Source of the DNA: Bacillus sp. Y1
Lineage (GTDB): Bacteria > Bacillota > Bacilli > Bacillales > Cytobacillaceae
Assembly: GCF_003586445.1 (NCBI RefSeq)
Contig: NZ_CP030028.1
Coordinates: 1,874,501 to 1,938,500 of the forward strand
Reading direction: 5' to 3'
Length of the DNA stretch: 64,000 nucleotides
The translations under genes were made by a program, and so were the position numbers. Below the pieces are notes generated by a model. That model did no database searches. It was not told the origin of the DNA and saw nothing but the letters and a program-made list of their open reading frames with translations. Shown piece by piece: positions 1-64,000 of the stretch; the stretch's first letter is position 1, and each line of letters opens with the position of its first letter.

Positions 1-242
1 TTGATTACAAGGAACGAGTTAGTTTGAGAAGAAATTATTGCTATTGTGCGGAACTTTGTACAGAAGCAATGGAAACCATTTATACAAGCAGTGGAGCAGC
101 AGCATCAGCCGAAAGCCATCCGTTACAACAATTTTGGCGTGATATCCATGCGGGAGCACAGCATACGGCATTTAATTTCGATTGGGTAGGAGAGCTTTAT
201 GGCAAATTAGAGCTTGGTCTTCCTGTAAGTGTAGAATACTAG
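1..242 (+). CDS. C-terminal part of flavin-dependent monooxygenase, acyl-CoA dehydrogenase fold (5' end outside window)
   Basis: The open frame runs in from the left edge without a start and ends at TAG 240-242, leaving about 80 C-terminal residues. The segment with PLQQFWRDIHAGAQH followed by FDWVGELYGKLELGLP resembles the last helices of group D two-component flavin monooxygenases (HsaA, DszC, 4-hydroxyphenylacetate hydroxylase C2 type), which share the acyl-CoA dehydrogenase fold. The family uses reduced flavin supplied by a partner reductase to hydroxylate aromatic or related substrates. The FMN split-barrel gene that starts 16 bases downstream could be such a partner, but this is an inference. 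The substrate cannot be told from the fragment. Confidence 0.6.
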   Translation, partial: DYKERVSLRRNYCYCAELCTEAMETIYTSSGAAASAESHPLQQFWRDIHAGAQHTAFNFDWVGELYGKLELGLPVSVEY

Positions 243-258
243 GAACGGAGGAATGAAC

Positions 259-705
259 ATGACAGTAAGTACAGACAAGTTAACACCTGAGCTGATTTCT
301 TCTTTGCAGGGAGAAACCATGGTTTCTTTTATCACCATTAGTTCGGAAACCAATTTACCACAATTAAGTGTCGTTTCGTGGGTGCATCCTGCAGATGATG
401 GAATGAGGATAAAAGTGGCGCTTGGCCATAAAGCATCTAGTATATATAATATTCGAAGCAATCCTAACGTAGTATTAGGGGTGATAGGGGCTGGAAGCTG
501 TTATTCAGTTCAGGGAAAAGCATCCGTCTCTGAAATAAAAGAACTTACTATGAAACTATGCGTTGTCACCATTGAAGTAGAATCAGTTGAAAACGTGATG
601 TTTTACGGAGGTAAGGTAACAACAGAACCTACTTATGAGAAAACGTATAATAAAGACTTAGCTATTAAATTGGACACCGAAGTTTATGAGCTTCTAAGTG
701 AGTAA
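259..705 (+). CDS. Pyridoxamine 5'-phosphate oxidase family (FMN split-barrel) protein
   Basis: About 148 residues with the pattern of small FMN-binding split-barrel proteins: an N-terminal strand pair (MVSFITISSETNLPQ), then the HKASSIYNIRSNPNVVLGV segment typical of PNPOx-like proteins, where a subunit contacts the flavin phosphate. The start at 259 is preferred over the ATG at 253 because GGAGG at 247-251 lies 7 bases before 259 but only 1 base before 253. The gene directly follows the monooxygenase fragment and is probably cotranscribed with it. A role as flavin reductase or flavin carrier for that enzyme is possible; a detoxifying F420/FMN-type reductase is an alternative. No clear terminator follows. 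Confidence 0.65.
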   Translation: MTVSTDKLTPELISSLQGETMVSFITISSETNLPQLSVVSWVHPADDGMRIKVALGHKASSIYNIRSNPNVVLGVIGAGSCYSVQGKASVSEIKELTMKLCVVTIEVESVENVMFYGGKVTTEPTYEKTYNKDLAIKLDTEVYELLSE

Positions 706-818
706 CCTCAGTTATTTGGGATACGGTTAATGTATTAAAATGAGGTTCTCTTGAATTTTTGAGATAAAACTAACTCCCTTTTAAATAAGATGTCATGTCC
801 TTAATTCAGTAACTAGAA

Positions 819-1006
819 AATAAGCGGAGATTTTTCGGTTAAATGCAGAATGTAGCTCGTTTCGGGGTAAATAAGGGAAGATTTTCCGCTTATGCAAAGA
901 ATTCTTTCCTATTTTCGAATTTTTTGAGCCTATAGGCGGAATCTCTCCGTTTATTTAAGCTTTTTTTAATAACAATTACTAATTAAACGGAATTTCTCCG
1001 TCTATT
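819..1006. repeat. Four-unit array of short interspersed palindromes
   Basis: Four related units of 23-25 bases occur at about 820-843, 871-893, 931-955 and 982-1006. They share the pattern (A)TAAGCGGA-GATTTT-TCCGCTTAT with substitutions. Each can pair on itself through GCGGA/TCCGC-type arms. Unit starts are 50-60 bases apart and the sequence between units is unrelated. This resembles REP/BIME-like intergenic repeats found in several Bacillus genomes. No protein is encoded. Confidence 0.6.
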
Positions 1007-1254
1007 CATCAGTTCGGGTGCTTATCCTGATCCCTAACCGAAAAGTGCGGACCATCTTTACCCTAGATGTGGTAATCAGCAGGTTTTTATTGACCAGCCT
1101 ATTAACTCAAGTAAATTGGTACTCAAAACGGCACTGCAAAGGACATAAATTTTGACCTTTTTTTAATTGCACAATACTTATTGTCCATCTTAATAATGAT
1201 GTCAATTGCTGTGTCAAAGTTAATGGGATTTAGTAGAAACGTTAATAAAAAAGG

Positions 1255-1286
1255 AAAAGACGTATGCCAAAATTCATACGTCTTTT
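1255..1286 (-). terminator. Rho-independent terminator of the decarboxylase gene
   Basis: A perfect 12-bp stem (1255-1266 with 1275-1286) closes an 8-base loop. On the minus strand it is followed by CCTTTTTTATT, so it ends transcription of the leftward praH-like gene. The plus side is also T-rich. Confidence 0.8.
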
Positions 1287-1348
1287 CTTTGTCTTTTAAT
1301 AAGAAAGCACTAGAAAACGGAACCCTACTTTTTGTGTGGCGGTTTTTT

Positions 1349-2284
1349 TTAATCGAGCAAAGATTGAACTCCCTTTGCAAAAGACGCCTGTGGCGGCCAA
1401 GCACAAAGATCGAAAGGAAAATCAGAGCCCGGAACGATTCGATCTTCACCTACTGTTTCCAATAAAAAATCAATGCTTGCTTGATTCCATAGAACTGTAT
1501 CATACCAGAAGCGTTTTAAGTACTCTGAGGGCTTTCCTTGCAGGTTGGACGAAACAGCTCTCCATTGTTCATATCCTTTATCAAGTCTGCCAATTTGATA
1601 AGGGAGGAACCCTCCGCCATGGGCAAATAAAATTTTAATGTTAGGATACTTGTCGATCATACCGCTTAATAGAATATCAGTTGAACACACGGTTGTTTCC
1701 CAGGGGACGCCAATTAGATTCGGCATCATCCAATTTTTTAATCGAGGATCTTCGCTTAGCAATGGATGGATGAAAAGAATGGCTTTTAACCGGTTTGCTT
1801 CTTCAAAAAATGGAATAAAATAGTCGTCTGAAAGCATTTTTCCAGCTGCTGAGGGTCCGATGATTGCCCCTTTTAGCCCCAGTTTCATTGCATCATGTAA
1901 AATATGTGCGGCACGCTCAGGATGGCTGAGAGGAACGGTGCCAAGAGCGGATAAGCGTCCCTTCGTTTGTGTAACCAATTGTGACAAAGATAGATTGTAT
2001 ACTTGGGAAATATCTGTGGTGATGTCTTGTGGGAAGTCATACATAAAAAGCTGTGGAATAGGTGAAATCAAGGAATAAGAAACACCAGCTTCTTTTTGTT
2101 TGTAAAGATACAGGTTCTTGTCGATAAAGGATGGTTTTAATTCAAAGCCCCACTTCTCATTGACTACTAAAAAGTCATCTTTGTTTTCTTCCTTTTTAAT
2201 CCATTTGGCATTGACGATATCTTTATGGTCCTTTAACCAAGTAAGAACATCATCTGGGATAAAATGAGTATGAAAATCATGCAT
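1349..2284 (-). CDS. praH: ACMSD-type amidohydrolase, probable 5-carboxy-2-hydroxymuconate-6-semialdehyde decarboxylase
   Basis: A 311-residue amidohydrolase-2 protein of the ACMSD/gamma-resorcylate decarboxylase family. Visible metal ligands are the N-terminal HxH (H5, H7), an HP motif in the middle, HGGG, and the late GSDFPFD aspartate. The start at 2284 is preferred because AAGGAGA lies 8 bases before it; upstream in-frame codons overlap the regulator gene. ACMSD-family enzymes decarboxylate amino- or hydroxymuconate semialdehydes. With a complete 2-hydroxymuconate pathway and 4-hydroxybenzoate hydroxylase nearby, the expected role is removal of the carboxyl group of the protocatechuate 2,3-cleavage product (PraH of Paenibacillus). 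The substrate is inferred from context. The gene sits on the opposite strand from the other pathway genes, behind the IclR gene. Confidence 0.7.
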   Translation of the reverse strand: MHDFHTHFIPDDVLTWLKDHKDIVNAKWIKKEENKDDFLVVNEKWGFELKPSFIDKNLYLYKQKEAGVSYSLISPIPQLFMYDFPQDITTDISQVYNLSLSQLVTQTKGRLSALGTVPLSHPERAAHILHDAMKLGLKGAIIGPSAAGKMLSDDYFIPFFEEANRLKAILFIHPLLSEDPRLKNWMMPNLIGVPWETTVCSTDILLSGMIDKYPNIKILFAHGGGFLPYQIGRLDKGYEQWRAVSSNLQGKPSEYLKRFWYDTVLWNQASIDFLLETVGEDRIVPGSDFPFDLCAWPPQASFAKGVQSLLD

Positions 2285-2328
2285 TTGGGAGATTCTCCTT
2301 ACGATTTTGATAGAATTTCGGTTTCTTA

Positions 2329-3102
2329 TTACCAATAACCCATACGGTTTGATATTTCCATGGCGGCTTGCATCACTTTCTTTGCGTAGCCTGGAACTTT
2401 GTTTGCTTGTATCCTTTGTTTTGGTCCTACAATTGCTAGTGCAGCGATGACCTTTCCGCGATAATCATAGACAGGTGCAGCGATCGAGTTCACTCCTTCG
2501 AGAATTTCTTCACTGCTAAAAGTGTAACCGTTTTCTTTTATTTGTTTTAAATGGGCTCTAAGTTTACTAGGGTCGGTAATGGTGTTTTTCGTATATCTGG
2601 TTAAGCCTTTTTCAATGACTCTATCGACTAGTGGATCATCCGAATAGGCTAATAACACCTTACCTGAGCTCGTGCAATAAGGAGGATTTCTTTTTCCAAC
2701 ATTCGTTAACACACGAACAGGGTGGTGGCAATCGACCTTTTGAAGATAGATGACTTCATCATTATCCAGTACAGATATATGGGCTGTTTCGCCTATACTT
2801 TCCACCAGACGGTTTAATACCGACTGTGATTCTTTGTAGATGTCCATATGACTATTAACGATACCGCTTAAGGAAAGGATGGATAGGCCGAGTCGATACT
2901 TTCTTGACTCTGGATCTTTATAGACAAAACCCTCGGAAGCTAAAGTTGCCATGGTCCTACTCACCGTGCTTTTATTAATACCTAGAGAAGTAGATAAGTC
3001 GCTAATCTTCTTTTCTGGCTCTTCCATCGTAAAGCTTCTTAATATTCGTAAAGCATTTTTTACGGATGATAAATGCTGGTCTTCCTGTTTTTCCGTAACC
3101 AT
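2329..3102 (-). CDS. IclR family transcriptional regulator
   Basis: A 257-residue protein with an N-terminal winged helix-turn-helix (about residues 15-75, including ISDLSTSLGINKSTVSR) and a C-terminal IclR effector-binding domain containing the GKRNPPYCTSSGKVLLAY segment. IclR proteins such as PobR and PcaR control aromatic acid genes and respond to ring compounds or intermediates. The start ATG has an AAGGAGGAG ribosome site on the minus strand. It is divergent from the TRAP transporter and oxygenase genes and lies upstream of the decarboxylase on the same strand, so it is the likely local regulator of both directions. The inducer is unknown. Confidence 0.85.
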   Translation of the reverse strand: MVTEKQEDQHLSSVKNALRILRSFTMEEPEKKISDLSTSLGINKSTVSRTMATLASEGFVYKDPESRKYRLGLSILSLSGIVNSHMDIYKESQSVLNRLVESIGETAHISVLDNDEVIYLQKVDCHHPVRVLTNVGKRNPPYCTSSGKVLLAYSDDPLVDRVIEKGLTRYTKNTITDPSKLRAHLKQIKENGYTFSSEEILEGVNSIAAPVYDYRGKVIAALAIVGPKQRIQANKVPGYAKKVMQAAMEISNRMGYW

Positions 3103-3364
3103 CTAGTCTCCTCCTTTTTTCATCATTAGAAACAGAATAAAGATTGTTTCTCTATAGTGGAGAATATAGCAAATAAAACCAAATAAATAAAGTGAATATT
3201 TATAAAGTTTAAAATAAAATAAATTTTTTGTGTTTTGTTGCGTATAGAGAAACTTTGATGTTGATAGCGTAAAAAGTAGTGAGTAAGATTAAAAATGTGA
3301 AGATTGATAACTTTTAGGAGAATCCTTTCCAATTTAAAAGAAGAGATTTTTCTAAATAACAAAA

Positions 3365-3378
3365 TGTAAGCGTTTTAA
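3365..3378 (+). promoter_or_regulatory. cre-like catabolite repression site upstream of the TRAP operon
   Basis: TGTAAGCGTTTTAA matches the Bacillus CcpA operator pattern TGWAARCGYTWNCW at 13 of 14 positions and lies 23 bases before the dctP start codon. The 299-base divergent region 3103-3401 holds this site, AT-rich sequence, and presumably both promoters and the IclR operator, which I could not pinpoint. Confidence 0.55.
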
Positions 3379-3401
3379 TTATATGAAGAGGGGGATGTAA
3401 G

Positions 3402-4460
3402 ATGTTGAAAAGAGGGATGAAGCTTAGTTTTACTATGTTAACCTTGATTTTACTAGTATTTGTGTCAGCCTGTTCGAAAAGCTCTGGGGGAGAACAAGGA
3501 GCATCAGATACAAAATCAATTACCTTTAAGATGGGGCATATGAACTCTCCTGACCATGTTCAAGATTCGAAGGCAATGAAACCGTTCAGTGAAGAAGTAG
3601 AAAAGCTTACCGATGGTCGAGTGAAATTTCAAATCTATCCGGGTGGAGCTCTCGGTGGTCCCAAGGATACGTTAGACAATATTACAACTGGAATCATGGA
3701 TGCGGGTTGGGGGTTACATGGGTATAATGCTGGAAAGTTTCCAACCCACTCTGTTCTTCAGCTTCCATTCCTTGCAAACGGGACGGGAGAAGAGTTGAGT
3801 GTTGTTGCTCAAAAGCTTTATGATACGTTCCCTGAAATCCAAAAGGAATATGACGATTTAAAGTTGTTATGGGTTCACGCAGCTGATCCGTACGCGATTA
3901 TCACAAAAGGAAAAGCAGTCAGAAGCTTTGAGGACGTGAAAGGTTTAAAGCTTAGAACTCCGTCTGTTGAAGCAGGTGAAATGATTAAGTCATGGGGAGC
4001 AACTCCCGTTTCCTTACCAGCACCAGAAATTTATGATGCACTTCAAAAGGGTGTGATTGATGGGGGAGTCTTACCTATTGCAGCTATTAAAGATTTTAAC
4101 CTAACCGATTTGGTTGATTACGTCACATTAGGAAACTTCAACACTAGTATTTTCTACGTCGCTATGAACAAAGATAGCTGGAATAAGATCTCTCCAGAAG
4201 ATCAAAAGCTCATTGAAGAAGAACTACTTGGTGAGCCAATGGCGAAAATGGCAGGGGCAGCGTTTGATTATCAAAAGGGCTTAGCGGAAACAGAAGCGAA
4301 AGATGCAGGTGTAGAATTTATTAGTCTGGAAGAGAGTGAACTTCAAAAATTTAAGGATAACTCTGAGGGTGTAAAGGAAAAATGGTTATCTGATATGAAA
4401 TCAAATGGGGTAGATGGTCAGAAGATTTACGATGAAACAGTAAAGCTTATTGAAGAATAA
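3402..4460 (+). CDS. TRAP transporter substrate-binding lipoprotein, DctP family
   Basis: A 352-residue extracytoplasmic binding protein. It has a lipoprotein signal (LVFVSAC lipobox, about residues 18-24), then the DctP fold with the FKMGHMNSPDHVQ beginning and the conserved GLKLRTPS segment that holds the carboxylate-binding arginine. It is the first gene of a P-Q-M TRAP set that uses an ion gradient to import organic acids. The neighbouring oxygenase and protocatechuate genes suggest an aromatic acid as the ligand, by inference only. The cre-like motif just upstream suggests repression when preferred sugars are present. Confidence 0.88.
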   Translation: MLKRGMKLSFTMLTLILLVFVSACSKSSGGEQGASDTKSITFKMGHMNSPDHVQDSKAMKPFSEEVEKLTDGRVKFQIYPGGALGGPKDTLDNITTGIMDAGWGLHGYNAGKFPTHSVLQLPFLANGTGEELSVVAQKLYDTFPEIQKEYDDLKLLWVHAADPYAIITKGKAVRSFEDVKGLKLRTPSVEAGEMIKSWGATPVSLPAPEIYDALQKGVIDGGVLPIAAIKDFNLTDLVDYVTLGNFNTSIFYVAMNKDSWNKISPEDQKLIEEELLGEPMAKMAGAAFDYQKGLAETEAKDAGVEFISLEESELQKFKDNSEGVKEKWLSDMKSNGVDGQKIYDETVKLIEE

Positions 4461-4487
4461 TAGTCTTCCTAATTGGAGGTGTAGGTA

Positions 4488-5051
4488 ATGGAACAAGAAG
4501 TAAGAAAGGAAGTTTCGTTGAGAGCTTCGGCTCTTGACGAAGTTTCCTTTTTAGAAAAAGTTATTCATTCATTCGAGAAAGTCGTTTCTACTTTAAATAA
4601 TGTTCTTCATAAAGTGTCAAGTATCATTTTGTTTCTATTAATGTTTCTTACGACGGCAGATGTGTTTGGTCGATATTTTTTTAATAAGCCTATTACGGGA
4701 ACGTACGAACTAACAGGATTGGCACTAGCCATGATCATCTTTTTTAGTCTTGGTTCGGCACAACTGAAAAAAGATCATATTGAAATTGACTTTTTAACGA
4801 ATATGATGCCCGCAAAGGTTCAACACGCACTTTATGCCCTTACTTCCCTCATATTATTTATCCTTATGTCCTTAACCTCTTGGCAATTATTCGAATATAC
4901 AAAGAGGATTTATTTCGGAAATGAATTAAGTGGAGATCTTGGTTTACCACTTTATCTGTTCGTTACTTTTGCCACAGTCGGTGCGGTTTGTTTTACATTA
5001 ACGTATCTTGTTGATTCGTTAAAATCCTTCCTAAGGGTGGTGAAAAAATGA
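4488..5051 (+). CDS. TRAP transporter small permease, DctQ family
   Basis: A 187-residue membrane protein with four predicted transmembrane helices, preceded by a cytoplasmic leader of about 40 residues. The FGRYFFNKPITGTYELTGLALA stretch after the first helix is typical of DctQ subunits. The ribosome site TTGGAGGTG precedes the start, and the stop overlaps the next start by four bases (ATGA), indicating translational coupling with the large permease. It bridges the binding protein and the large subunit in the import complex. Confidence 0.88.
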   Translation: MEQEVRKEVSLRASALDEVSFLEKVIHSFEKVVSTLNNVLHKVSSIILFLLMFLTTADVFGRYFFNKPITGTYELTGLALAMIIFFSLGSAQLKKDHIEIDFLTNMMPAKVQHALYALTSLILFILMSLTSWQLFEYTKRIYFGNELSGDLGLPLYLFVTFATVGAVCFTLTYLVDSLKSFLRVVKK

Positions 5052-6352
5052 GTCCAGAAATGATAGGAGTACTAGGAATTGTGCTACTCTTGGTTCTCAT
5101 CTTATTAAGGGTTTCTGTAGGTCTTTCATTATTTTTAGTAGGGTTTTTAGGGGTATCGTGGCTTTCTGACTGGCAGGTAGGATTGTCACAGCTTGGGTCC
5201 TCTGCTTTTGGTACTTCTAATAACTATGGGTTAAGTGTTATTCCACTGTTTATATTAATGGGAATGTTTATGTCTAACACGGGATTAGGAAAGGATCTGT
5301 TTAATGCAGTTGACAAGTGGATTGGCCATTTTCGTGGTGGTCTTGCGATTGCAACAGTCGGTGCCGCCTCCATTTTTGCTGCCATATCTGGCTCTTCCAA
5401 TGCAACTACGGCTACTTTGGCGAAGATTACGATTCCTGAAATGAAAGAGTACAATTACCGGACGACCTTTTCTACGGCAGCAGTTGCAGCCGGTGGAACT
5501 TTGGGGATATTAATTCCTCCTAGTGTTATTTTAATTTTATATGGAGCATTAACGTCTGAACCAATCGGTCCTCTATTAATTGGGGGATTAGTACCGGGAA
5601 TCATCATGACCCTTCTTTTTATGCTGATGATCAACATTCAAGTCCGCTTAGACCCTTCTATTGCCCCAACTAAAATGGAGAAGGCGACCATCGAGGAGAA
5701 ATTCTCCTCTTTAAAAAGTGTTTGGCCTTTTCTTTTGATATTTGCGATTAGTATCGGGGGAATTTACTTTGGGGTTTTCACTCCAAGTGAGGCTGGTGGA
5801 ATTGGAGCCATTGGTGCCTTTTTCCTCACTCTATTAACAAAACGATTGAGTTTTAAAGGGCTCATTTCATCCTTAGATGAATCGATCCGATTGACGGTTA
5901 TGCTGTTTTTAATTCTGATCGGAGCATCGTTATTCGGTAAGTTCTTAGCGTTAAGCCAAATACCGATGTATTTAACAACAACTGTCGGATCACTAGACGT
6001 TTCTCCTTATCTTATCATGGCTATGATTCTTGTAGTCTACTTTATTTTAGGAATGTTTTTAGAGGGAATTGCCATAATGGTACTCACTCTGCCCATTGTT
6101 TATCCTTTGATTACTCAATTAGGATTTGATGGATTATGGTTCGGGATTATCATAGTGATGGTACTCAATATTGGGGTTCTTACACCGCCTCTCGGATTAA
6201 GTGTTTATATTATTAGTGGCGTCGTAAAAGATGTTCCCATTCAGCAAATTTTTAAAGGTGTGATACCTGCTATTCTTACCATGATTGCTTTTACGATTGT
6301 TTTAGTTATTTTTCCTGAAATTGTAACATTCCTACCAGGTTTGATTGAATAG
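5048..6352 (+). CDS. TRAP transporter large permease, DctM family
   Basis: A 434-residue polytopic membrane protein with about 12 helices. Family hallmarks include AAISGSSNATTATLAKITIPEM in the first half, GGTLGILIPPSVILILYG, and NIGVLTPPLGLSVYI near the end. It forms the ion-coupled translocation path of the TRAP system. It is translationally coupled to dctQ. The stop codon at 6350-6352 lies 25 bases before the oxygenase start, so transporter and oxygenase are probably on one transcript. This placement makes an oxygenase substrate or a pathway acid the likely cargo. Confidence 0.88.
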   Translation: MSPEMIGVLGIVLLLVLILLRVSVGLSLFLVGFLGVSWLSDWQVGLSQLGSSAFGTSNNYGLSVIPLFILMGMFMSNTGLGKDLFNAVDKWIGHFRGGLAIATVGAASIFAAISGSSNATTATLAKITIPEMKEYNYRTTFSTAAVAAGGTLGILIPPSVILILYGALTSEPIGPLLIGGLVPGIIMTLLFMLMINIQVRLDPSIAPTKMEKATIEEKFSSLKSVWPFLLIFAISIGGIYFGVFTPSEAGGIGAIGAFFLTLLTKRLSFKGLISSLDESIRLTVMLFLILIGASLFGKFLALSQIPMYLTTTVGSLDVSPYLIMAMILVVYFILGMFLEGIAIMVLTLPIVYPLITQLGFDGLWFGIIIVMVLNIGVLTPPLGLSVYIISGVVKDVPIQQIFKGVIPAILTMIAFTIVLVIFPEIVTFLPGLIE

Positions 6353-6377
6353 AGAACGTAAAAGAGGAGTGGGCCAT

Positions 6378-7727
6378 ATGATCAAAAAAACACTAGATGA
6401 AAAAGCATTTCACTTATTAAAAGAAAAAATGGATGAAGGCTTACTTCCACAATGGGTGTTAACGGATCCAGATATATTTGAGCTTGAAATTGAAAAGATT
6501 TATGGACATTCATGGCAGTTTCTTGGCCACGAAACGGAAATCAAAGATCCTGGAAGTTATGTGACACGCTGGATGGTTAATGATCCGGTTCTATTAGTTA
6601 GAACTCGTGAAGGTGAAATTAAAGCTTTTTTAAATTCATGTACCCATCGTGGAACACAGTTATGTACAGCTGATCGAGGGAATAAAAAAACCTTTACTTG
6701 TCCTTATCATGGATGGAGCTATAATTTGAACGGCGAATTAGTGGGGATTGTGGCCGGAAACAAAGTGTATGGGGAAGAAATGGATAAATCAGAGTGGGGG
6801 TTAAGACCGATCCCTCAAGTTGAAATGTATCAAGGAATGATCTTTGGAAATCTTGATATAAATGCGGAACCTCTAGAGGATTATCTAGGGGAGATGAAGT
6901 GGTACTTAGATATTCTTCTTGGCAGAAGTGGCGGGATGGAAGTGCGAGGTCTCCCACAGCGCTGGGTAGCGAAAGCAAATTGGAAGGCGACTGCTGAAAA
7001 CTTTGCTGCTGATCCGTATCATGTGCAAACGACTCACCGCTCCACGGTTGAAATGGGAATTAGTCCGGAAGACCCTCTATATGCTGGCTATGGACATCAA
7101 GTGGTGATGAAAAATGCACATGGTATTAATGTGATAACTTCAAAGACAGGAAAAGCAAGAGTACCTTTCCAAGGAATGCCCGAGTCTATGTGGCCATTGT
7201 TTGAGAAGCATTTAACCCCTGAACAGTTAGATGTTCAATCGAAAGTCACTGTTTTCGTGGGGGGAGTTTATCCAAATCTATCATTTGTAAGTCCCATTCA
7301 TGGAACGGAAGGTCACTTACATAACTACTTGAACTTTCGAATGTGGAGACCGCTTGGACCAGATAAAGTAGAGGTTTGGTGCTGGTTTTTAATTGATGAG
7401 GCAGCACCTGAGGAATATAAAGAAGCCGCCTATCGAGGATATCTAGGTTCATTCGGTCCAAGTGGAACATTAGAACAAGATGATACGGAAACATGGGCCC
7501 GAATTGTTGAAGTAAGTAAAGGCTTAATGATGAGAGATAAAAGTTTGAATTACAATAGTGTGAGCAATTATTTAATGGGGTACTCGCACGTGGAACCGGA
7601 CGAGAATTTCCCTGGACCGGGGACTGCTTATCCAACGACTTATATAGACGCTTTATCAAGACGGATGCACGAACAATGGCTCGAAATGATCTCCAAGGGA
7701 CTCTTTAAAGAGGAGGTTAATCAATGA
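6378..7727 (+). CDS. Rieske non-heme iron ring-hydroxylating oxygenase, alpha subunit
   Basis: A 449-residue alpha subunit. The Rieske [2Fe-2S] ligands are C88, H90, C108 and H111. The catalytic motif D212-x2-H215-x4-H220 follows, with the bridging aspartate, and EQDD near residue 370 probably supplies the third iron ligand. The start at 6378 has AGAGGAG about 9 bases upstream; an earlier in-frame ATG at 6345 overlaps the permease gene and has no ribosome site. The beta subunit overlaps the stop. No ferredoxin, reductase or dihydrodiol dehydrogenase gene is present in the window. An enzyme whose product rearomatises on its own, for example a 4-substituted benzoate giving protocatechuate, would fit, but the substrate is unknown. 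Confidence 0.88.
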   Translation: MIKKTLDEKAFHLLKEKMDEGLLPQWVLTDPDIFELEIEKIYGHSWQFLGHETEIKDPGSYVTRWMVNDPVLLVRTREGEIKAFLNSCTHRGTQLCTADRGNKKTFTCPYHGWSYNLNGELVGIVAGNKVYGEEMDKSEWGLRPIPQVEMYQGMIFGNLDINAEPLEDYLGEMKWYLDILLGRSGGMEVRGLPQRWVAKANWKATAENFAADPYHVQTTHRSTVEMGISPEDPLYAGYGHQVVMKNAHGINVITSKTGKARVPFQGMPESMWPLFEKHLTPEQLDVQSKVTVFVGGVYPNLSFVSPIHGTEGHLHNYLNFRMWRPLGPDKVEVWCWFLIDEAAPEEYKEAAYRGYLGSFGPSGTLEQDDTETWARIVEVSKGLMMRDKSLNYNSVSNYLMGYSHVEPDENFPGPGTAYPTTYIDALSRRMHEQWLEMISKGLFKEEVNQ

Positions 7728-8248
7728 ATCTAGATATTGAGAGAAAGGTGACACCCGAGCTCCATCTTGAGATCACAACATTACTAAATAGAGAAGCGTA
7801 TTTCCTCGACAATCGTAAATACAAGGAATGGTTGGAATTACTTACGGATGACCTCGTATATAGAATGCCATTGAGGGAAACGGTTGAAGGTGTAGGGGTG
7901 GATGATATTTCTAAAGATATGGCTTTCTTTGAAGAAACGAAGGTCTCTCTAACTACTAGAGTAAACCGCTTGTATACGAAATCTGCTTGGGTAGAAAACC
8001 CGGCAACTAGGCAGCGACATTTTATTACAAATGTAACCGTAGAGGGAACGGAAAAGGAAGACCAGTACAAAGTAAGGAGCTATTTCTTATTTATGAGAAG
8101 CAGAGCCTCTACGACTGATATTGAGCAAATGTTTGGGGAGCGAAATGATATTGTTCGAAAAGTAAATGGTGTGTGGAAAATCTCCTCACGTACGATTTTC
8201 CCAGACCAATCGGTAATCACTACAATGAATATGAGTATGTTTCTTTAG
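7724..8248 (+). CDS. Ring-hydroxylating oxygenase, beta subunit
   Basis: A 174-residue small subunit of the SnoaL-like fold seen in beta subunits of Rieske oxygenases. Typical features are the N-terminal helix with REAYFLDNRKYKEWLELLTDDLVYRMP and the C-terminal strand with VWKISSRTI. ATGA overlap with the alpha gene (7724-7727) and an AGAGGAGG ribosome site inside alpha show tight coupling for an alpha3beta3-type assembly. A terminator follows at 8291. Confidence 0.88.
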   Translation: MNLDIERKVTPELHLEITTLLNREAYFLDNRKYKEWLELLTDDLVYRMPLRETVEGVGVDDISKDMAFFEETKVSLTTRVNRLYTKSAWVENPATRQRHFITNVTVEGTEKEDQYKVRSYFLFMRSRASTTDIEQMFGERNDIVRKVNGVWKISSRTIFPDQSVITTMNMSMFL

Positions 8249-8290
8249 CTAGCAAATACTATTTTCCTTAAAAAAATTCATTATTACACG

Positions 8291-8315
8291 GCCTCCTGAT
8301 AAAAAGGAGGCATTT
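8291..8315 (+). terminator. Terminator after the oxygenase operon
   Basis: GCCTCCT (8291-8297) pairs with AGGAGGC (8305-8311) around a 7-base loop and is followed by ATTTTAATT. It separates the TRAP/oxygenase operon from the lower-pathway operon. Confidence 0.7.
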
Positions 8316-8381
8316 TAATTAAATTTTCAAAATAATACCGATTGTTGCATATAGAGCAACAAGAGCGTTGTTGGTGCTGAG

Positions 8382-8395
8382 AGTAAGCGTTACCA
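8382..8395 (+). promoter_or_regulatory. cre-like site upstream of the meta-cleavage operon
   Basis: AGTAAGCGTTACCA matches the CcpA consensus TGWAARCGYTWNCW at 13 of 14 positions. It lies 42 bases before the dehydrogenase start, in the only intergenic gap that can hold this operon's promoter. Confidence 0.5.
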
Positions 8396-8437
8396 TATAG
8401 TTAATAAAAATAATTTATTATTAGGAGGAAACACAGC

Positions 8438-9901
8438 ATGCAGGTAGAAACGAAAGTGAAAGCGATCAATTGCTTACATTTTATTAACGGACAATTTGTT
8501 GAATCTCAGAACCATAAAACCTTTGAAAATATCAATCCAGCAACAGAAGAAGTATTAGGCACAGTGGCAGAAGGAGGAAAAGAGGAGGTGGATTTTGCCG
8601 TTCGTGCAGCAAGAAGAGCATTAAATGGACCATGGAAGAAGATGACCTTGGTTGAGCGCTCCAAAATCCTTCGCCGCATTGGTGATTTGATTCTAGAAAG
8701 GCAAGAAGAATTGGCGATGCTTGAATCATTGGACACGGGGAAGCCATTTTCCTTAGCAAACAAAATCGATGTTCCGCGTGCAGCGTATAATTTTCACTTC
8801 TTCGCCGATTATATTACTTCTGTTGGAACGGATGCGTATCAACAGGATGATCAAGCGATTCACTATGCTTACCGTCGACCAGTAGGGGTTGTTGGAATTA
8901 TTAAGCCATGGAATCTCCCATTATTACTTCTCACCTGGAAGCTGGCTCCTTGCCTTGGCATGGGGAACACGGCGGTTATTAAACCGGCAGAATGGACTCC
9001 GATGACAGCAACGGTACTAATGGAGATTTGTAAAGAGGCAGGCGTTCCAGATGGAGTCGTGAATCTAGTCCACGGTTTTGGTCCAAATTCTGCTGGTGGA
9101 GCAATCTCCGAACACCCAGATATTGATGCTATTTCTTTCATTGGAGAACCAAGCACTGGGGCTAGCATTATGAAAGCTGCAGCTGACTCTTTGAAAAAGC
9201 TGTCGTATGAGTTAGGCGGGAAAAATCCAAATATCATTTTTGCTGATTCTGATATCGATGAAGTGATTGAGACAACGATTAAATCTAGCTTCATTAATCA
9301 AGGGGAAGTTTGCCTTTGTGGCTCTCGCATTTACGTAGAACGACCAATTTACAATGAATTTATTAATAAATTCGCTGAAAAAGTAAGAGAATTACAAGTG
9401 GGTGATCCTCTTGCTGAAGCGACAAATGTAGGTGCGTTGGTTAGTAAGGAACACTACGAGAGAGTAAATAGCTATATCGAGATTGCTCGGAATGATGGAG
9501 CGAATATTCTTACAGGTGGTAAGAGACCAGAAGGAATGGAAAAAGGGTATTTCCTAGAGCCAACAATAATCACTGGTCTTGATCGTAATTCTCGTTGTGT
9601 TCGTGAAGAAATATTTGGACCCGTTGTAACGGTTATGCCATTTGATATGGAAGAAGAAGTGATCATGCAAGCAAATGATACACATTACGGGTTAAGTGCA
9701 ACCATCTGGACAAATGATCTACGTCGTGCACATCGAGTTGCTCATCAAATTGAAGCGGGGATTATTTGGGTAAACACATGGTTCCTAAGAGATTTAAGAA
9801 CTCCATTTGGCGGAATGAAAAATAGTGGAATTGGTAGAACTGGAGGAATGCATAGTCTTGATTTCTACTCTGAATTGTCCAATATTACGATCAAGCTGTA
9901 G
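8438..9901 (+). CDS. praB: 2-Hydroxymuconic semialdehyde dehydrogenase
   Basis: A 487-residue NAD-dependent aldehyde dehydrogenase of the DmpC/XylG branch. The catalytic Cys is C292 in NQGEVCLCGS and the general base is E258 in ELGGKNP. NAD-binding and the GGMKNSGIGRTGG C-terminal motif are intact. It oxidises 2-hydroxymuconate-6-semialdehyde to 2-hydroxymuconate, the first step of the oxalocrotonate branch. It opens an operon whose next five genes follow the same order as the Pseudomonas dmp and Paenibacillus pra lower pathways. The ribosome site AGGAGG precedes the ATG. Specificity is inferred from the operon. Confidence 0.85.
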   Translation: MQVETKVKAINCLHFINGQFVESQNHKTFENINPATEEVLGTVAEGGKEEVDFAVRAARRALNGPWKKMTLVERSKILRRIGDLILERQEELAMLESLDTGKPFSLANKIDVPRAAYNFHFFADYITSVGTDAYQQDDQAIHYAYRRPVGVVGIIKPWNLPLLLLTWKLAPCLGMGNTAVIKPAEWTPMTATVLMEICKEAGVPDGVVNLVHGFGPNSAGGAISEHPDIDAISFIGEPSTGASIMKAAADSLKKLSYELGGKNPNIIFADSDIDEVIETTIKSSFINQGEVCLCGSRIYVERPIYNEFINKFAEKVRELQVGDPLAEATNVGALVSKEHYERVNSYIEIARNDGANILTGGKRPEGMEKGYFLEPTIITGLDRNSRCVREEIFGPVVTVMPFDMEEEVIMQANDTHYGLSATIWTNDLRRAHRVAHQIEAGIIWVNTWFLRDLRTPFGGMKNSGIGRTGGMHSLDFYSELSNITIKL

Positions 9902-9918
9902 GAAAGGTGGGAAAGGAA

Positions 9919-10704
9919 ATGTCTATTGTAACAAATAAAATAAAAGAATATGCTGCCCTTTTAGCGGATGCTGAAAATACGGGAGTAGGAACCAATCCCC
10001 TTACGATATTAGATCCAAGTCTATCTGTAACGGAAGCTTATCATATACAACTAGAAAATATTCAAATGAAAGTGGAACAAGGACAAAAAATTATTGGGAA
10101 GAAAATCGGACTCACCTCTCTTGCTATGCAAAAGCTTCTCGGGGTGGATGAACCTGACTATGGTCATTTGCTAGACAGTATGGAAGTAACAAATGGGGGT
10201 TCGATTTCAATCGAGAAAGTTTTGCAACCAAAGGTAGAAGCCGAACTAGCTTTTGTTCTAAAAAAGGACTTAATAGGCCCAAATATTACGACACTCGATG
10301 TCTTACAAGCAACGGATTATATTGTCCCTGCACTCGAAATTGTAGATAGTAGAGTGAAAGATTGGAAGATTAAGCTTCCTGATACGATTGCAGATAACGC
10401 CTCTTCCGGTTTTTACGTACTTGGAGAAAGAAAAGCGAAGGTAGACGAAATTAATCTCGAATTGCTTGGCATGGTGCTTTCGAAAAACAATGAAATTGTG
10501 AATACCGGAGTGGGAGCTGCTGCTCTTGGAAACCCAGCTACATGTGTTGCTTGGCTAGCAAACAAATTATCTGAATTTGGTATTCCTCTGAAAGCAGGAG
10601 AAATCATTTTATCGGGCGCCCTATCGGCAGCTGCAGATGCACAAGCTGGAGATACATTCTCTGCTAGATTTGCTCATCTTGGGGAAGTAAAAGTTCATTT
10701 TTAA
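9919..10704 (+). CDS. praE: 2-Hydroxypenta-2,4-dienoate hydratase
   Basis: About 261 residues of the MhpD/DmpE hydratase-decarboxylase family, related to the fumarylacetoacetate hydrolase fold. The family segments GKKIGLTS, QPKVEAELAFVL, PALEIVDSR and IADNASS are present. Position between the dehydrogenase and the acetaldehyde dehydrogenase matches the hydratase (DmpE) rather than the related decarboxylase, which is encoded further down. The start at 9919 is chosen because AAAGGTGGG lies about 8 bases upstream; a GTG at 9907 lies within that ribosome site. It would convert 2-hydroxypentadienoate to 4-hydroxy-2-oxovalerate. Confidence 0.8.
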   Translation: MSIVTNKIKEYAALLADAENTGVGTNPLTILDPSLSVTEAYHIQLENIQMKVEQGQKIIGKKIGLTSLAMQKLLGVDEPDYGHLLDSMEVTNGGSISIEKVLQPKVEAELAFVLKKDLIGPNITTLDVLQATDYIVPALEIVDSRVKDWKIKLPDTIADNASSGFYVLGERKAKVDEINLELLGMVLSKNNEIVNTGVGAAALGNPATCVAWLANKLSEFGIPLKAGEIILSGALSAAADAQAGDTFSARFAHLGEVKVHF

Positions 10705-10722
10705 TAGGAAAGGATGGGTTTT

Positions 10723-11607
10723 ATGGGGAAAGTGAAGGTGGCGATTCTTGGATCAGGAAATATCGGTACAGATCTTATGATGAAGCTTGGACGGTCAGAA
10801 GTTCTAGAGTTAACGACGGTAATTGGAATTGATCCTGATTCTGACGGGTTAAGAAAAGCGAGAGAGCTTGGGTATGAAACGATTGATAGTGGTATAAATG
10901 GTTTCTTAGAACGCCCAGAACTGGCTGATATCGTATTTGATGCAACGTCAGCGAAAGCACATATACGGCATGCAAAGCTTTTGCGAGAGGCAGGCAAACA
11001 GGTTCTTGATTTAACCCCAGCAGCAGTTGGGCCTCTTGTTGTCCCGCCCGTAAATATTAAAGAACATGTGGACGCAGATAATATTAATCTGATTACGTGT
11101 GGGGGCCAGGCGACGATTCCAATGGTTCATGCGATACACTCTGTCCAACCAGTGGAATATGCGGAAATTGTTGCAACCATATCTAGTAAAAGTGCGGGTC
11201 CGGGAACAAGGGCAAATATTGATGAATTTACAGAAACGACAGCCCGTGGAATTGAAAAAATTGGTGGTGCAAGAGTTGGGAAAGCGATCATTATCCTGAA
11301 TCCAGCCGAGCCTCCGATCATGATGAGAGACACCATCCATGTTTTAGTAAAAGGCGGTCAGGTGGATGAAGAGGGAATTACTCGTTCCATCAAAGAAATG
11401 GAAAAACAAGTGCAAGAATATGTACCTGGATATAAATTAAGACAGGAACCTATCTTTAACGGAAACCATGTGACTGTATTTATTGAGGTAGAAGGTGCAG
11501 GTGACTATTTGCCGAAGTATTCTGGAAATCTGGATATTATGACGGCAGCTGCTGTAAAAGTGGCGGAAGAATGGGCAAAACGTAAAATATCACAAGCCAT
11601 TGTATAA
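10723..11607 (+). CDS. praG: Acetaldehyde dehydrogenase (acetylating)
   Basis: About 294 residues of the MhpF/DmpF family. The N-terminal Rossmann motif [14 protein letters not shown] and the catalytic-cysteine region [16 protein letters not shown] are intact. It makes acetyl-CoA from acetaldehyde, CoA and NAD, usually in a channelling complex with the aldolase encoded next. The start at 10723 gives 9 bases to the AGGAAAGG site; the ATG at 10714 abuts that site. Names differ between systems (dmpF, mhpF, bphJ). Confidence 0.88.
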
Positions 11608-11625
11608 AAGAAAGGAGGAGCAAAG

Positions 11626-12651
11626 ATGGAAGCGAAACGTGATGTAATACTGACGGAGGTTGCTTTAAGGGATGGTAGTCATGCGATACGACATCAATTC
11701 ACAGTGGAACAGGTCACTCAAGTGGCAAAGGGGTTAGACGAAGCAAATGTTCCTTATATTGAAGTTTCACACGGAGATGGATTAGGTGGGTCCTCATTGC
11801 AATATGGATTTTCTCGAACGAATGAAATGGAATTAATTGAAGCAGCTGCTGCAACAGTAAAAAAGGCAAAAATCTCTGTTCTTCTTATTCCTGGAATCGG
11901 AACGAAGCAAGAATTAAAGCATGCGGCACAGCTTGGTGCCAAGATGGTGAGAGTGGCGACTCATGTGACAGAGGCCGACGTGGCCCCGCAGCATATTGCT
12001 CTTGCGAAAGATTTAGGTCTTGAAACAGTAGGATTCTTGATGATGTCTCATATGGCTCCAACGGAAAAGTTGGTGGAGCAAGCAAAGCTTATGGAGAGTT
12101 ACGGTGCGGATACAGTGTATGTGGTTGATTCTGCGGGAGCCCTTTTACCACATGAAGTGAAGGAGAAAATCCGTGCGCTTAGACAAAGTCTTTCGATTGA
12201 TATTGGGTTTCATGCTCATAACAACTTATCTTTAGCAGTGGCAAACAGTATTACCGCGATTGAAGAAGGTGCCAGAAGGATTGATGGAAGCATCCGCTGT
12301 CTTGGTGCCGGTGCAGGAAACACACAGACCGAAGTACTTGTAGCGGTGCTCGACCGGTTAGGTATCCAAACGGGTGTTGATCTATACAAAATGATGGATG
12401 TAGCGGAGGAAATCGTTGCTCCTATCTTAGAAAAACCACAAGAAATCACAAAGGACGGTTTGGTGCTAGGGTATGCAGGCGTCTATTCTAGCTTTCTATT
12501 ACACGCTCAGGCTGCAGCACGAAAATTTGGAATTGATTCGCGTGATATTCTCGTTGAGCTTGGAAAAATGAAAGTGGTTGGCGGTCAGGAAGATATGATT
12601 CTTGATGTTGCAGCTGAACTTGCCAAAAAACTGCAAACGGCGGGATTATAA
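11626..12651 (+). CDS. praF: 4-Hydroxy-2-oxovalerate aldolase
   Basis: A 341-residue DmpG/MhpE-type class II aldolase. The N-terminal EVALRDGSHAIRHQF motif carries the conserved Arg-Asp, and GFHAHNNLSLAVANS holds the metal-binding His-x-His. It splits 4-hydroxy-2-oxovalerate into pyruvate and acetaldehyde, passing the aldehyde to the dehydrogenase encoded upstream. A strong AAAGGAGGAG ribosome site and an 18-base gap fit a single operon. Confidence 0.92.
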   Translation: MEAKRDVILTEVALRDGSHAIRHQFTVEQVTQVAKGLDEANVPYIEVSHGDGLGGSSLQYGFSRTNEMELIEAAAATVKKAKISVLLIPGIGTKQELKHAAQLGAKMVRVATHVTEADVAPQHIALAKDLGLETVGFLMMSHMAPTEKLVEQAKLMESYGADTVYVVDSAGALLPHEVKEKIRALRQSLSIDIGFHAHNNLSLAVANSITAIEEGARRIDGSIRCLGAGAGNTQTEVLVAVLDRLGIQTGVDLYKMMDVAEEIVAPILEKPQEITKDGLVLGYAGVYSSFLLHAQAAARKFGIDSRDILVELGKMKVVGGQEDMILDVAAELAKKLQTAGL

Positions 12652-12663
12652 GGAGGAAATGTA

Positions 12664-13452
12664 ATGGCGACAGTGGAATATAAAGAGATTGCTAAATATT
12701 TGATTGCCGGAGAAATAGAGAAACGGGAGGTCGTGAAAGTAACTGAGAATATCAAGCCGGATCTTTCTGTGGAGGAAGGATATCTCGTCCAACAGGAGCT
12801 CGTTAAAATTAAGCAAGAAGAAGGGAGAAGAATTGTCGGACCTAAAATGGGTTTAACTAGCAAAGCAAAGATGCAGCAAATGAATGTAAATGAGCCCATC
12901 TATGGATATGTGTTTGATTATATGTTGATTGAAAATGGTGGAAAGGTTCATCTACAGGACATGATTCACCCAAAAGTAGAAGCAGAAATTGCTTTTGTAA
13001 TCGGAGAGGACATTGAAGGACCAAACGTGACAGCAGCAGATGTGTTGTCAAAAACAGAATATGTTATTCCAGCTCTTGAACTGATTGACAGTCGGTATGT
13101 CAATTTCCAATTTACTTTACCTGATGTCATTGCTGATAATGCATCCACATCAAGAGTCGTTTTCGGCACCTCTTTTCATAAGCCGGACAAATTTGCTCTT
13201 GATTTAGTAGGTGTGACACTTTCTATTAATGGCGAAATAAAGGAATTAGGTGCAGGAGCAGCGGTACTTGGACACCCAGCGGAAGCGATTGCGATGCTAG
13301 CTAATATGCTTTCACGTAAAGGGGAGAAGGTTCGTAAGGGTGATGTGATTTTATCTGGAGCGATTACCAGTGCTATTTTGCTAGAAAAAGGTGATGTTGT
13401 CACCGGCCGGTTCGATGGATTAGGTGAAGTATCTTTCGTAGTGACAGATTAG
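12664..13452 (+). CDS. praD: 4-Oxalocrotonate (2-oxo-3-hexenedioate) decarboxylase
   Basis: A 262-residue paralogue of the hydratase upstream, with GPKMGLTSKAKM, HPKVEAEIAFVI, PALELIDSRY and VIADNAS. Its position between aldolase and tautomerase equals DmpH in the dmp operon, which supports the decarboxylase assignment. In known systems it forms a complex with the hydratase and needs a divalent metal; the ExE metal ligands lie in VEAEIAF. A GGAGG ribosome site precedes the ATG by 8 bases. Confidence 0.8.
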   Translation: MATVEYKEIAKYLIAGEIEKREVVKVTENIKPDLSVEEGYLVQQELVKIKQEEGRRIVGPKMGLTSKAKMQQMNVNEPIYGYVFDYMLIENGGKVHLQDMIHPKVEAEIAFVIGEDIEGPNVTAADVLSKTEYVIPALELIDSRYVNFQFTLPDVIADNASTSRVVFGTSFHKPDKFALDLVGVTLSINGEIKELGAGAAVLGHPAEAIAMLANMLSRKGEKVRKGDVILSGAITSAILLEKGDVVTGRFDGLGEVSFVVTD

Positions 13453-13480
13453 TTATACAAGTTGAGAGAGGAGGCATCTT

Positions 13481-13666
13481 ATGCCAATCATTCAAGTTCA
13501 AATGATGGAAGGCAGGCCAAAGGAGAAAATCGCAGAAGTGATTCAGAATATTACAAATACGGTTGCTGAAACATTGGACGCTCCAAAAGAGAGTATTCGA
13601 GTGTTAGTGACTGAGATTCCGAAAACTCATTGGGGAGTAGCAGGAGTGCCAAAGTCAAAATCGTAA
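13481..13666 (+). CDS. praC: 4-Oxalocrotonate tautomerase
   Basis: A 61-residue tautomerase. Pro2 becomes the catalytic N-terminal proline after methionine removal, and Arg12 of MEGRPKEK together with the Arg in ESIRVLV match the Arg11 and Arg39 of 4-oxalocrotonate tautomerase. It interconverts 2-hydroxymuconate and 2-oxo-3-hexenedioate. Length is normal for the hexameric family. It is the sixth consecutive lower-pathway gene. Confidence 0.9.
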   Translation: MPIIQVQMMEGRPKEKIAEVIQNITNTVAETLDAPKESIRVLVTEIPKTHWGVAGVPKSKS

Positions 13667-13688
13667 GGACTATTATAGGAGGTTCATT

Positions 13689-14540
13689 ATGACAATTGAG
13701 TTATGTACTTTAGTTCCACATGTTCCAAGTATCTGTCATGAAGATGCAGTCCCAGATTTTCAAAGAAATATGGTAGAAGGATTAAAAGAGGTGGCAAAAG
13801 ATATTGAGAGAATTGCTCCTGATGTCATTGTGTTAGTATCCTGCCATTGGCCATCTACTTTCTTCCATTATGTAGATTGCACACCTGAGCATAAAGGGAT
13901 TTTAACAGCCTATGAAGCTCCCGATCTAATTAAGGATATTCCATATTATTATCCAGGAGATGCTGATTTGGCAAACCAGCTTGTGCAAGCTGGAGTGAAT
14001 GCTGGTTTACAAGTACAAGGAGTAAATGACCCCTATTATATTTGGGATTACGGAACAGTTGTCCCACTAAGGTATCTTGTACCGAAAGAAGATATTCCTA
14101 TCATTAATCTATCAGTTACTCTTGCTGCTAGTATCGAAGAAACATATAAATGGGGTCAAGAGATTGCAAAAGTTTTGCATGCAACCGAAAAAAAAGTCGT
14201 TTTTGTATCGAGTGGTGCTTTATCTCATAATTTAGTGCGCGGCCGACATAATAAGCCAACCGTTGCGGAGCACTCTCTAGATAAGCAATTCATCGAGTTC
14301 GTAATGAACAAAGACTATCAATCTGCTTACGAAATGTTACCTGAATATGCAAGGATGGCTAGGGTTGAGTCTGGCGGACGCCATCTAGCTATGTTGTTTA
14401 GCATGCTTCAAAAGGATGATGAGGTTGCATACTTAGCAGATGGGCAATCGTCTGGAAGTTGGAACGTATTACTAACCTTTGATTCCAAAAAGGTTGTAAG
14501 CTTGGAAGCAATGGAAGATAGTAAAGCGGTAAAGAAATAA
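13689..14540 (+). CDS. praA: Class III extradiol ring-cleavage dioxygenase, probable protocatechuate 2,3-dioxygenase
   Basis: A 283-residue LigB-type protein. Candidate Fe(II) ligands are H11 (LVPHVPS), H53 (SCHWPS) and E227 (RVESGG), matching the two-His-one-Glu set of class III extradiol enzymes; SSGALSHNL carries the catalytic His region. It lies directly between the tautomerase gene and 4-hydroxybenzoate hydroxylase, so protocatechuate is the natural substrate. The presence of an ACMSD-type decarboxylase and of 2-hydroxymuconate enzymes, but no 4,5-pathway or 3,4-pathway genes, favours 2,3-cleavage. Related enzymes act on homoprotocatechuate or aminophenol, so the exact substrate needs testing. 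Confidence 0.75.
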   Translation: MTIELCTLVPHVPSICHEDAVPDFQRNMVEGLKEVAKDIERIAPDVIVLVSCHWPSTFFHYVDCTPEHKGILTAYEAPDLIKDIPYYYPGDADLANQLVQAGVNAGLQVQGVNDPYYIWDYGTVVPLRYLVPKEDIPIINLSVTLAASIEETYKWGQEIAKVLHATEKKVVFVSSGALSHNLVRGRHNKPTVAEHSLDKQFIEFVMNKDYQSAYEMLPEYARMARVESGGRHLAMLFSMLQKDDEVAYLADGQSSGSWNVLLTFDSKKVVSLEAMEDSKAVKK

Positions 14541-14561
14541 ATGTCTTTTAATTAGTAGTTG

Positions 14562-14575
14562 TGTAAGCGTTAACA
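14562..14575 (+). promoter_or_regulatory. cre-like site upstream of 4-hydroxybenzoate hydroxylase
   Basis: TGTAAGCGTTAACA matches the CcpA operator consensus at all 14 positions and lies 19 bases before the praI-like start codon. It sits in the 54-base gap after the dioxygenase gene, suggesting an extra promoter or a roadblock site for separate control of the hydroxylase. Confidence 0.6.
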
Positions 14576-14579
14576 ATAA

Positions 14580-15812
<1,233 letters not shown>

Positions 15813-16260
15813 TCTAATAAAATTAATGGGATGAAGAGGAAATTAAATTAGGAGATGGAAAATAATAATGTGGTTGTTAGGCAATCATTTTTTAGGTCGT
15901 GATTCTATTGATCACGCCTTTTCTGTTATGCAAAAAAAAAAAAGAGTTTTGAGTTCGTTTTAAAAATAATGTTGGAAATTGTTGATGGAAAAATTGAAAA
16001 AGATTCTATGGTTTTATTGACAACACTGAATATTTGAACTATTCTAAATTTAACAAAGTTGTAATCGCTTTCAAAAGATCCTACAATCAAATCCTATCAA
16101 TCATCTATTTATTACTTCTTCTACAAATTTTGAATTTCCTACTTACTAAAAATGGTATATACCAAATATGCTTTCGAAAGCAAAGGACAGTGAATTGGAT
16201 TTTACTATATAATGTAAATAGAACTAGCAAAGTATTTAACCATTTGAAGCAGGTGAGGAA
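15813..16260. other. Long intergenic region between the pra and fructosamine clusters
   Basis: It contains a short stem-loop at 15898-15916 (CGTGAT/ATCACG) followed by CCTTTTC, a weak terminator candidate for the pra operon. A short frame from ATG 15868 with a GGAG site runs for 31 codons over a 12-A run; a different frame to about 16040 can be joined only by a frameshift, so this may be a decayed gene. A cre-like motif with one mismatch lies at 16060-16073 and a GntR palindrome at 16153-16164. Confidence 0.4.
16153..16164. promoter_or_regulatory. GntR-type operator upstream of the regulator gene
   Basis: The perfect palindrome TGGTATATACCA lies 96 bases before the GntR start. Identical cores precede the kinase and epimerase genes, so it is probably an autoregulatory site. 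Confidence 0.75.
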
Positions 16261-16989
16261 ATGTATAAAGGGGAAGAAGAAACACCTTTTTATCAACAGT
16301 TAAAAGACAAAATCATTGATGATATTGAATGTGGAAAATTAAAGCATGGAGATAAGCTCCCCTCTGAGAGGGAATTAGCTGAACAATATGGAATCAGCCG
16401 GATGACAGCAAGACATACTCTTTCCATATTAGAAAGAGAAGGAGTAGTGGAAAGAAGAGTTGGTGCAGGAACCTTTATTTCTAATTATAAAATTGAAATG
16501 GATTTTATTACTTTTAATAGCTTTACAAGGACGATGTTGGGCAAGGGATTAACACCAAGTACCCAAGTGCTTTCTATTAAAAAGAGTCCAGCAAAGCCAG
16601 GTATTGCTAATAAGCTACATATCCCAGTTGGTGAAGAAATTGTTATCATTAAGCGTTTGCGAAATGTGAATGGAATCCCTATTTCTATTGAGGAATCCTT
16701 TATTCCTTATAAATATTGTCCAGGCATTGATCACCGAATTACAAACAATCATTCGCTTTATCAAATGTTAGAAAGCGAATATGGTATTACGTTAGTAAAG
16801 GCCAAAGAATATATGAAGGTGAAACTAGCAGAAGAAAGTGACAGTAAATTGCTTAGAATTCGATCCGAGAGTCCATGTGTATTACGTGAAGCTGTTGCCT
16901 ACGATGACCAGGGCCATTCAATCGAATTTTCAACATCACTAACTAGAAGTGACATTGTTAGATTTTATTCCGAGTTACATCTGAAATGA
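16261..16989 (+). CDS. frlR: GntR family regulator, HutC subfamily (FrlR-like)
   Basis: A 242-residue regulator with an N-terminal winged helix (residues 8-75, including KLPSERELAEQYGISRMTARH and ERRVGAGTFIS) and a C-terminal UTRA effector domain. The HutC subfamily often binds sugar phosphates. Its first position in a fructosamine cluster, and three identical palindromes around it, make it the probable repressor of the cluster. The start ATG has AGGTGAGG at suitable distance. The stop lies in an inverted repeat (16981-17001). The frlR name is by analogy with Bacillus subtilis. Confidence 0.75.
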   Translation: MYKGEEETPFYQQLKDKIIDDIECGKLKHGDKLPSERELAEQYGISRMTARHTLSILEREGVVERRVGAGTFISNYKIEMDFITFNSFTRTMLGKGLTPSTQVLSIKKSPAKPGIANKLHIPVGEEIVIIKRLRNVNGIPISIEESFIPYKYCPGIDHRITNNHSLYQMLESEYGITLVKAKEYMKVKLAEESDSKLLRIRSESPCVLREAVAYDDQGHSIEFSTSLTRSDIVRFYSELHLK

Positions 16990-17010
16990 CGTTCATTTCA
17001 GGTTAGTAAA

Positions 17011-17026
17011 AATGGTATATACCATT
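17011..17026. promoter_or_regulatory. GntR-type operator upstream of the kinase gene
   Basis: AATGGTATATACCATT is a perfect 16-base palindrome ending 24 bases before the kinase start codon. It shares its 12-base core with sites at 16153 and 21126. Confidence 0.8.
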
Positions 17027-17050
17027 AAAGGGTAAGGGGAGGGGAAAGTA

Positions 17051-17887
17051 ATGAGAGTCATTGGGGTTGGAGATAATGTGGTGGATAAGTACATGTATAA
17101 GAGAATCATGTATCCAGGAGGAAATGCACTTAACTTAAGCGTCTATGCTAAGCAACTAGGAGTAGATGCAGCATATTTAGGTGTTTTTGGAGATGATAAA
17201 GCTGCAAGTCATATCATTGAAACGCTAAACTATTTGAAGATCGATATTTCTCATTGTCGGCAGCATCCTGGAGAAAATGGATTTGCTGCGGTCGATCTTG
17301 TGGATGGGGACAGAGTATTTATCGGAGGGAATGATGGAGGTGTGCAAAATACTCATCCTATCATTCTCACACAAGAAGATTTGGATTATATACAAACATT
17401 TGAATTAGCACATAGCAGTATCTATAGCGCAATGGAAGGAGAACTACACAAGTTAAAGGCAGCTGGTATTCTTGTTTCCTTCGATTTTTCAACCGATTAT
17501 AATGAAAGCGTTTTAAAAGAGGTTTGCCCTCATGTAGATATTAGTCTTCTCTCGTGTGGTCAATTACAAACAGATGAAGTAAAGGATCTGTTAACATTTG
17601 TGTGTTCCTTAGGAAGTTCGATGGCTATTGGGACGATGGGTTCTAGAGGAGCAATGGTGTTTAACGGGACAAACTTTTTTGAACAGAAGCCCCATTATGT
17701 CAAACCAGTGGATACTCTTGGCGCAGGAGATTCTTTTTTCACGGCTTTTATCCTTGAGTACTTAATAGGGAAGAAGATAAAGGTGAATGAGGATCAGTTG
17801 ATCAAACAAAGCCTTGAAGCAGGAGCGAAATTTGCCGCTCAGACATGCTTAGTAGACGGGGCATTTGGGTTTGGTATTGAATTCTAA
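17051..17887 (+). CDS. frlD: PfkB family carbohydrate kinase, probable fructosamine 6-kinase
   Basis: A 278-residue ribokinase-family protein. PGGNALNLSVYAKQLG and DTLGAGDSFFTAF are the two PfkB signatures, the latter with the catalytic Asp and anion hole. Length and sequence resemble FrlD, which phosphorylates Amadori compounds such as fructoselysine on C6. The FrlB- and FrlC-like genes downstream support this role. The start has a GGGGAGGGG ribosome site. It is preceded by a GntR operator and followed by the ABC importer genes. Confidence 0.75.
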   Translation: MRVIGVGDNVVDKYMYKRIMYPGGNALNLSVYAKQLGVDAAYLGVFGDDKAASHIIETLNYLKIDISHCRQHPGENGFAAVDLVDGDRVFIGGNDGGVQNTHPIILTQEDLDYIQTFELAHSSIYSAMEGELHKLKAAGILVSFDFSTDYNESVLKEVCPHVDISLLSCGQLQTDEVKDLLTFVCSLGSSMAIGTMGSRGAMVFNGTNFFEQKPHYVKPVDTLGAGDSFFTAFILEYLIGKKIKVNEDQLIKQSLEAGAKFAAQTCLVDGAFGFGIEF

Positions 17888-18001
17888 ATTCTTTTTAAAA
17901 GGATTTAAGAATCATAGATAGATAAGAATACGGGGGTGGTGTGGTTTTGGAAGGCTAAAACCTTAAGATTTTATGCTTAAAACTATAAGGAGGGTCAATG
18001 A

Positions 18002-19291
18002 ATGAGAACAAAAATATTAATTGTATTTATGCTTATGTTGGCATTGGTCATTACGGGTTGTTCCAGTTCTACCTCATCAAATGAAGATGAATCGGATAAG
18101 ATTGTCTTAAAATTTTTGCATAAATGGCCTCAACCACAATACGCCCCTTATTTTGAAGAAGTTGTAAAAGAATTCGAGAGTCAAAATCCAGATATTAAAA
18201 TCAAGATGGAAGCCATCGCTGACGAACCGATCAAAGATAAACTTCGCGTTATTCTTGGGGGAAGCGAGGTTCCAGACATTATGTTCTCTTGGTCAGGTGA
18301 ATTTGCTAGGAAATTTGTTCGAGCCGATGCAGCCTTAGATCTTACCCCGTATTTGGAAGAAGACGCAGCCTGGAAAGACAGTTTTATTCCAGCCTCCCTG
18401 CAACCATTTTCTTCTGATGGGAAAAATTACGGAATTCCTCTAAGATTCAATGGAAAGTTCTTTGTTTATAATAAGGAGATTTTTGATAAGCATGGTCTGC
18501 AAGCACCTAAAACATGGGATGAATTTTTAAATGTTCTCGACACCTTAAAAGAAGAAGGAGAAACACCACTCATGTTAGGAAATGAAAGCCCTTGGGCAGC
18601 TATTCACTACTTAACGGGACTGAACCAAAAGATGGTGGATCAGGAAGTTCGAATGAACGATTATAATCCTCGTTCAGGAGAGTTCACAGATTCAGGCTAC
18701 GTAAAAGCGATGGAACTTCTAGCAGAATTGAACGAAAAAGGCTATTTTATGGAAAACGTAAATTCTAGTTCTCACGATATGGTAAAGCAAATGTTCTTTG
18801 CAGGAAAAGGGGCTATTTTCTACGTGGAATTGGAAGAATTTCAAGATGTTGAAAACGCCTTGAAAGGGAACTGGGGATTTTTCCCGATGCCTGCTATAGC
18901 TGATGGAGATGGAAGTCAAAATTATATTACTGGTGCTCCAGATGGATTTATTGTTTCTTCAAAGTCTAAACATCCAAAAGAAGCAGTGGAGTTTTTAAAG
19001 TTTTTAACAAGTAAAGAAAATTCATTAAAACTTGTGAAGGATATTGGTTGGCCGAGTCCAATTGAAGGAGCTACGAACCCAGACACTGCTCTAAAGCAAG
19101 TGGCAGAAGGTGTGGATTACATGAAGCAAGCAGAAGGAATGGCTGAGTGGTTGGATACAGATGTTCATGCGAAAGTGGCAGACGTGTATTTATCAAACAT
19201 TCAATTACTTCTCGATGGCTCCAAATCTCCAGAAGAGATTATTAAAGAAGTTCAAGCTGTAGCTAAACAAGTGCAGAGTGAAGTGGAATAA
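18002..19291 (+). CDS. frlO: ABC transporter sugar-type substrate-binding lipoprotein (FrlO-like)
   Basis: A 429-residue family 1 extracellular binding protein with a lipoprotein signal (VITGCSSS, Cys near residue 20). KPEIMFSW-like and NYITGAPDGFIVSS segments are typical of carbohydrate binders. The start is ATG 18002 with AGGAGGG upstream; a nearby ATG at 17999 is in another frame. Encoded between a fructosamine kinase and its two permeases, it probably captures fructosamines. The downstream hairpin at 19300-19329 may stabilise its mRNA. Confidence 0.78.
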   Translation: MRTKILIVFMLMLALVITGCSSSTSSNEDESDKIVLKFLHKWPQPQYAPYFEEVVKEFESQNPDIKIKMEAIADEPIKDKLRVILGGSEVPDIMFSWSGEFARKFVRADAALDLTPYLEEDAAWKDSFIPASLQPFSSDGKNYGIPLRFNGKFFVYNKEIFDKHGLQAPKTWDEFLNVLDTLKEEGETPLMLGNESPWAAIHYLTGLNQKMVDQEVRMNDYNPRSGEFTDSGYVKAMELLAELNEKGYFMENVNSSSHDMVKQMFFAGKGAIFYVELEEFQDVENALKGNWGFFPMPAIADGDGSQNYITGAPDGFIVSSKSKHPKEAVEFLKFLTSKENSLKLVKDIGWPSPIEGATNPDTALKQVAEGVDYMKQAEGMAEWLDTDVHAKVADVYLSNIQLLLDGSKSPEEIIKEVQAVAKQVQSEVE

Positions 19292-19299
19292 ATAGAACA

Positions 19300-19329
19300 G
19301 GGCAGGTAGTCCCTACTGATTACTTGCCC
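19300..19329 (+). other. Intergenic hairpin between binding protein and permease genes
   Basis: GGGCAGGTAGT (19300-19310) pairs with ATTACTTGCCC (19319-19329) with G-U pairs. No U-run follows, so it is more likely an mRNA-stabilising element that raises binding protein yield than a full terminator. Confidence 0.5.
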
Positions 19330-19348
19330 CCTCATAGGAGGGAGAAGG

Positions 19349-20239
19349 ATGAAAGAAACATATAGAAACGGCCGAACGGCATTCCTTTTTATTTTGCCAG
19401 CACTCCTTCTAATCCTGTTTATTGTATTTCTGCCGATTGTACTTAATTTATACAACAGTTTTTTTAGGTGGAATTCCTTTGAGGCAGGAAAAACGTTCGT
19501 CGGCTTCGAGTACTACGTAAGGCTTTTTAAAGATCCAGTGTTTTTTACCGCATTGAAAAATAATTCCCTTTACGCGATTATTTCGTTGATCTGCCAGGTC
19601 GGTGGGGGAATTATAATAGCCGCCATTTTAGAAGATAAGCTGATTAGAAGGTTTCAACCTTTTTTTAGAACTGTGTTTTTTATTCCTTCTGTTATATCTA
19701 TTGCCGTGGTGGGGTTAATGTGGCAGCTGATCTATAATCCGGAAATCGGTTTAGTGAATGGTGTGTTAAATGCCATTGGACAATCGGAGTGGGCTCATTC
19801 CTGGTTGGGAGATAGTAAAACAGCCATATATGCAGTGGTTGCCGTGTCACAGTGGCAATATACAGGATATATGACCATGCTTTTTCTTATTGCCATGCAG
19901 AAAATTCCGATGGAATATTATGAGGCTGCAATGATTGATGGCGCTTCAAAGATTAACTCGTTTTTTCATATCACACTACCACAAATTAAGGAAATGATTT
20001 TGGTAGGTAGTGTCATTACCGTAATTGGAGCTTTCAAGGTTTTTGATGAAGTATATGTGATGACGTTTGGTGGACCGGGAAGATCAACGGAAGTTTTAGG
20101 AACGATGTTGTACCGTTCAGCTTTTCGAAACGATGAAATGGGTTATGCATCCACGATTGGGACGATTATATTTATTATCACCTTGACCCTTTCCCTCATC
20201 CAAATGAAGTTGGGAAAATCGGGACAGGAGGTGGAATAA
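19349..20239 (+). CDS. frlN: ABC transporter permease, MalF type (FrlN-like)
   Basis: A 296-residue membrane protein with six predicted helices. The EAA loop, where the ATPase docks, is EAAMIDGASKINSFFHITLPQI. It pairs with the MalG-type permease encoded 4 bases later. No ATPase gene is in the cluster; in Bacillus subtilis such importers share the MsmX ATPase, and the same is inferred here. A GGAGGGAGAAGG ribosome site precedes the ATG. Confidence 0.85.
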   Translation: MKETYRNGRTAFLFILPALLLILFIVFLPIVLNLYNSFFRWNSFEAGKTFVGFEYYVRLFKDPVFFTALKNNSLYAIISLICQVGGGIIIAAILEDKLIRRFQPFFRTVFFIPSVISIAVVGLMWQLIYNPEIGLVNGVLNAIGQSEWAHSWLGDSKTAIYAVVAVSQWQYTGYMTMLFLIAMQKIPMEYYEAAMIDGASKINSFFHITLPQIKEMILVGSVITVIGAFKVFDEVYVMTFGGPGRSTEVLGTMLYRSAFRNDEMGYASTIGTIIFIITLTLSLIQMKLGKSGQEVE

Positions 20240-20243
20240 ACGG

Positions 20244-21074
20244 ATGACAATTCTAAAAAATAGAATCTTTCAAGTGATCATCTTGGTGTGGTTTTGTTTG
20301 TTTTCCTTAGTGATTATCTATCCGATTATTTGGCTTGCTTTAAGTGGGTTAAAAACAAATAGTGATTTCTTTTTAAACACCTGGTCACTTCCTGAAATTT
20401 GGGTATGGGAAAATTATAAAGCTGCATGGGATGCTGGAATCGGAAAGTACTTTTTTAATAGTGTGTTAATAACCGGGGTTTCGGTCGTTATGGTATTGCT
20501 GTTTGGATCAATGGCTGCTTATGGATTAAGCAGATTTCGCTTTAAAGGACAGAATATTTTACTAATCATTATTTTAAGTGGCTTAATGCTTGCGCCACAA
20601 GTCAGTCTGATTCCTCTATACAAGCTGCTACAAGGAGTTGGACTTTATAATACGTATGGAGCGTTAATCATTCCATATGTTGCCTTCCAACTGCCATTTG
20701 CTATTTTTTTAATGAGATCGTATTTTTTATCGATTCCTAAAGAGCTTGAAGAGGCAGCTATTATTGATGGGTGTAATCGATGGAAAGTGTACTGGAATAT
20801 CGTTATTCCAATGGGAAAACCAATTATTGCTTCTTGTGCTCTTTTAACTGCCATGAATGTTTGGAATGAGTTCATGTTCGCGTTGGTTTTTATTGAGGAT
20901 TCAAGTCTTAGAACCATTCCAGTAGGTTTGATGAATTTAAGAAGTCAATTAAATACTAACTTCGGAATTCAGTTGGCGGGATTAGCTATTTCTGCCCTAC
21001 CGATGATTATCGCGTATATTATCTTTCAAAAACAATTTGTCCGTGGGATATCGGCAGGTGGTGTGAAAGGATAA
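20244..21074 (+). CDS. frlM: ABC transporter permease, MalG type (FrlM-like)
   Basis: A 276-residue membrane protein with six helices and the EAA loop EEAAIIDGCNRWKVYWNIVIPM. It completes the permease pair of the fructosamine importer. An AGGAGGTGG ribosome site lies at the end of the upstream gene. Transcription may end or be boosted after it, since the next gene has its own GntR operator. Confidence 0.85.
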   Translation: MTILKNRIFQVIILVWFCLFSLVIIYPIIWLALSGLKTNSDFFLNTWSLPEIWVWENYKAAWDAGIGKYFFNSVLITGVSVVMVLLFGSMAAYGLSRFRFKGQNILLIIILSGLMLAPQVSLIPLYKLLQGVGLYNTYGALIIPYVAFQLPFAIFLMRSYFLSIPKELEEAAIIDGCNRWKVYWNIVIPMGKPIIASCALLTAMNVWNEFMFALVFIEDSSLRTIPVGLMNLRSQLNTNFGIQLAGLAISALPMIIAYIIFQKQFVRGISAGGVKG

Positions 21075-21123
21075 AATATATAAGTGTCTATATTGGTGTT
21101 TTTTACTAATATAGACGAATATA

Positions 21124-21139
21124 AATGGTATATACCATT
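21124..21139. promoter_or_regulatory. GntR-type operator upstream of the epimerase gene
   Basis: AATGGTATATACCATT, identical to the 16-base palindrome at 17011, lies 13 bases before the epimerase start and overlaps the approach to its GGAGGGG ribosome site. This suggests a second regulated promoter within the cluster. Confidence 0.8.
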
Positions 21140-21152
21140 AGGAGGGGAGTAA

Positions 21153-21980
21153 ATGAAGAAAATTTCTAGAAAACAGATCACGGGTATGAACTTCCATTAT
21201 CTACATTATCCATTTGAATACTTTTTGGATGCTATGGTGAAGTTTGAATTGCAGCAAATTGAAGTATGGGGAGCATCTCCGCATATGTATGTCGAGGATC
21301 TGTCATTACAGGATATTCGTAGAATCAGAGGGGAAATTCATCAACGAGAATTAACAGTTGTATGTTTTACTCCAGAACAATGTATGTATCCAATCAATCT
21401 AGCTGCAAAAGAAACAGAAATTAGAGAGAGAAGTATCCGTTATTTTCAAAAGTCAATTGATGCGGCAGTGGAATTAGAAAGTCCTATGGTTTTAGTAACT
21501 GCTGGCTGGGGTTACCGAAATGAAAGTAATGAGGCGGCATTAAATAGATCAAAAGCCTCTCTAGACATTCTTTCAAACTATGCTGAAAAAGAAGGAATCG
21601 TTTTAGCGTTAGAGCCATTGCAAAAAGTGGAGTCGAATATTGTAAATACATTACCTGATTTAAAAGAACTTCTTAATGAGGTTTCTTCTCCTTATTTAAA
21701 AGGGATGGTTGATACTATCCCTATGTCCGTTGAAGGGGAGAACTTAGCAACCTATTTTGAACAGTTGGAACTCGCGCATATTCATTTTATTGATGGAAAA
21801 CCAGCCGGGCATTTAGCCTGGGGAGATGGAGATCTTCCATTAGAAAGCTATATTCAATCACTGGTCCAGTACGATTACCAAGGTGCGCTTACTCTCGAAT
21901 TTACTTCAACAGAGTATTTGCTGAATCCAAACGAAGCAATTGAGAAATCTCTTAAAACGTTAGCTCCTTATATAAACTAA
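21153..21980 (+). CDS. Sugar phosphate isomerase/epimerase family protein (FrlC-like fructosamine epimerase)
   Basis: A 275-residue xylose-isomerase-like TIM barrel. Segments such as IEVWGASPHMYVEDL, ALEPLQKVESNIVNT and HIHFIDGK...WGDGDLPL align by eye with Escherichia coli FrlC, fructoselysine 3-epimerase, including the metal-binding Glu, His and Asp positions. It would let the cell use epimers such as psicoselysine. A different ketose epimerase role is possible. Bacillus subtilis frl lacks an obvious FrlC, so its presence here extends the set. Confidence 0.7.
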   Translation: MKKISRKQITGMNFHYLHYPFEYFLDAMVKFELQQIEVWGASPHMYVEDLSLQDIRRIRGEIHQRELTVVCFTPEQCMYPINLAAKETEIRERSIRYFQKSIDAAVELESPMVLVTAGWGYRNESNEAALNRSKASLDILSNYAEKEGIVLALEPLQKVESNIVNTLPDLKELLNEVSSPYLKGMVDTIPMSVEGENLATYFEQLELAHIHFIDGKPAGHLAWGDGDLPLESYIQSLVQYDYQGALTLEFTSTEYLLNPNEAIEKSLKTLAPYIN

Positions 21981-22010
21981 TTATTTCATGAAAAATGTGG
22001 AGGGATTGTT

Positions 22011-23024
22011 ATGTTAAAATTTGATTCAAATCTATTTTTACAGTTAGTTGGAGAGGAAGGAATGGCAAAGAAAGGTGAAATCGAAAGAATCGTAGATGAA
22101 ATTTCAAATAAGGGTTTTAAAAACATCTTTTTAATTGGATCTGGTGGAACGGTTGCGATGATGTATCCTTATGAGTATATTTTTAAATCGAACTCGAGTT
22201 TGGATGTTCATGCAGAGATTGCAGCTGAGCTAATTGTCATGAACAATCGTCATTTAACAAAGGACTCTGTTTGCATATTTGCTTCTGTCACTGGTACAAC
22301 AAAAGAAACCGTAGCGGCAGCAGAGTTCTGTAAAGAAAAAGGGGCGACGACCATCGGTTTAGTAGCCATCCCCGATACTCCTTTAGCTAATGCTGTGGAT
22401 TACTGCATTTCGACAGGTAGGGAAAAGCATTCCTTTGATACGTTCTTCGTTCACCTCCAATTGCTTACTGCTCGTTTCATTTATAATCATGGAGAATTCC
22501 CTGACTATGAACAATTTACAAAAGAGTTAGCTCTTCTTCCACAAGGAATTGTTCACGCTGTTAAAGCGTTTGACCCTCGTGCAGAGCAATTTGCCATTAA
22601 ACACAAAGATACCGGATACCATATGTTAGTTGGAGCAGGGAATCTATGGGGAAATACTTACTCTTATGCTATGTGTATCTTGGAAGAAATGCAGTGGATT
22701 AAATCAAAATCGATTCATGCGGCAGAGTTTTTCCACGGGACATTAGAGCTGGTGGAGGAAGATACAAGTGTCATCTTGTTTAAGGGTGAAGATGAAACAC
22801 GGCCGCTGGTAGATCGAGTAGAAAGATTTGCTGAAAAAATAACAAAAGAATTATTTATCATTGATACAAAGGATTATCCGTTAGAAGGTATTAGTGAAAA
22901 GTTTAGAAAGTTTTTTGCTGTCAATGTAAACTGGGCATTAACTGGTCAGATTAGTGTGTATCTGGAAAGGGAAAGAAACCATCCTTTAGAGCTAAGAAGA
23001 TATTACCGTAAAATGGAGTACTAA
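22011..23024 (+). CDS. SIS domain protein, fructosamine-6-phosphate deglycase family (first copy)
   Basis: A 337-residue double-SIS protein. SIS motifs LIGSGGT and SVTGTTKET bind the sugar phosphate, and HAAEFFHGTLELVEEDT matches the EFRHGPLEIVE region of FrlB. The family splits fructoselysine-6-phosphate or glucoselysine-6-phosphate into glucose-6-phosphate and the amine. A related gene of exactly equal length follows at 23037. Salmonella encodes two such deglycases (GfrE and GfrF) with different Amadori substrates, which is a plausible model for this pair. Confidence 0.75.
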   Translation: MLKFDSNLFLQLVGEEGMAKKGEIERIVDEISNKGFKNIFLIGSGGTVAMMYPYEYIFKSNSSLDVHAEIAAELIVMNNRHLTKDSVCIFASVTGTTKETVAAAEFCKEKGATTIGLVAIPDTPLANAVDYCISTGREKHSFDTFFVHLQLLTARFIYNHGEFPDYEQFTKELALLPQGIVHAVKAFDPRAEQFAIKHKDTGYHMLVGAGNLWGNTYSYAMCILEEMQWIKSKSIHAAEFFHGTLELVEEDTSVILFKGEDETRPLVDRVERFAEKITKELFIIDTKDYPLEGISEKFRKFFAVNVNWALTGQISVYLERERNHPLELRRYYRKMEY

Positions 23025-23036
23025 GGGGGGGAAGCC

Positions 23037-24050
23037 ATGTTTAACTTTGACAGAGACAGGTTTTTACGTATTCAAAATGGGGCTATCGGTTTAAAAGACG
23101 AATTAGACGTAGTGATAGATGAATTAGTCACAAAAGGAATAAAAAATGTATTCTTTGTTGGTACAGGTGGAGCTGCCATCTTAATGTATGCTGCAGAATA
23201 CATTTTGAAGAATCACTCAACTTTACCGGTTTTTACAGAAATATCTTCTGAATTAATGGTTATGGATCATCAGCATTTAAATGAGCATTCCTTAGTTATT
23301 CTGCCATCCTTGTCAGGAACAACAAAAGAAACGGTGGAAGCTGCGAAATTTTGTAAAGAGAAGGGTGCCACCACAATTGGTTTAGTGGGTCATGCGAAAA
23401 CACCGCTTACTGTAGTAACAGATTATTCTTTTATCAATTTTGCAGAGGATGACACATCTTGTGAATCATTCTACCTTCAATCATTCCTCATCGCTTTTCG
23501 GTTAATGTATAAGAGACAGGAGTTCCCTGAATATCATCAATGGATGGAAGAGCTGAAAATGTTACCAGAAGCTTTATTGAAGGTGAAGGAAGCTACCGAA
23601 AATCGGGCAAAAGAGTTTGCACAAAAGCATAAAGACACTCCGTATCATATCCTTTCTGGAGCGGGAATTGATTGGGGGCAAACCTACTATTATGGAATGT
23701 GTATTTTAGAAGAAATGCAGTGGATTAAGACTCGGCCCGTTCACGCCTCTGATTTCTTCCATGGAACACTGGAGTTAGTAGAAGAAGATACAAGTATCCT
23801 ATTGTTAAAAGGAGAAGGAAGAGTACTTTCTCTGACGGAAAGAGTGGAACGCTTTGCGAACCACTTTTCAAAGGAATTAACCGTGTTTGATACGAAAGAT
23901 TATCCACTTGAAGGAATATCAGAGCCATTTAGACCGTTTTTATCGCCTATCATATTAGCTACTCTATTAGAAAGAATCAGCTGTCATTTGGAAGAAGTAA
24001 GAAACCATCCTCTCACGACAAGAAGATACTATAAAAAAGTTCCCTTCTAA
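23037..24050 (+). CDS. SIS domain protein, fructosamine-6-phosphate deglycase family (second copy)
   Basis: A 337-residue paralogue of the gene before it, with FVGTGGAA, PSLSGTTKETVEAAKF, and HASDFFHGTLELVEEDTS. Roughly half of the residues are identical between the copies by eye, and differences cluster in the middle (residues 125-160) and near the C-terminus. This points to an old duplication with different substrate preference. One of the two is probably the FrlB equivalent. The GGGGGG ribosome site precedes it by 8 bases, and a strong terminator follows. Confidence 0.75.
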   Translation: MFNFDRDRFLRIQNGAIGLKDELDVVIDELVTKGIKNVFFVGTGGAAILMYAAEYILKNHSTLPVFTEISSELMVMDHQHLNEHSLVILPSLSGTTKETVEAAKFCKEKGATTIGLVGHAKTPLTVVTDYSFINFAEDDTSCESFYLQSFLIAFRLMYKRQEFPEYHQWMEELKMLPEALLKVKEATENRAKEFAQKHKDTPYHILSGAGIDWGQTYYYGMCILEEMQWIKTRPVHASDFFHGTLELVEEDTSILLLKGEGRVLSLTERVERFANHFSKELTVFDTKDYPLEGISEPFRPFLSPIILATLLERISCHLEEVRNHPLTTRRYYKKVPF

Positions 24051-24057
24051 CTATCCT

Positions 24058-24094
24058 AAAACTGTAGACATTCCTTTTGTCTACAGTTTTTTAT
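24058..24094 (+). terminator. Terminator of the fructosamine cluster
   Basis: A perfect 13-bp stem, 24058-24070 with 24078-24090, with a 7-base loop and a following T-run. Confidence 0.9.
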
Positions 24095-24178
24095 TATTCA
24101 TATTTCTTTATCTTATCGAAAAATTCTGTTAAAATCACTTATTAAAGCTAGAAAGTAAAAAATGTAAGGGGTTAATCG

Positions 24179-25069
24179 ATGTTAAATTCAGATTTGGATA
24201 CACGCTTAGAACCAAAAATTAAGGAATTATATCAATTACATAAGGAACGGTCAGCTAATATTGACTGGAGTTATCATGAATTTATTCCGTGGGATAAAGC
24301 AATGTCCTTTAAGAGAGTTCCTTGGGATGAAAGTCAAGTCACTCTTCCAGAAGGGGTTATTGTAGCGATTGAGACAGCATTGCTTACTGAGGTTAATTTG
24401 CCTTGGTATACATCACATTTGGATTATACTTTTAAAAACTCTATGGAAGTGATCAATGATTTTGTTCGAACGTGGACGGCAGAAGAAGATCAACACTCTA
24501 GTTTGCTAGAAACGTATTTATTGGTAACACGTAACGTAGATCCAAAGCGATTACATGAACTAAGAAAGCGTGTGGTTGAGAGTGGTTGGTTCCCTGACTT
24601 CACTAACCCATTAGCAACTATGGCTTATACTTCCTTACAAGAGTTAGCCACTCTAGTCTTTTATAATAATGTCGCGAAAATTGCTAGTCCGCATGACAAA
24701 GATTTGGCAACCTTACTTAGAAGGTTAGCAAAAGACGAAGCACTTCATTATGCTTTCTATCGAGATACGGTGAAAGCCCATTTAGAACTTGATCCTAATT
24801 TCCTTGTATTTTTCGAGGATGTCATTATCAATTTCTCCATGCCAGGCGCGGTTATGCCCGACTTTAATGAGAGAATGAAAACGATAGCCCTTAATGCAAA
24901 TTATGGTCCATTACAATATTTTGATCAAGTATTAGACGTGGTAGTGACGTATTGGGATATTGAAAACCTCCAACCTACTACTGAAGAAGCAAAACAATCA
25001 CAAGCAAATATTATGAAATATCACGGGCGCTTAAAGCGAATCAAAGAACGTCAGTTGGCTAAAAAATAA
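24179..25069 (+). CDS. Soluble acyl-ACP desaturase family (ferritin-like di-iron) protein
   Basis: A 296-residue all-helical di-iron protein. Ligand candidates match the acyl-ACP desaturase pattern: E71, E103-x2-H106 (AEEDQH), E155 and E187-x2-H190 (DEALH). This family (plant stearoyl-ACP desaturase, mycobacterial DesA) inserts double bases into acyl chains with ferredoxin and oxygen. Bacilli usually use membrane-bound acyl-lipid desaturases, so a soluble type is notable. Some members act on other substrates, and no ferredoxin gene is adjacent. AAGGGG precedes the ATG. Confidence 0.72.
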   Translation: MLNSDLDTRLEPKIKELYQLHKERSANIDWSYHEFIPWDKAMSFKRVPWDESQVTLPEGVIVAIETALLTEVNLPWYTSHLDYTFKNSMEVINDFVRTWTAEEDQHSSLLETYLLVTRNVDPKRLHELRKRVVESGWFPDFTNPLATMAYTSLQELATLVFYNNVAKIASPHDKDLATLLRRLAKDEALHYAFYRDTVKAHLELDPNFLVFFEDVIINFSMPGAVMPDFNERMKTIALNANYGPLQYFDQVLDVVVTYWDIENLQPTTEEAKQSQANIMKYHGRLKRIKERQLAKK

Positions 25070-25096
25070 TAGCAAGAAGCAAGGAAGGATTTTGTC

Positions 25097-25351
25097 ATGA
25101 CAACACATTGCGAGTTATGTAAAAAAGAAACGAAAGAAAGAGTAAGCTACTTAGAGTTAGAAACATGGGAATTTGATTTCTTAAAGAAGGAGAAAAAGGA
25201 TTTCTATTCTATCTGTTTCTCTTGCTTTGACAAACATACCAATCAATTTATTGATAAAGATACGGACCTAGAATTAAGAAAAAAACGTTTGTTATCCGTA
25301 AGTAAAGAAATTCAAGAAGAAATAGAAGAGATTCTTACTGTAGAAGTGTAA
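25097..25351 (+). CDS. Small protein with two CxxC motifs (possible zinc binding)
   Basis: An 84-residue acidic protein. C5-x2-C8 near the N-terminus and CFSC in the middle could bind one zinc ion as a treble-clef or ribbon. The rest is charged and probably helical. It follows the desaturase gene by 27 bases with an AAGGAAGG ribosome site and ends before a terminator, so the two are probably cotranscribed. I do not recognise a function. Confidence 0.6.
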   Translation: MTTHCELCKKETKERVSYLELETWEFDFLKKEKKDFYSICFSCFDKHTNQFIDKDTDLELRKKRLLSVSKEIQEEIEEILTVEV

Positions 25352-25358
25352 TAGACGT

Positions 25359-25389
25359 AACCAGTTTCTATGATGAAGCTGGTTTTTTT
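25359..25389 (+). terminator. Terminator after the desaturase operon
   Basis: AACCAGTTT pairs with AAGCTGGTT (one G-U pair) and is followed by seven T residues. Confidence 0.85.
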
Positions 25390-25491
25390 GTGTTGTTTTT
25401 CCTCGTGAACAATATGAACAAAATGATTAATAAGTTTTTAATGTTGTTTAAATGTATAATTCAAAAAATGTTCAAAAGTTTTGTAAAATTA

Positions 25492-25505
25492 AGAAAACGC
25501 TTACA
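25492..25505 (-). promoter_or_regulatory. cre-like site upstream of the tripartite tricarboxylate transporter
   Basis: On the minus strand TGTAAGCGTTTTCT matches the CcpA consensus at 14 of 14 positions. It ends 15 bases before the tctC-like start, touching the ribosome binding region. Confidence 0.6.
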
Positions 25506-25520
25506 AAGGGGGATTCAAAA

Positions 25521-26552
25521 ATGTTTTCTATTAAAAAAATATCAGCTTGTTTTTGTGCAGGAGTATTGGCTCTCAGTCTAGGTGCCTGCAGTAGTGGTGA
25601 ACAAACAGCAGGATCTGATAAGAAGGAAAAAAGTACAGGGTACCCTACAAAAGCTATTTCAGTGGTAGCACCCTCAGGAGCAGGTGGTGGTTGGGACTTA
25701 ACGGCCCGCTCGTTGACAAAGGTGTTAGCAGAGACAAAGATTGTGGAACAACCGTTAACGGTAGAAAATAAACCGGGTGGTGGCGGAGCTGTTTTTATGG
25801 CTGAATATGCGACCCAACAAGTAGAAAATAATGACATGCTGTTTGTTAATTCTCCACCGATTATCATTAATAATTTGAAAAAAGAAGGAAATAGTCCATT
25901 CGGGTACAAAAATACAACTCCTCTCGCACAGTTAACGAAGGATTATGGAGCGATTGTTGTAAAAGCAGATTCCAAGTTTACCGACTTAAAGTCCGTTTTG
26001 GAAGAAGTAAAGAAGGATCCTAGTAAACTAACATTTGCAGGCGGTTCTGCACCAGGATCTATGGATCACTTAATTTCTATTCTTCCCGCTTATAAATATG
26101 GTGTGGATCCGACAAAAGTGAAGTACGTGTCCTATGATGGCGGGGGAGAAGCGATCACGGCATTACTTGGTGGAAATGCAGATGTAATTGGAACGGATGC
26201 TTCTAGTGTGAAGGAATTTTTAAAATCAGGTGATGTACGAGTGTTAGCTGTTACTTCAACCGAGCGTATTGGTGGTGACTTCAAGGATGTACCAACAGCG
26301 ATTGAACAAGGTGTAGAAGCTGAGTTTACCATTTGGCGTGGGGTATTTGGTCCAGAAAAAATGTCAGATGAAGCGAAAGAATATTGGGAGTCGTCCTTAG
26401 AAAAGCTTGTCAATTCTCCAGAATGGAAAAAGGAAGTAGAAACACAAGGCTGGGAAATGGAATACAAAAACAGTTCCGAATTCACAAAGTTCTTAGAGGA
26501 GCAGGAAACACAGGTTCAGCAATTATTAACAGCGTTAGGTATGGAGAAATAG
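25521..26552 (+). CDS. tctC: Tripartite tricarboxylate transporter substrate-binding lipoprotein (TctC family)
   Basis: A 343-residue binding protein of the Bug/TctC family. A lipobox (LSLGACSS, Cys near residue 23) follows a charged start. Conserved elements include the N-terminal PSGAGGGWDLTARS loop and TFAGGSAPGSMDHL, which hold carboxylates. Start 21 bases after an AAAGGGGG site is chosen; an upstream ATG at 25452 would lie before the cre-like site and ribosome site. It heads a C-B-A transporter operon for tricarboxylates or similar acids. Confidence 0.85.
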   Translation: MFSIKKISACFCAGVLALSLGACSSGEQTAGSDKKEKSTGYPTKAISVVAPSGAGGGWDLTARSLTKVLAETKIVEQPLTVENKPGGGGAVFMAEYATQQVENNDMLFVNSPPIIINNLKKEGNSPFGYKNTTPLAQLTKDYGAIVVKADSKFTDLKSVLEEVKKDPSKLTFAGGSAPGSMDHLISILPAYKYGVDPTKVKYVSYDGGGEAITALLGGNADVIGTDASSVKEFLKSGDVRVLAVTSTERIGGDFKDVPTAIEQGVEAEFTIWRGVFGPEKMSDEAKEYWESSLEKLVNSPEWKKEVETQGWEMEYKNSSEFTKFLEEQETQVQQLLTALGMEK

Positions 26553-26609
26553 ATAAGCTTGGGGAGGAGGCTTCCTTCTCCCCTTATGCTTTTTGAAAGG
26601 GGAGTACCA

Positions 26610-27062
26610 ATGGATATTAAGTTCGATCGTATCGCTTCTGTACTTTTTCTAGCAATTGGAGTTCTGTTTATTATCGGGAGTCGAAATCTCGCTAGCACTT
26701 CATATGGAAGCTCTGTAGGGCCTGATATTTTTCCTTCCATTCTCGGTGCCTTACTTGTCCTTTTAAGTATTCGTTTATTTTACGAAACTTTTGTGACGAG
26801 GAGCCATCACGGTGAAAAGGAGAAGCTGCAATACAAGCCATTTCTTATCATCTTTGTTGCTACGCTTTTTTATATTTTGACATTAGAAACAATTGGGTAC
26901 GTCATTACGACTTTTATCTTTTTATTTGTCTGTTTTCAGACAATGGAACGTACAAAATGGGTGAAGTCTCTCATCATATCTGCTTGTTTTTCAGGAATTG
27001 TGTATTTTTTATATGTACAAGTGTTAAAAGGAACTCTTCCTGGCTGGCCAATTTGGTTTTAG
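26610..27062 (+). CDS. tctB: Tripartite tricarboxylate transporter small permease (TctB family)
   Basis: A 150-residue protein with four hydrophobic segments and the start IASVLFLAIGVLFIIGSR common in TctB proteins. The start at 26610 has GAAAGGGGAG 6 bases upstream. It lies between the binding protein and the large permease, as in other TctCBA operons. Confidence 0.82.
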   Translation: MDIKFDRIASVLFLAIGVLFIIGSRNLASTSYGSSVGPDIFPSILGALLVLLSIRLFYETFVTRSHHGEKEKLQYKPFLIIFVATLFYILTLETIGYVITTFIFLFVCFQTMERTKWVKSLIISACFSGIVYFLYVQVLKGTLPGWPIWF

Positions 27063-27095
27063 CTATGAAAGGGGTGTAGAGAGGAGAAGGGAAGC

Positions 27096-28622
27096 ATGGA
27101 CACACTTGACTATTTAATTCAAGGTTTCGGAACGGCACTAATCTGGTATAATCTCGCATTTGCTTTTGTTGGAGTGTTAATAGGTACAGCTGTAGGTGTG
27201 CTGCCTGGAATTGGTCCAATGAGTGGGGTAGCACTGCTAATTCCAGTTACCGCATCCATTACAGGTGGACTTCCTCCAGAGCAAGCAGCTACAAGTGCAA
27301 TCATTCTGCTTGCTGGAGTGTATTATGGAGCGATGTATGGTGGTTCGACCACATCGATTCTATTAAATACACCTGGGGAATCATCATCAGTTGTTACGAC
27401 GTTGGATGGTTATCAAATGGCGAAAAAAGGGAGAGCAGGAAGTGCGTTATCGATAGCAGCGATCGGTTCATTTGTTGCTGGTATCATCACTCTTATAGCA
27501 CTTATTGCATTGGCCAAACCACTGTCAGCTGTTGCTCTGAAATTTGGACCAGCAGAATATTTTTCTCTTATGTTATTAGGTCTAGGTGCTGTAAGTGGTT
27601 TAGCAGGAAAATCTGTTACAAAGGCATTGATTATGACCATTTGCGGGTTACTACTTGGAACGATTGGTATTGATAGTGTCTCAGGTATTGCTAGATTTAC
27701 GTTTGATGTTCCGTGGCTCTATCAGGGAATTGAATTTTTAACTATAGCTGTTGGCTTGTTCGCTCTAGGTGAAGTTTTCAAGACAATCTTAGAAAAAGAA
27801 GAAGATGAGGTACATGTTGCAAAAATCAATAATTTACTGCCTTCCAAGGATGAATTCAAGGAATCAGCTGGACCGATTGCTAGAGGTTCGATACTAGGCT
27901 TCTTTGTAGGAATATTACCAGGTGCAGGTGCGACGCTCGCTTCCTTCTTTTCTTATATTTTGGAAAAAAAGATATCTAAGAACCCTTCCAAATTCGGTAC
28001 GGGATCCATTGCAGGGGTTGCAGCGCCGGAGTCTGCAAATAATGCAGCATCGGGTGGTGCAATGATCCCATTATTAACGCTTGGTATTCCAGGTTCAGGT
28101 ACCACAGCGATATTAATGGGTGCACTGATGATGTATAACGTCCAACCAGGGCCGTTATTATTTGAAGACCATCCACAGGTTGCTTGGGGACTAATTGCTA
28201 GTATGTTTATTGGGAATATCATGTTATTAATATTAAATCTTCCATTGGTAAAAGTGTTTGCGAAAATTATTCAAACACCTAAGCAATTCTTGATTCCTAT
28301 TATTATCGCAATTTCCATCTTTGGTGTGTATGCCGTTCAAGTTTCCACATATGATTTATTGCTGTTATTAGGATGTGGAATTCTTGGGTACTTTTTAAAC
28401 AAGAATGACTATCCGATCGCACCAATAGTACTAGGGTTGGTGTTAGGGCCGATGGTTGAAAATAATCTACGAAGAGCGTTAACAATTTCTAATGGAGATT
28501 TCAGTGTGTTTTTGACAAGACCGATTTCCCTAGCTTTTCTACTCATTACACTCCTTTGGCTAATCATTCCTTTCTTAATGAAAAGAAGAGGGAAAGAAGT
28601 CATTATTAACGTGGAAGGATAA
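27096..28622 (+). CDS. tctA: Tripartite tricarboxylate transporter large permease (TctA family)
   Basis: A 508-residue membrane protein with about 11-12 helices. Signature regions are GVLPGIGPMSGVALLIP, YGAMYGGSTTSILLNTPGE and PESANNAASGGAMIPLLTLGIPGS. It forms the transport channel. Cargo is likely citrate or another tricarboxylate or dicarboxylate, given the CitA-type sensor downstream, but this cannot be read from the sequence. Confidence 0.9.
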   Translation: MDTLDYLIQGFGTALIWYNLAFAFVGVLIGTAVGVLPGIGPMSGVALLIPVTASITGGLPPEQAATSAIILLAGVYYGAMYGGSTTSILLNTPGESSSVVTTLDGYQMAKKGRAGSALSIAAIGSFVAGIITLIALIALAKPLSAVALKFGPAEYFSLMLLGLGAVSGLAGKSVTKALIMTICGLLLGTIGIDSVSGIARFTFDVPWLYQGIEFLTIAVGLFALGEVFKTILEKEEDEVHVAKINNLLPSKDEFKESAGPIARGSILGFFVGILPGAGATLASFFSYILEKKISKNPSKFGTGSIAGVAAPESANNAASGGAMIPLLTLGIPGSGTTAILMGALMMYNVQPGPLLFEDHPQVAWGLIASMFIGNIMLLILNLPLVKVFAKIIQTPKQFLIPIIIAISIFGVYAVQVSTYDLLLLLGCGILGYFLNKNDYPIAPIVLGLVLGPMVENNLRRALTISNGDFSVFLTRPISLAFLLITLLWLIIPFLMKRRGKEVIINVEG

Positions 28623-28640
28623 ATTATTTGAAATAGTTCG

Positions 28641-28669
28641 AAAACTCCTTTTAATAAGGAGTTTTTTTA
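28641..28669 (+). terminator. Terminator between transporter and two-component genes
   Basis: AAAACTCCTT (28641-28650) pairs with AAGGAGTTTT (28656-28665), followed by more T residues. Confidence 0.85.
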
Positions 28670-28694
28670 ATATAATGAGAATAGAGGTGTTTGG

Positions 28695-30281
28695 ATGCGT
28701 TTACATACAAAGTTAATGCTCGGAATTTTTATTGTCATAGTTGTGATTGGAGGCTTATTTGGGTACACCTTTAAACAAATCATGGAATCAAATCTGAAAA
28801 ATGAAATTGGTTTAAAAGCGTTATCAGTGGCCCAATCTGTCGCAAATATACCGGAAATACAAGAAGCTTTTCAGACAGAAGATCCGGCTGCTATTATTCA
28901 ACCCATTGCAGAAAAAATCCGAAATCAAGTAGGTGCGGAATTTATTGTTATCGGGAACTTAGCTGAGGTCAGATATTCCCATCCTAATCCTATTCGTTTA
29001 GGGCAGAAGATGGTTGGGGGAGATAATAGTCGAGTTTTTAAAGGGGAATCGATTATCTCAGAGTCAACGGGGACATTAGGACCTTCACTCAGGGGGAAAG
29101 CACCTATTTTTCATAATGGAGAAGTCATTGGTGTGGTATCAGTTGGGTATCTCCAGACGGATATAGAGATGAAGGTGGCAAAAATACAAAAAAAGATATT
29201 TGTGGTTACCTTTCTGATTTTAATAGGGGGACTACTAGCGGCTCTTTTAATCTCTTTAAATATTAAAAAAGCCATGTTTGGATTAGAACCAAAAGAAATT
29301 GCCTGGATGTATCAGGAGAAACATGCCATTTTAGAATCGATTCATGAAGGAATTATTGCCATCGATACAGATGGCAGGATCACAGTTGTAAATGAAACAG
29401 CTCATAAAATTTTACGAGTACCAAATGAAGTCTTACTCAGGGGGAAGAGAATTGAAGAGGTTTTAGAGAACACGAAGCTCCTGATTGTGGTTCGGACAGG
29501 GATGGCTGAATATGACCAGGAAATGATGATTTTTGGTTCTGTCTATTTGGCTAATCGAATTCCTATTCATAATAAGAAAGGTAATGTGATTGGAGCGGTT
29601 GCCAGTTTGAGGAATAAATCTGAGCTAGCACATTTACTGCAGGAATTATCACATGTAAAGGCTTATGCAGAGGGATTGCGAGCACAAACACATGAGTACT
29701 CCAACCGTCTTTATACTTTATTAGGATTAATCCAATTAGGGTCATATAAAGAAGCAATTGATTTTATTTCTCATGAAGTGGATGTTGCTCAGGGGTTTGT
29801 TCAATTTCTAATGAAAGAAATTCCTGATCCCATAATTGCAGGATTTATCTTAGGAAAGACAAGCTTGGCGAGTGAATGGAAAGTGAATTTCCTTGTAGAT
29901 AGAGAGAGTAGTTTTAAAGATATTCCTGATGAGATGAATCGAGACTCGCTAGTCACGATAATCGGGAACTTAGTCAACAATGCTTTTGAAGCAGTAAGGG
30001 ACAATGAAAAAGAAGAAAAAATTGTAACCCTGTTTCTAACCGATCTCGGGAAAGATCTAATTATTGAAGTTGAAGATAACGGAAATGGAATCGAAAGTAG
30101 CAAAAGTGATTTGATTTTTCGCGAAGGGTATTCAACCAAGAACAAAAAGAGTAATGCGGGTATCGGACTAAGTCTTGTTCATAGGGAAATTGAAGCTCTT
30201 GGTGGGACTATTACCTTTTCAACACAATCAGGGGAGGGTACGATTTTCACTGTAGCGATACCGAAAAATAGGGGGGAGTAA
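28695..30281 (+). CDS. Sensor histidine kinase, CitA/DcuS family
   Basis: A 528-residue membrane kinase. A first helix (residues 5-27), an extracytoplasmic PAS/Cache-like sensor (about 30-165) and a second helix (about 170-190) are followed by a cytoplasmic PAS domain (ILESIHEGIIAIDTDGR). The SpoOB-type phosphoacceptor is in THEYSNRLYTLLGL, and the ATPase domain has NLVNNAFEAV and EDNGNGI. The family senses citrate, malate or fumarate outside the cell. It sits downstream of the tricarboxylate transporter and upstream of its response regulator, so it probably controls that transporter. Confidence 0.88.
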   Translation: MRLHTKLMLGIFIVIVVIGGLFGYTFKQIMESNLKNEIGLKALSVAQSVANIPEIQEAFQTEDPAAIIQPIAEKIRNQVGAEFIVIGNLAEVRYSHPNPIRLGQKMVGGDNSRVFKGESIISESTGTLGPSLRGKAPIFHNGEVIGVVSVGYLQTDIEMKVAKIQKKIFVVTFLILIGGLLAALLISLNIKKAMFGLEPKEIAWMYQEKHAILESIHEGIIAIDTDGRITVVNETAHKILRVPNEVLLRGKRIEEVLENTKLLIVVRTGMAEYDQEMMIFGSVYLANRIPIHNKKGNVIGAVASLRNKSELAHLLQELSHVKAYAEGLRAQTHEYSNRLYTLLGLIQLGSYKEAIDFISHEVDVAQGFVQFLMKEIPDPIIAGFILGKTSLASEWKVNFLVDRESSFKDIPDEMNRDSLVTIIGNLVNNAFEAVRDNEKEEKIVTLFLTDLGKDLIIEVEDNGNGIESSKSDLIFREGYSTKNKKSNAGIGLSLVHREIEALGGTITFSTQSGEGTIFTVAIPKNRGE

Positions 30282-30284
30282 ACA

Positions 30285-30992
30285 ATGGGGAACCGTGAGA
30301 TCGAAGTGCTAATTGTTGAAGATGATCTTAGAATTGCTGAGATACAACAGCGGTATATTGAGCAAATACAGGGGTTTCAAGTTGTTGGGATTGCGGCTAG
30401 TTATCTAGAGGCGAGAACATTGATTGATATCTTGAAGCCAGATTTGCTCCTGTTAGATGTTTATTTTCCGGATATGAATGGATTGGACTTGCTGAAAGAA
30501 ACGAAACAGCTTGAAAAGCATACAGATGTGATCATGATTACCGCTACAAAAGAGTTAGATAAAGTCCAAGAGGCAATTAGTATCGGTGTGTTCGATTATA
30601 TGATTAAACCTGTCGTCTTTGATCGTTTTAAGCAAGCATTGCAACGATATCAAGATTTCCATAAAAAACTACAATTATTAGGAAAAGAAAATACGCTTAT
30701 TACACAGCAAGAGGTTGACAGTCTTCTACGGAAAGAAGTAGAAGTAACTAGTAACAATGATCGCACGTATTTACCAAAGGGAATTGACCCATTAACCCTT
30801 GAAAAAGTACTAGAAGTACTAGGAAAAGTAGGAGTTGGACTAACGGCTGAGAGCGTGGCAAAAGAAATTGGTATTAGTAGAACAACCGCTCGCCGTTATT
30901 TAGAGCATCTGGTATCAGTAGAAAAAATTGAAGCCGATTTAGCCTACGGGACAGTTGGCCGTCCTGAACGTGTGTATATTGTAGATAGATAG
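30285..30992 (+). CDS. Response regulator, CitB/DcuR family
   Basis: A 235-residue regulator. The receiver domain has the acidic pair EDD (residues 12-14), phosphoacceptor D58 (LLLLDVYFPDM) and conserved Lys in MIKPVVF. The C-terminal helix-turn-helix (AESVAKEIGISRTTARRYLEHL) is of the CitT/DcuR type. It starts three bases after the kinase stop. Its likely target is the promoter of the tct-like operon, by analogy with CitST control of citM. Confidence 0.88.
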   Translation: MGNREIEVLIVEDDLRIAEIQQRYIEQIQGFQVVGIAASYLEARTLIDILKPDLLLLDVYFPDMNGLDLLKETKQLEKHTDVIMITATKELDKVQEAISIGVFDYMIKPVVFDRFKQALQRYQDFHKKLQLLGKENTLITQQEVDSLLRKEVEVTSNNDRTYLPKGIDPLTLEKVLEVLGKVGVGLTAESVAKEIGISRTTARRYLEHLVSVEKIEADLAYGTVGRPERVYIVDR

Positions 30993-31001
30993 GTTGATAT
31001 G

Positions 31002-31034
31002 AACCTCTTCCTAATATAGGAAGAGGTTTTTTTA
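31002..31034 (+). terminator. Terminator after the two-component operon
   Basis: AACCTCTTCCT (31002-31012) pairs perfectly with AGGAAGAGGTT (31018-31028), followed by T residues. Confidence 0.9.
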
Positions 31035-31201
31035 TGGGCAGGTTGAGCCTTATGAACTAGTAGTTAGCAGTATATCCATGGTGAATGGCGGAATTTGTCG
31101 ATGAATTCCCTTCGTATATCGAACTAAATTCCCTGTTTGTTTTCCGAATATTCTGTTACGTTAACTTGGTAGTCTATTATATACATAGAAGGGATGATTT
31201 T

Positions 31202-34009
31202 ATGAAGAAGCGATTTACGGCTTTACTAGGGTTTTTACTAGTTTTAGCCCTATTCACACAGGCAGCATTTCCTGTTTTAGCTACTGAAACAGTCGAAGCC
31301 TACGATGTGATAGAGTTAGAGACTAGTAGGTCTTTATTCTCATTAACAGAGGCTAGAACAGTAGAAGTTCAAGCGGATTTTGGGGATAATGTTGATTTGA
31401 GTCAACTAGAGTTTCTATTTGGAGGGAAGAGCCTCTCCGAATGGAAAAAGTGGACAAGTGGGACAAATTATAATGGTGAACCTTTTATTAAGGTGATCGA
31501 AGAGCCACATTTTGTTGATGGCACAACAACCATCAAGGCAACATTAGAGTTTGGTCTTCTTTATAATAGAGACAATCTCTCAAACCGTACGATTCGTACG
31601 CAATATCAACAATTTATTGGAGACTATGAGCTAGCGTTAATAAATCCTGCAAACCAAACAAAGGCAGCCAAAACGGTCAAACTTAATGTGTATGATCAAT
31701 TTCATTTCTATGAGGAATTAAAGCCAACCATTGATCAAGTATTCGAGGAAGCAAATGCAGCAAATGACCGTTATCTCGAGTACCAAAGTCTTGGTAAAAC
31801 TGTACAAGGTCGGGACCTGCATTTTGTTATTTTAGCAAGAGATCAAGCCGCAGTTGATAAGTATTTGAACGAAACTTTACCTACTGCACTAGAAAATCCT
31901 GAAAGTTTATTAGAAAAGCTTGAAAATGGAACAATGGGAGATTATCAAGTTCCCGTTTGGATTAACAATATTCACCCTGATGAAGTGGAGGGTGTGGATG
32001 CACAAGTTGAGTTATTTAAGAAATTTGCCCTTGAAGAGGAAGTCACTTTTAATACGGTTGTTGACGATCAGGAAAAAACTGTGACATTGAATGTGGATGA
32101 AGTTCTTGATGATGTCATCTTCCTATATATGTTTACGAATAACCCTGATGGCAGAGTTCTTAACACAAGAGCAAATGCTAATGGATTTGACTTAAACCGT
32201 GATAATCACTATCAAACTCAAATCGAAACACAGGAAGTCACTCAAGAGATTGCGAAGTGGACTCCACTTTCCTTCCTTGATATGCATGGATATGTGAGTG
32301 GCTTCTTAATTGAACCAACTACTCCTCCACATAACCCGAACTTTGAGTATGATTTACTTTACAGCAATATGATTGACCAAGCTCATGCGATGGGGAAAGC
32401 AGGGATTAGTAATTCTGCTTATAACTCTTATGAAATTCCAGCCTTAGATTATGGGGATGGTTGGGATGATATGACTCCAGCCTATACAGCGATGTATGCG
32501 ATGTTGCATGGTTCACTTGGTCACACCATTGAAACACCAGCATTAAGTCAAAATGGATATGATGCTATGTATGGTACGGGTCTTGGTGCAACGCTTTATG
32601 TTACTGAAAACAAAGATGAATTGTACAAAAACCAGCTTGAAATTTTTAAGCGTGGTGTAAATGGGGAAGACAATCGTGCCGTGGATGAATACTTTGTCAA
32701 TGCTAACGGAGAATCAATTGGTCGTGTAAGAGGAGATAATGTTAACTTCTTCCCAGAATATTATGTAATCCCAGCTGATATTGCAGGGCAAAAAAATACT
32801 TTGGAAGCAACGAAAATGGTAGAGTATTTACTTCGTAACGGTGTAAAGGTCGAACAAACGACAACAAATACAGAAGTAAATGGTGTCACTTATCCAAAAG
32901 GAACATATGTCGTTCCAATGGACCAAGCAAAACGTGGATTGGCCAATGCGATGCTTTACAAAGGTGACGATGTATCGGAATGGGGAGCCATGTACGATCC
33001 AATCGTTGTAAACTTCCCGGCTTTAAGAGGGTTTGATATTAATGAAGTTCGTGTATCAAATGCTTTTGAAAACAAAACGACAGACGTAGAAAATATTACA
33101 TTACCAACAGGTGAGGTGGTTGGTAAAACACCAAAGCAAGTATTATCAAACACGAATAATGACACAGTGAAACTAGTAAATGAACTATTAAGAGACGGTA
33201 AAGTCGTTGAAAAAGCAGTGGAAACGAAGGGCAAAGTGAATAAAGGCGATTATATTGTGAGTACAAAAGATTTAGCTGGTTATGCTGATTTTTACTATGA
33301 AGCTTCACCAGTTGGAACGACGCAAAATGTAAAAACAGAAAAATTAGCTCTTCCTAAAGTGGCTGTAACGGGGTCATCTCAATTAATCTTCTCGTTGAAG
33401 GAATTAGGTTTCGAACTAGTGAGCCAATCGGAAGCAGATGTAATTGTAAGTGATAGTGGTACCTTTAATGCTAGCAGTCTTGCAGGGAAATCGTATGTCG
33501 GTATGGGTGTTTATGCGCTTAATGCTGTGAAAAATAGCGGTTTGCTACCAGGTTATGAGTGGGATTACACAAGTGCTGGACACGAAGGGCTGTTAAAAGC
33601 AAAAGTAAATGATCATCTACTAACTTCTGGCTATCAGGCAGATGAGCTTCTGTATACAACCAATGGGGCATGGATTACATCCGTTCCTAAGGAGGCAGAG
33701 GTACTTACAACCGTAAGTAGCAGTGATGACTTCTACGTTGCTGGCTGGTGGCCAGGACACGAAGACGCAAAGGGTCAAACACTAGCCTTTACTCAAAATC
33801 TTGAAGACACGAACATTACTTTGTTTGCTAATGACTTAGCATTTAGAGCGCATACGCAGTATAGCTATCGTCTATTAGCTAACAGCATCTTTGCTTCGGT
33901 TGGATCCGAAATAGCGAAGAAGGGCAAAGGCTCTGTGAAGGATAAATTCATTAAGAAGAACAACCAAGTGGAACCATCCTTCTTTGAAAAAGGAAGAGAT
34001 AGAGAGTAG
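31202..34009 (+). CDS. Secreted M14 family zinc carboxypeptidase
   Basis: A 935-residue exported enzyme. The start MKKRFTALLGFLLVLALF is a signal peptide with a cut near PVLATE; an open frame further upstream lacks a ribosome site. The peptidase domain (about residues 160-510) has the HPDE zinc motif (HxxE), NNPDGR, and LDMHGYV with the third zinc ligand; ETPA near residue 445 may hold the catalytic Glu. A C-terminal part of about 400 residues has mixed strands and no clear catalytic role. It probably cleaves peptides or cell wall peptides outside the cell. A gene this long is usual for this Bacillus subgroup. Confidence 0.82.
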   Translation: MKKRFTALLGFLLVLALFTQAAFPVLATETVEAYDVIELETSRSLFSLTEARTVEVQADFGDNVDLSQLEFLFGGKSLSEWKKWTSGTNYNGEPFIKVIEEPHFVDGTTTIKATLEFGLLYNRDNLSNRTIRTQYQQFIGDYELALINPANQTKAAKTVKLNVYDQFHFYEELKPTIDQVFEEANAANDRYLEYQSLGKTVQGRDLHFVILARDQAAVDKYLNETLPTALENPESLLEKLENGTMGDYQVPVWINNIHPDEVEGVDAQVELFKKFALEEEVTFNTVVDDQEKTVTLNVDEVLDDVIFLYMFTNNPDGRVLNTRANANGFDLNRDNHYQTQIETQEVTQEIAKWTPLSFLDMHGYVSGFLIEPTTPPHNPNFEYDLLYSNMIDQAHAMGKAGISNSAYNSYEIPALDYGDGWDDMTPAYTAMYAMLHGSLGHTIETPALSQNGYDAMYGTGLGATLYVTENKDELYKNQLEIFKRGVNGEDNRAVDEYFVNANGESIGRVRGDNVNFFPEYYVIPADIAGQKNTLEATKMVEYLLRNGVKVEQTTTNTEVNGVTYPKGTYVVPMDQAKRGLANAMLYKGDDVSEWGAMYDPIVVNFPALRGFDINEVRVSNAFENKTTDVENITLPTGEVVGKTPKQVLSNTNNDTVKLVNELLRDGKVVEKAVETKGKVNKGDYIVSTKDLAGYADFYYEASPVGTTQNVKTEKLALPKVAVTGSSQLIFSLKELGFELVSQSEADVIVSDSGTFNASSLAGKSYVGMGVYALNAVKNSGLLPGYEWDYTSAGHEGLLKAKVNDHLLTSGYQADELLYTTNGAWITSVPKEAEVLTTVSSSDDFYVAGWWPGHEDAKGQTLAFTQNLEDTNITLFANDLAFRAHTQYSYRLLANSIFASVGSEIAKKGKGSVKDKFIKKNNQVEPSFFEKGRDRE

Positions 34010-34015
34010 AAACAC

Positions 34016-34058
34016 AAACAGGAGGGTTCTCAGTCTTAGGATGAGAACCCTCCTGTTT
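34016..34058 (+). terminator. Strong terminator after the M14 peptidase gene
   Basis: A perfect 17-bp stem (34016-34032 with 34042-34058) with a 9-base loop; the tail is AT-rich. Confidence 0.85.
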
Positions 34059-34128
34059 ATTAATTAATAAAAATTTGTAATAATGTGATAATATAACGGT
34101 AACCTGAGGGAGTGAAGGGAGAAACAAG

Positions 34129-34926
34129 ATGGTATTACATATGGAAGATGTTTCGTTAATAAAAGGGGAGAAGTGGATATTACAGCATATTAATTGGAGC
34201 ATTCATAAAGGGGACAACTGGGTTTTATTTGGGTTAAATGGTGCTGGAAAAACCGCATTGCTAAATATAGTAAATGCTTATTATTTTCCAACAAAAGGGA
34301 AAGTCAGCGTGCTAGGTAGAGAGTTCGGGAAAGATCCTATTGGAGGTGAACTCCGAAAGCATATTGGGTTTGTATCTTCTTCTTTACAACAAAAATTCCA
34401 TCCTGGGGATAATGCCTTTGAGGTCGTATTAAGTGGAGCTTATGCTTCCATTGGTCTTTACGAAACACCCACAGATGAAGTTAGAGAAAAAGCCATCACT
34501 TTATTAAAAGAGCTTGGCTGCATCCATTATGCGAATCGCAACTATGAGAATCTCTCACAAGGAGAAAAACAAAGAGTTCTTATCGCGCGTTCTTTAATGA
34601 CAAATCCGTCTCTACTAATCCTGGATGAACCTACGAATGGCTTAGACTACATCGCGCGAGAAGAATTTTTAGAAACAATTGAGGAAATTGCTAAAAGAGA
34701 ACATTCACCAACAATGGTTTATGTAACTCACCATGTAGAAGAAATATTGCCTATTTTTAATAAAACATTGCTATTAAAAGAAGGACATGTTTTTTCGGCA
34801 GGAGATACAAACGAAATGATTTCAAGCTCTAATTTGTCTCACTTCCTTACTATGGATGTAGAAGTGATTTGGAAGAACGGTAGACCATTGGTTTCTAAAC
34901 GTACAGCAAGTAAAAATTGCTCCTGA
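34129..34926 (+). CDS. ABC transporter ATP-binding protein, orphan (YlmA-like)
   Basis: A 265-residue ATPase. Walker A is GLNGAGKTA, the ABC signature is NLSQGEKQR, Walker B is LLILDEPTNGLD, and the switch His lies in YVTHHVEE. No permease or binding protein is nearby. Similar stand-alone proteins in bacilli (YlmA type) are uncharacterised. AAGGGAG lies upstream of the ATG, and a terminator follows directly. Confidence 0.82.
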   Translation: MVLHMEDVSLIKGEKWILQHINWSIHKGDNWVLFGLNGAGKTALLNIVNAYYFPTKGKVSVLGREFGKDPIGGELRKHIGFVSSSLQQKFHPGDNAFEVVLSGAYASIGLYETPTDEVREKAITLLKELGCIHYANRNYENLSQGEKQRVLIARSLMTNPSLLILDEPTNGLDYIAREEFLETIEEIAKREHSPTMVYVTHHVEEILPIFNKTLLLKEGHVFSAGDTNEMISSSNLSHFLTMDVEVIWKNGRPLVSKRTASKNCS

Positions 34927-34957
34927 GCCGTCTTTTATCGAGATAGGCTCTTTTTTT
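34925..34957 (+). terminator. Terminator after the ABC ATPase gene
   Basis: GAGCC (34925-34929) pairs with GGCTC (34946-34950), followed by seven T residues. The stem begins inside the stop codon. Confidence 0.7.
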
Positions 34958-35051
34958 ATAAAATGACACGCAGATATATTCCACTTATATAGGCATAAAA
35001 TCCAAATGGTAGAAAAAACTAAAGTAAAATGTGTGTGAAGGAGCTTTTACC

Positions 35052-36086
35052 TTGAAGACTATAAAGCCGATTAAATTGGGCAAAAATAAAACAAGCACGA
35101 ATGAAAAATTAACGTCTGCAGAACTAGGGAAACTCTGGGCAATTTATACTGGTAATAGCATGTCAAAATGCATATTAAGTTATTACCTTCAACATGTTGA
35201 GGACAAGGATATTAAAGTCTTATTACAGACTGCACTAAACATGTGTGATGAATTCATGAGTACAAGTAAAGACATTTTAAAAATGGAAAATTGCCCAATC
35301 CCTAAAGGGTTTAGTAAAGAGGACGTAAACTTGGGTGCTCCAAGATTATTTGAAGATGAATTTTACGTTCATTACTTGAAATATGTTGCGAAAGCAGGTA
35401 TGAGTATTAATAATGTTGCCATCCCACTTGTTTATAGAGCCGATGTTAATGAGTTTTTTACTTACTGTTTGAAATCAATTATAGACTTTATGAACCAAAT
35501 CAAAGAAGTACTAATGGATAAAGGATTTATTATTAAACCACCCTTAATCCCAGTCCCCGAAAAAGTTGAATTTGCTCATAAAGATTTTTTTAATGGCTAT
35601 CTAGGAAATGTACGTCCTTTACACGCATTAGAAATCACCCATTTTTACGATAATATCGAAAACAATGTAACTAGTAAGGCTTTATTAGTAGCATTTGCAC
35701 AGGTAGCAAAGGATGAAAAAATTCGTGAACTATTCCAAAAAGGTAGAGATATGACTACAACCAATGTTGAGCACTTTATGAAAATGCTACATAATGAAAA
35801 TTTACCTTCACCTTCTTTCCTAGATCATTTAGTCACAACATCTACGTTCTCTCCTTTTTCAGATAAGCTAATGTTATTTCACAAAATGGATATGTTTTCA
35901 ATGAAAATGAGATCATTTGGTAATTCAGTAGCTGTTAATGGAAGGCATGACGTAGGGCTACTCTATACAAAATCTTTGATGAAAATTTCCACATTTGTAG
36001 AAAGTGCTGCAAGAACTATGATTGAAAAGGGATGGATGGAACTACCACCCAAAGCTGTTGATAGGGATAACTTGCAATCTCAATAA
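35052..36086 (+). CDS. DUF3231 family protein
   Basis: About 344 residues with two similar halves (roughly 15-175 and 185-335), each mostly helical with a SKALL- or SKCIL-type start, as in DUF3231 proteins of Bacillus that resemble ferritin-like or CotF-like bundles. The start is taken as TTG 35052 because GAAGGAG lies 8 bases upstream; a GTG at 35031 precedes that site. The function is unknown; members are common in spore formers. A terminator follows. Confidence 0.72.
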   Translation: MKTIKPIKLGKNKTSTNEKLTSAELGKLWAIYTGNSMSKCILSYYLQHVEDKDIKVLLQTALNMCDEFMSTSKDILKMENCPIPKGFSKEDVNLGAPRLFEDEFYVHYLKYVAKAGMSINNVAIPLVYRADVNEFFTYCLKSIIDFMNQIKEVLMDKGFIIKPPLIPVPEKVEFAHKDFFNGYLGNVRPLHALEITHFYDNIENNVTSKALLVAFAQVAKDEKIRELFQKGRDMTTTNVEHFMKMLHNENLPSPSFLDHLVTTSTFSPFSDKLMLFHKMDMFSMKMRSFGNSVAVNGRHDVGLLYTKSLMKISTFVESAARTMIEKGWMELPPKAVDRDNLQSQ

Positions 36087-36142
36087 AAAAACGAACATAT
36101 GTGTTAACAACTTCAGTTCAAATATGACATTATAGTTAAGCT

Positions 36143-36181
36143 AAAAGGGCAATTAATCTAGGAGGATTAATGCCCTTTTTT
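36143..36181 (+). terminator. Terminator after the DUF3231 gene
   Basis: AAAAGGGCA-ATTAATC pairs with GATTAATGCCCTTTT with one bulged base, followed by T residues. Confidence 0.8.
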
Positions 36182-36292
36182 ATTGAATTAATTAGTACAA
36201 CCTATTGGACTAATTTACAAATCAGTTAAATAAAATATTGTAAAATATTAAAAGTATGCAATGGAATTCCATATTACATAAAGGAGAGAACT

Positions 36293-36742
36293 ATGAAGAA
36301 AAAGAAGAGTGAACTGAGACGATATACGGAAAATACCATTGGGTTGTTCCTTTTAAACGGAGTAGTAAACAATATGAACGGGGATCCTATGAGTATCCCT
36401 TATGTAATGATCCAATACGTTGTGTCGACATTAGCTTTTACTTTTCTACTATTAACGATTGCTACTTTAATTGGAAAAAGGTTTAAAAGAAGAAATACCC
36501 CGTCTAAAATAGGATATGCCATCAAGCAGACAATTGTTGGATTTATTACCATATTAGCAGTTTTTTCGTGGATATTATTTAAAGAAACTGAACCACTTTT
36601 TTACGCAGGTCATGGAGATTGGCTGCTGGTGGTTGGATGTATTGTTATGATTCTTACAGGAATCATTCCTTTCGTTTACGTAAGAAAGCTAAGAAATGAA
36701 AAAACCCTGGGAGTTGATGAAGAGAGTTCGCTACGACTATAG
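36293..36742 (+). CDS. Hypothetical membrane protein
   Basis: A 149-residue protein with three to four hydrophobic segments (about 10-25, 37-60, 76-96 and 107-127) and basic loops. AAAGGAGAG precedes the ATG. I do not recognise the family. It starts a group of small membrane protein genes. Confidence 0.55.
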   Translation: MKKKKSELRRYTENTIGLFLLNGVVNNMNGDPMSIPYVMIQYVVSTLAFTFLLLTIATLIGKRFKRRNTPSKIGYAIKQTIVGFITILAVFSWILFKETEPLFYAGHGDWLLVVGCIVMILTGIIPFVYVRKLRNEKTLGVDEESSLRL

Positions 36743-36896
36743 CCTTGATACAAATAATCTAGTAATTATTGTATTAGTGGGTTTAATTATTAATTTGATA
36801 GTGGCTGCTTTTGATTTTATAAGCATGAATTATACTTCAGTTATCAAACCATCTCTGGATATATATTTGGAAAATTCTCCTTGGGTACTTTTATGA
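36696..36896 (+). CDS. Possible small membrane protein, doubtful
   Basis: A 66-codon frame overlapping the end of the previous gene by 47 bases in another frame. It has one hydrophobic segment (NLVIIVLVGLIINLIVAAF) but no clear ribosome site. It may be a real small gene, or the result of a frameshift. Confidence 0.25.
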   Translation: MKKPWELMKRVRYDYSLDTNNLVIIVLVGLIINLIVAAFDFISMNYTSVIKPSLDIYLENSPWVLL

Positions 36897-36954
36897 TTTT
36901 ACCTTTTTCGTATTTATTATAAATGACTGAAGTAAAACAAGAGGTGAGAGAGAA

Positions 36955-37137
36955 ATGGGAAGGTATTTTAGCATCTTTTTTATGACTCTATTGATAGCTG
37001 TGGTCTTACTCTTTACATTATCACTGATAGGAAACATATTTGAAGATATCGAGGTTACTATAGGATCGATTTTAGTAGTATTAGGTGCGTTTATCATAGC
37101 CCAATTATTTTATATTATTGATTTAATAAAAAAATAA
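36955..37137 (+). CDS. Small two-helix membrane protein
   Basis: A 60-residue protein with two hydrophobic segments (about 5-27 and 34-55) joined by an acidic loop. AGAGGTGAGAGAG gives a fair ribosome site. No family recognised. Confidence 0.5.
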   Translation: MGRYFSIFFMTLLIAVVLLFTLSLIGNIFEDIEVTIGSILVVLGAFIIAQLFYIIDLIKK

Positions 37138-37190
37138 TATATTTTTTAAAGAAAATTATCAAAGGCATTTGTAATATTTACGTTTGTTTT

Positions 37191-37433
37191 TTAGCTAAAT
37201 ACAGAGTCAAGAAAAATGTAGATAAATACTAATGAAATTGCAACATGAAATATGGACATTTTGATATTTTTATTATTAAATTTCTCTACAGCACGTACAC
37301 CATTGTAAATAGAAATTCCCATGTAACAAAAGATTAATCCAAAATTTAGCTCACCAATAATAAGTGAGAATGTAATAAGGATAAGAAGAATAAACCCTAT
37401 AATTTTTTGGACTAACGAAATTGCTTTGTTCAT
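37191..37433 (-). CDS. Small membrane protein, three hydrophobic segments
   Basis: An 80-residue protein with hydrophobic stretches at about 9-27, 28-45 and 58-76. The start ATG at 37433 has TGAGGTG 7 bases upstream; a GTG at 37442 lies in that site. No family recognised. It is leftward, alone between small membrane genes. Confidence 0.5.
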   Translation of the reverse strand: MNKAISLVQKIIGFILLILITFSLIIGELNFGLIFCYMGISIYNGVRAVEKFNNKNIKMSIFHVAISLVFIYIFLDSVFS

Positions 37434-37810
37434 ATTAAACACCTCAATCCCAATTGATTATTGTACATACTTCTCCTTCTAGAGTCACCTCCCACTACTT
37501 TAAGAAGAAAAGAAGATAAAATTCACAATATAAAACTATGCAAAATCTCTAATAAAATTCACTTCCTTTGCGGGCATTATTTATTCTTATACGTTTAAGG
37601 ATTAAAAACGTTTCATTATGGAAGTATGTGAGTGAATGATTGAAGAGTTCATGACAAAAGGGGGGGATTATATTGAAAGTAATATTTTTTATTATTAGTA
37701 GTTTTACAAGGAAATAAGTGTGGAAATACAATACAAAAAGGGGATAATTAATCATTTAAAAGAGAAAAAATAAATAAACAGATTAATGTCCCCTATTTTT
37801 GTTAAAGACA
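37434..37810. other. Gene-free stretch
   Basis: AT-rich sequence without a credible gene. A 68-codon leftward frame (37549-37755) has no ribosome site and no recognisable protein. The terminator of the leftward gene to the right is at 37740-37793. Confidence 0.5.
37740..37793 (-). terminator. Terminator for the leftward membrane protein gene
   Basis: GGGG-ATAATTAATC (37740-37753) pairs imperfectly with GATTAATGTCCCC (37781-37793) around an A-rich loop. On the minus strand it ends in TTTTTTG. Confidence 0.55.
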
Positions 37811-38296
37811 TTACTTACCATCATTCCTAATTATCGAAATATGCTTGGGTAATAAAAAACCGAAAATTAGAAGGAAAACTAAAATGGAAATAGACCAATG
37901 CCATCCTTTGTATTTCATATATCCAGAATGGATCATCCCAAATTCTATTAGAAGTGATAGAAAAGTAAAACCAATTGTCAATTTCCACTTATTATTCTTT
38001 GTTAGGTAATTTAAGTAAAGAATTGAAAGTGAGGTTGGTATAAAGGTATAACTGAGAATATCTCCAATGCCAGCCTTTTTTGGGTGACCAATATCAAAAG
38101 CATCAATGACCCTAGCAATCATGCCGTCGCTAAACCAAGTAGCAAACCCTACAACTCCAAATGTAATATAGATTTCCCTCCAAGTAATATTTTTTTTATG
38201 GATAAAAAGTGCTGTTGTGGTTAATAAAATACTTATGATTACTGGAAACCATAAGCCCTTTGCTCCAAAATCTAAATTCTCGATGATTTTCTGCAT
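37811..38296 (-). CDS. CBO0543-like membrane protein
   Basis: A 161-residue protein with about five helices. The pattern GDILSYTFIPTSLSILYLNYL resembles the DxxSYxxxP segment of CBO0543-type proteins, also seen in the genes at 42592 and 60829. AAAGGAG precedes the ATG. Function unknown. It is divergent from the oxidase operon. Confidence 0.55.
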   Translation of the reverse strand: MQKIIENLDFGAKGLWFPVIISILLTTTALFIHKKNITWREIYITFGVVGFATWFSDGMIARVIDAFDIGHPKKAGIGDILSYTFIPTSLSILYLNYLTKNNKWKLTIGFTFLSLLIEFGMIHSGYMKYKGWHWSISILVFLLIFGFLLPKHISIIRNDGK

Positions 38297-38432
38297 TTTA
38301 TATACTCCTTTTTAAAGTTAGGCTTATTTTTTCTCATGGGAAATTATATATACTATAAATCCAAGAAAGGTTGCTTTCCAAAGAGGAGGCACCTTTTTTT
38401 ATTTACATGAGCAAAAGTTGTTAAAGATTTTT

Positions 38433-38490
38433 TCACAACTGTGATTTGGTTCACTACAGTGATTATCATTCTCAAATTATCATGGAAGTA
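38433..38490 (+). promoter_or_regulatory. Candidate Fnr-type box and promoter for the heme-copper oxidase operon
   Basis: TGTGATTTGGTTCACT (38440-38455) fits the Bacillus Fnr pattern TGTGA-N6-TCACT exactly. A -10-like TATCAT lies at 38478-38483, which puts the box centre about 41-43 bases before the expected start site, the position for class II activation. Two further palindromes overlap it: TCACAACTGTGA (38433-38444) and TCACTACAGTGA (38451-38462). They could bind the same or another dimeric regulator. Confidence 0.6.
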
Positions 38491-38512
38491 AGAAAACTAA
38501 GGGGGAATCATT

Positions 38513-38656
38513 ATGAGTGAGAACAATGTTGATAATCAAATGGGGAGTAATTTCTCCACATCAAAGGTTGGGACATGGATTTCTGTAGGAATGGTTGCAG
38601 GTGTAATACTTGTTTCTTATTTTATTTTATTTGGACTTTATATGAGTCGAGTGTAG
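38513..38656 (+). CDS. Heme-copper oxidase subunit IIa-like small membrane protein
   Basis: A 47-residue protein with a polar N-terminus (MSENNVDNQMGSNFSTSK) and one helix (about 22-43), the layout of the small subunit IIa of B-type oxidases. AAGGGGG precedes the ATG, and the CuA subunit gene starts 13 bases after its stop. Its position and shape support the call more than its sequence does. Confidence 0.65.
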   Translation: MSENNVDNQMGSNFSTSKVGTWISVGMVAGVILVSYFILFGLYMSRV

Positions 38657-38669
38657 GGGAGGAAGAGAT

Positions 38670-39131
38670 ATGCATCTGGATGAAAAAATTTGGCTGACAC
38701 TAAGTTTCGGTATGATTATGATATTTATGTTAATCACAGGTTATCAAACCTTTGCTCTCGAGATGGGCCCACCAAGTCATCAGGAAACGATTGATCCTAA
38801 GAAGGTAGATCAAACCGCACCCTTTAATGAACCAGGAATAAAGAAAATTGGTGAGAACGAATATGAAGTGGTCATGACGTTGCAAATTTTTAGCTTTACA
38901 CCCAATGCGATTGAAGTTCCTGCTGGGTCAAAGGTTCACTTCATTCTAACTTCAAAGGATGTGGTACATGGATTTGAGGTAGCAAACACAAATATTAATG
39001 CAATGGTTATGCCAGGGCATATACAGAAAATTACTCAAACCTTTGATCAACCAGGCGAGTATTTGGTGTTATGTAACGAATATTGTGGGGCTGGCCATCA
39101 AATGATGAGCATGACCATTAGCGTGAAATAA
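38670..39131 (+). CDS. cbaB: CuA-containing subunit II of a B-family heme-copper oxidoreductase
   Basis: A 153-residue protein with one N-terminal helix (about 9-30) and a periplasm-side cupredoxin domain. The binuclear CuA ligands are complete: H100 (DVVHGFEV), C135, E137, C139, H143 and M146 (CNEYCGAGHQMM). The short single-helix form is that of ba3-type subunit II. It takes electrons from a cytochrome c-like donor or a quinol route and hands them to subunit I. Confidence 0.85.
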   Translation: MHLDEKIWLTLSFGMIMIFMLITGYQTFALEMGPPSHQETIDPKKVDQTAPFNEPGIKKIGENEYEVVMTLQIFSFTPNAIEVPAGSKVHFILTSKDVVHGFEVANTNINAMVMPGHIQKITQTFDQPGEYLVLCNEYCGAGHQMMSMTISVK

Positions 39132-39150
39132 TCAAAAGGGGGGACGTAAA

Positions 39151-40845
39151 TTGGAAACAGTAATACCATCAAAGGAAAAAGTGACAGTTTTTAACAAAGC
39201 CAATCAAGTGCTTGGAATTCATATAGAGGATGCAAGAATCACGAAATCATATCTTTTGGTTGCTTTTATCGCATTGCTACTTGGTGGATTCCTCGGTTTA
39301 TTACAAGGACTGAACCGTGCGGGTGTGTTGGAACTACCTGTATGGCTAAATTATTATCAAATCCTTACAGCACATGGTCTACTACTGGTAGTGGTACTTT
39401 CTGCATTTTTTACAATCGGCTATTTCTATGCAGGATTATCACATACATTAGGAGGACTACTTCCTAAAGTGAGAAAAATGGCTTGGATTGGATTTTGGAT
39501 GAAAATGTTTGGTTTTGTCTTAGTTGTTATTCCTATTTTAATGAATGAAGCATCTGTTATGTATACATTCTATCCACCTATGGCAGCTCACCCAATGTTT
39601 TATTTTGGACTCGTTTTTATTGTACTTGGGGTATGGATGCTAGCAGCAGGAGCTTTTGTGAATGTTTCCCACTGGAGAAAGACTCATAAAGGACAGCATC
39701 TTCCTATTCTTGCTTTCTTTGCTACAGGTGTATTTGTTTTATTAGTTGGTGCAACGGCGTTTGTTGCGGTCGAAGTACTTTTTATGATAATTCCATGGTC
39801 ACTAGGATGGGTGGATACGATTAATGTAATGGTGGCGCGTACACTGTTCTGGGCTTTTGGTCATACAGCGGTAAATATTTGGTATTTAACAGCCGTTTCT
39901 GCATGGTATGTAATTGTGCCAAAGATTATTGGAGGCACCCGATTTAATGATTATTTAACACGTGTAGTGGTAATTGCCTTGGTTATTATGAACATCACCG
40001 GTGGATTTCACCATCAAATTATTGACCCAGGCATTTCGCTCCCGATTAAATTCATGCACGTATTTATGAGTTTGGCTATAGGTTTTCCTTCTTTAATGAC
40101 GGCGTATGCGATGTTTAGAGTTTTCGAACGGACCGGTAGAAGAAAAGGTGGAAAGGGAGCATTAGGCTGGTTGAAGAAACTGCCTTGGGGTGATGTGCGC
40201 TTTCTATCTCCTTTCATTGCCATGGCAGCGTTCGCCCCTGCTGGAGCAGGAGGGATCGTTCAGAGCACGAACCAATTAAATCAGGTTGTTCATAATACGA
40301 TGTGGATCGTAGGTCACTTTCATTTAACTCTTGGAATGACAGTAGTGATGACATTTTTCGGTATTAGCTACTGGTTAGTTCCTTTCGTTTCAAAACGTGT
40401 TTTGACTCCACAGATGAATAGAATTGGAGTGGTACAAACCATTATTTGGACCATTGGAATGGTCATCATGGCTACTTCAATGCATATTGTTGGGTTGTTA
40501 GGCTCTCCACGAAGAACATCATATACCACATATGGCGAGCATGCTGCAGCCCAAGCTTGGGACCCGTATATGATGATGATTGGAATTGGCGCAACGTTTT
40601 TATTGATTGCTGTCATCATTCAAGTATACGCCATATTTAATATGATGTTCTTTGCTCCAAAAGGGGAAACAGAGTTCCCTATAGCCGAGGTTGAAGCAGC
40701 AGAATCTCCAACACCATATTTAACCGAGCGTTGGGGTGTTTGGGTAATTATCATGTTAATCGTTGTTGCTATGGCCTATGTATTGCCGTTAACAGATATG
40801 ATCGTTAATGCACCACCAGGATCGCCACCATTTAAAACATGGTAA
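39151..40845 (+). CDS. cbaA: B-family heme-copper subunit I, ba3-like; possible CuA-type nitric oxide reductase
   Basis: A 564-residue protein with about 13 helices. It starts at TTG 39151 with AAGGGGGG 8 bases upstream. Metal ligands visible by comparison with Thermus ba3 are H75 (low-spin heme), H238, H287-H288 (CuB) and H389/H391 (high-spin and low-spin heme). The Tyr that in ba3 oxidases sits four residues after the first CuB His and is covalently linked to it is replaced here by N242 (GHTAVN against GHPIVY). Oxygen reductases need this Tyr; B-family-related NO reductases, such as the CuA-NOR of Bacillus azotoformans, lack it. The usual database name would be ba3 oxidase, but NO reduction is a real alternative. 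Confidence 0.85.
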   Translation: METVIPSKEKVTVFNKANQVLGIHIEDARITKSYLLVAFIALLLGGFLGLLQGLNRAGVLELPVWLNYYQILTAHGLLLVVVLSAFFTIGYFYAGLSHTLGGLLPKVRKMAWIGFWMKMFGFVLVVIPILMNEASVMYTFYPPMAAHPMFYFGLVFIVLGVWMLAAGAFVNVSHWRKTHKGQHLPILAFFATGVFVLLVGATAFVAVEVLFMIIPWSLGWVDTINVMVARTLFWAFGHTAVNIWYLTAVSAWYVIVPKIIGGTRFNDYLTRVVVIALVIMNITGGFHHQIIDPGISLPIKFMHVFMSLAIGFPSLMTAYAMFRVFERTGRRKGGKGALGWLKKLPWGDVRFLSPFIAMAAFAPAGAGGIVQSTNQLNQVVHNTMWIVGHFHLTLGMTVVMTFFGISYWLVPFVSKRVLTPQMNRIGVVQTIIWTIGMVIMATSMHIVGLLGSPRRTSYTTYGEHAAAQAWDPYMMMIGIGATFLLIAVIIQVYAIFNMMFFAPKGETEFPIAEVEAAESPTPYLTERWGVWVIIMLIVVAMAYVLPLTDMIVNAPPGSPPFKTW

Positions 40846-40854
40846 CAATTTTGA

Positions 40855-40890
40855 TAAATAGATAGCTCGAAGGTGTGGGCTATCTATTTA
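40855..40890 (+). other. Hairpin between subunit I and SCO genes
   Basis: A perfect 12-bp stem, TAAATAGATAGC (40855-40866) with GCTATCTATTTA (40879-40890). No strong U-run follows, so it may reduce or process readthrough into the SCO gene. Confidence 0.55.
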
Positions 40891-40920
40891 TGCTCAGCTT
40901 AGGATATGGAAGTGATCTCC

Positions 40921-41556
40921 ATGCTAAAAAACCGACATACTACTATTTCATATATCGTGGTAATTTTGTTTGGATTTCTTTTGTTTTATATCGGAACAGA
41001 TGGATTTAAAGCATTTACTGCAGAAACTGCCAGAATCAATGAATTAAAAGAGGAAAAGCCTGTCTTTCCACAAGTAACAATGGAGGACAGCAAAGGCCGA
41101 ACGTATTCTCTTTCCGAATTCGATAATAAATATGTATTAATTACCTTTCTGTACACCTCTTGTGGAACTATCTGTCCTCAGTTAGAAAAAAATATGGCAG
41201 AACTTTATGAGAGACTTCCTCAATATGTAGGAAACGAAATCTTATTTCTAAGTATTAGTTTTGATCCCACTAGAGATGACCCAGATAGACTAGAAACGTA
41301 TCGAAAGGCTTTTGGTAGTGATGGGGACACGTGGAGAATGGCAAGAATCGTGGATAAGAACGAATTAGATTTGTTGCTGAAGCGATTTGGTGTCATTGTT
41401 ATTCCAGATGGAAACGGAAACTTTACCCATAATTCCGCCTTCTATTTAGTAGATAAGACAGGAAGTTTAAGTGAGGTAATGGATTATACAAAAATTGAGG
41501 AAGCTGCTAGTAAAATTGCCACCTTGATTGAAAGTGAAAAGGGGATTAAGAAATGA
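40921..41556 (+). CDS. SCO1/SenC family copper chaperone
   Basis: About 211 residues: an N-terminal membrane anchor (about 8-26) and a thioredoxin-like domain. The copper-binding CxxxC is C81-x3-C85 (SCGTIC) and the conserved His is H170 (FTHNSAF). SCO proteins insert copper into the CuA site, consistent with the subunit II gene in the same operon. The start is uncertain between ATG 40906 and 40921; the latter has GGAAGTGA 5 bases upstream. Confidence 0.85.
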   Translation: MLKNRHTTISYIVVILFGFLLFYIGTDGFKAFTAETARINELKEEKPVFPQVTMEDSKGRTYSLSEFDNKYVLITFLYTSCGTICPQLEKNMAELYERLPQYVGNEILFLSISFDPTRDDPDRLETYRKAFGSDGDTWRMARIVDKNELDLLLKRFGVIVIPDGNGNFTHNSAFYLVDKTGSLSEVMDYTKIEEAASKIATLIESEKGIKK

Positions 41557-42110
41557 CATCCTTCATATATGGCTTGTTGTTATATATTTTTCTCATGATT
41601 CCTCCAGTAGCTAACTTAGTAGAATCCATAATGATTACACATATGCATATGCAAATGCCCTTCCTTGTTATAGCTGGCTTCTTAATGGGGAAACTCGTTC
41701 AACGAAGATTTCCACTTTTCTTTGAAAAATGGAATAGCAATGGCATCCCTGGAATCACCTTGTTTTTGATTATAATTATCTATTGGACGATCCCTCGAAC
41801 GATGGACGAAGCACTAACCGTACAAAGTGTTGAAGTATTTAAATTTATTAGTTTGCCATTTCTAGCAGGAATTCCACTAAGAGACAGCTGGAGCAAACTC
41901 AGGTCCTATGGAAGGAATGTGGTAATTGTCATTTTTATGATTAAATACTTTGGGATGGGAGCTCTCTATATTTGGTGGCCAAGTCAATTGTGCAACAACT
42001 ATCTATTAATTGACCAACTCACCCTCGGATGGGGATTTATAACCACTGCTCTTTGCCTGTTATTCTATTTAATTTATGTGTTTATGATAGATCCTTCTGA
42101 CTATGAGTAA
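41553..42110 (+). CDS. Membrane protein of the oxidase operon, CtaG-like
   Basis: A 185-residue protein with about five helices. It overlaps the SCO stop by ATGA, so it is coupled to it. The N-terminal ITHMHMQMPFLVIAG is rich in His and Met and recalls the HMVQH segment of caa3-type CtaG assembly factors, though it is shorter than that family. A role in copper handling or assembly is inferred from context only. Confidence 0.55.
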   Translation: MTSFIYGLLLYIFLMIPPVANLVESIMITHMHMQMPFLVIAGFLMGKLVQRRFPLFFEKWNSNGIPGITLFLIIIIYWTIPRTMDEALTVQSVEVFKFISLPFLAGIPLRDSWSKLRSYGRNVVIVIFMIKYFGMGALYIWWPSQLCNNYLLIDQLTLGWGFITTALCLLFYLIYVFMIDPSDYE

Positions 42111-42128
42111 AACGGAAAAAATACTAAA

Positions 42129-42155
42129 AAGCCCAACAATTAATTGTTGGGCTTA
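42129..42155. terminator. Bidirectional terminator between convergent genes
   Basis: AAGCCCAACAAT pairs with ATTGTTGGGCTT. On the minus strand it is followed by TTTTTAGTATTTTTT, so it mainly serves the leftward DUF3889 gene; it also ends the oxidase operon. Confidence 0.8.
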
Positions 42156-42186
42156 GTCACTGTTATATACTTTCAAATAATAAAAA

Positions 42187-42525
42187 TTACCTGGTTGTTT
42201 CCCTATATTTAATATCTTTAATTTGTTCGGTTTTATTATCGAAAGTAATATCAACAAATACACCGAATTCTTTACTGTCTGTTTTTAACCAAAGTTTAAA
42301 TTTTTCTGTTGAGAATTTTGTGCCTTTTTCTCTGCCGATGTGAAGATAATCAATAATATTAGCTTGGGGATATTTTTCTTTTGTCTTCTTCATAGCTACT
42401 TGCCCCCATTTAGCATAGGGAGGTGCTTGTTGTTCAGCATGTATTACATGATTAGTACCAAGGATTGGAAAATCTCCAAACAAGAATAAGCCAAAAAGCA
42501 ACTGAATGGATAGAATTATTTTCAT
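42187..42525 (-). CDS. DUF3889 family secreted protein
   Basis: A 112-residue protein with a signal peptide (about 1-30, cut near HAEQQ) and the APPYAKWGQVAMKKTKEKYP segment typical of DUF3889 (YqzG-like) proteins of bacilli. The start ATG 42525 has AGAGG 8 bases upstream. Function unknown. Confidence 0.7.
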   Translation of the reverse strand: MKIILSIQLLFGLFLFGDFPILGTNHVIHAEQQAPPYAKWGQVAMKKTKEKYPQANIIDYLHIGREKGTKFSTEKFKLWLKTDSKEFGVFVDITFDNKTEQIKDIKYRETTR

Positions 42526-42591
42526 GACCAAAACCTCTTTTTTATTTAGTCTTTTTCATGTTTCTTGAGGATATACCAATTGCTAAAATTT

Positions 42592-43155
42592 TTATCCATT
42601 ATCTAATTTATTATAGCTTTCAATCTTTGTAAGCCGATAGGCTGTAAAATAAAGTGTTAAAAAAATAATAAAATCATACAAAGTCGACCAATTTTTAGGG
42701 TTATAAAAATCAATAGCATCAAAGAGATTCATTCCTCCAAAAGCAGCAATGGATGAGAATATAACTCCCTTTAATAAGGGATTCATATTTGGTTTTATTT
42801 GTAGTGCAAACATCACCGCAACAGGTGCTAAAGAGAAGTGGTAGGGTAAAAATAGAAAAGGTGCTAATGGGATGATTACCATCGGATACGACCAGAGTCC
42901 TAAAGATAAAGCAGCAAGGTCTATTGTTAATGACAATATGATAGTCATCAAACCGCCTAATAGAAGACGTCCAGTACTATCCTTCTTCCTGAGAGAAAAC
43001 CAGACAACCCATGGAATAATAAATAGCGCGACTCCAAGCCACCATTGCCATGTATAGAAAAATTCTTCCGATACTATTTTTGCAAATAAAGAACTGATCT
43101 CTGTAAACTGACTATAAGCTTTTTCTGATTGAGCGAGCCCTTTTTCTAATGCCAT
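42592..43155 (-). CDS. CBO0543 family membrane protein
   Basis: A 187-residue protein with about five helices after a polar N-terminus. The WWLGVALFIIPWVVWF start and the later LPYHFSLAP segment fit the CBO0543 family. GCAGGAGATG precedes the ATG. Function unknown; related proteins lie at 37811 and 60829. Confidence 0.65.
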   Translation of the reverse strand: MALEKGLAQSEKAYSQFTEISSLFAKIVSEEFFYTWQWWLGVALFIIPWVVWFSLRKKDSTGRLLLGGLMTIILSLTIDLAALSLGLWSYPMVIIPLAPFLFLPYHFSLAPVAVMFALQIKPNMNPLLKGVIFSSIAAFGGMNLFDAIDFYNPKNWSTLYDFIIFLTLYFTAYRLTKIESYNKLDNG

Positions 43156-43233
43156 TTCGTAACATCTCCTGCAAGAAGTAATAATATATTTTTTTCCGGT
43201 ATGTAGTAACTTATGTATTGGTGTCTATGAAAA

Positions 43234-43264
43234 AAAGAAAAGCCAAAAAATCTGGCTTTTCTTT
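43234..43264 (-). terminator. Terminator downstream of the LysR fragment
   Basis: AAAGAAAAGCCA (43234-43245) pairs with TGGCTTTTCTTT (43253-43264), T-rich on both sides. It is read leftward after the LysR remnant. Confidence 0.75.
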
Positions 43265-43276
43265 TTAATATTTTTG

Positions 43277-43615
43277 TTAGTGTTGTTGGAATAGTTCTAT
43301 TTCGTGATTTTGTGCAGTTACTCCTTTTTCAGTCGCACTAATTGATTTTAATACTAGCTCGGAAAAAGCCTCTACTGCTGGAGATAACCACTTTTTCTTT
43401 TTTATAAGCATATGAGAATAAATTGGTTCAAAGTTTTCAGAGTGTGTTAGGACTTTTAGCTTTCCATTCTCTACATGTTCTTTCACTGTAATGTAAGGCA
43501 AGGCAGAAAATCCAATTCCACTCATAACAACCTGCTTAATTGCTTCTATACTCCATATATGGTCAGGGTTTGGCTCGTTGTTCAAAAAAAATTTTTGCCA
43601 AACATGAAAAGTCAT
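43277..43615 (-). pseudogene. C-terminal remnant of a LysR family regulator
   Basis: The 112 residues match only the last third of a LysR effector domain (SIEAIKQVVMSGIGFSALPYITVKEHV...GKLKVL). The N-terminal helix-turn-helix is absent: upstream on the same strand there is an in-frame stop just before the first ATG, no ribosome site, and no related sequence before the next gene. It is best read as a truncated gene. Confidence 0.7.
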
Positions 43616-43750
43616 TTCGGTTAACTATGTGTTTGTTATTGATCTACTCAGCTGTAACTATTTTTATGTAACATATGCCTTTCAAATAACATAGGATTTT
43701 CAAAACGATCTATCGAATTTTATTACATATATAAAAGTGGGAGGTATTTT

Positions 43751-44596
43751 ATGAAAATTGGTCAAAAAATAGGTGAAGGAAGTTGCTCAGAGGTATTTGA
43801 GTGGGAGAACGATAACAAAATTATTAAATTGGCAAAATCAAATACAAATAAAATTGCAATGCAAAGAGAATTTGAGAACAACCTTGCTGTTTGGAAAATG
43901 AATGTATCTGTTCCTCAACCGTTTCAAATAATGGAGGTTGCTAATCGCACTGGAATGGTGTTAGAGCGGATTTATGGTGAAACTTTGAAGGAAAGATTAT
44001 TCAAAAGTCTAATGAAACAGGATCATTTAGTACAGTCTGAAATAGAGTGGAGTGATATACAATTAACTGCTCGACTATTAAGTGAGATTCATCATTTAAC
44101 AAATATTGATGTACCTCCTCAAAGAGAAATAATGAAACAACAGATTTTAAGTGTGAGTTACTTGAACGAAGAAGAGAAGGAATCTGTTATCAGTATATTA
44201 AATTCATTACCTCAAAAGAGTAATCTTTGTCACGGTGATCCGAATCCTAATAATATGCTTATACGCAATGGAGAACTCGTTATGATCGATTGGATGAATG
44301 CCTCTATGGGGAATCCAGAAACAGACATAGCAGAGTACATAATAATGATTAAATATGCCATTCTACCATCTGACACTCCACAAAATGTGGTCAAAAATTT
44401 TGATTTAGTAAGAGAAAATATAATTAAAGTTTTTATGGATGAATACACCAAATTAACGGGAATTGGCTTTGGTCAAGTGGATCCTTGGATAGTTCCAGTT
44501 GCAACTCGTAAACTAACTGCTGATGGTATATGTGAGGAGGAAAAACAATTACTACTAAAAGAAATCAAATTAAGAATTAATGGAAGAAATAAATAA
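43751..44596 (+). CDS. Aminoglycoside phosphotransferase-like kinase (APH family)
   Basis: A 281-residue protein-kinase-like phosphotransferase. IGEGSCSEVFEW is the nucleotide-binding loop, LCHGDPNPNNMLI is the catalytic Brenner motif with Asp, and MIDWMNASMGNP holds the metal-binding Asp. Such proteins phosphorylate antibiotics, choline or other small molecules; the substrate is unknown. TGGGAGG precedes the ATG. Confidence 0.72.
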   Translation: MKIGQKIGEGSCSEVFEWENDNKIIKLAKSNTNKIAMQREFENNLAVWKMNVSVPQPFQIMEVANRTGMVLERIYGETLKERLFKSLMKQDHLVQSEIEWSDIQLTARLLSEIHHLTNIDVPPQREIMKQQILSVSYLNEEEKESVISILNSLPQKSNLCHGDPNPNNMLIRNGELVMIDWMNASMGNPETDIAEYIIMIKYAILPSDTPQNVVKNFDLVRENIIKVFMDEYTKLTGIGFGQVDPWIVPVATRKLTADGICEEEKQLLLKEIKLRINGRNK

Positions 44597-44658
44597 GCCA
44601 TTCATTTAGTAGCTAGTTAGATGGGAGAAATCCATATGATAATTAAAACTGGGTGCCG

Positions 44659-44787
44659 GAAACCTACCACGCCATGTATGTTCCCCTCAATGCCGATTCG
44701 ACGAAGGTAACTGGAGAAGAGCTGTTTGTGTATATCAATATCTTTCATCGGCTATCGTTTCGTGGAGGTGGGAAAAAAGAAGGTTAG
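44659..44787 (+). pseudogene. Possible decayed coding remnant
   Basis: A 43-codon in-frame stretch (ETYHAMYVPLNADSTKVTG...) ending in TAG. It is richer in G and C than its surroundings and reads like the tail of a real protein, but it has no start or ribosome site. The rest of 44597-44891 shows no gene. Confidence 0.25.
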
Positions 44788-44891
44788 AGGTTTCTTTCTT
44801 TACTTTAAAAGTTCTATTTACGCTTCACCCACCAATTATTTCATTATAAATAACATTTAGGACATCTTAAGAAAAGAATGGAGGGTACTCT

Positions 44892-46121
44892 ATGTTCTTT
44901 CGAGTGATGTCTATTTTTATGTTAATTTTCTTGCTTCAAACAACAAGTACGAGCGCTGAAGTACCATTAACTGCTGCTTTTGTACGAGACAATCAACTAT
45001 GGGTCAAACAAGGGGAGCAAGAAACACAACTGACTCATTCTCAATATGTCTATGCCCCACAGTGGTCTTACGATGGCCGCTTTATTGCTTATATTGATAG
45101 CGACGAACAATGGTCCAAGTCTGATCTATTCATTTATGACTTAGCGAAAAAAGAAAGTTATCAGCCTTACATAAAAGTGGAGACTTCTGATTATAAGTGG
45201 TCACCAATCAGGAACCAATTAGCTTATAATAGTCAGGGCTTATTAAATGTAACCAAAATAGAAGATGGTCGACCTCAAGGGTTTGAAAATGTATCGTTAG
45301 GCGTAAGTAACTTTGAATGGTTTCCAAATGGGAAAGAGTTCATCGTGTCTTCTCAATCGAATTTGTTACCTACAGGTTGGGGACCGATTGAGTTGTTTAG
45401 AATCCCAGTCAATGCAAATCTAAAACCAGAAAGAATGAAGCGCTTTTATACGGTTCATACTGACCCAAATGATCTATTTGCGATAAGTGCAAATTATTTT
45501 AAATGGAGCCCGGATGGAAAATGGCTTAGCTTTCTTGGGGTCCCAACGGCTTCTTGGGCGATGGATAGCAATTCAATGTGTGTTATATCATCAGAGGGGA
45601 AAGACTTTCAAGAAGTAGGAAAGATGCTTGGTTTTAAAGATTGGATGAAATGGTCACCCTCGAAGAATCAATTGGCTTATATATCTGGGGAAGGAAGGTT
45701 CTTTGTAGAAAACAAAAAAATGACCCTTGCTGAGATGCCTACTTTTTTACAACAGAAGAACTATACGCCTAAAGGGTATGTGGACCTTGATCTTGAATGG
45801 TATTCGTCAAACAACGTCATTGTCGCACGTTCAAAAGAGAACACGGAATGGAAGGAAGGGCCTGTTCCAACAATGTTAACATCTCTTTATTTGATCGATG
45901 TAAAGTCTAATGTACAAAACCAACTAACCTACCCTAAAGGCAAAAAACGGGATGAAAATCCACAGGTGATAAGTGAATATATAACATGGGTCCGTCATAA
46001 TGGGAAAGAGCTAAAGGGTGACGTGTGGGTTAAAAAAGGACTGAAAGGCAAGGAGCAGTTGTGGATTCAAAATGTCGACTTTGAACCAGTCTTTTATAAA
46101 AAAGAAGACGTCCAATATTAA
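44892..46121 (+). CDS. Secreted TolB-like beta-propeller protein
   Basis: A 409-residue exported protein with a signal peptide (about 1-22). It has repeated WSPDGKWLSFL- or WSYDGRFIAYI-type blades (near residues 52, 95, 140, 200 and 252), the pattern of TolB/DPP4-like propellers. AATGGAGGG precedes the ATG. No enzymatic domain is visible; ligand binding is inferred from the fold. In the same frame, 32 further codons follow the stop (46122-46220). Confidence 0.65.
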   Translation: MFFRVMSIFMLIFLLQTTSTSAEVPLTAAFVRDNQLWVKQGEQETQLTHSQYVYAPQWSYDGRFIAYIDSDEQWSKSDLFIYDLAKKESYQPYIKVETSDYKWSPIRNQLAYNSQGLLNVTKIEDGRPQGFENVSLGVSNFEWFPNGKEFIVSSQSNLLPTGWGPIELFRIPVNANLKPERMKRFYTVHTDPNDLFAISANYFKWSPDGKWLSFLGVPTASWAMDSNSMCVISSEGKDFQEVGKMLGFKDWMKWSPSKNQLAYISGEGRFFVENKKMTLAEMPTFLQQKNYTPKGYVDLDLEWYSSNNVIVARSKENTEWKEGPVPTMLTSLYLIDVKSNVQNQLTYPKGKKRDENPQVISEYITWVRHNGKELKGDVWVKKGLKGKEQLWIQNVDFEPVFYKKEDVQY

Positions 46122-46223
46122 AGTGATTTGGATCTATTACAACATCTTACTATTGAGAGAGCAGAAAAAGAATTATACGAATTTTTTGAAAAAGACAAAA
46201 AATCATATAAATTAAGATAAAAA

Positions 46224-46237
46224 AGTAAACGTTTTCA
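46224..46237 (+). promoter_or_regulatory. cre-like site upstream of the second ring-cleavage operon
   Basis: AGTAAACGTTTTCA matches the CcpA consensus at 13 of 14 positions, 82 bases before the extradiol dioxygenase start. Confidence 0.45.
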
Positions 46238-46319
46238 AAAATAATCCCCTCTATAATAAGGATAAATAAACCACTACTTAGTGGATAGAAAAACTACTAC
46301 TGTTTTTGGAGGGGAAGTT

Positions 46320-47267
46320 ATGTACAAAAATCCACATTATTTTTCTCATTTGGCTCATGTTGAATTAATTAGTCCAAAACTAGAGGAGTCGGCTGATTTC
46401 TTTAAAAATATTATTGGTCTAGAGGTATCCGACCGGACGAAAACCTCCGTGTATTTCCGGGCTTGGGGAGAACACTATCACCACAGTTTAAAAATTACAG
46501 CAGGTGAAGAACCTGGATTAGGACATATTGGTTGGCGCGCAGATAGTCCTGCTGCTCTTGAGGAAGCTGCGGCTCATATTGAGAAGCTAGGGCTAGGAAA
46601 AGGCTGGATTGAAGGAGATCTTGGTCATGGTCGGGCCTATCAATTTACTTCTCCAGATGGACATTTAGAAGAGATTTTTTGGGATGTGGAGATGTATGAA
46701 GCTCCTGCGGTATTAAAAAGCAAATGGAGAAATCGTCCACAAAAAAATCCTGGTCGAGGTATTTCACCACGTCGTATCGATCATATTACTCTGCACAGCA
46801 ATGATGTCACAAAGGATCGTGAATTCTATCAAAACATTGGATTCCGTTATAATGAAGGAATTTTCTTGGATGCAAACGAGCCTGCAAGTCCAGAAATTGG
46901 TGCATGGCTTTCTGTTACTAATCTTTCTCATGATATAGCATTCTTGAAATCTCATACTGGAAAACCAGGCGGATTTAATCATGTTTGTTATGCGGTAGAA
47001 AGTAGAGAAGAGGTCTTATTAGCTGCTGATCACATTGTCGAAAGCGGATACAACCTAGCGATGGGTGGACCGACACGACATGCACTTGCAGAAGGTTTTT
47101 TCTTTTATGTTGATGAACCAGGTGGAAACAGATTTGAATTATATGCAGGAGCGCATCTCGTGTTTGCACCTGATTTTGGTCCATATAGATGGAGTCTATC
47201 AGAGAATCCGAACGATGCTTGGGGCAGAGAAATGCCATGGGATGCATCGGGGAAAATTATTAAATAA
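46320..47267 (+). CDS. Class I extradiol dioxygenase (catechol 2,3-dioxygenase type, VOC fold)
   Basis: A 315-residue two-domain vicinal oxygen chelate protein. The active C-terminal domain has iron ligands H155 (RIDHITL), H221 (GFNHVCYA) and E273 (NRFELYAG); the N-terminal half is the usual degenerate repeat. The start at 46320 has GGAGGGG 6 bases upstream; an earlier in-frame ATG at 46281 lacks one. It opens a five-gene operon for another aromatic compound. It is unrelated to the class III dioxygenase at 13689. The substrate is unknown but should be a catechol or hydroxylated heterocycle. Confidence 0.85.
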   Translation: MYKNPHYFSHLAHVELISPKLEESADFFKNIIGLEVSDRTKTSVYFRAWGEHYHHSLKITAGEEPGLGHIGWRADSPAALEEAAAHIEKLGLGKGWIEGDLGHGRAYQFTSPDGHLEEIFWDVEMYEAPAVLKSKWRNRPQKNPGRGISPRRIDHITLHSNDVTKDREFYQNIGFRYNEGIFLDANEPASPEIGAWLSVTNLSHDIAFLKSHTGKPGGFNHVCYAVESREEVLLAADHIVESGYNLAMGGPTRHALAEGFFFYVDEPGGNRFELYAGAHLVFAPDFGPYRWSLSENPNDAWGREMPWDASGKIIK

Positions 47268-47293
47268 GAGCAATAGTGAGGGGATGTACTACA

Positions 47294-48400
47294 ATGTGGC
47301 ACTTTTTTCCGGATAATTATATGTGGTCCTACCAAGTGGTAAGAATGATTAGTCAATCCTATTTTGGCGGCGGTGAGGTAAATGAAATTCTTGACGCTGC
47401 TAGCCGAATGAAGGTCGGTGACTTTGAAAGCTTCCATCAAGAATGGATGAGACTTGGAAATAAAGCTTTAACAACAGCAAATGACGCGATGGATAAAGGA
47501 TATAAGGAAACAGCTCGATCAGGTTATTTACGTGCGGCAAACTATTATCGTTGCTCTGAATTTTTCCTTCAGCCTGATGACAATAGAAAACTACCAACCT
47601 ATTTAAAAGCAGTAGATTCATTCCGAAAGGGAGGGGAGTTATTACCGAATCCCCCAAAGGCGATTACTATTCCTTTCGAACAAGCTGTTCTACCAGGTTA
47701 TTATTTCGAAGCACCTGGTCAGAAGAGAGGACCATTAATGATTATGTTCGGTGGTCTTGATTCAACAGCTGAAGAGCTCTATTATGGTCCAGCTCAATTT
47801 CTGAATGAAAGAGGGATTTCGCTCTTAGCTGTAGATGGACCAGGTCAAGGAGGAGCACTTCGTCTCCATCATATTCATTCTCGCCACGACTATAATCTAG
47901 CGGGAACTGCAGCGTATGAATGGGCCGTGGAAAACCTGGAGGTAGACCCGAGTCGAATTGGAATTATGGCCGTCTCTATGGGAGGTTACATGGCCGCGAG
48001 ATGTGCAGCGTTTGAACCGAGATTTAAAGCATGTGCGATTTGGGGAGCGGTGTATGACTATAACGATGTATGGGCAAAACGGCCAGATCATCACCCGTTA
48101 GCGAAGATTCTCCAACATATATTTGGAGTAGAAGATATGCCTGCAGCAAGAGCTAAGCTGCAACACTACAACCTAAGGGGAGTAGCAGAGAAAATTCAGA
48201 TGCCAACATATATCGTACATGGAGAAGATGATCGACAAAACACTGTTGATAATGCCCATAATGTATTTAATGATCTCACATGCCCTCGCTGGTTAAAAAT
48301 CATTCCAGCAAGTAGTCCAGGCTCATCGCATTGTCAGGTGGACAATATCACAGAAACATACGAAATGTATGATTGGCTGAAGGAGAAACTAGCAAAATAG
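47294..48400 (+). CDS. Alpha/beta hydrolase, 2,6-dihydroxypseudooxynicotine hydrolase-like
   Basis: A 368-residue protein with an N-terminal helical region (about 1-115) and an alpha/beta hydrolase core. The nucleophile is S228 (AVSMGGYM), the acid lies in GEDDRQ and the base is the His of GSSHCQVDN. The size and N-terminal helices resemble C-C bond hydrolases such as the dihydroxypseudooxynicotine hydrolase of nicotine degraders. In this operon it probably cleaves the ring-opened dioxygenase product, releasing a side-chain acid. The start at 47294 has GTGAGGGG upstream. Confidence 0.7.
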   Translation: MWHFFPDNYMWSYQVVRMISQSYFGGGEVNEILDAASRMKVGDFESFHQEWMRLGNKALTTANDAMDKGYKETARSGYLRAANYYRCSEFFLQPDDNRKLPTYLKAVDSFRKGGELLPNPPKAITIPFEQAVLPGYYFEAPGQKRGPLMIMFGGLDSTAEELYYGPAQFLNERGISLLAVDGPGQGGALRLHHIHSRHDYNLAGTAAYEWAVENLEVDPSRIGIMAVSMGGYMAARCAAFEPRFKACAIWGAVYDYNDVWAKRPDHHPLAKILQHIFGVEDMPAARAKLQHYNLRGVAEKIQMPTYIVHGEDDRQNTVDNAHNVFNDLTCPRWLKIIPASSPGSSHCQVDNITETYEMYDWLKEKLAK

Positions 48401-48415
48401 TTAGGAGGGAAAGGA

Positions 48416-49324
48416 ATGAAGTTCATCACTTTTACCAATCGAGAACAACAACAAAGGGCTGGCATTCTGATGAATGACTCTGTGATTGATCTTAACTTTG
48501 CCTCTAATGGTGAACTTCCAGAAACAATGGCAGATTTCATTAAGAATCAATCCCTATATATACCGGTTGTTCAGTCGTTACTAGAGACAAAAGATCTCCC
48601 TTCTATTAATCTAAAAAATATACAGCTAACAGCACCACTTCCAAACCCAACTAGTTTTCGGGACTTTGTTGCCTTTGAAACACATGTAAAGAATGCAACC
48701 AAGCGTTCGGGTGATACAGTGGCCCCGGAATGGTATGAAATGCCGATCTTCTACTTTTCTAATCCAAATGCCATGAAGGGTCCGGAAGAAGAAGTGAAAC
48801 GACCTTCAAGATGTATACGCCTCGACTATGAACTTGAGCTTGCCTGTGTGATTGGTAAAGAAGGGAAAAATATAAAAGCGAGTGAGGCGGAAGATTATAT
48901 TTTTGGCTATACCATATTAAATGACTGGTCTGCAAGAGATATTCAAATGAAAGAAATGAAAGTGTTATTGGGACCTGCAAAAGGGAAGGACTTTGCAACA
49001 TCCATTGGTCCCTACATTGTAACAAAAGACGAATTGGAACCATACCGAGTGGGGCAACGTTTTAATTTAGAGATGACTGCAAAGGTGAATGGGGAAGTTC
49101 TTTCTAAAGGAAATTTTAAAGATATTTATTATACCTTTGGTGATATGATCGAGCGAGCTTCCGAGGATGTGACTCTTTACCCTGGAGATATTATTGGTTC
49201 AGGCACAGTTGGATTTGGATGCCTGATGGAGCTAGGTACAGAGGTCCATCGCTGGCTAGAACCTGGCGATGAGGTAGAACTTACGATTACAGGCCTTGGT
49301 TCTCTTACAAATAAAATCATTTGA
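48416..49324 (+). CDS. Fumarylacetoacetate hydrolase family protein
   Basis: A 302-residue protein with a short N-terminal domain and the FAH catalytic fold (about 75-300). Metal ligands lie in LDYELELACVIG (ExE) and in ILNDWSARDIQ, with GSGTVGFGC near the end. Family members hydrolyse or isomerise 2,4-dioxo or 2-hydroxydienoate acids after ring cleavage. It is third in the second ring-cleavage operon and probably processes the dienoate fragment. AGGAGGG precedes the ATG. Confidence 0.82.
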   Translation: MKFITFTNREQQQRAGILMNDSVIDLNFASNGELPETMADFIKNQSLYIPVVQSLLETKDLPSINLKNIQLTAPLPNPTSFRDFVAFETHVKNATKRSGDTVAPEWYEMPIFYFSNPNAMKGPEEEVKRPSRCIRLDYELELACVIGKEGKNIKASEAEDYIFGYTILNDWSARDIQMKEMKVLLGPAKGKDFATSIGPYIVTKDELEPYRVGQRFNLEMTAKVNGEVLSKGNFKDIYYTFGDMIERASEDVTLYPGDIIGSGTVGFGCLMELGTEVHRWLEPGDEVELTITGLGSLTNKII

Positions 49325-49343
49325 ATATGGTTAGGGGGAGCGT

Positions 49344-50108
49344 ATGAGGAGAATAGTGGACCTGAGTGTATCAATTGAAGAGGATATAAAGGATCCTCTT
49401 CCTTTTTCCATTCGTTACGAAACACATGAGGAAGGAGCAGAGTTCGGAGCCAAATTAGTGGGCGTGACTCCAGACGATTTTCCTGAGAGGAAGGGATTAG
49501 CTGGAGAGTTCCTTTCTCTAACAAGTCATGCTGGTACTCATGTGGATGCCCCTTGGCATTACTGGCCCACATCAGAAGGGAAACAGGCCCGTACCATTGA
49601 TGAAATGCCACTCGAATGGTTTTTTAACGATGGAGTGGTCCTTAACTTCACAGAAAAACCAGCTGGATATGCAGTAACGGTTGCAGATTTACAAGAAAAG
49701 CTTAAGGAAATGGACTATCAGCTAAAGCCTTATGATATTGTAATGATTCGTTGTGATGCAGATAAAAAAAGATATGAACCTTCCTATAGCGAAATTCATG
49801 TTGGGGTAACGGCTGAAGCCACACTTTGGTTAATTGAGCAAGGAATAAAGGTGATGGGGACAGACGGATGGGGATGGGACACTCCTTTATCCATTCAGGC
49901 AGCTGATTATTTGAACAACCCACGTCCTGGGGTGTTATGGGCAGCCCATTTCGCAGGTAAGGAAAAAGAATATTGTCAAATTGAAAAACTAGCAAACTTA
50001 GATCAGCTGCCTTCGTTTGGATTTAAAGTGTCAGTGTTCCCGGTGAAAATTAAAGGAGCTAGTGCTGGGTGGACTAGGGCGGTAGCTATCATAGATGAAA
50101 TGAAATGA
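49344..50108 (+). CDS. Cyclase family (KynB-like) metal-dependent hydrolase
   Basis: A 254-residue protein with the family motif HAGTHVDAPWHYW (HxGTHxDxPxH), which binds metal. The family includes kynurenine formamidase and isatin hydrolase, which open amide or lactam bonds. Its presence next to an extradiol dioxygenase and an FAD monooxygenase hints at a nitrogen-containing aromatic substrate, by inference. AGGGGGAG precedes the ATG. Confidence 0.8.
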   Translation: MRRIVDLSVSIEEDIKDPLPFSIRYETHEEGAEFGAKLVGVTPDDFPERKGLAGEFLSLTSHAGTHVDAPWHYWPTSEGKQARTIDEMPLEWFFNDGVVLNFTEKPAGYAVTVADLQEKLKEMDYQLKPYDIVMIRCDADKKRYEPSYSEIHVGVTAEATLWLIEQGIKVMGTDGWGWDTPLSIQAADYLNNPRPGVLWAAHFAGKEKEYCQIEKLANLDQLPSFGFKVSVFPVKIKGASAGWTRAVAIIDEMK

Positions 50109-50154
50109 AGGTGAAAGAAAAGTTACTAATTGAATATTGAGGAGGTCCTTAGCT

Positions 50155-51318
50155 ATGACAAATCAATATGTAAAAAAAGTACTTATAGTTGGTGGTGGAA
50201 TAAGCGGGTTGGCCGCTGCCATTGCACTTCACAAAATTGGTATTGAAGCCGAAATAGCTGAAAAACAATTAGAATGGGATGTGTATGGTGTTGGAATTAT
50301 TCAACCGCCCAATGCTCTAAGGGCACTGAATGAAATTGGTTTAGCAGAAGCTTGCATGGAACAGGGAACGTCTTATTCTGGTTTCGATTATTATACTGGA
50401 ACAGGTCACTTTATGTTCTATGGTCCATCGCCAACCATTCAAGGATACCCTGGAGTTAATGGGATTTCAAGAAAGAAATTGCATCATATTTTGATTCATG
50501 CTGTTCAAGAAATTGGAACAAAAATCTATTTGGGAACTACGGTTAATCAACTGGACAACAAGGCAGAAGGTGTTACAGTTGAATTGAGCAATGGAATAAC
50601 GGCAACCTATGATTTGGTAATAGGTTCGGATGGAAGTAATTCGAAGGTCCGGCAGTTGTTGTTTGGTGATATAACCCAGCAATATAGTGGTCAGGGAGTT
50701 TGGAGATATACACTTCCAAGACCTAAAGAAGTAGACAAAGGGTTATTCTATTATGGCCAAAAAGCTAAAGCTGGTTTAGTTCCCATGTCTGATGATGAAA
50801 TGTATCTTCTAGTTACAACTCATGAACCCGATAATCCAAGATTTCCGAACGACCAATTACATGTACTGCTCCAGGAAAGGCTTGCTGAATTTGGTGGAAT
50901 TATAGCGGAAGCAAGAAACATGATTGTTGATCCATCACTTGTGGTATATCGCCCTATTTTTAGTCACTTTGTTGAAGGTCCATGGTATAAAGGAAACGTT
51001 GTCCTTGTTGGAGACGCCGCACATGGTACAGCTCCGCATCTTGGACAGGGGGCTTCTATCGCGATTGAAGATGTCATTGTGTTAGCAGATATATTAAAGC
51101 ATGATTTAGACATTCAAGAAACCTTGAGAGTCTATATGGATAAACGATATGACCGATGTAAATTGATTGTAGATCATTCCAATCAATTGGTGGAGTGGGA
51201 ATTACTTACTTGGAGTGGAAAAATGAATGACGGGGGAAGAATTGGTGCCTTCGTTAACGAAACATTGATTAAAATGAATGAACCCTTCTTAACAGAAGTA
51301 AATCGTCCGATTGGTTAA
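50155..51318 (+). CDS. FAD-dependent aromatic monooxygenase (salicylate hydroxylase/NicC-like)
   Basis: A 387-residue flavoprotein. VLIVGGGISGLAAAIALHKIG is the N-terminal FAD motif, IGSDG lies in the middle, and GDAAHGTAPHLGQGASIAIEDV is the second FAD motif. It resembles salicylate 1-hydroxylase and 6-hydroxynicotinate 3-monooxygenase. It would add the hydroxyl group that makes the ring ready for the extradiol enzyme. The start at 50155 has GAGGAGG 7-8 bases upstream; an earlier frame start lacks support. A terminator follows. Confidence 0.82.
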   Translation: MTNQYVKKVLIVGGGISGLAAAIALHKIGIEAEIAEKQLEWDVYGVGIIQPPNALRALNEIGLAEACMEQGTSYSGFDYYTGTGHFMFYGPSPTIQGYPGVNGISRKKLHHILIHAVQEIGTKIYLGTTVNQLDNKAEGVTVELSNGITATYDLVIGSDGSNSKVRQLLFGDITQQYSGQGVWRYTLPRPKEVDKGLFYYGQKAKAGLVPMSDDEMYLLVTTHEPDNPRFPNDQLHVLLQERLAEFGGIIAEARNMIVDPSLVVYRPIFSHFVEGPWYKGNVVLVGDAAHGTAPHLGQGASIAIEDVIVLADILKHDLDIQETLRVYMDKRYDRCKLIVDHSNQLVEWELLTWSGKMNDGGRIGAFVNETLIKMNEPFLTEVNRPIG

Positions 51319-51320
51319 GA

Positions 51321-51355
51321 AATAAGCCTTTGCTATGTGCAAAGGCTTATTTTTA
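51321..51355 (+). terminator. Terminator of the second ring-cleavage operon
   Basis: AATAAGCCTTTG (51321-51332) pairs perfectly with CAAAGGCTTATT (51340-51351), 7-base loop, then T residues. Confidence 0.9.
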
Positions 51356-51706
51356 ATGGGGTTGTCCCCATATCAATACTAACTAGCTTGTCCTTTCATT
51401 ACCAGTATCCTGAAATAATGATATGTTCAAACATTAACTAGTTCTTCACTGTATAAGTATGCGAATTAACTATATTGAAAGAAGCTAAAATAAGCTGAAT
51501 TATTGCGTATTGCAAGGATTTATGGAAGGAGTTCTTATTTTTTTTTCCATGAAATAATTTATAATTATCAGATAATACTAGATATTTTAATCTATAATTT
51601 ATTATAATAGACTATAATAGGATTAGAAATTAGACAGAATAGGTGTGTTCATAAGTAGCGCTCACATCCTTTCTGCGAATTTAGGATATAGATAAGGAAG
51701 GTAAAA
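51356..51706. other. Upstream region of the mqo gene
   Basis: No gene is seen. The last 120 bases are very AT-rich, with several TATAAT-like hexamers between 51555 and 51625, one of which probably serves as the mqo promoter. I could not pick one with confidence. Confidence 0.4.
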
Positions 51707-53209
51707 ATGAGAAAAAGAGAAACTACATCAGACGTTTTCTTAATTGGTGCCGGAATCATGAGCGCTACGTTGGGAACACTTCTGAAAGAATTAGTACCAG
51801 AATGGAAAATTACAGTGTTTGAAAAGCTCTCGAAAACAGGAGAGGAAAGCTCGAACGAATGGAATAATGCGGGAACAGGGCATGCCGCACTGTGCGAGCT
51901 GAACTATACGGTTGAAAAACCGGATGGATCTGTAGATATTAGTAAAGCTATAAAGATTAATGAGCAGTTTCAGATTTCTATGCAGTTTTGGTCTTATCTT
52001 GTAAACAGCAGGCTGATACATAATCCACAGGATTTTATCATGCCACTGCCACATATGAGTTTAGTGCAAGGAGAACAAAATATAGCTTTTTTAAAGAGGC
52101 GATTTGAAGCGTTGTCAAATAATCCATTATTCCAAGGAATGGAGTTTTCCGAGGATCCAAAAAAACTAATGGAATGGATTCCTCTTATTATGCAAAACCG
52201 ATCAACCAATGAACCTATAGCTGCTACAAAAATAGACTCTGGAACGGATGTCAACTTTGGTGCGTTAACACGCATGCTGTTTACCTATTTAGAGAGCAAA
52301 GATGTGCAAATAAACCATAATCATAGTGTGCTTGATATAAAACGTACTAACGATGGATTGTGGGAATTGAAAGTTCGGAATCTCGAAAGTGGTACGGTTG
52401 AACATCATACAGCCAAATTCGTCTTTATTGGAGGCGGAGGAGGAAGCCTCCATTTACTGCAAAAATCCGGTATTCCTGAAGGAAAACATATTGGAGGTTT
52501 CCCTGTAAGCGGAATTTTTATGGTCTGTAATAATCCAACTGTTGTAGAGCAACATCATGCAAAAGTATACGGGAAAGCAAAGGTTGGGGCTCCGCCTATG
52601 TCTGTACCGCATTTAGATACAAGATTTATTGACAATAAAAAATCCTTACTATTTGGACCGTTTGCTGGCTTCACACCTAAGTTTTTAAAAACAGGTTCTG
52701 TATTTGATTTAGTAACTTCTGTAAAGCCAGATAATCTCTTAACGATGTTGGCTGCAGGGGCAAAAGAAATGTCTTTGACAAAATACCTGATTCAGCAAGT
52801 GATGTTATCAAAGGAACAACGTATGGAAGAGTTACGTGAGTTTATCCCGAATGCTAAGAGCGAAGATTGGGATTTAGTAGTAGCAGGTCAACGTGTGCAA
52901 GTGATAAAGGACACAGAAGATGGGGGCAAAGGAACGCTCCAATTTGGTACAGAAGTGATTACTGCTGAAGATGGTTCCATCGCAGCATTACTAGGAGCCT
53001 CTCCGGGTGCATCAACGGCCGTTCACGTCATGCTAGAGATCATCAAAAAGTGCTTTCCGGAACATATAAATGAATGGGAACCGAAAATTAAAGAAATGAT
53101 CCCTTCTTATGGCCTGTCACTAATGGAAAACCCAGACCTATTACGAAGAATCCATCACTCAACCGCAGAAACACTTGGTTTAACAGAGAAAGAACCAGTT
53201 TTTAGTTAA
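51707..53209 (+). CDS. mqo: Malate:quinone oxidoreductase
   Basis: A 500-residue FAD enzyme. The N-terminal [20 protein letters not shown] is the FAD motif, and [47 protein letters not shown] and [17 protein letters not shown] are Mqo signatures. It oxidises malate to oxaloacetate at the membrane and passes electrons to quinone. AAGGAAGG precedes the ATG. It stands alone between terminators. Confidence 0.93.
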
Positions 53210-53221
53210 TAAAAATATACT

Positions 53222-53260
53222 GAACCTCTAATCTATTTTTGATGGGAGGTTCTTTGTTTT
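53222..53260 (+). terminator. Terminator after mqo
   Basis: GAACCTC (53222-53228) pairs with GAGGTTC (53246-53252), followed by TTTGTTTT. Confidence 0.75.
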
Positions 53261-53338
53261 AGAGTCGCTTTTATTAATTTGAATAAATGGACCTACAAAA
53301 ATTTAACAACACAGGAAGAAAACATATGTTCGGTATGG

Positions 53339-53344
53339 TATAAT
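53339..53344 (+). promoter_or_regulatory. Extended -10 promoter of the small toxin gene
   Basis: TATAAT preceded by TGG gives TGNTATAAT, a consensus extended -10 box. It lies 65 bases before the toxin start codon, leaving room for a structured leader. No good -35 box is seen. Confidence 0.55.
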
Positions 53345-53408
53345 AGAAAAGACAATAGCATAGTTGCAGGGTGGGGCGATTGAGCCTTCCTTATGGGAGG
53401 TGACAAGC

Positions 53409-53486
53409 GTGGATTTAGATTCGGCAATGTTCGTAATAGCATTGGTAACTCTAATCGTACTTTTAATTGATAAAATAAAAAAGTAA
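53409..53486 (+). CDS. Small holin-like toxin peptide (probable type I toxin)
   Basis: A 25-residue peptide, MDLDSAMFVIALVTLIVLLIDKIKK read from GTG: acidic start, one hydrophobic helix, and a Lys-rich end. This is the shape of the holin-like (Hol-Tox/Fst-like) peptides of Firmicutes. The ribosome site GGAGGTGA (53396-53403) is very strong and 5 bases away. A clear promoter lies upstream and a GC-rich hairpin starts two bases after the stop. In type I systems, an antisense RNA overlapping the 3' end blocks the message; I could not prove one here. Confidence 0.65.
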   Translation: MDLDSAMFVIALVTLIVLLIDKIKK

Positions 53487-53488
53487 AA

Positions 53489-53524
53489 CCCACCCTGTAT
53501 CTTTGGCCGGAACAGGTGGGCTTT
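53489..53524 (+). terminator. Hairpin after the toxin gene
   Basis: CCCACC(C)TGT (53489-53498) pairs with ACAGGTGGG (53512-53520) with one bulge, followed by CTTT. Such hairpins next to holin-like toxin genes often serve both toxin mRNA and antisense RNA. Confidence 0.65.
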
Positions 53525-53803
53525 ACTTTGAAAAGAAACCGTATTGTTGATCGCCAATTGCACATTCTGCGATTATGCATTGTTAAAGGTAAGCGTGTGT
53601 TCAAAGCACATGCTTATTTTTAATATATGGATGATCTCCCTTTATTATAGACTAATTTTAGTGAAAAATAAATTAATTATAATATAATCTAATACTTTCT
53701 TATAAGAATTTGTAAACGATTTTTGATGAGCTAATAAGCACTACATATTTCCAATAATGATGCACATCCTACTACTAAATAATAGGACCTAGGAGGAGTT
53801 ACA
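53525..53803. other. Region between the toxin and threonine dehydratase genes
   Basis: It holds the hairpin at 53591-53619 and then AT-rich sequence that should contain the dehydratase promoter. No T-box or other riboswitch structure was recognised, and no gene is seen. Confidence 0.4.
53591..53619 (+). terminator. Second hairpin terminator downstream of the toxin locus
   Basis: AAGCGTGTG (53591-53599) pairs with CACATGCTT (53607-53615) with one G-U pair, followed by ATTTTT. It may end toxin locus transcripts. Confidence 0.6.
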
Positions 53804-55009
53804 GTGAACCTAGATAACATCATTATTGCCCGAGAGAAGATGAAGGGCATTGTGCATGAAACTCCTTTGGATTATTCCAAAACGTTTAGTGACCTTGCTC
53901 AAAATGAAGTGTATTTAAAGTTAGAGAATCTTCAAAAGACTGGATCTTTTAAGGTGAGGGGTTCTTATAATAAGCTGATCTCTTTATCTGAAGAAGAATT
54001 AAAAAAAGGAGTGGTAGCTGCATCTGCTGGTAACCACGCACAAGGTGTTGCCTATTCAAGTCAAATGCTAGGGATTCCATGTACGATTGTAATGCCAAAG
54101 GGAGCACCGCTCAGTAAAGTGCTTGCAACAAGGCAATACGGGGCAGAGGTAATATTAGAGGGAAATGTGTTTGATGAAGCACTCGCTTTCGCTTTAGAGC
54201 TGAACGAAAAAAGAGGTGCTACATTTATTCACGCCTTTGATGATGAGGCGGTCATCACGGGTCAAGGAACAGTGGGTCTAGAGATTCTTGATCAGCTTCC
54301 TGAAGTAGAGGCGGTTATTTGTCCGGTTGGAGGTGGGGGGCTGATAGCTGGTGTCGCAATGGCTGTGAAGGAAAAAAATCCTAATATTGCTGTATATGGT
54401 GTTCAAACCATGGCGTGTCCTAGTATGAAGCAATCTTTAATGGAACAGAAGCCCGTTGCCATTAAATCTGCACCAACAATGGCAGATGGAATTGCTGTAC
54501 AAAAACCGGGAGCGAGCAATTTCGAAATTGTGAAAAAATATGTAAACGATATCGTGTGTGTGGACGAAATGGAAATTGCACGGACGATGCTCTTGCTTTT
54601 AGAAAGAAATAAATTACTAGTTGAGGGGTCAGGGGCTAGTTCACTTGCCGCATTATTGTATAAAAAAATAAATATAACAAATAAAAAGGTGGCAGCTGTT
54701 TTAAGTGGTGGCAATGTCAATGTTCATTTTATATCTAGGATTATTGAACGTGGACTTGTTGAGTCAGGAAGGTACGCGAACTTTTCAATCATTTTAAAGG
54801 ATAAGCCTGGAGAGCTTCAACGGGTGGTCAGCTCGATAACGGAATTAGATGCCAATATTCAAGATGTTCATCTCCATCATATGGGGAAGAATATCTATCC
54901 CGGCTACGCACAACTGGATCTATCAGTTGAAACAAAAAATAATGAGCATATTGAAGAGCTGTTTAGTGTTTTAAAAGAGAAAGAGATTCAAGTAACGATG
55001 GAATCATAA
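53804..55009 (+). CDS. Threonine ammonia-lyase (threonine dehydratase) with ACT domain
   Basis: A 401-residue PLP enzyme that starts at GTG, with AGGAGGAG 7 bases upstream. The PLP lysine is in KTGSFKVRGSYNK, and PVGGGGLIAGVA binds the cofactor phosphate. A C-terminal ACT-like domain (about 325-400) follows. It deaminates threonine to 2-oxobutyrate. The length fits the shorter IlvA/TdcB-like form with one ACT domain. It stands alone, not in an ilv operon, so a biosynthetic or catabolic role cannot be chosen. Confidence 0.88.
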   Translation: MNLDNIIIAREKMKGIVHETPLDYSKTFSDLAQNEVYLKLENLQKTGSFKVRGSYNKLISLSEEELKKGVVAASAGNHAQGVAYSSQMLGIPCTIVMPKGAPLSKVLATRQYGAEVILEGNVFDEALAFALELNEKRGATFIHAFDDEAVITGQGTVGLEILDQLPEVEAVICPVGGGGLIAGVAMAVKEKNPNIAVYGVQTMACPSMKQSLMEQKPVAIKSAPTMADGIAVQKPGASNFEIVKKYVNDIVCVDEMEIARTMLLLLERNKLLVEGSGASSLAALLYKKINITNKKVAAVLSGGNVNVHFISRIIERGLVESGRYANFSIILKDKPGELQRVVSSITELDANIQDVHLHHMGKNIYPGYAQLDLSVETKNNEHIEELFSVLKEKEIQVTMES

Positions 55010-55027
55010 GTTACTTTGTTTATAGGG

Positions 55028-55063
55028 GCCTGCTTTAATGGATGTTCACTAAAGCAGGCTTTT
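55028..55063. terminator. Bidirectional terminator between convergent genes
   Basis: GCCTGCTTTA (55028-55037) pairs with TAAAGCAGGC (55050-55059), followed by TTTTTAG. It ends the dehydratase gene and lies at the end of the leftward regulator gene. Confidence 0.85.
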
Positions 55064-55941
55064 TAGTTTTCTTCTAAAACGATACTGCTAACCACTCTTT
55101 CTTCTGTATCCTTGGCAATTTTCGTTTTGTATTCTAGATTTTCGTGATAGTTCATTTTGAAAATACAAGAATAAAGGATATCCAAAATCAAGTGAATGGA
55201 GTTATTGGTTGAATAGTAGCCAATTTTTGAATACAGCTTTTCACGGGTAGAAATGTATAACGTACAATCTGAATAGTTTTTTAAACTGTTTTCGCTAAGA
55301 CTCGTTAAAGATATAATAGGAGTTTTTCTGTCCCTCAATACCTTGGCAATCTTAATAACCTCGTCCGATTCACCAGAATACGAGATTAAAATCGCTGTGT
55401 TTTTAGGCGTAGAATTGTTTGCTACAAAAATTTGCTCTTCAGGAACATTCATTAATTCCACATGACGATTAATACGAAGCATTTTGTGCTTGAAGTCATA
55501 TGCCATTAACAGGGAATTGCTTATTCCATATATATTAATGATGTCAGCCTTAGCTAGTAGCTCTGTCGCTTTCCTTAATTCCTCATTTTTTAAAAGTGCC
55601 AATGTATCTTCGACAGTTTCGGTTGCTAAATGACCAATTTTTGAAGCGATGCTCATCAAGCTATCTTGTGGTTCAAAAGGGAAATTTGGATCAATATTTG
55701 AAAAATGCTGGTTTAAATAGTAGATCTCCTCAAGATATTTCTCTTTTAACTCATTCCAGCCGCTAAATCCTAATTTTTGTGACAAGCGAACAACAGTGGA
55801 AGGGGAAGTAAAGGTAGCTTGAGCTAAATCCTTCGTTGATAAGTGCTGGATATTTTCCTTTTCTTTTAATATATATGTCGCAAGTACTTCTTCAGACTTT
55901 GATAAAGAGTCCATTGACTCAAGTTTATTTGAGATGATCAT
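55063..55941 (-). CDS. MurR/RpiR family transcriptional regulator
   Basis: A 292-residue regulator. The N-terminal helix-turn-helix (about 1-75) includes STKDLAQATFTSPSTVVRLSQKLGFSGWNELK, and the C-terminal SIS domain (about 120-250) has NIYGISNS and ISYSGESDEVI, which bind sugar phosphates. It is divergent from the 6-phospho-beta-glucosidase gene and so is its probable regulator. The effector may be 6-phospho-cellobiose or a related sugar phosphate. Confidence 0.88.
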   Translation of the reverse strand: MIISNKLESMDSLSKSEEVLATYILKEKENIQHLSTKDLAQATFTSPSTVVRLSQKLGFSGWNELKEKYLEEIYYLNQHFSNIDPNFPFEPQDSLMSIASKIGHLATETVEDTLALLKNEELRKATELLAKADIINIYGISNSLLMAYDFKHKMLRINRHVELMNVPEEQIFVANNSTPKNTAILISYSGESDEVIKIAKVLRDRKTPIISLTSLSENSLKNYSDCTLYISTREKLYSKIGYYSTNNSIHLILDILYSCIFKMNYHENLEYKTKIAKDTEERVVSSIVLEEN

Positions 55942-56007
55942 AATGTAATTACTTTACTCCTTTTTAAAAAGGTATTTCATTTTTTGATGAAAAAAGGTAG
56001 AAAAAAA

Positions 56008-56022
56008 TAGAATGCCATTCTA
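56008..56022. promoter_or_regulatory. Candidate RpiR operator
   Basis: TAGAATG-C-CATTCTA is a perfect 15-base palindrome in the divergent region between the RpiR gene and the glucosidase gene, 67 bases from the first and 148 bases from the second. GAAT-type half sites are common in RpiR operators. Confidence 0.5.
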
Positions 56023-56154
56023 ACATGCTTGGAAAGTCTTTCACTCCAAATATTCTTCCTATACTATATCACTATAAGTTAGTGAATGAAATAAACATGA
56101 AGCTTATAGGCTGTTTAGTTTCGGGCATGATAAGCGGAGTGATTTTAATAGTAA

Positions 56155-57600
<1,446 letters not shown>

Positions 57601-57610
57601 TAAATGAGAA

Positions 57611-57646
57611 AACTGACTTTGGTTTATGCCAAGGTCAGTTTTTTTA
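57611..57646 (+). terminator. Terminator after the glucosidase gene
   Basis: AACTGACTTTGG (57611-57622) pairs with CCAAGGTCAGTT (57629-57640) with one G-U pair, followed by T residues. Confidence 0.88.
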
Positions 57647-57660
57647 GTTAAAATGGAAAT

Positions 57661-57984
57661 TTATTTTCGGATTCTTCTTGATAACAGGGCTGCGTGACCT
57701 AACAGGATTCCAGCGACAGCAGCAGCGATAAGAGTAATAAGTGCAGGTGGGATATTCTCGTAAATGGGTTTGGAAATATTGGTAAATCCTATAACAAAAC
57801 CAAAGGCTCCTAAAAAGGTAATAAGAATCGTAAATTTCATACTCCGAGCGGGAATACTTAGCATAGCACTACCGATTAACCCCATAAAAAAGATCGCAAA
57901 GATGAAATAGTCACCTGACAGACCAACAACTAACCCGCCTAACCCGAAGCCTAAAGCACCTAAATACCGAACATTCACCTTCAT
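57661..57984 (-). CDS. Small membrane protein with three to four helices
   Basis: A 107-residue, Gly-rich hydrophobic protein with helices at about 6-22, 26-43, 50-68 and 78-98 and a basic C-terminus. GGAGGG directly abuts the ATG at 57984, so the GTG at 57978, six bases away from that site, may be the true start. No family recognised. Confidence 0.55.
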   Translation of the reverse strand: MKVNVRYLGALGFGLGGLVVGLSGDYFIFAIFFMGLIGSAMLSIPARSMKFTILITFLGAFGFVIGFTNISKPIYENIPPALITLIAAAVAGILLGHAALLSRRIRK

Positions 57985-58146
57985 CCCTCCCTAAAATTCC
58001 CCTTAGGATATATATATTCAGGTTTATAGAAGAAGGTTTTTAAATAGTCAAAACATACTTAAAATCACGTAGTGAATAACTCTAAGAAGGTTTGTGCAAT
58101 ATAATCTATACCTGTTTAGCACACTTCATTCTTGGAGGGTCATAAA

Positions 58147-58494
58147 ATGCAATGGTATATGAAAGTTTTAAAGAATTACGTTGGGTTTCAAGGGAGAGCT
58201 AGGAGAAAAGAGTACTGGATGTTTTTCCTTTTTAATTTTCTCTTTACCATTTTGTTTTCAATTATTGAAATGATGCTCGGTCTTGGAGGAATTCTATCCG
58301 GGATTTACGGATTAGCTGTTTTGTTACCTTCAATAGCTGTTAGTGTGCGCCGCCTGCATGATATAGGAAGGACAGGGTGGTGGATGCTGCTCTCTTTTAT
58401 CCCTGTAATCGGATTAATTGTACTTTTAGTGTTTGCAGTGCTTGACAGCCAGCCGGGTGAAAATAAATATGGACCAAATCCAAAGGGCCAATGA
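58147..58494 (+). CDS. DUF805 family membrane protein
   Basis: A 115-residue protein with the DUF805 pattern: FQGRARRKEYWMFFLFN at the start, then helices, SVRRLHDIGRTGWWMLL, and DSQPGENKYGPNPKG at the end. The start at 58147 has TTGGAGGG 8 bases upstream. DUF805 proteins are small inner membrane proteins of unknown function. Confidence 0.88.
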   Translation: MQWYMKVLKNYVGFQGRARRKEYWMFFLFNFLFTILFSIIEMMLGLGGILSGIYGLAVLLPSIAVSVRRLHDIGRTGWWMLLSFIPVIGLIVLLVFAVLDSQPGENKYGPNPKGQ

Positions 58495-58499
58495 CAAAA

Positions 58500-58532
58500 T
58501 AACCACCTATAATAATAGGTGGTTACTTTTTA
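58500..58532. terminator. Bidirectional terminator between DUF805 and RNase J genes
   Basis: TAACCACCTA pairs perfectly with TAGGTGGTTA, T-rich to the right and A-rich to the left, so it works for both convergent genes. Confidence 0.85.
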
Positions 58533-58533
58533 T

Positions 58534-60201
58534 TTAAATTTCAATAATTACCGGCAAAATCATCGGTTTTCTCTTTGTTTGAGTAAATAAGTAATGACCA
58601 ACTGATTTTTTGATACTTTGTTTCATAACATTCCACTGTCGAACGTTTTCTGCTTGTAAATCATTAACCGTCTTTTTGGTCAAACGATTGATTTCTCTAA
58701 TTAAATCTTCGGAATCCTTGACATATACAAAACCTCTAGTGATTGTGTCAGGACCTTGGATGATTTTTCGATCCGCTTTACTTAGGGTAATGACAATAAC
58801 GACCATTCCATCTTCAGACAATTGTCTTCGATCTCTTAGGACAATTTCTCCTACATCACCCACACTGACTCCATCGACATATGTGTCCCCGTTAGGGATG
58901 CTACGAGTCTGAACAGCAATTCCATTCTCTACATCAACAACATCACCATTTTTAATAATAAAGGTGTTTCCTTTTTCTACACCAACGGACTCTGCTAATA
59001 ATCGATGATGGTGGAGCATTCGGTATTCCCCATGGATAGGCACGAAATAAGTAGGCTTCATTAAGGTAAGCATGAGTTTAAGGTCCTCTTGATAACCATG
59101 TCCTGATACGTGCATCCCGGTTGTACTTCCAGACCCATAAATCACCTTTGCTCCGAGTTGAAACAGATTATCAATAATACGCGAGACATCCTTTTCGTTA
59201 CCTGGAATTGGAGAAGCAGCTAATATAACTGTATCCCCAGGATAGATCACCATATCTCTGTAATTTCCAGTAGATAACCGGGAGAGGGCAGCCATTGGTT
59301 CACCTTGGCTACCGGTACAAAGAACAGCTACTTTTTCTGGAGCCAATTCATTTGCTGATCTTGCGTCAATAATCATTCCCTCAGGAATATTAACATAGCC
59401 CCGTTCCATTGCTACCTGTACGACATTTACCATACTGCGTCCAACTAAGGCCAGTTTTCGATTCGTTTTAATAGCTGCATCCACCACTTGTTGAACACGA
59501 TTTACGTTGGAGGCGAAGGTGGAGACGAAGATTTTTCCATCTGCACGCAGAAAAGCCTCGTCCATATGATTTCCTACCATTTCTTCAGAAGGAGTTAATC
59601 CTTTTCTCTCAGCATTTGTACTTTCGGAAATTAATACGAGTACACCTTTTTTACCGATTTCGGCCATTTTGTGTATGTCAGAATGCTGGTGGTTGGCTGG
59701 GGTTAAATCGAATTTGAAGTCACCGGTATGTACCACATTTCCCTCAGGAGTATGGAGAACAATTCCAAGACAATCGGGAATACTATGACTAACCTTAAAA
59801 AAGGAAACTCCGACTTCTCCAAAAGTAAGCTCAGATTCGGCGTGTACCTCGACGAGTTTGGTATCACCAGTTAAACGGTGTTCGTCTAACTTCAATTCAA
59901 TTAACCCTAACGTAAAACGGGTTGCGTAAATAGGAACATTTAGTTTTTTGAGAAAATAAGGAATTCCACCAATATGATCTTCATGCCCATGAGTAACAAT
60001 TAGTGCACGGATTTTTTCTTTGTTTTCCTCTAAATAAGCTGTATCAGGGATGATTAAGTCAATTCCTAATAAGCTTTCATCAGGGAATTTCCCTCCACAA
60101 TCAATGACGATCATGTCATCTCCATATTGAATAACATACATATTCTTACCAATTTCATTTACTCCACCAAGAGCGAAAATGGATAGTCTATTTTGATTCA
60201 T
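58534..60201 (-). CDS. Ribonuclease J family protein
   Basis: A 555-residue metallo-beta-lactamase/beta-CASP RNase. The zinc motif HGHEDH is intact, with HSIPDCLG, HTGDFKFD, CTGSQGEP, SGHG and PIHGEYRM following, and KRKPMILPVIIEI at the end as in RNase J1. It degrades or trims RNA from the 5' end or internally. The start at 60201 has AAGGAGG 7 bases upstream. It is not next to the genes that flank rnjA (ykzG) or rnjB in bacilli, so it may be a third copy in this genome. Confidence 0.88.
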   Translation of the reverse strand: MNQNRLSIFALGGVNEIGKNMYVIQYGDDMIVIDCGGKFPDESLLGIDLIIPDTAYLEENKEKIRALIVTHGHEDHIGGIPYFLKKLNVPIYATRFTLGLIELKLDEHRLTGDTKLVEVHAESELTFGEVGVSFFKVSHSIPDCLGIVLHTPEGNVVHTGDFKFDLTPANHQHSDIHKMAEIGKKGVLVLISESTNAERKGLTPSEEMVGNHMDEAFLRADGKIFVSTFASNVNRVQQVVDAAIKTNRKLALVGRSMVNVVQVAMERGYVNIPEGMIIDARSANELAPEKVAVLCTGSQGEPMAALSRLSTGNYRDMVIYPGDTVILAASPIPGNEKDVSRIIDNLFQLGAKVIYGSGSTTGMHVSGHGYQEDLKLMLTLMKPTYFVPIHGEYRMLHHHRLLAESVGVEKGNTFIIKNGDVVDVENGIAVQTRSIPNGDTYVDGVSVGDVGEIVLRDRRQLSEDGMVVIVITLSKADRKIIQGPDTITRGFVYVKDSEDLIREINRLTKKTVNDLQAENVRQWNVMKQSIKKSVGHYLFTQTKRKPMILPVIIEI

Positions 60202-60331
60202 ATGAAAACCTCCTTTTACCAATGTAGTTTAGGAATAGTGTTCCCATATATAGGTGGGTTATTATTACCATTCAAGGAGAAGTTCGCGAGTGAGTGTCTC
60301 TTACATAACTAAGTGATATTTGAGGAAAATA

Positions 60332-60832
60332 ATGATAGGTATCAGACAAAAGGAGAGGGTCTATCTGAGTCTTGTTTATATAACCATTACTGCGTGGTTG
60401 ACGATTCTATTTTTTGCTCTACTCCCACAAAAAGTAAACAGAGTGACCAATGTGATTGTATTTTTTGTTACTTCTATTGTAGATATTAATAAGCTGACGT
60501 TAAACTTGTCAACGTTTAGTCTTATTAAGCCAATTATTTCGTATAGCCATTGGTTGGCGTTGGTCGTGTATCGAGATATAACGATGAGTGTAATTTTATT
60601 AATTTTTGTTAATGTCTATTACACAACAAAGGAAAAGAGGGGAAAATGGAGGATAACCATTCTTACATTTTTCCTACTATTGGCTGGTTCGCAGGTGTTA
60701 CGAGCATTAAATATTATTCAATACACAGGTTGGACCATTTACTATGAAATACTTTGTATTGGATCAATAATAGGAATAACCCTTTTAACTGCTCGTATAA
60801 CGACAAGCCTTGATGGTGGAAAAACAACATGA
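60332..60832 (+). CDS. Membrane protein, first of a coupled pair
   Basis: A 166-residue protein with about four to five helices. TGAGGA lies 6 bases before ATG 60332; a TTG at 60320 is less likely. Its stop overlaps the next start by ATGA. It resembles CBO0543-type proteins in layout only. Function unknown. Confidence 0.55.
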   Translation: MIGIRQKERVYLSLVYITITAWLTILFFALLPQKVNRVTNVIVFFVTSIVDINKLTLNLSTFSLIKPIISYSHWLALVVYRDITMSVILLIFVNVYYTTKEKRGKWRITILTFFLLLAGSQVLRALNIIQYTGWTIYYEILCIGSIIGITLLTARITTSLDGGKTT

Positions 60833-61326
60833 CTAATATTATATATGATGACGCATTTAATTGGAATGAGTGGACTGTGTTAATCATTATCAGTATAGGA
60901 TTTACCCTTTCCTTTCTTCTTCCTAAAAAATTTTCATCATCTGTTACAGTTGTGAACCTGTTATATGGGGTAGTCATTGGACTTATGTTTGATCATACAA
61001 TAGCAATTGAACCGATTGACTTCTACGATGTGGGAGATGAATCCAAATACCAGTTATTTGATCTCTTTTCCTATACGATGTATGCACCGGTAGGGTACCT
61101 ATTTATTTATTTATATGAACAATTACAATTACCTGTAAAAAAATATTGGCTGATCTTATATATTCTTTTCTGGTCAGCTATAGGGATTGGTGTGGAATAC
61201 ATAGGGATTCTTACAGGAATTTTCCACTACAAGAATGGATATAAGATCACTTATTCCTTTCCTATCTACTTATTTGTTCAAGCCTCACAAATCTGGTTAT
61301 ACCATTATCTATTTAAAAGAAAATGA
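60829..61326 (+). CDS. CBO0543-like membrane protein
   Basis: A 165-residue protein with about five helices and the DLFSYTMYAPVGYLFIYLYEQL segment typical of this group. It is translationally coupled to the gene before it. Function unknown. A stem-loop follows. Confidence 0.6.
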   Translation: MTNIIYDDAFNWNEWTVLIIISIGFTLSFLLPKKFSSSVTVVNLLYGVVIGLMFDHTIAIEPIDFYDVGDESKYQLFDLFSYTMYAPVGYLFIYLYEQLQLPVKKYWLILYILFWSAIGIGVEYIGILTGIFHYKNGYKITYSFPIYLFVQASQIWLYHYLFKRK

Positions 61327-61356
61327 AAGGGAAGCAGTGTTATTGCTGCTTCCCTT
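61327..61356. terminator. Terminator between convergent genes
   Basis: AAGGGAAGCAG (61327-61337) pairs perfectly with CTGCTTCCCTT (61346-61356). The minus strand tail is richer in T. Confidence 0.7.
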
Positions 61357-61365
61357 ACGTTCGAT

Positions 61366-61980
61366 TTATTTGAAAATCCCAAATGGCTTTCCGACCGGAA
61401 TGAACACTTTTCCAAAGTGATTGTTTAATACAGCAGCGGCTGATCCATAAAAAGACATAATGGCAATAAGCAATTCGGAGATCGCAGCTACCTCATGGAA
61501 AAATTCAGGCGCTATACCGAGAGTGGATAAAGAAAGACCGATAAATAAGAAATCAATAAGAACAAAGATAATAAATAATACTTTATGTGTTTCCATGGCA
61601 CCAATCGTCATGTATAAGCTAAACAATAAATAGCCAATAAATGCAATCCCTAGCTGCTTTGGATCAACAGCAAGTGCCGCATTTTCTCCAAAAACACCAA
61701 GGTTGATTAACCATGAAGCACCTACACCGAACCAGAAAAGGGCAAATGCACCAAATGCGGTTGTGCCGAATGTATTATTATGTTTCGCATCATTGATCGC
61801 AGCGAATAGTTGTGCAAAACCACCAAGGAAAATGGCCCAAGGTAGAACAAAGGAAACTCCGTCTGTCCAGCCAAGTTTTTGTGATGAAGCAACCAAGGTT
61901 ACCATAGCTAATCCAAACAAACCTAGGGCAGAGGGATCAGCCGTAACAACTTGGATTTTTTGAGTTTGATTTTGATTCAT
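61366..61980 (-). CDS. Acetate uptake transporter, GPR1/FUN34/YaaH family
   Basis: A 204-residue protein with six helices. ADPSALGLFGLAM is the family start motif (NPAPLGL-like), and the GG-x-Q segment FLGGFAQLFAA follows. SatP/YaaH proteins import acetate or succinate with protons. AGGAGGAAC precedes the ATG. No acetate genes are next to it. Confidence 0.88.
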   Translation of the reverse strand: MNQNQTQKIQVVTADPSALGLFGLAMVTLVASSQKLGWTDGVSFVLPWAIFLGGFAQLFAAINDAKHNNTFGTTAFGAFALFWFGVGASWLINLGVFGENAALAVDPKQLGIAFIGYLLFSLYMTIGAMETHKVLFIIFVLIDFLFIGLSLSTLGIAPEFFHEVAAISELLIAIMSFYGSAAAVLNNHFGKVFIPVGKPFGIFK

Positions 61981-62098
61981 GTTGAAATGTTCCTCCTAAT
62001 TTACAAACATACTTACATAAGATACAAAAGTTAATGAAACACTTCAATGAAAAAAAATACATGTAAGCGAAGTTTTCATCTTGACATTCAAGTAAAAG

Positions 62099-62134
62099 TA
62101 TGGTGGAGGAACGTTTTTTCGTTCCTCCACCATA
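62099..62134. other. Long perfect hairpin in a divergent intergenic region
   Basis: A 15-bp perfect stem, TATGGTGGAGGAACG (62099-62113) with CGTTCCTCCACCATA (62120-62134), closed by six T residues. It lies between the acetate transporter and acetyltransferase starts, where a terminator is not expected, and no U-run follows on the plus side. Confidence 0.6.
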
Positions 62135-62261
62135 CATACCATTATTTTTGTTCTAATTTCTTCTTTTTAGCCAGTAATTGTTGATACTCCATACCTCATA
62201 TCGTAAACATTTCTTTCCATGTATAATACGAGTAATAACAAAAAGGTGAGGGAGATTAGAA

Positions 62262-62765
62262 ATGATTAAGATTCGCGTACTTAATGAAAAAGATGCAGTA
62301 GCATACAAAGAAAAAAGAATAGAAGCACTACAAAATCACCCAGAGGCGTTTAGCTCGAGTGTGGAAGAGGAGATGGAATATTCAATAGAAGTTCATGCTT
62401 CAAGACTTCGTGCAGTCAATGCATTTACCTTTGGTGCTTTTGAAGAAGACGAACTTGTTGGTGTAGTCACCCTTGTTACAGAAATCAAAAGGAAACTCAA
62501 GCATCGCTCTGATATTTTTGCAATGTATATCTCGCCTCAAGTAAGAAGGTATGGAATAGGGAAACGATTAATGAATGCTGCGATTGAGAAGGCAAAAGAA
62601 ATCGGTGGAGTGGAGCAGGTATATTTAACAGTTTCATCGAATAATACAGCTGCTAAAAAATTGTATGAATCTATTGGTTTTGAACTAATCGGAAGTGACC
62701 CTCGCTCCATGAAAATAGACAATACTTATATCGGAGAAGATATGATGGCTCTCTACTTCAAGTAA
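62262..62765 (+). CDS. GNAT family N-acetyltransferase
   Basis: A 167-residue acetyltransferase. Motif A is ISPQVRRYGIGKRLMNAAIEKA, which binds acetyl-CoA, and the C-terminal VSSNNTAAKKLYESIGFELIG is typical of the family. The acceptor substrate is unknown. AAAGGTGAGGGAG precedes the ATG, and a terminator starts at the stop codon. Confidence 0.85.
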   Translation: MIKIRVLNEKDAVAYKEKRIEALQNHPEAFSSSVEEEMEYSIEVHASRLRAVNAFTFGAFEEDELVGVVTLVTEIKRKLKHRSDIFAMYISPQVRRYGIGKRLMNAAIEKAKEIGGVEQVYLTVSSNNTAAKKLYESIGFELIGSDPRSMKIDNTYIGEDMMALYFK

Positions 62766-62794
62766 GAAAGCGAGGGAACTCGCTTTCTTTTTCT
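62765..62794 (+). terminator. Terminator after the acetyltransferase gene
   Basis: AGAAAGCGAG (62765-62774) pairs with CTCGCTTTCT (62779-62788) around a GGAA loop, followed by TTTTC. Confidence 0.88.
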
Positions 62795-62816
62795 TTATTA
62801 AAACGCTTACATAAAA

Positions 62817-63521
62817 TCATGAAAGGATACCCGTTCGAAACAGCTCTCCTACCGCATGTGAGCGGTTGTTTGCTCCGAGTTTTCTGATCGCCGTTTTCAC
62901 GTACTGCTTGACTGTCAATTCACTAATGTTCATGGAATCAGCCATTTCCTTCGTGCTTTCTCCTTGAGAAATTCTCTTCATCACCTCTAATTCTCTCTTA
63001 CTTAATGAAGTGGGAGTATCTGTTTCTATGGAACTATGAAGATATTTTCCAACTAGTTTTCCGTATAAAGAAAGTGATGATAGTGTTTTCTCGTCTAAAA
63101 CTACCCCTTCCTTAAATTCCGTTGAGCAAATGTAACCGACAACAACAGAGCCAAAACAAATCGGTACGACCAACATAGAATCTACATTCGAAGGAAAAAC
63201 GTATCTACTGCTGATTTGTTTTAGATGTTCAATACCAGAACAATATTTTGCCTCGCGTTCTTTAATGGCTGAGTGGATAATGGGTAGAGCGCGGATATCG
63301 TCCCTGATCTCTCTAATATGTATGAGTTGAGTAGAGGTTAATTGGATAATTCCTTCGCCTAAATATCCTAAAGGTGAGTAACGAAATAAGAAGGCATTTC
63401 TAGTTGGGAAGAGTTTCAAATAGATGTCGAGAATATGATAGAGCTGTTCCTCATGGCTAGCTTGAACTTCAAGCTTTCGAACATGTTCCAAAACGGAGTA
63501 ATGGGTTGGTATAAGAATCAT
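62817..63521 (-). CDS. LuxR family regulator with GAF-like sensor domain
   Basis: A 234-residue regulator. A GAF-like N-terminal domain (about 25-165) is followed by a LuxR helix-turn-helix (about 170-230) with LSKRELEVMKRISQGESTKEMADSMNI. AAGGAG directly abuts the ATG at 63521, which is unusually close, so the true start is uncertain. It is divergent from the esterase gene at 63654 and may control it. Confidence 0.82.
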   Translation of the reverse strand: MILIPTHYSVLEHVRKLEVQASHEEQLYHILDIYLKLFPTRNAFLFRYSPLGYLGEGIIQLTSTQLIHIREIRDDIRALPIIHSAIKEREAKYCSGIEHLKQISSRYVFPSNVDSMLVVPICFGSVVVGYICSTEFKEGVVLDEKTLSSLSLYGKLVGKYLHSSIETDTPTSLSKRELEVMKRISQGESTKEMADSMNISELTVKQYVKTAIRKLGANNRSHAVGELFRTGILS

Positions 63522-63653
63522 CTCCTTTTTAGGAAGTGTCTATATCTAAAATTGGGAATATTCAAATTATACAGAAAATATTACGATTTAGGTAGCATAT
63601 TAAGAAGGAATTTCTAAATATGTAAAAATACCTATTCGAGAGGAAGATGTCAG

Positions 63654-64000
63654 ATGGCTAATTTAGATCCACAAGCAAAAGTTTATTTAGAAGCGTTCAA
63701 TCAAATGCCTGCCCTTCACTCAATGGAAGCACAAGCAGTAAGAGATTTGTTTGCACTAGTACCACCAGTAGAAGTAGAACTTGCCCCGTTAGCAAGTGTT
63801 GAAGATAGATTAATACCAGTTGGAAACGATGCAGAAATCAATGTCCGAATTTATACACCAGAAGGAGAAGGTCCTTTTCCGCTTTTTGTTTATTACCACG
63901 GAGGTGGTTGGGTAATAGGGGACTTAGAAACAGCGGATGCAAGTTGCCGGATGATAGCAAATCGTACAGAGCGAGTGGTTGTGTCTGTAGATTATCGTCT
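63654..64000 (+). CDS. Alpha/beta hydrolase (HSL-type esterase), 3' end outside window
   Basis: The first 115 residues of a lipolytic enzyme of the hormone-sensitive lipase family: an N-terminal cap region and the oxyanion motif YYHGGGWVIGD at about residue 80, followed by VVSVDYRL. The catalytic Ser (GDSAGG) would lie past the window edge. GAGAGGAAG lies 8 bases upstream of the ATG. The family hydrolyses short-chain esters. Confidence 0.85.
   Translation, partial: MANLDPQAKVYLEAFNQMPALHSMEAQAVRDLFALVPPVEVELAPLASVEDRLIPVGNDAEINVRIYTPEGEGPFPLFVYYHGGGWVIGDLETADASCRMIANRTERVVVSVDYR

Follow-up and report, generated by a model that had tools for sequence, protein, structure and literature searches.

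A haem-copper gene cluster of Bacillus sp. Y1 very probably encodes a bNOR-type nitric oxide reductase behind a conserved FNR-type box

Does a gene resembling that of a ba3 oxygen reductase, but encoding Asn in place of the Tyr that is linked to a His in ba3, specify an oxidase or a nitric oxide reductase (NOR)? The question is raised by cbaA, found in a 64-kb stretch of Bacillus sp. Y1 DNA (NZ_CP030028.1, positions 1,874,501 to 1,938,500; hereafter the window), for which a reading made without database searches (the sequence-only reading) had suggested NO reduction. Our results indicate, with a probability of about 0.93, that the cluster containing cbaA specifies a membrane-bound NOR of the bNOR (CuANOR) kind, which turns NO into N2O; for the protein of the window itself, it is homology that argues for this activity. 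The cluster and its upstream box comprise the following features, with positions in the window:

38440..38455, + strand: FNR-type box TGTGATTTGGTTCACT, preceding the cluster (exact TGTGA-N6-TCACW match)
38513..38656, + strand: cbaC, subunit IIa-like membrane peptide of 47 aa with a single span (translation, tblastn homologues)
38670..39131, + strand: cbaB, CuA subunit II, 153 aa (PF00116, 49 bits)
39151..40845, + strand: cbaA, catalytic subunit I of the bNOR, 564 aa (PF00115, 261.5 bits; alignments and trees)
40906..41556, + strand: 216-aa copper chaperone of the SCO1/SenC type, corresponding to the published senC (PF02630, 66.8 bits)
41553..42110, + strand: cbaD, for a membrane protein of 185 aa, the gene that closes the published cluster (position as in PMC3475470)

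The cbaA frame, which opens with a TTG in the ORF list of the window, encodes a protein that aligned with the PDB sequence of Thermus ba3 (1ehk) with an E value of 6.4e-90 over residues 28-555. The alignment bears out two claims of the sequence-only reading: all six metal-binding His are kept (H75, H238, H287, H288, H389 and H391), and N242 occupies the column of Thermus Y237 (GHTAVN vs GHPIVY). By this comparison, CbaA is the subunit I of a B-family haem-copper enzyme, with Asn242 at the place, four residues past the helix VI His, where ba3-type O2 reductases have a Tyr.

To count residues we used 19 bNORs (the window and loci L006-L023), picked by whole-protein similarity, and 11 ba3 relatives, consisting of the ba3 oxidase of the same genome (L003) and 10 of the 11 loci L024-L034, with L025 left out because of an internal stop. 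Residue 242 is Asn in 19/19 bNORs and Tyr in 11/11 ba3 relatives, indicating that Asn242 is a family trait and not a single stray codon, and the six His are retained in 30/30 proteins. A larger count gave Asn in 82/82 bNORs, including 80 named loci (the best 80 of 579 relatives), and is partly circular because one of the two peptide patterns used to search for these named loci itself contains Asn and is present in all 80. Beside the six His and N242, the 19 bNORs all have Y245, S250, N281 and G284, whereas 11/11 ba3 relatives show Tyr, Leu and Tyr at positions 242, 245 and 249, as do 15/15 ba3-type proteins that include Thermus, haloarchaeal and proteobacterial examples. In Thermus numbering, Y248, S309 and T312 are retained in the bNOR and two tyrosines of the K channel, Y237 and Y244, are lost. 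Tyr245, encoded at 39883-39885 of the window, lies seven residues past the CuB His, and S250, N281 and G284 separate the bNORs from the ba3 relatives in like manner; it is possible that these four residues are part of an altered proton path.

The gene order of the window matches the cbaC-cbaB-cbaA-senC-cbaD cluster described in B. azotoformans and Neobacillus bataviensis by Heylen and Keltjens (2012; PMC3475470). According to that paper, subunit II of B. azotoformans has the same N-terminus as the purified CuANOR, the cross-linking Tyr is an Asn, a change used there to assign NOR function, and N. bataviensis BABA_00225, 70% identical in subunit I to B. azotoformans, is assigned to CuANOR. The sequence-only reading likewise has the B. 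azotoformans enzyme lacking this Tyr. CbaA is 76% identical to BABA_00225, which is represented among our loci by L088 (N. bataviensis LMG 21833 contig02), where the match, from 46719 to 45070, overlies the published cbaA1 (46749 to 45067; PMC3475470). As our loci and trees did not include the B. azotoformans sequence, the connection with the purified enzyme runs via BABA_00225 and the N-terminus quoted in the paper. This N-terminus is similar, not identical, to that of CbaB, with agreement at 17/20 positions, and CbaB also displays, by eye, the CuA ligands C-x3-C-x3-H-x2-M plus an upstream His. Likewise, CbaC is the positional counterpart of a 46-aa peptide whose N-terminus was detected in the purified CuANOR preparation (PMC3475470). 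Neither CbaC nor CbaD retrieved any Pfam or NCBIfam match. In tblastn searches of the best 80 of 579 named relatives, cbaB and cbaA were found in 80/80 loci, SCO in 78/80, and cbaD and cbaC (the latter at E up to 0.01) in 77/80 each; the sequence of L048 and L082 stops near the SCO/cbaD region, and L094 has neither SCO nor cbaD though its sequence continues. The nearest of these 80 is Robertmurraya korlensis, with 98% identity. Beyond the cluster, a 112-aa ORF (window 43277-43615, - strand) aligns with no more than positions 138-206 of the 209 in a LysR substrate-binding domain and looks like a truncated regulator.

By similarity and gene order, then, CbaA is a member of the bNOR family (formerly CuANOR/qCuANOR), which includes the purified B. 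azotoformans enzyme. Clusters BAZO_06394-06409 of B. azotoformans and BABA_00215-00230 of N. bataviensis are like that of the window in gene order, subunit sizes, CuA and the Asn-for-Tyr change, judging from PMC3475470. The operon parts named in the sequence-only reading (CuA subunit with its ligands, subunit IIa-like peptide, SCO and FNR-type box) are all present, and its proposal of an NO reductase gains support from the grouping with bNOR/CuANOR, the published gene order and the Tyr-to-Asn change. This proposal is not new, bNOR being already an established and named family of the Bacillota; PMC11388526 uses this name and reports bNOR in 123/433 Bacillota genomes with NOR and/or Nos.

A tree had been suggested as a check on this assignment. 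Our trees contained 20 bNOR rows (the window, 18 of the 80 named loci and L023), and ba3 rows for L003, 8 of the 11 loci L024-L034 (without L025, L030 and L032), five plasmid loci and Thermus. When distant sNOR-like and A-family rows were included, the 20 bNOR rows formed one side of a branch (84/100, 81% of 200 bootstraps) in a tree where the ba3 rows were not a single group, the branch of the sNOR-like rows exceeded 6 changes per column, and warnings were raised for long-branch joining and for the odd letter make-up of Thermus. Removal of the distant rows gave a bNOR/ba3 split of 100/100, present in 100% of bootstraps, in trees of 35 and 32 rows, the former again with a long-branch warning and the latter, free of warnings, omitting Thermus and two proteobacterial rows (L136 and L137). 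CbaA therefore groups with the bNORs, including BABA_00225, and apart from the Tyr-bearing ba3 oxidases. It shares with the ba3 oxidases of Thermus and of its own genome the fold, the six His and a CuA subunit, but differs from them in Tyr237 to Asn, Tyr244 to Val and Leu240 to Tyr, and in lying on the opposite side of the tree.

The sNOR, cNOR and qNOR types were discarded. Four sNOR-like loci (L127-L130) also have Asn at the fourth position past the helix VI His (three with GHIFAN, one with GHVFCN), but they are open frames of 491-502 aa that form a separate tree group; their length and Asn suggest that they are sNORs, to be compared with the qCuANOR type II of PMC3475470. With 564 aa, against about 490, and outside that tree group, CbaA does not fit the sNOR-like set. 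Likewise, cNOR and qNOR were ruled out, because the 23 matched PDB sequences were all cytochrome c oxidases, with ba3 as the best, and because the partner subunit is a CuA protein.

An AlphaFold model of CbaA (mean pLDDT 76.9, from 11 sequences and without cofactors) retrieved with Foldseek ba3 oxidase entries as the top 20 PDB matches, followed by 7deg; it thus supports the fold, not the chemistry. In this model residues 226-259 form one continuous helix, which holds Y245. This bears on the idea that CbaA is an O2 reductase lacking the usual His-Tyr cofactor and relying on another residue, for instance the invariant Tyr245, which we consider extremely improbable. The Tyr/Leu difference at position 245 between bNORs and ba3 relatives speaks for it, the predicted position of Y245 is one turn beyond N242 in the same helix, and the C-family oxidases, where the cross-linked Tyr is supplied by a different helix, are a precedent for a relocated Tyr. 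However, seven residues from H238 correspond to about 10 angstrom along the helix, which would put a direct bond out of reach; a Tyr-bearing ba3 oxidase and two A-family oxidases are already encoded in the genome; and the bNOR family includes a purified NO reductase (PMC3475470).

If CbaA is a bNOR, its chemistry can be sketched from characterised relatives, from which we infer NO reductase activity, electrogenicity, electron donors and haem type. Electrons would enter from a small cytochrome c, such as cytochrome c551, and/or menaquinol to CuA in subunit II, and would pass from there through the low-spin haem to the haem b3-CuB centre in subunit I, where two NO would be reduced to N2O and water. 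At this site Asn replaces the His-linked Tyr, which takes part in the splitting of O2 by O2 reductases and is dispensable in NO reduction. The enzyme of the window is probably electrogenic, as PMC5826923 describes CuANOR as a very active, electrogenic NOR.

Across the 64-kb window, TGTGA-N6-TCACW is matched exactly by the box TGTGATTTGGTTCACT alone, and matches with up to one mismatch (6 observed, 8.17 expected on average) are in no excess over chance; support for the box hence comes from relatives. Within 250 bases before cbaC, TGTGA-N6-TCACA with up to one mismatch occurs in 64/81 upstream regions (the window and the best 80 of 579 relatives), as opposed to 0.9 per 81 in shuffled upstream regions, which preserve single-base content only, and 0/80 inside cbaA. 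Each of 29 permuted half-site arrangements appeared in 0 or 1 of the 81 regions, and other half-site spacings gave 0 (2-5 bases) or 2 to 8 (7-12 bases). These upstream stretches were set by tblastn matches to cbaC, possibly starting past the true start, or, in three loci with no cbaC match, from 150 bases before cbaB; the 81 loci are mutually related, so the 64 carriers are not independent events, and the distance from box to gene varies. As far as these comparisons go, the box upstream of bNOR clusters is conserved. The FNR-type label follows the B. subtilis Fnr consensus. Of 17 Crp-type matches in the genome, seven Crp/Fnr proteins were read, and four of them end in a C-x2-C-x4-C motif, as in B. 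subtilis Fnr.

From characterised relatives, induction of the bNOR by Fnr under oxygen limitation would be expected, and the conserved site makes this a simple regulatory prediction. Our search of the open literature, with subscription papers outside its scope, yielded no prior report of Fnr control of bNOR, and the word Fnr has no occurrence in PMC3475470. E. coli FNR has a [4Fe-4S] cluster that is sensitive to NO in vitro (PMC8139620), an awkward fit with Fnr control of an NO consumer. A candidate FNR-type site with one mismatch also lies about 345 bases upstream of position 986 of L003, within the 400 bases upstream of the ba3 subunit II gene.

The sequence-only reading had further proposed to look for nitrite reductase and nosZ. 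The genome (5,028,825 bases, one contig) contains four PF00115 frames, which correspond to two A-family oxidases (GHPEVY), the ba3 oxidase L003 (GHPLVYFW) and CbaA; with all four accounted for, no second NOR, qNOR included, was found. NirK gave no match at E up to 1e-3, and neither NarG nor Sec-type NosZ, the only NosZ model used and one over its cut-off in 0/14 control genomes, was found over cut-off. Weaker candidates were rejected: the four short NosZ matches cover only the C-terminal part, two of them being the CuA subunits of the bNOR cluster and of L003; a cytochrome d1 match for NirS (29.6 bits, Pfam cut-off 25.5) is a 360-aa YVTN-type beta-propeller lipoprotein; and the weak NarG matches are the assimilatory nitrate reductase NasC, itself over cut-off with 1314.6 bits, and two molybdopterin proteins under every cut-off shown. 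By these models, which covered NarG, NirK, NirS (own genome only) and Sec-type NosZ, no such pathway partners were found, and a denitrification role is unsupported in this genome; the NOR reading itself stands on homology. This differs from B. azotoformans, to which PMC3475470 attributes two qNORs, a second CuANOR type and nosZ. The genome also contains a bacterial NO synthase (L131, G000:C1:3031554-3032624); a 416-aa globin-type ORF (L148, G000:C1:1867270-1867587), about 7 kb upstream of the window, that is possibly the flavohaemoglobin Hmp; and a YVTN beta-propeller lipoprotein (L132:1315-2394) scoring 91.3 bits against a clade III lactonase-type N2O reductase model with a cut-off of 700.

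We then surveyed 193 genomes of the same GTDB family, telling bNOR from ba3 by score alone (at least 1016 bits vs at most 693, in a capped match list headed by all the high scores). By this score bNOR is present in 99/193, and one further copy, in G095 (G095:C22:324915-326249), is interrupted: its frame has a TGA within it and covers only positions 2-446 of the 555 in the model. NirK was assigned to 70/193 genomes at E of at most 1e-40 (153 to 211 bits), no match reaching the TIGR02376 cut-off of 296.3 bits. At this threshold it occurs in 59/99 bNOR carriers vs 11/94 non-carriers (59/40 vs 11/83, uncorrected for kinship), so the 40/99 carriers of bNOR without NirK are a sizeable minority against overall co-occurrence. 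Also, PMC11388526 mentions 73 NOR-only Bacillota genomes, with all NOR types pooled. NO synthase was ruled out as a general NO source for bNOR, being rarer in carriers (25/99 vs 46/94; 25/74 vs 46/48; odds ratio 0.35, uncorrected for kinship). Two records among the named relatives, L076 (titled Pseudomonas sp. ISL-84) and L112 (Arthrobacter beigongshangensis), contain bNOR clusters of the Bacillaceae kind, with 79% and 73% identity, and are likely mislabelled or contaminated.

Since no dissimilatory NO-forming enzyme was found in this genome, the NO used by the enzyme would probably come from outside or from side reactions, and the bNOR probably removes or respires it. It could serve in oxic or micro-oxic detoxification rather than in anaerobic respiration, a role we hold to be quite possible, if short of an even chance: NarG and NO-forming nitrite reductases were not found in the genome by our models, the globin-type ORF suggests that NO stress is encountered, and PMC11388526 cites a proposal that bNOR reduces NO aerobically. 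Nevertheless, the conserved FNR-type box points to control by oxygen limitation, and the co-occurrence with NirK suggests a link to denitrification in many carriers. That the cluster is left over from a denitrification pathway since lost appears highly unlikely, for its five genes are intact, ligands and upstream box are retained, and R. korlensis has the same cluster and box, even though the accompanying pathway was not found by the models used and G095 documents an interrupted frame in a relative. A tentative proposal, which we rate as rather doubtful, is that the bNOR is a stand-alone, Fnr-controlled enzyme conserving energy from the NO of neighbours, both here and in many NirK-less relatives.

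The bNOR described here is a clear further case, from a genome close to Robertmurraya. The best NCBIfam match of CbaA is cytochrome c oxidase subunit I (82.2 bits, cut-off 670.75), so these models would not name it as a NOR, and KEGG labels bNOR as coxA, according to PMC11388526. A capacity to turn NO into N2O is therefore easily overlooked in genomes that look like those of plain aerobes. In Bacillus sp. Y1 the bNOR apparently stands without the rest of denitrification and may consume NO made elsewhere; if the stand-alone proposal were true, NO respiration would be a separate trade in cells without nitrate or nitrite respiration.
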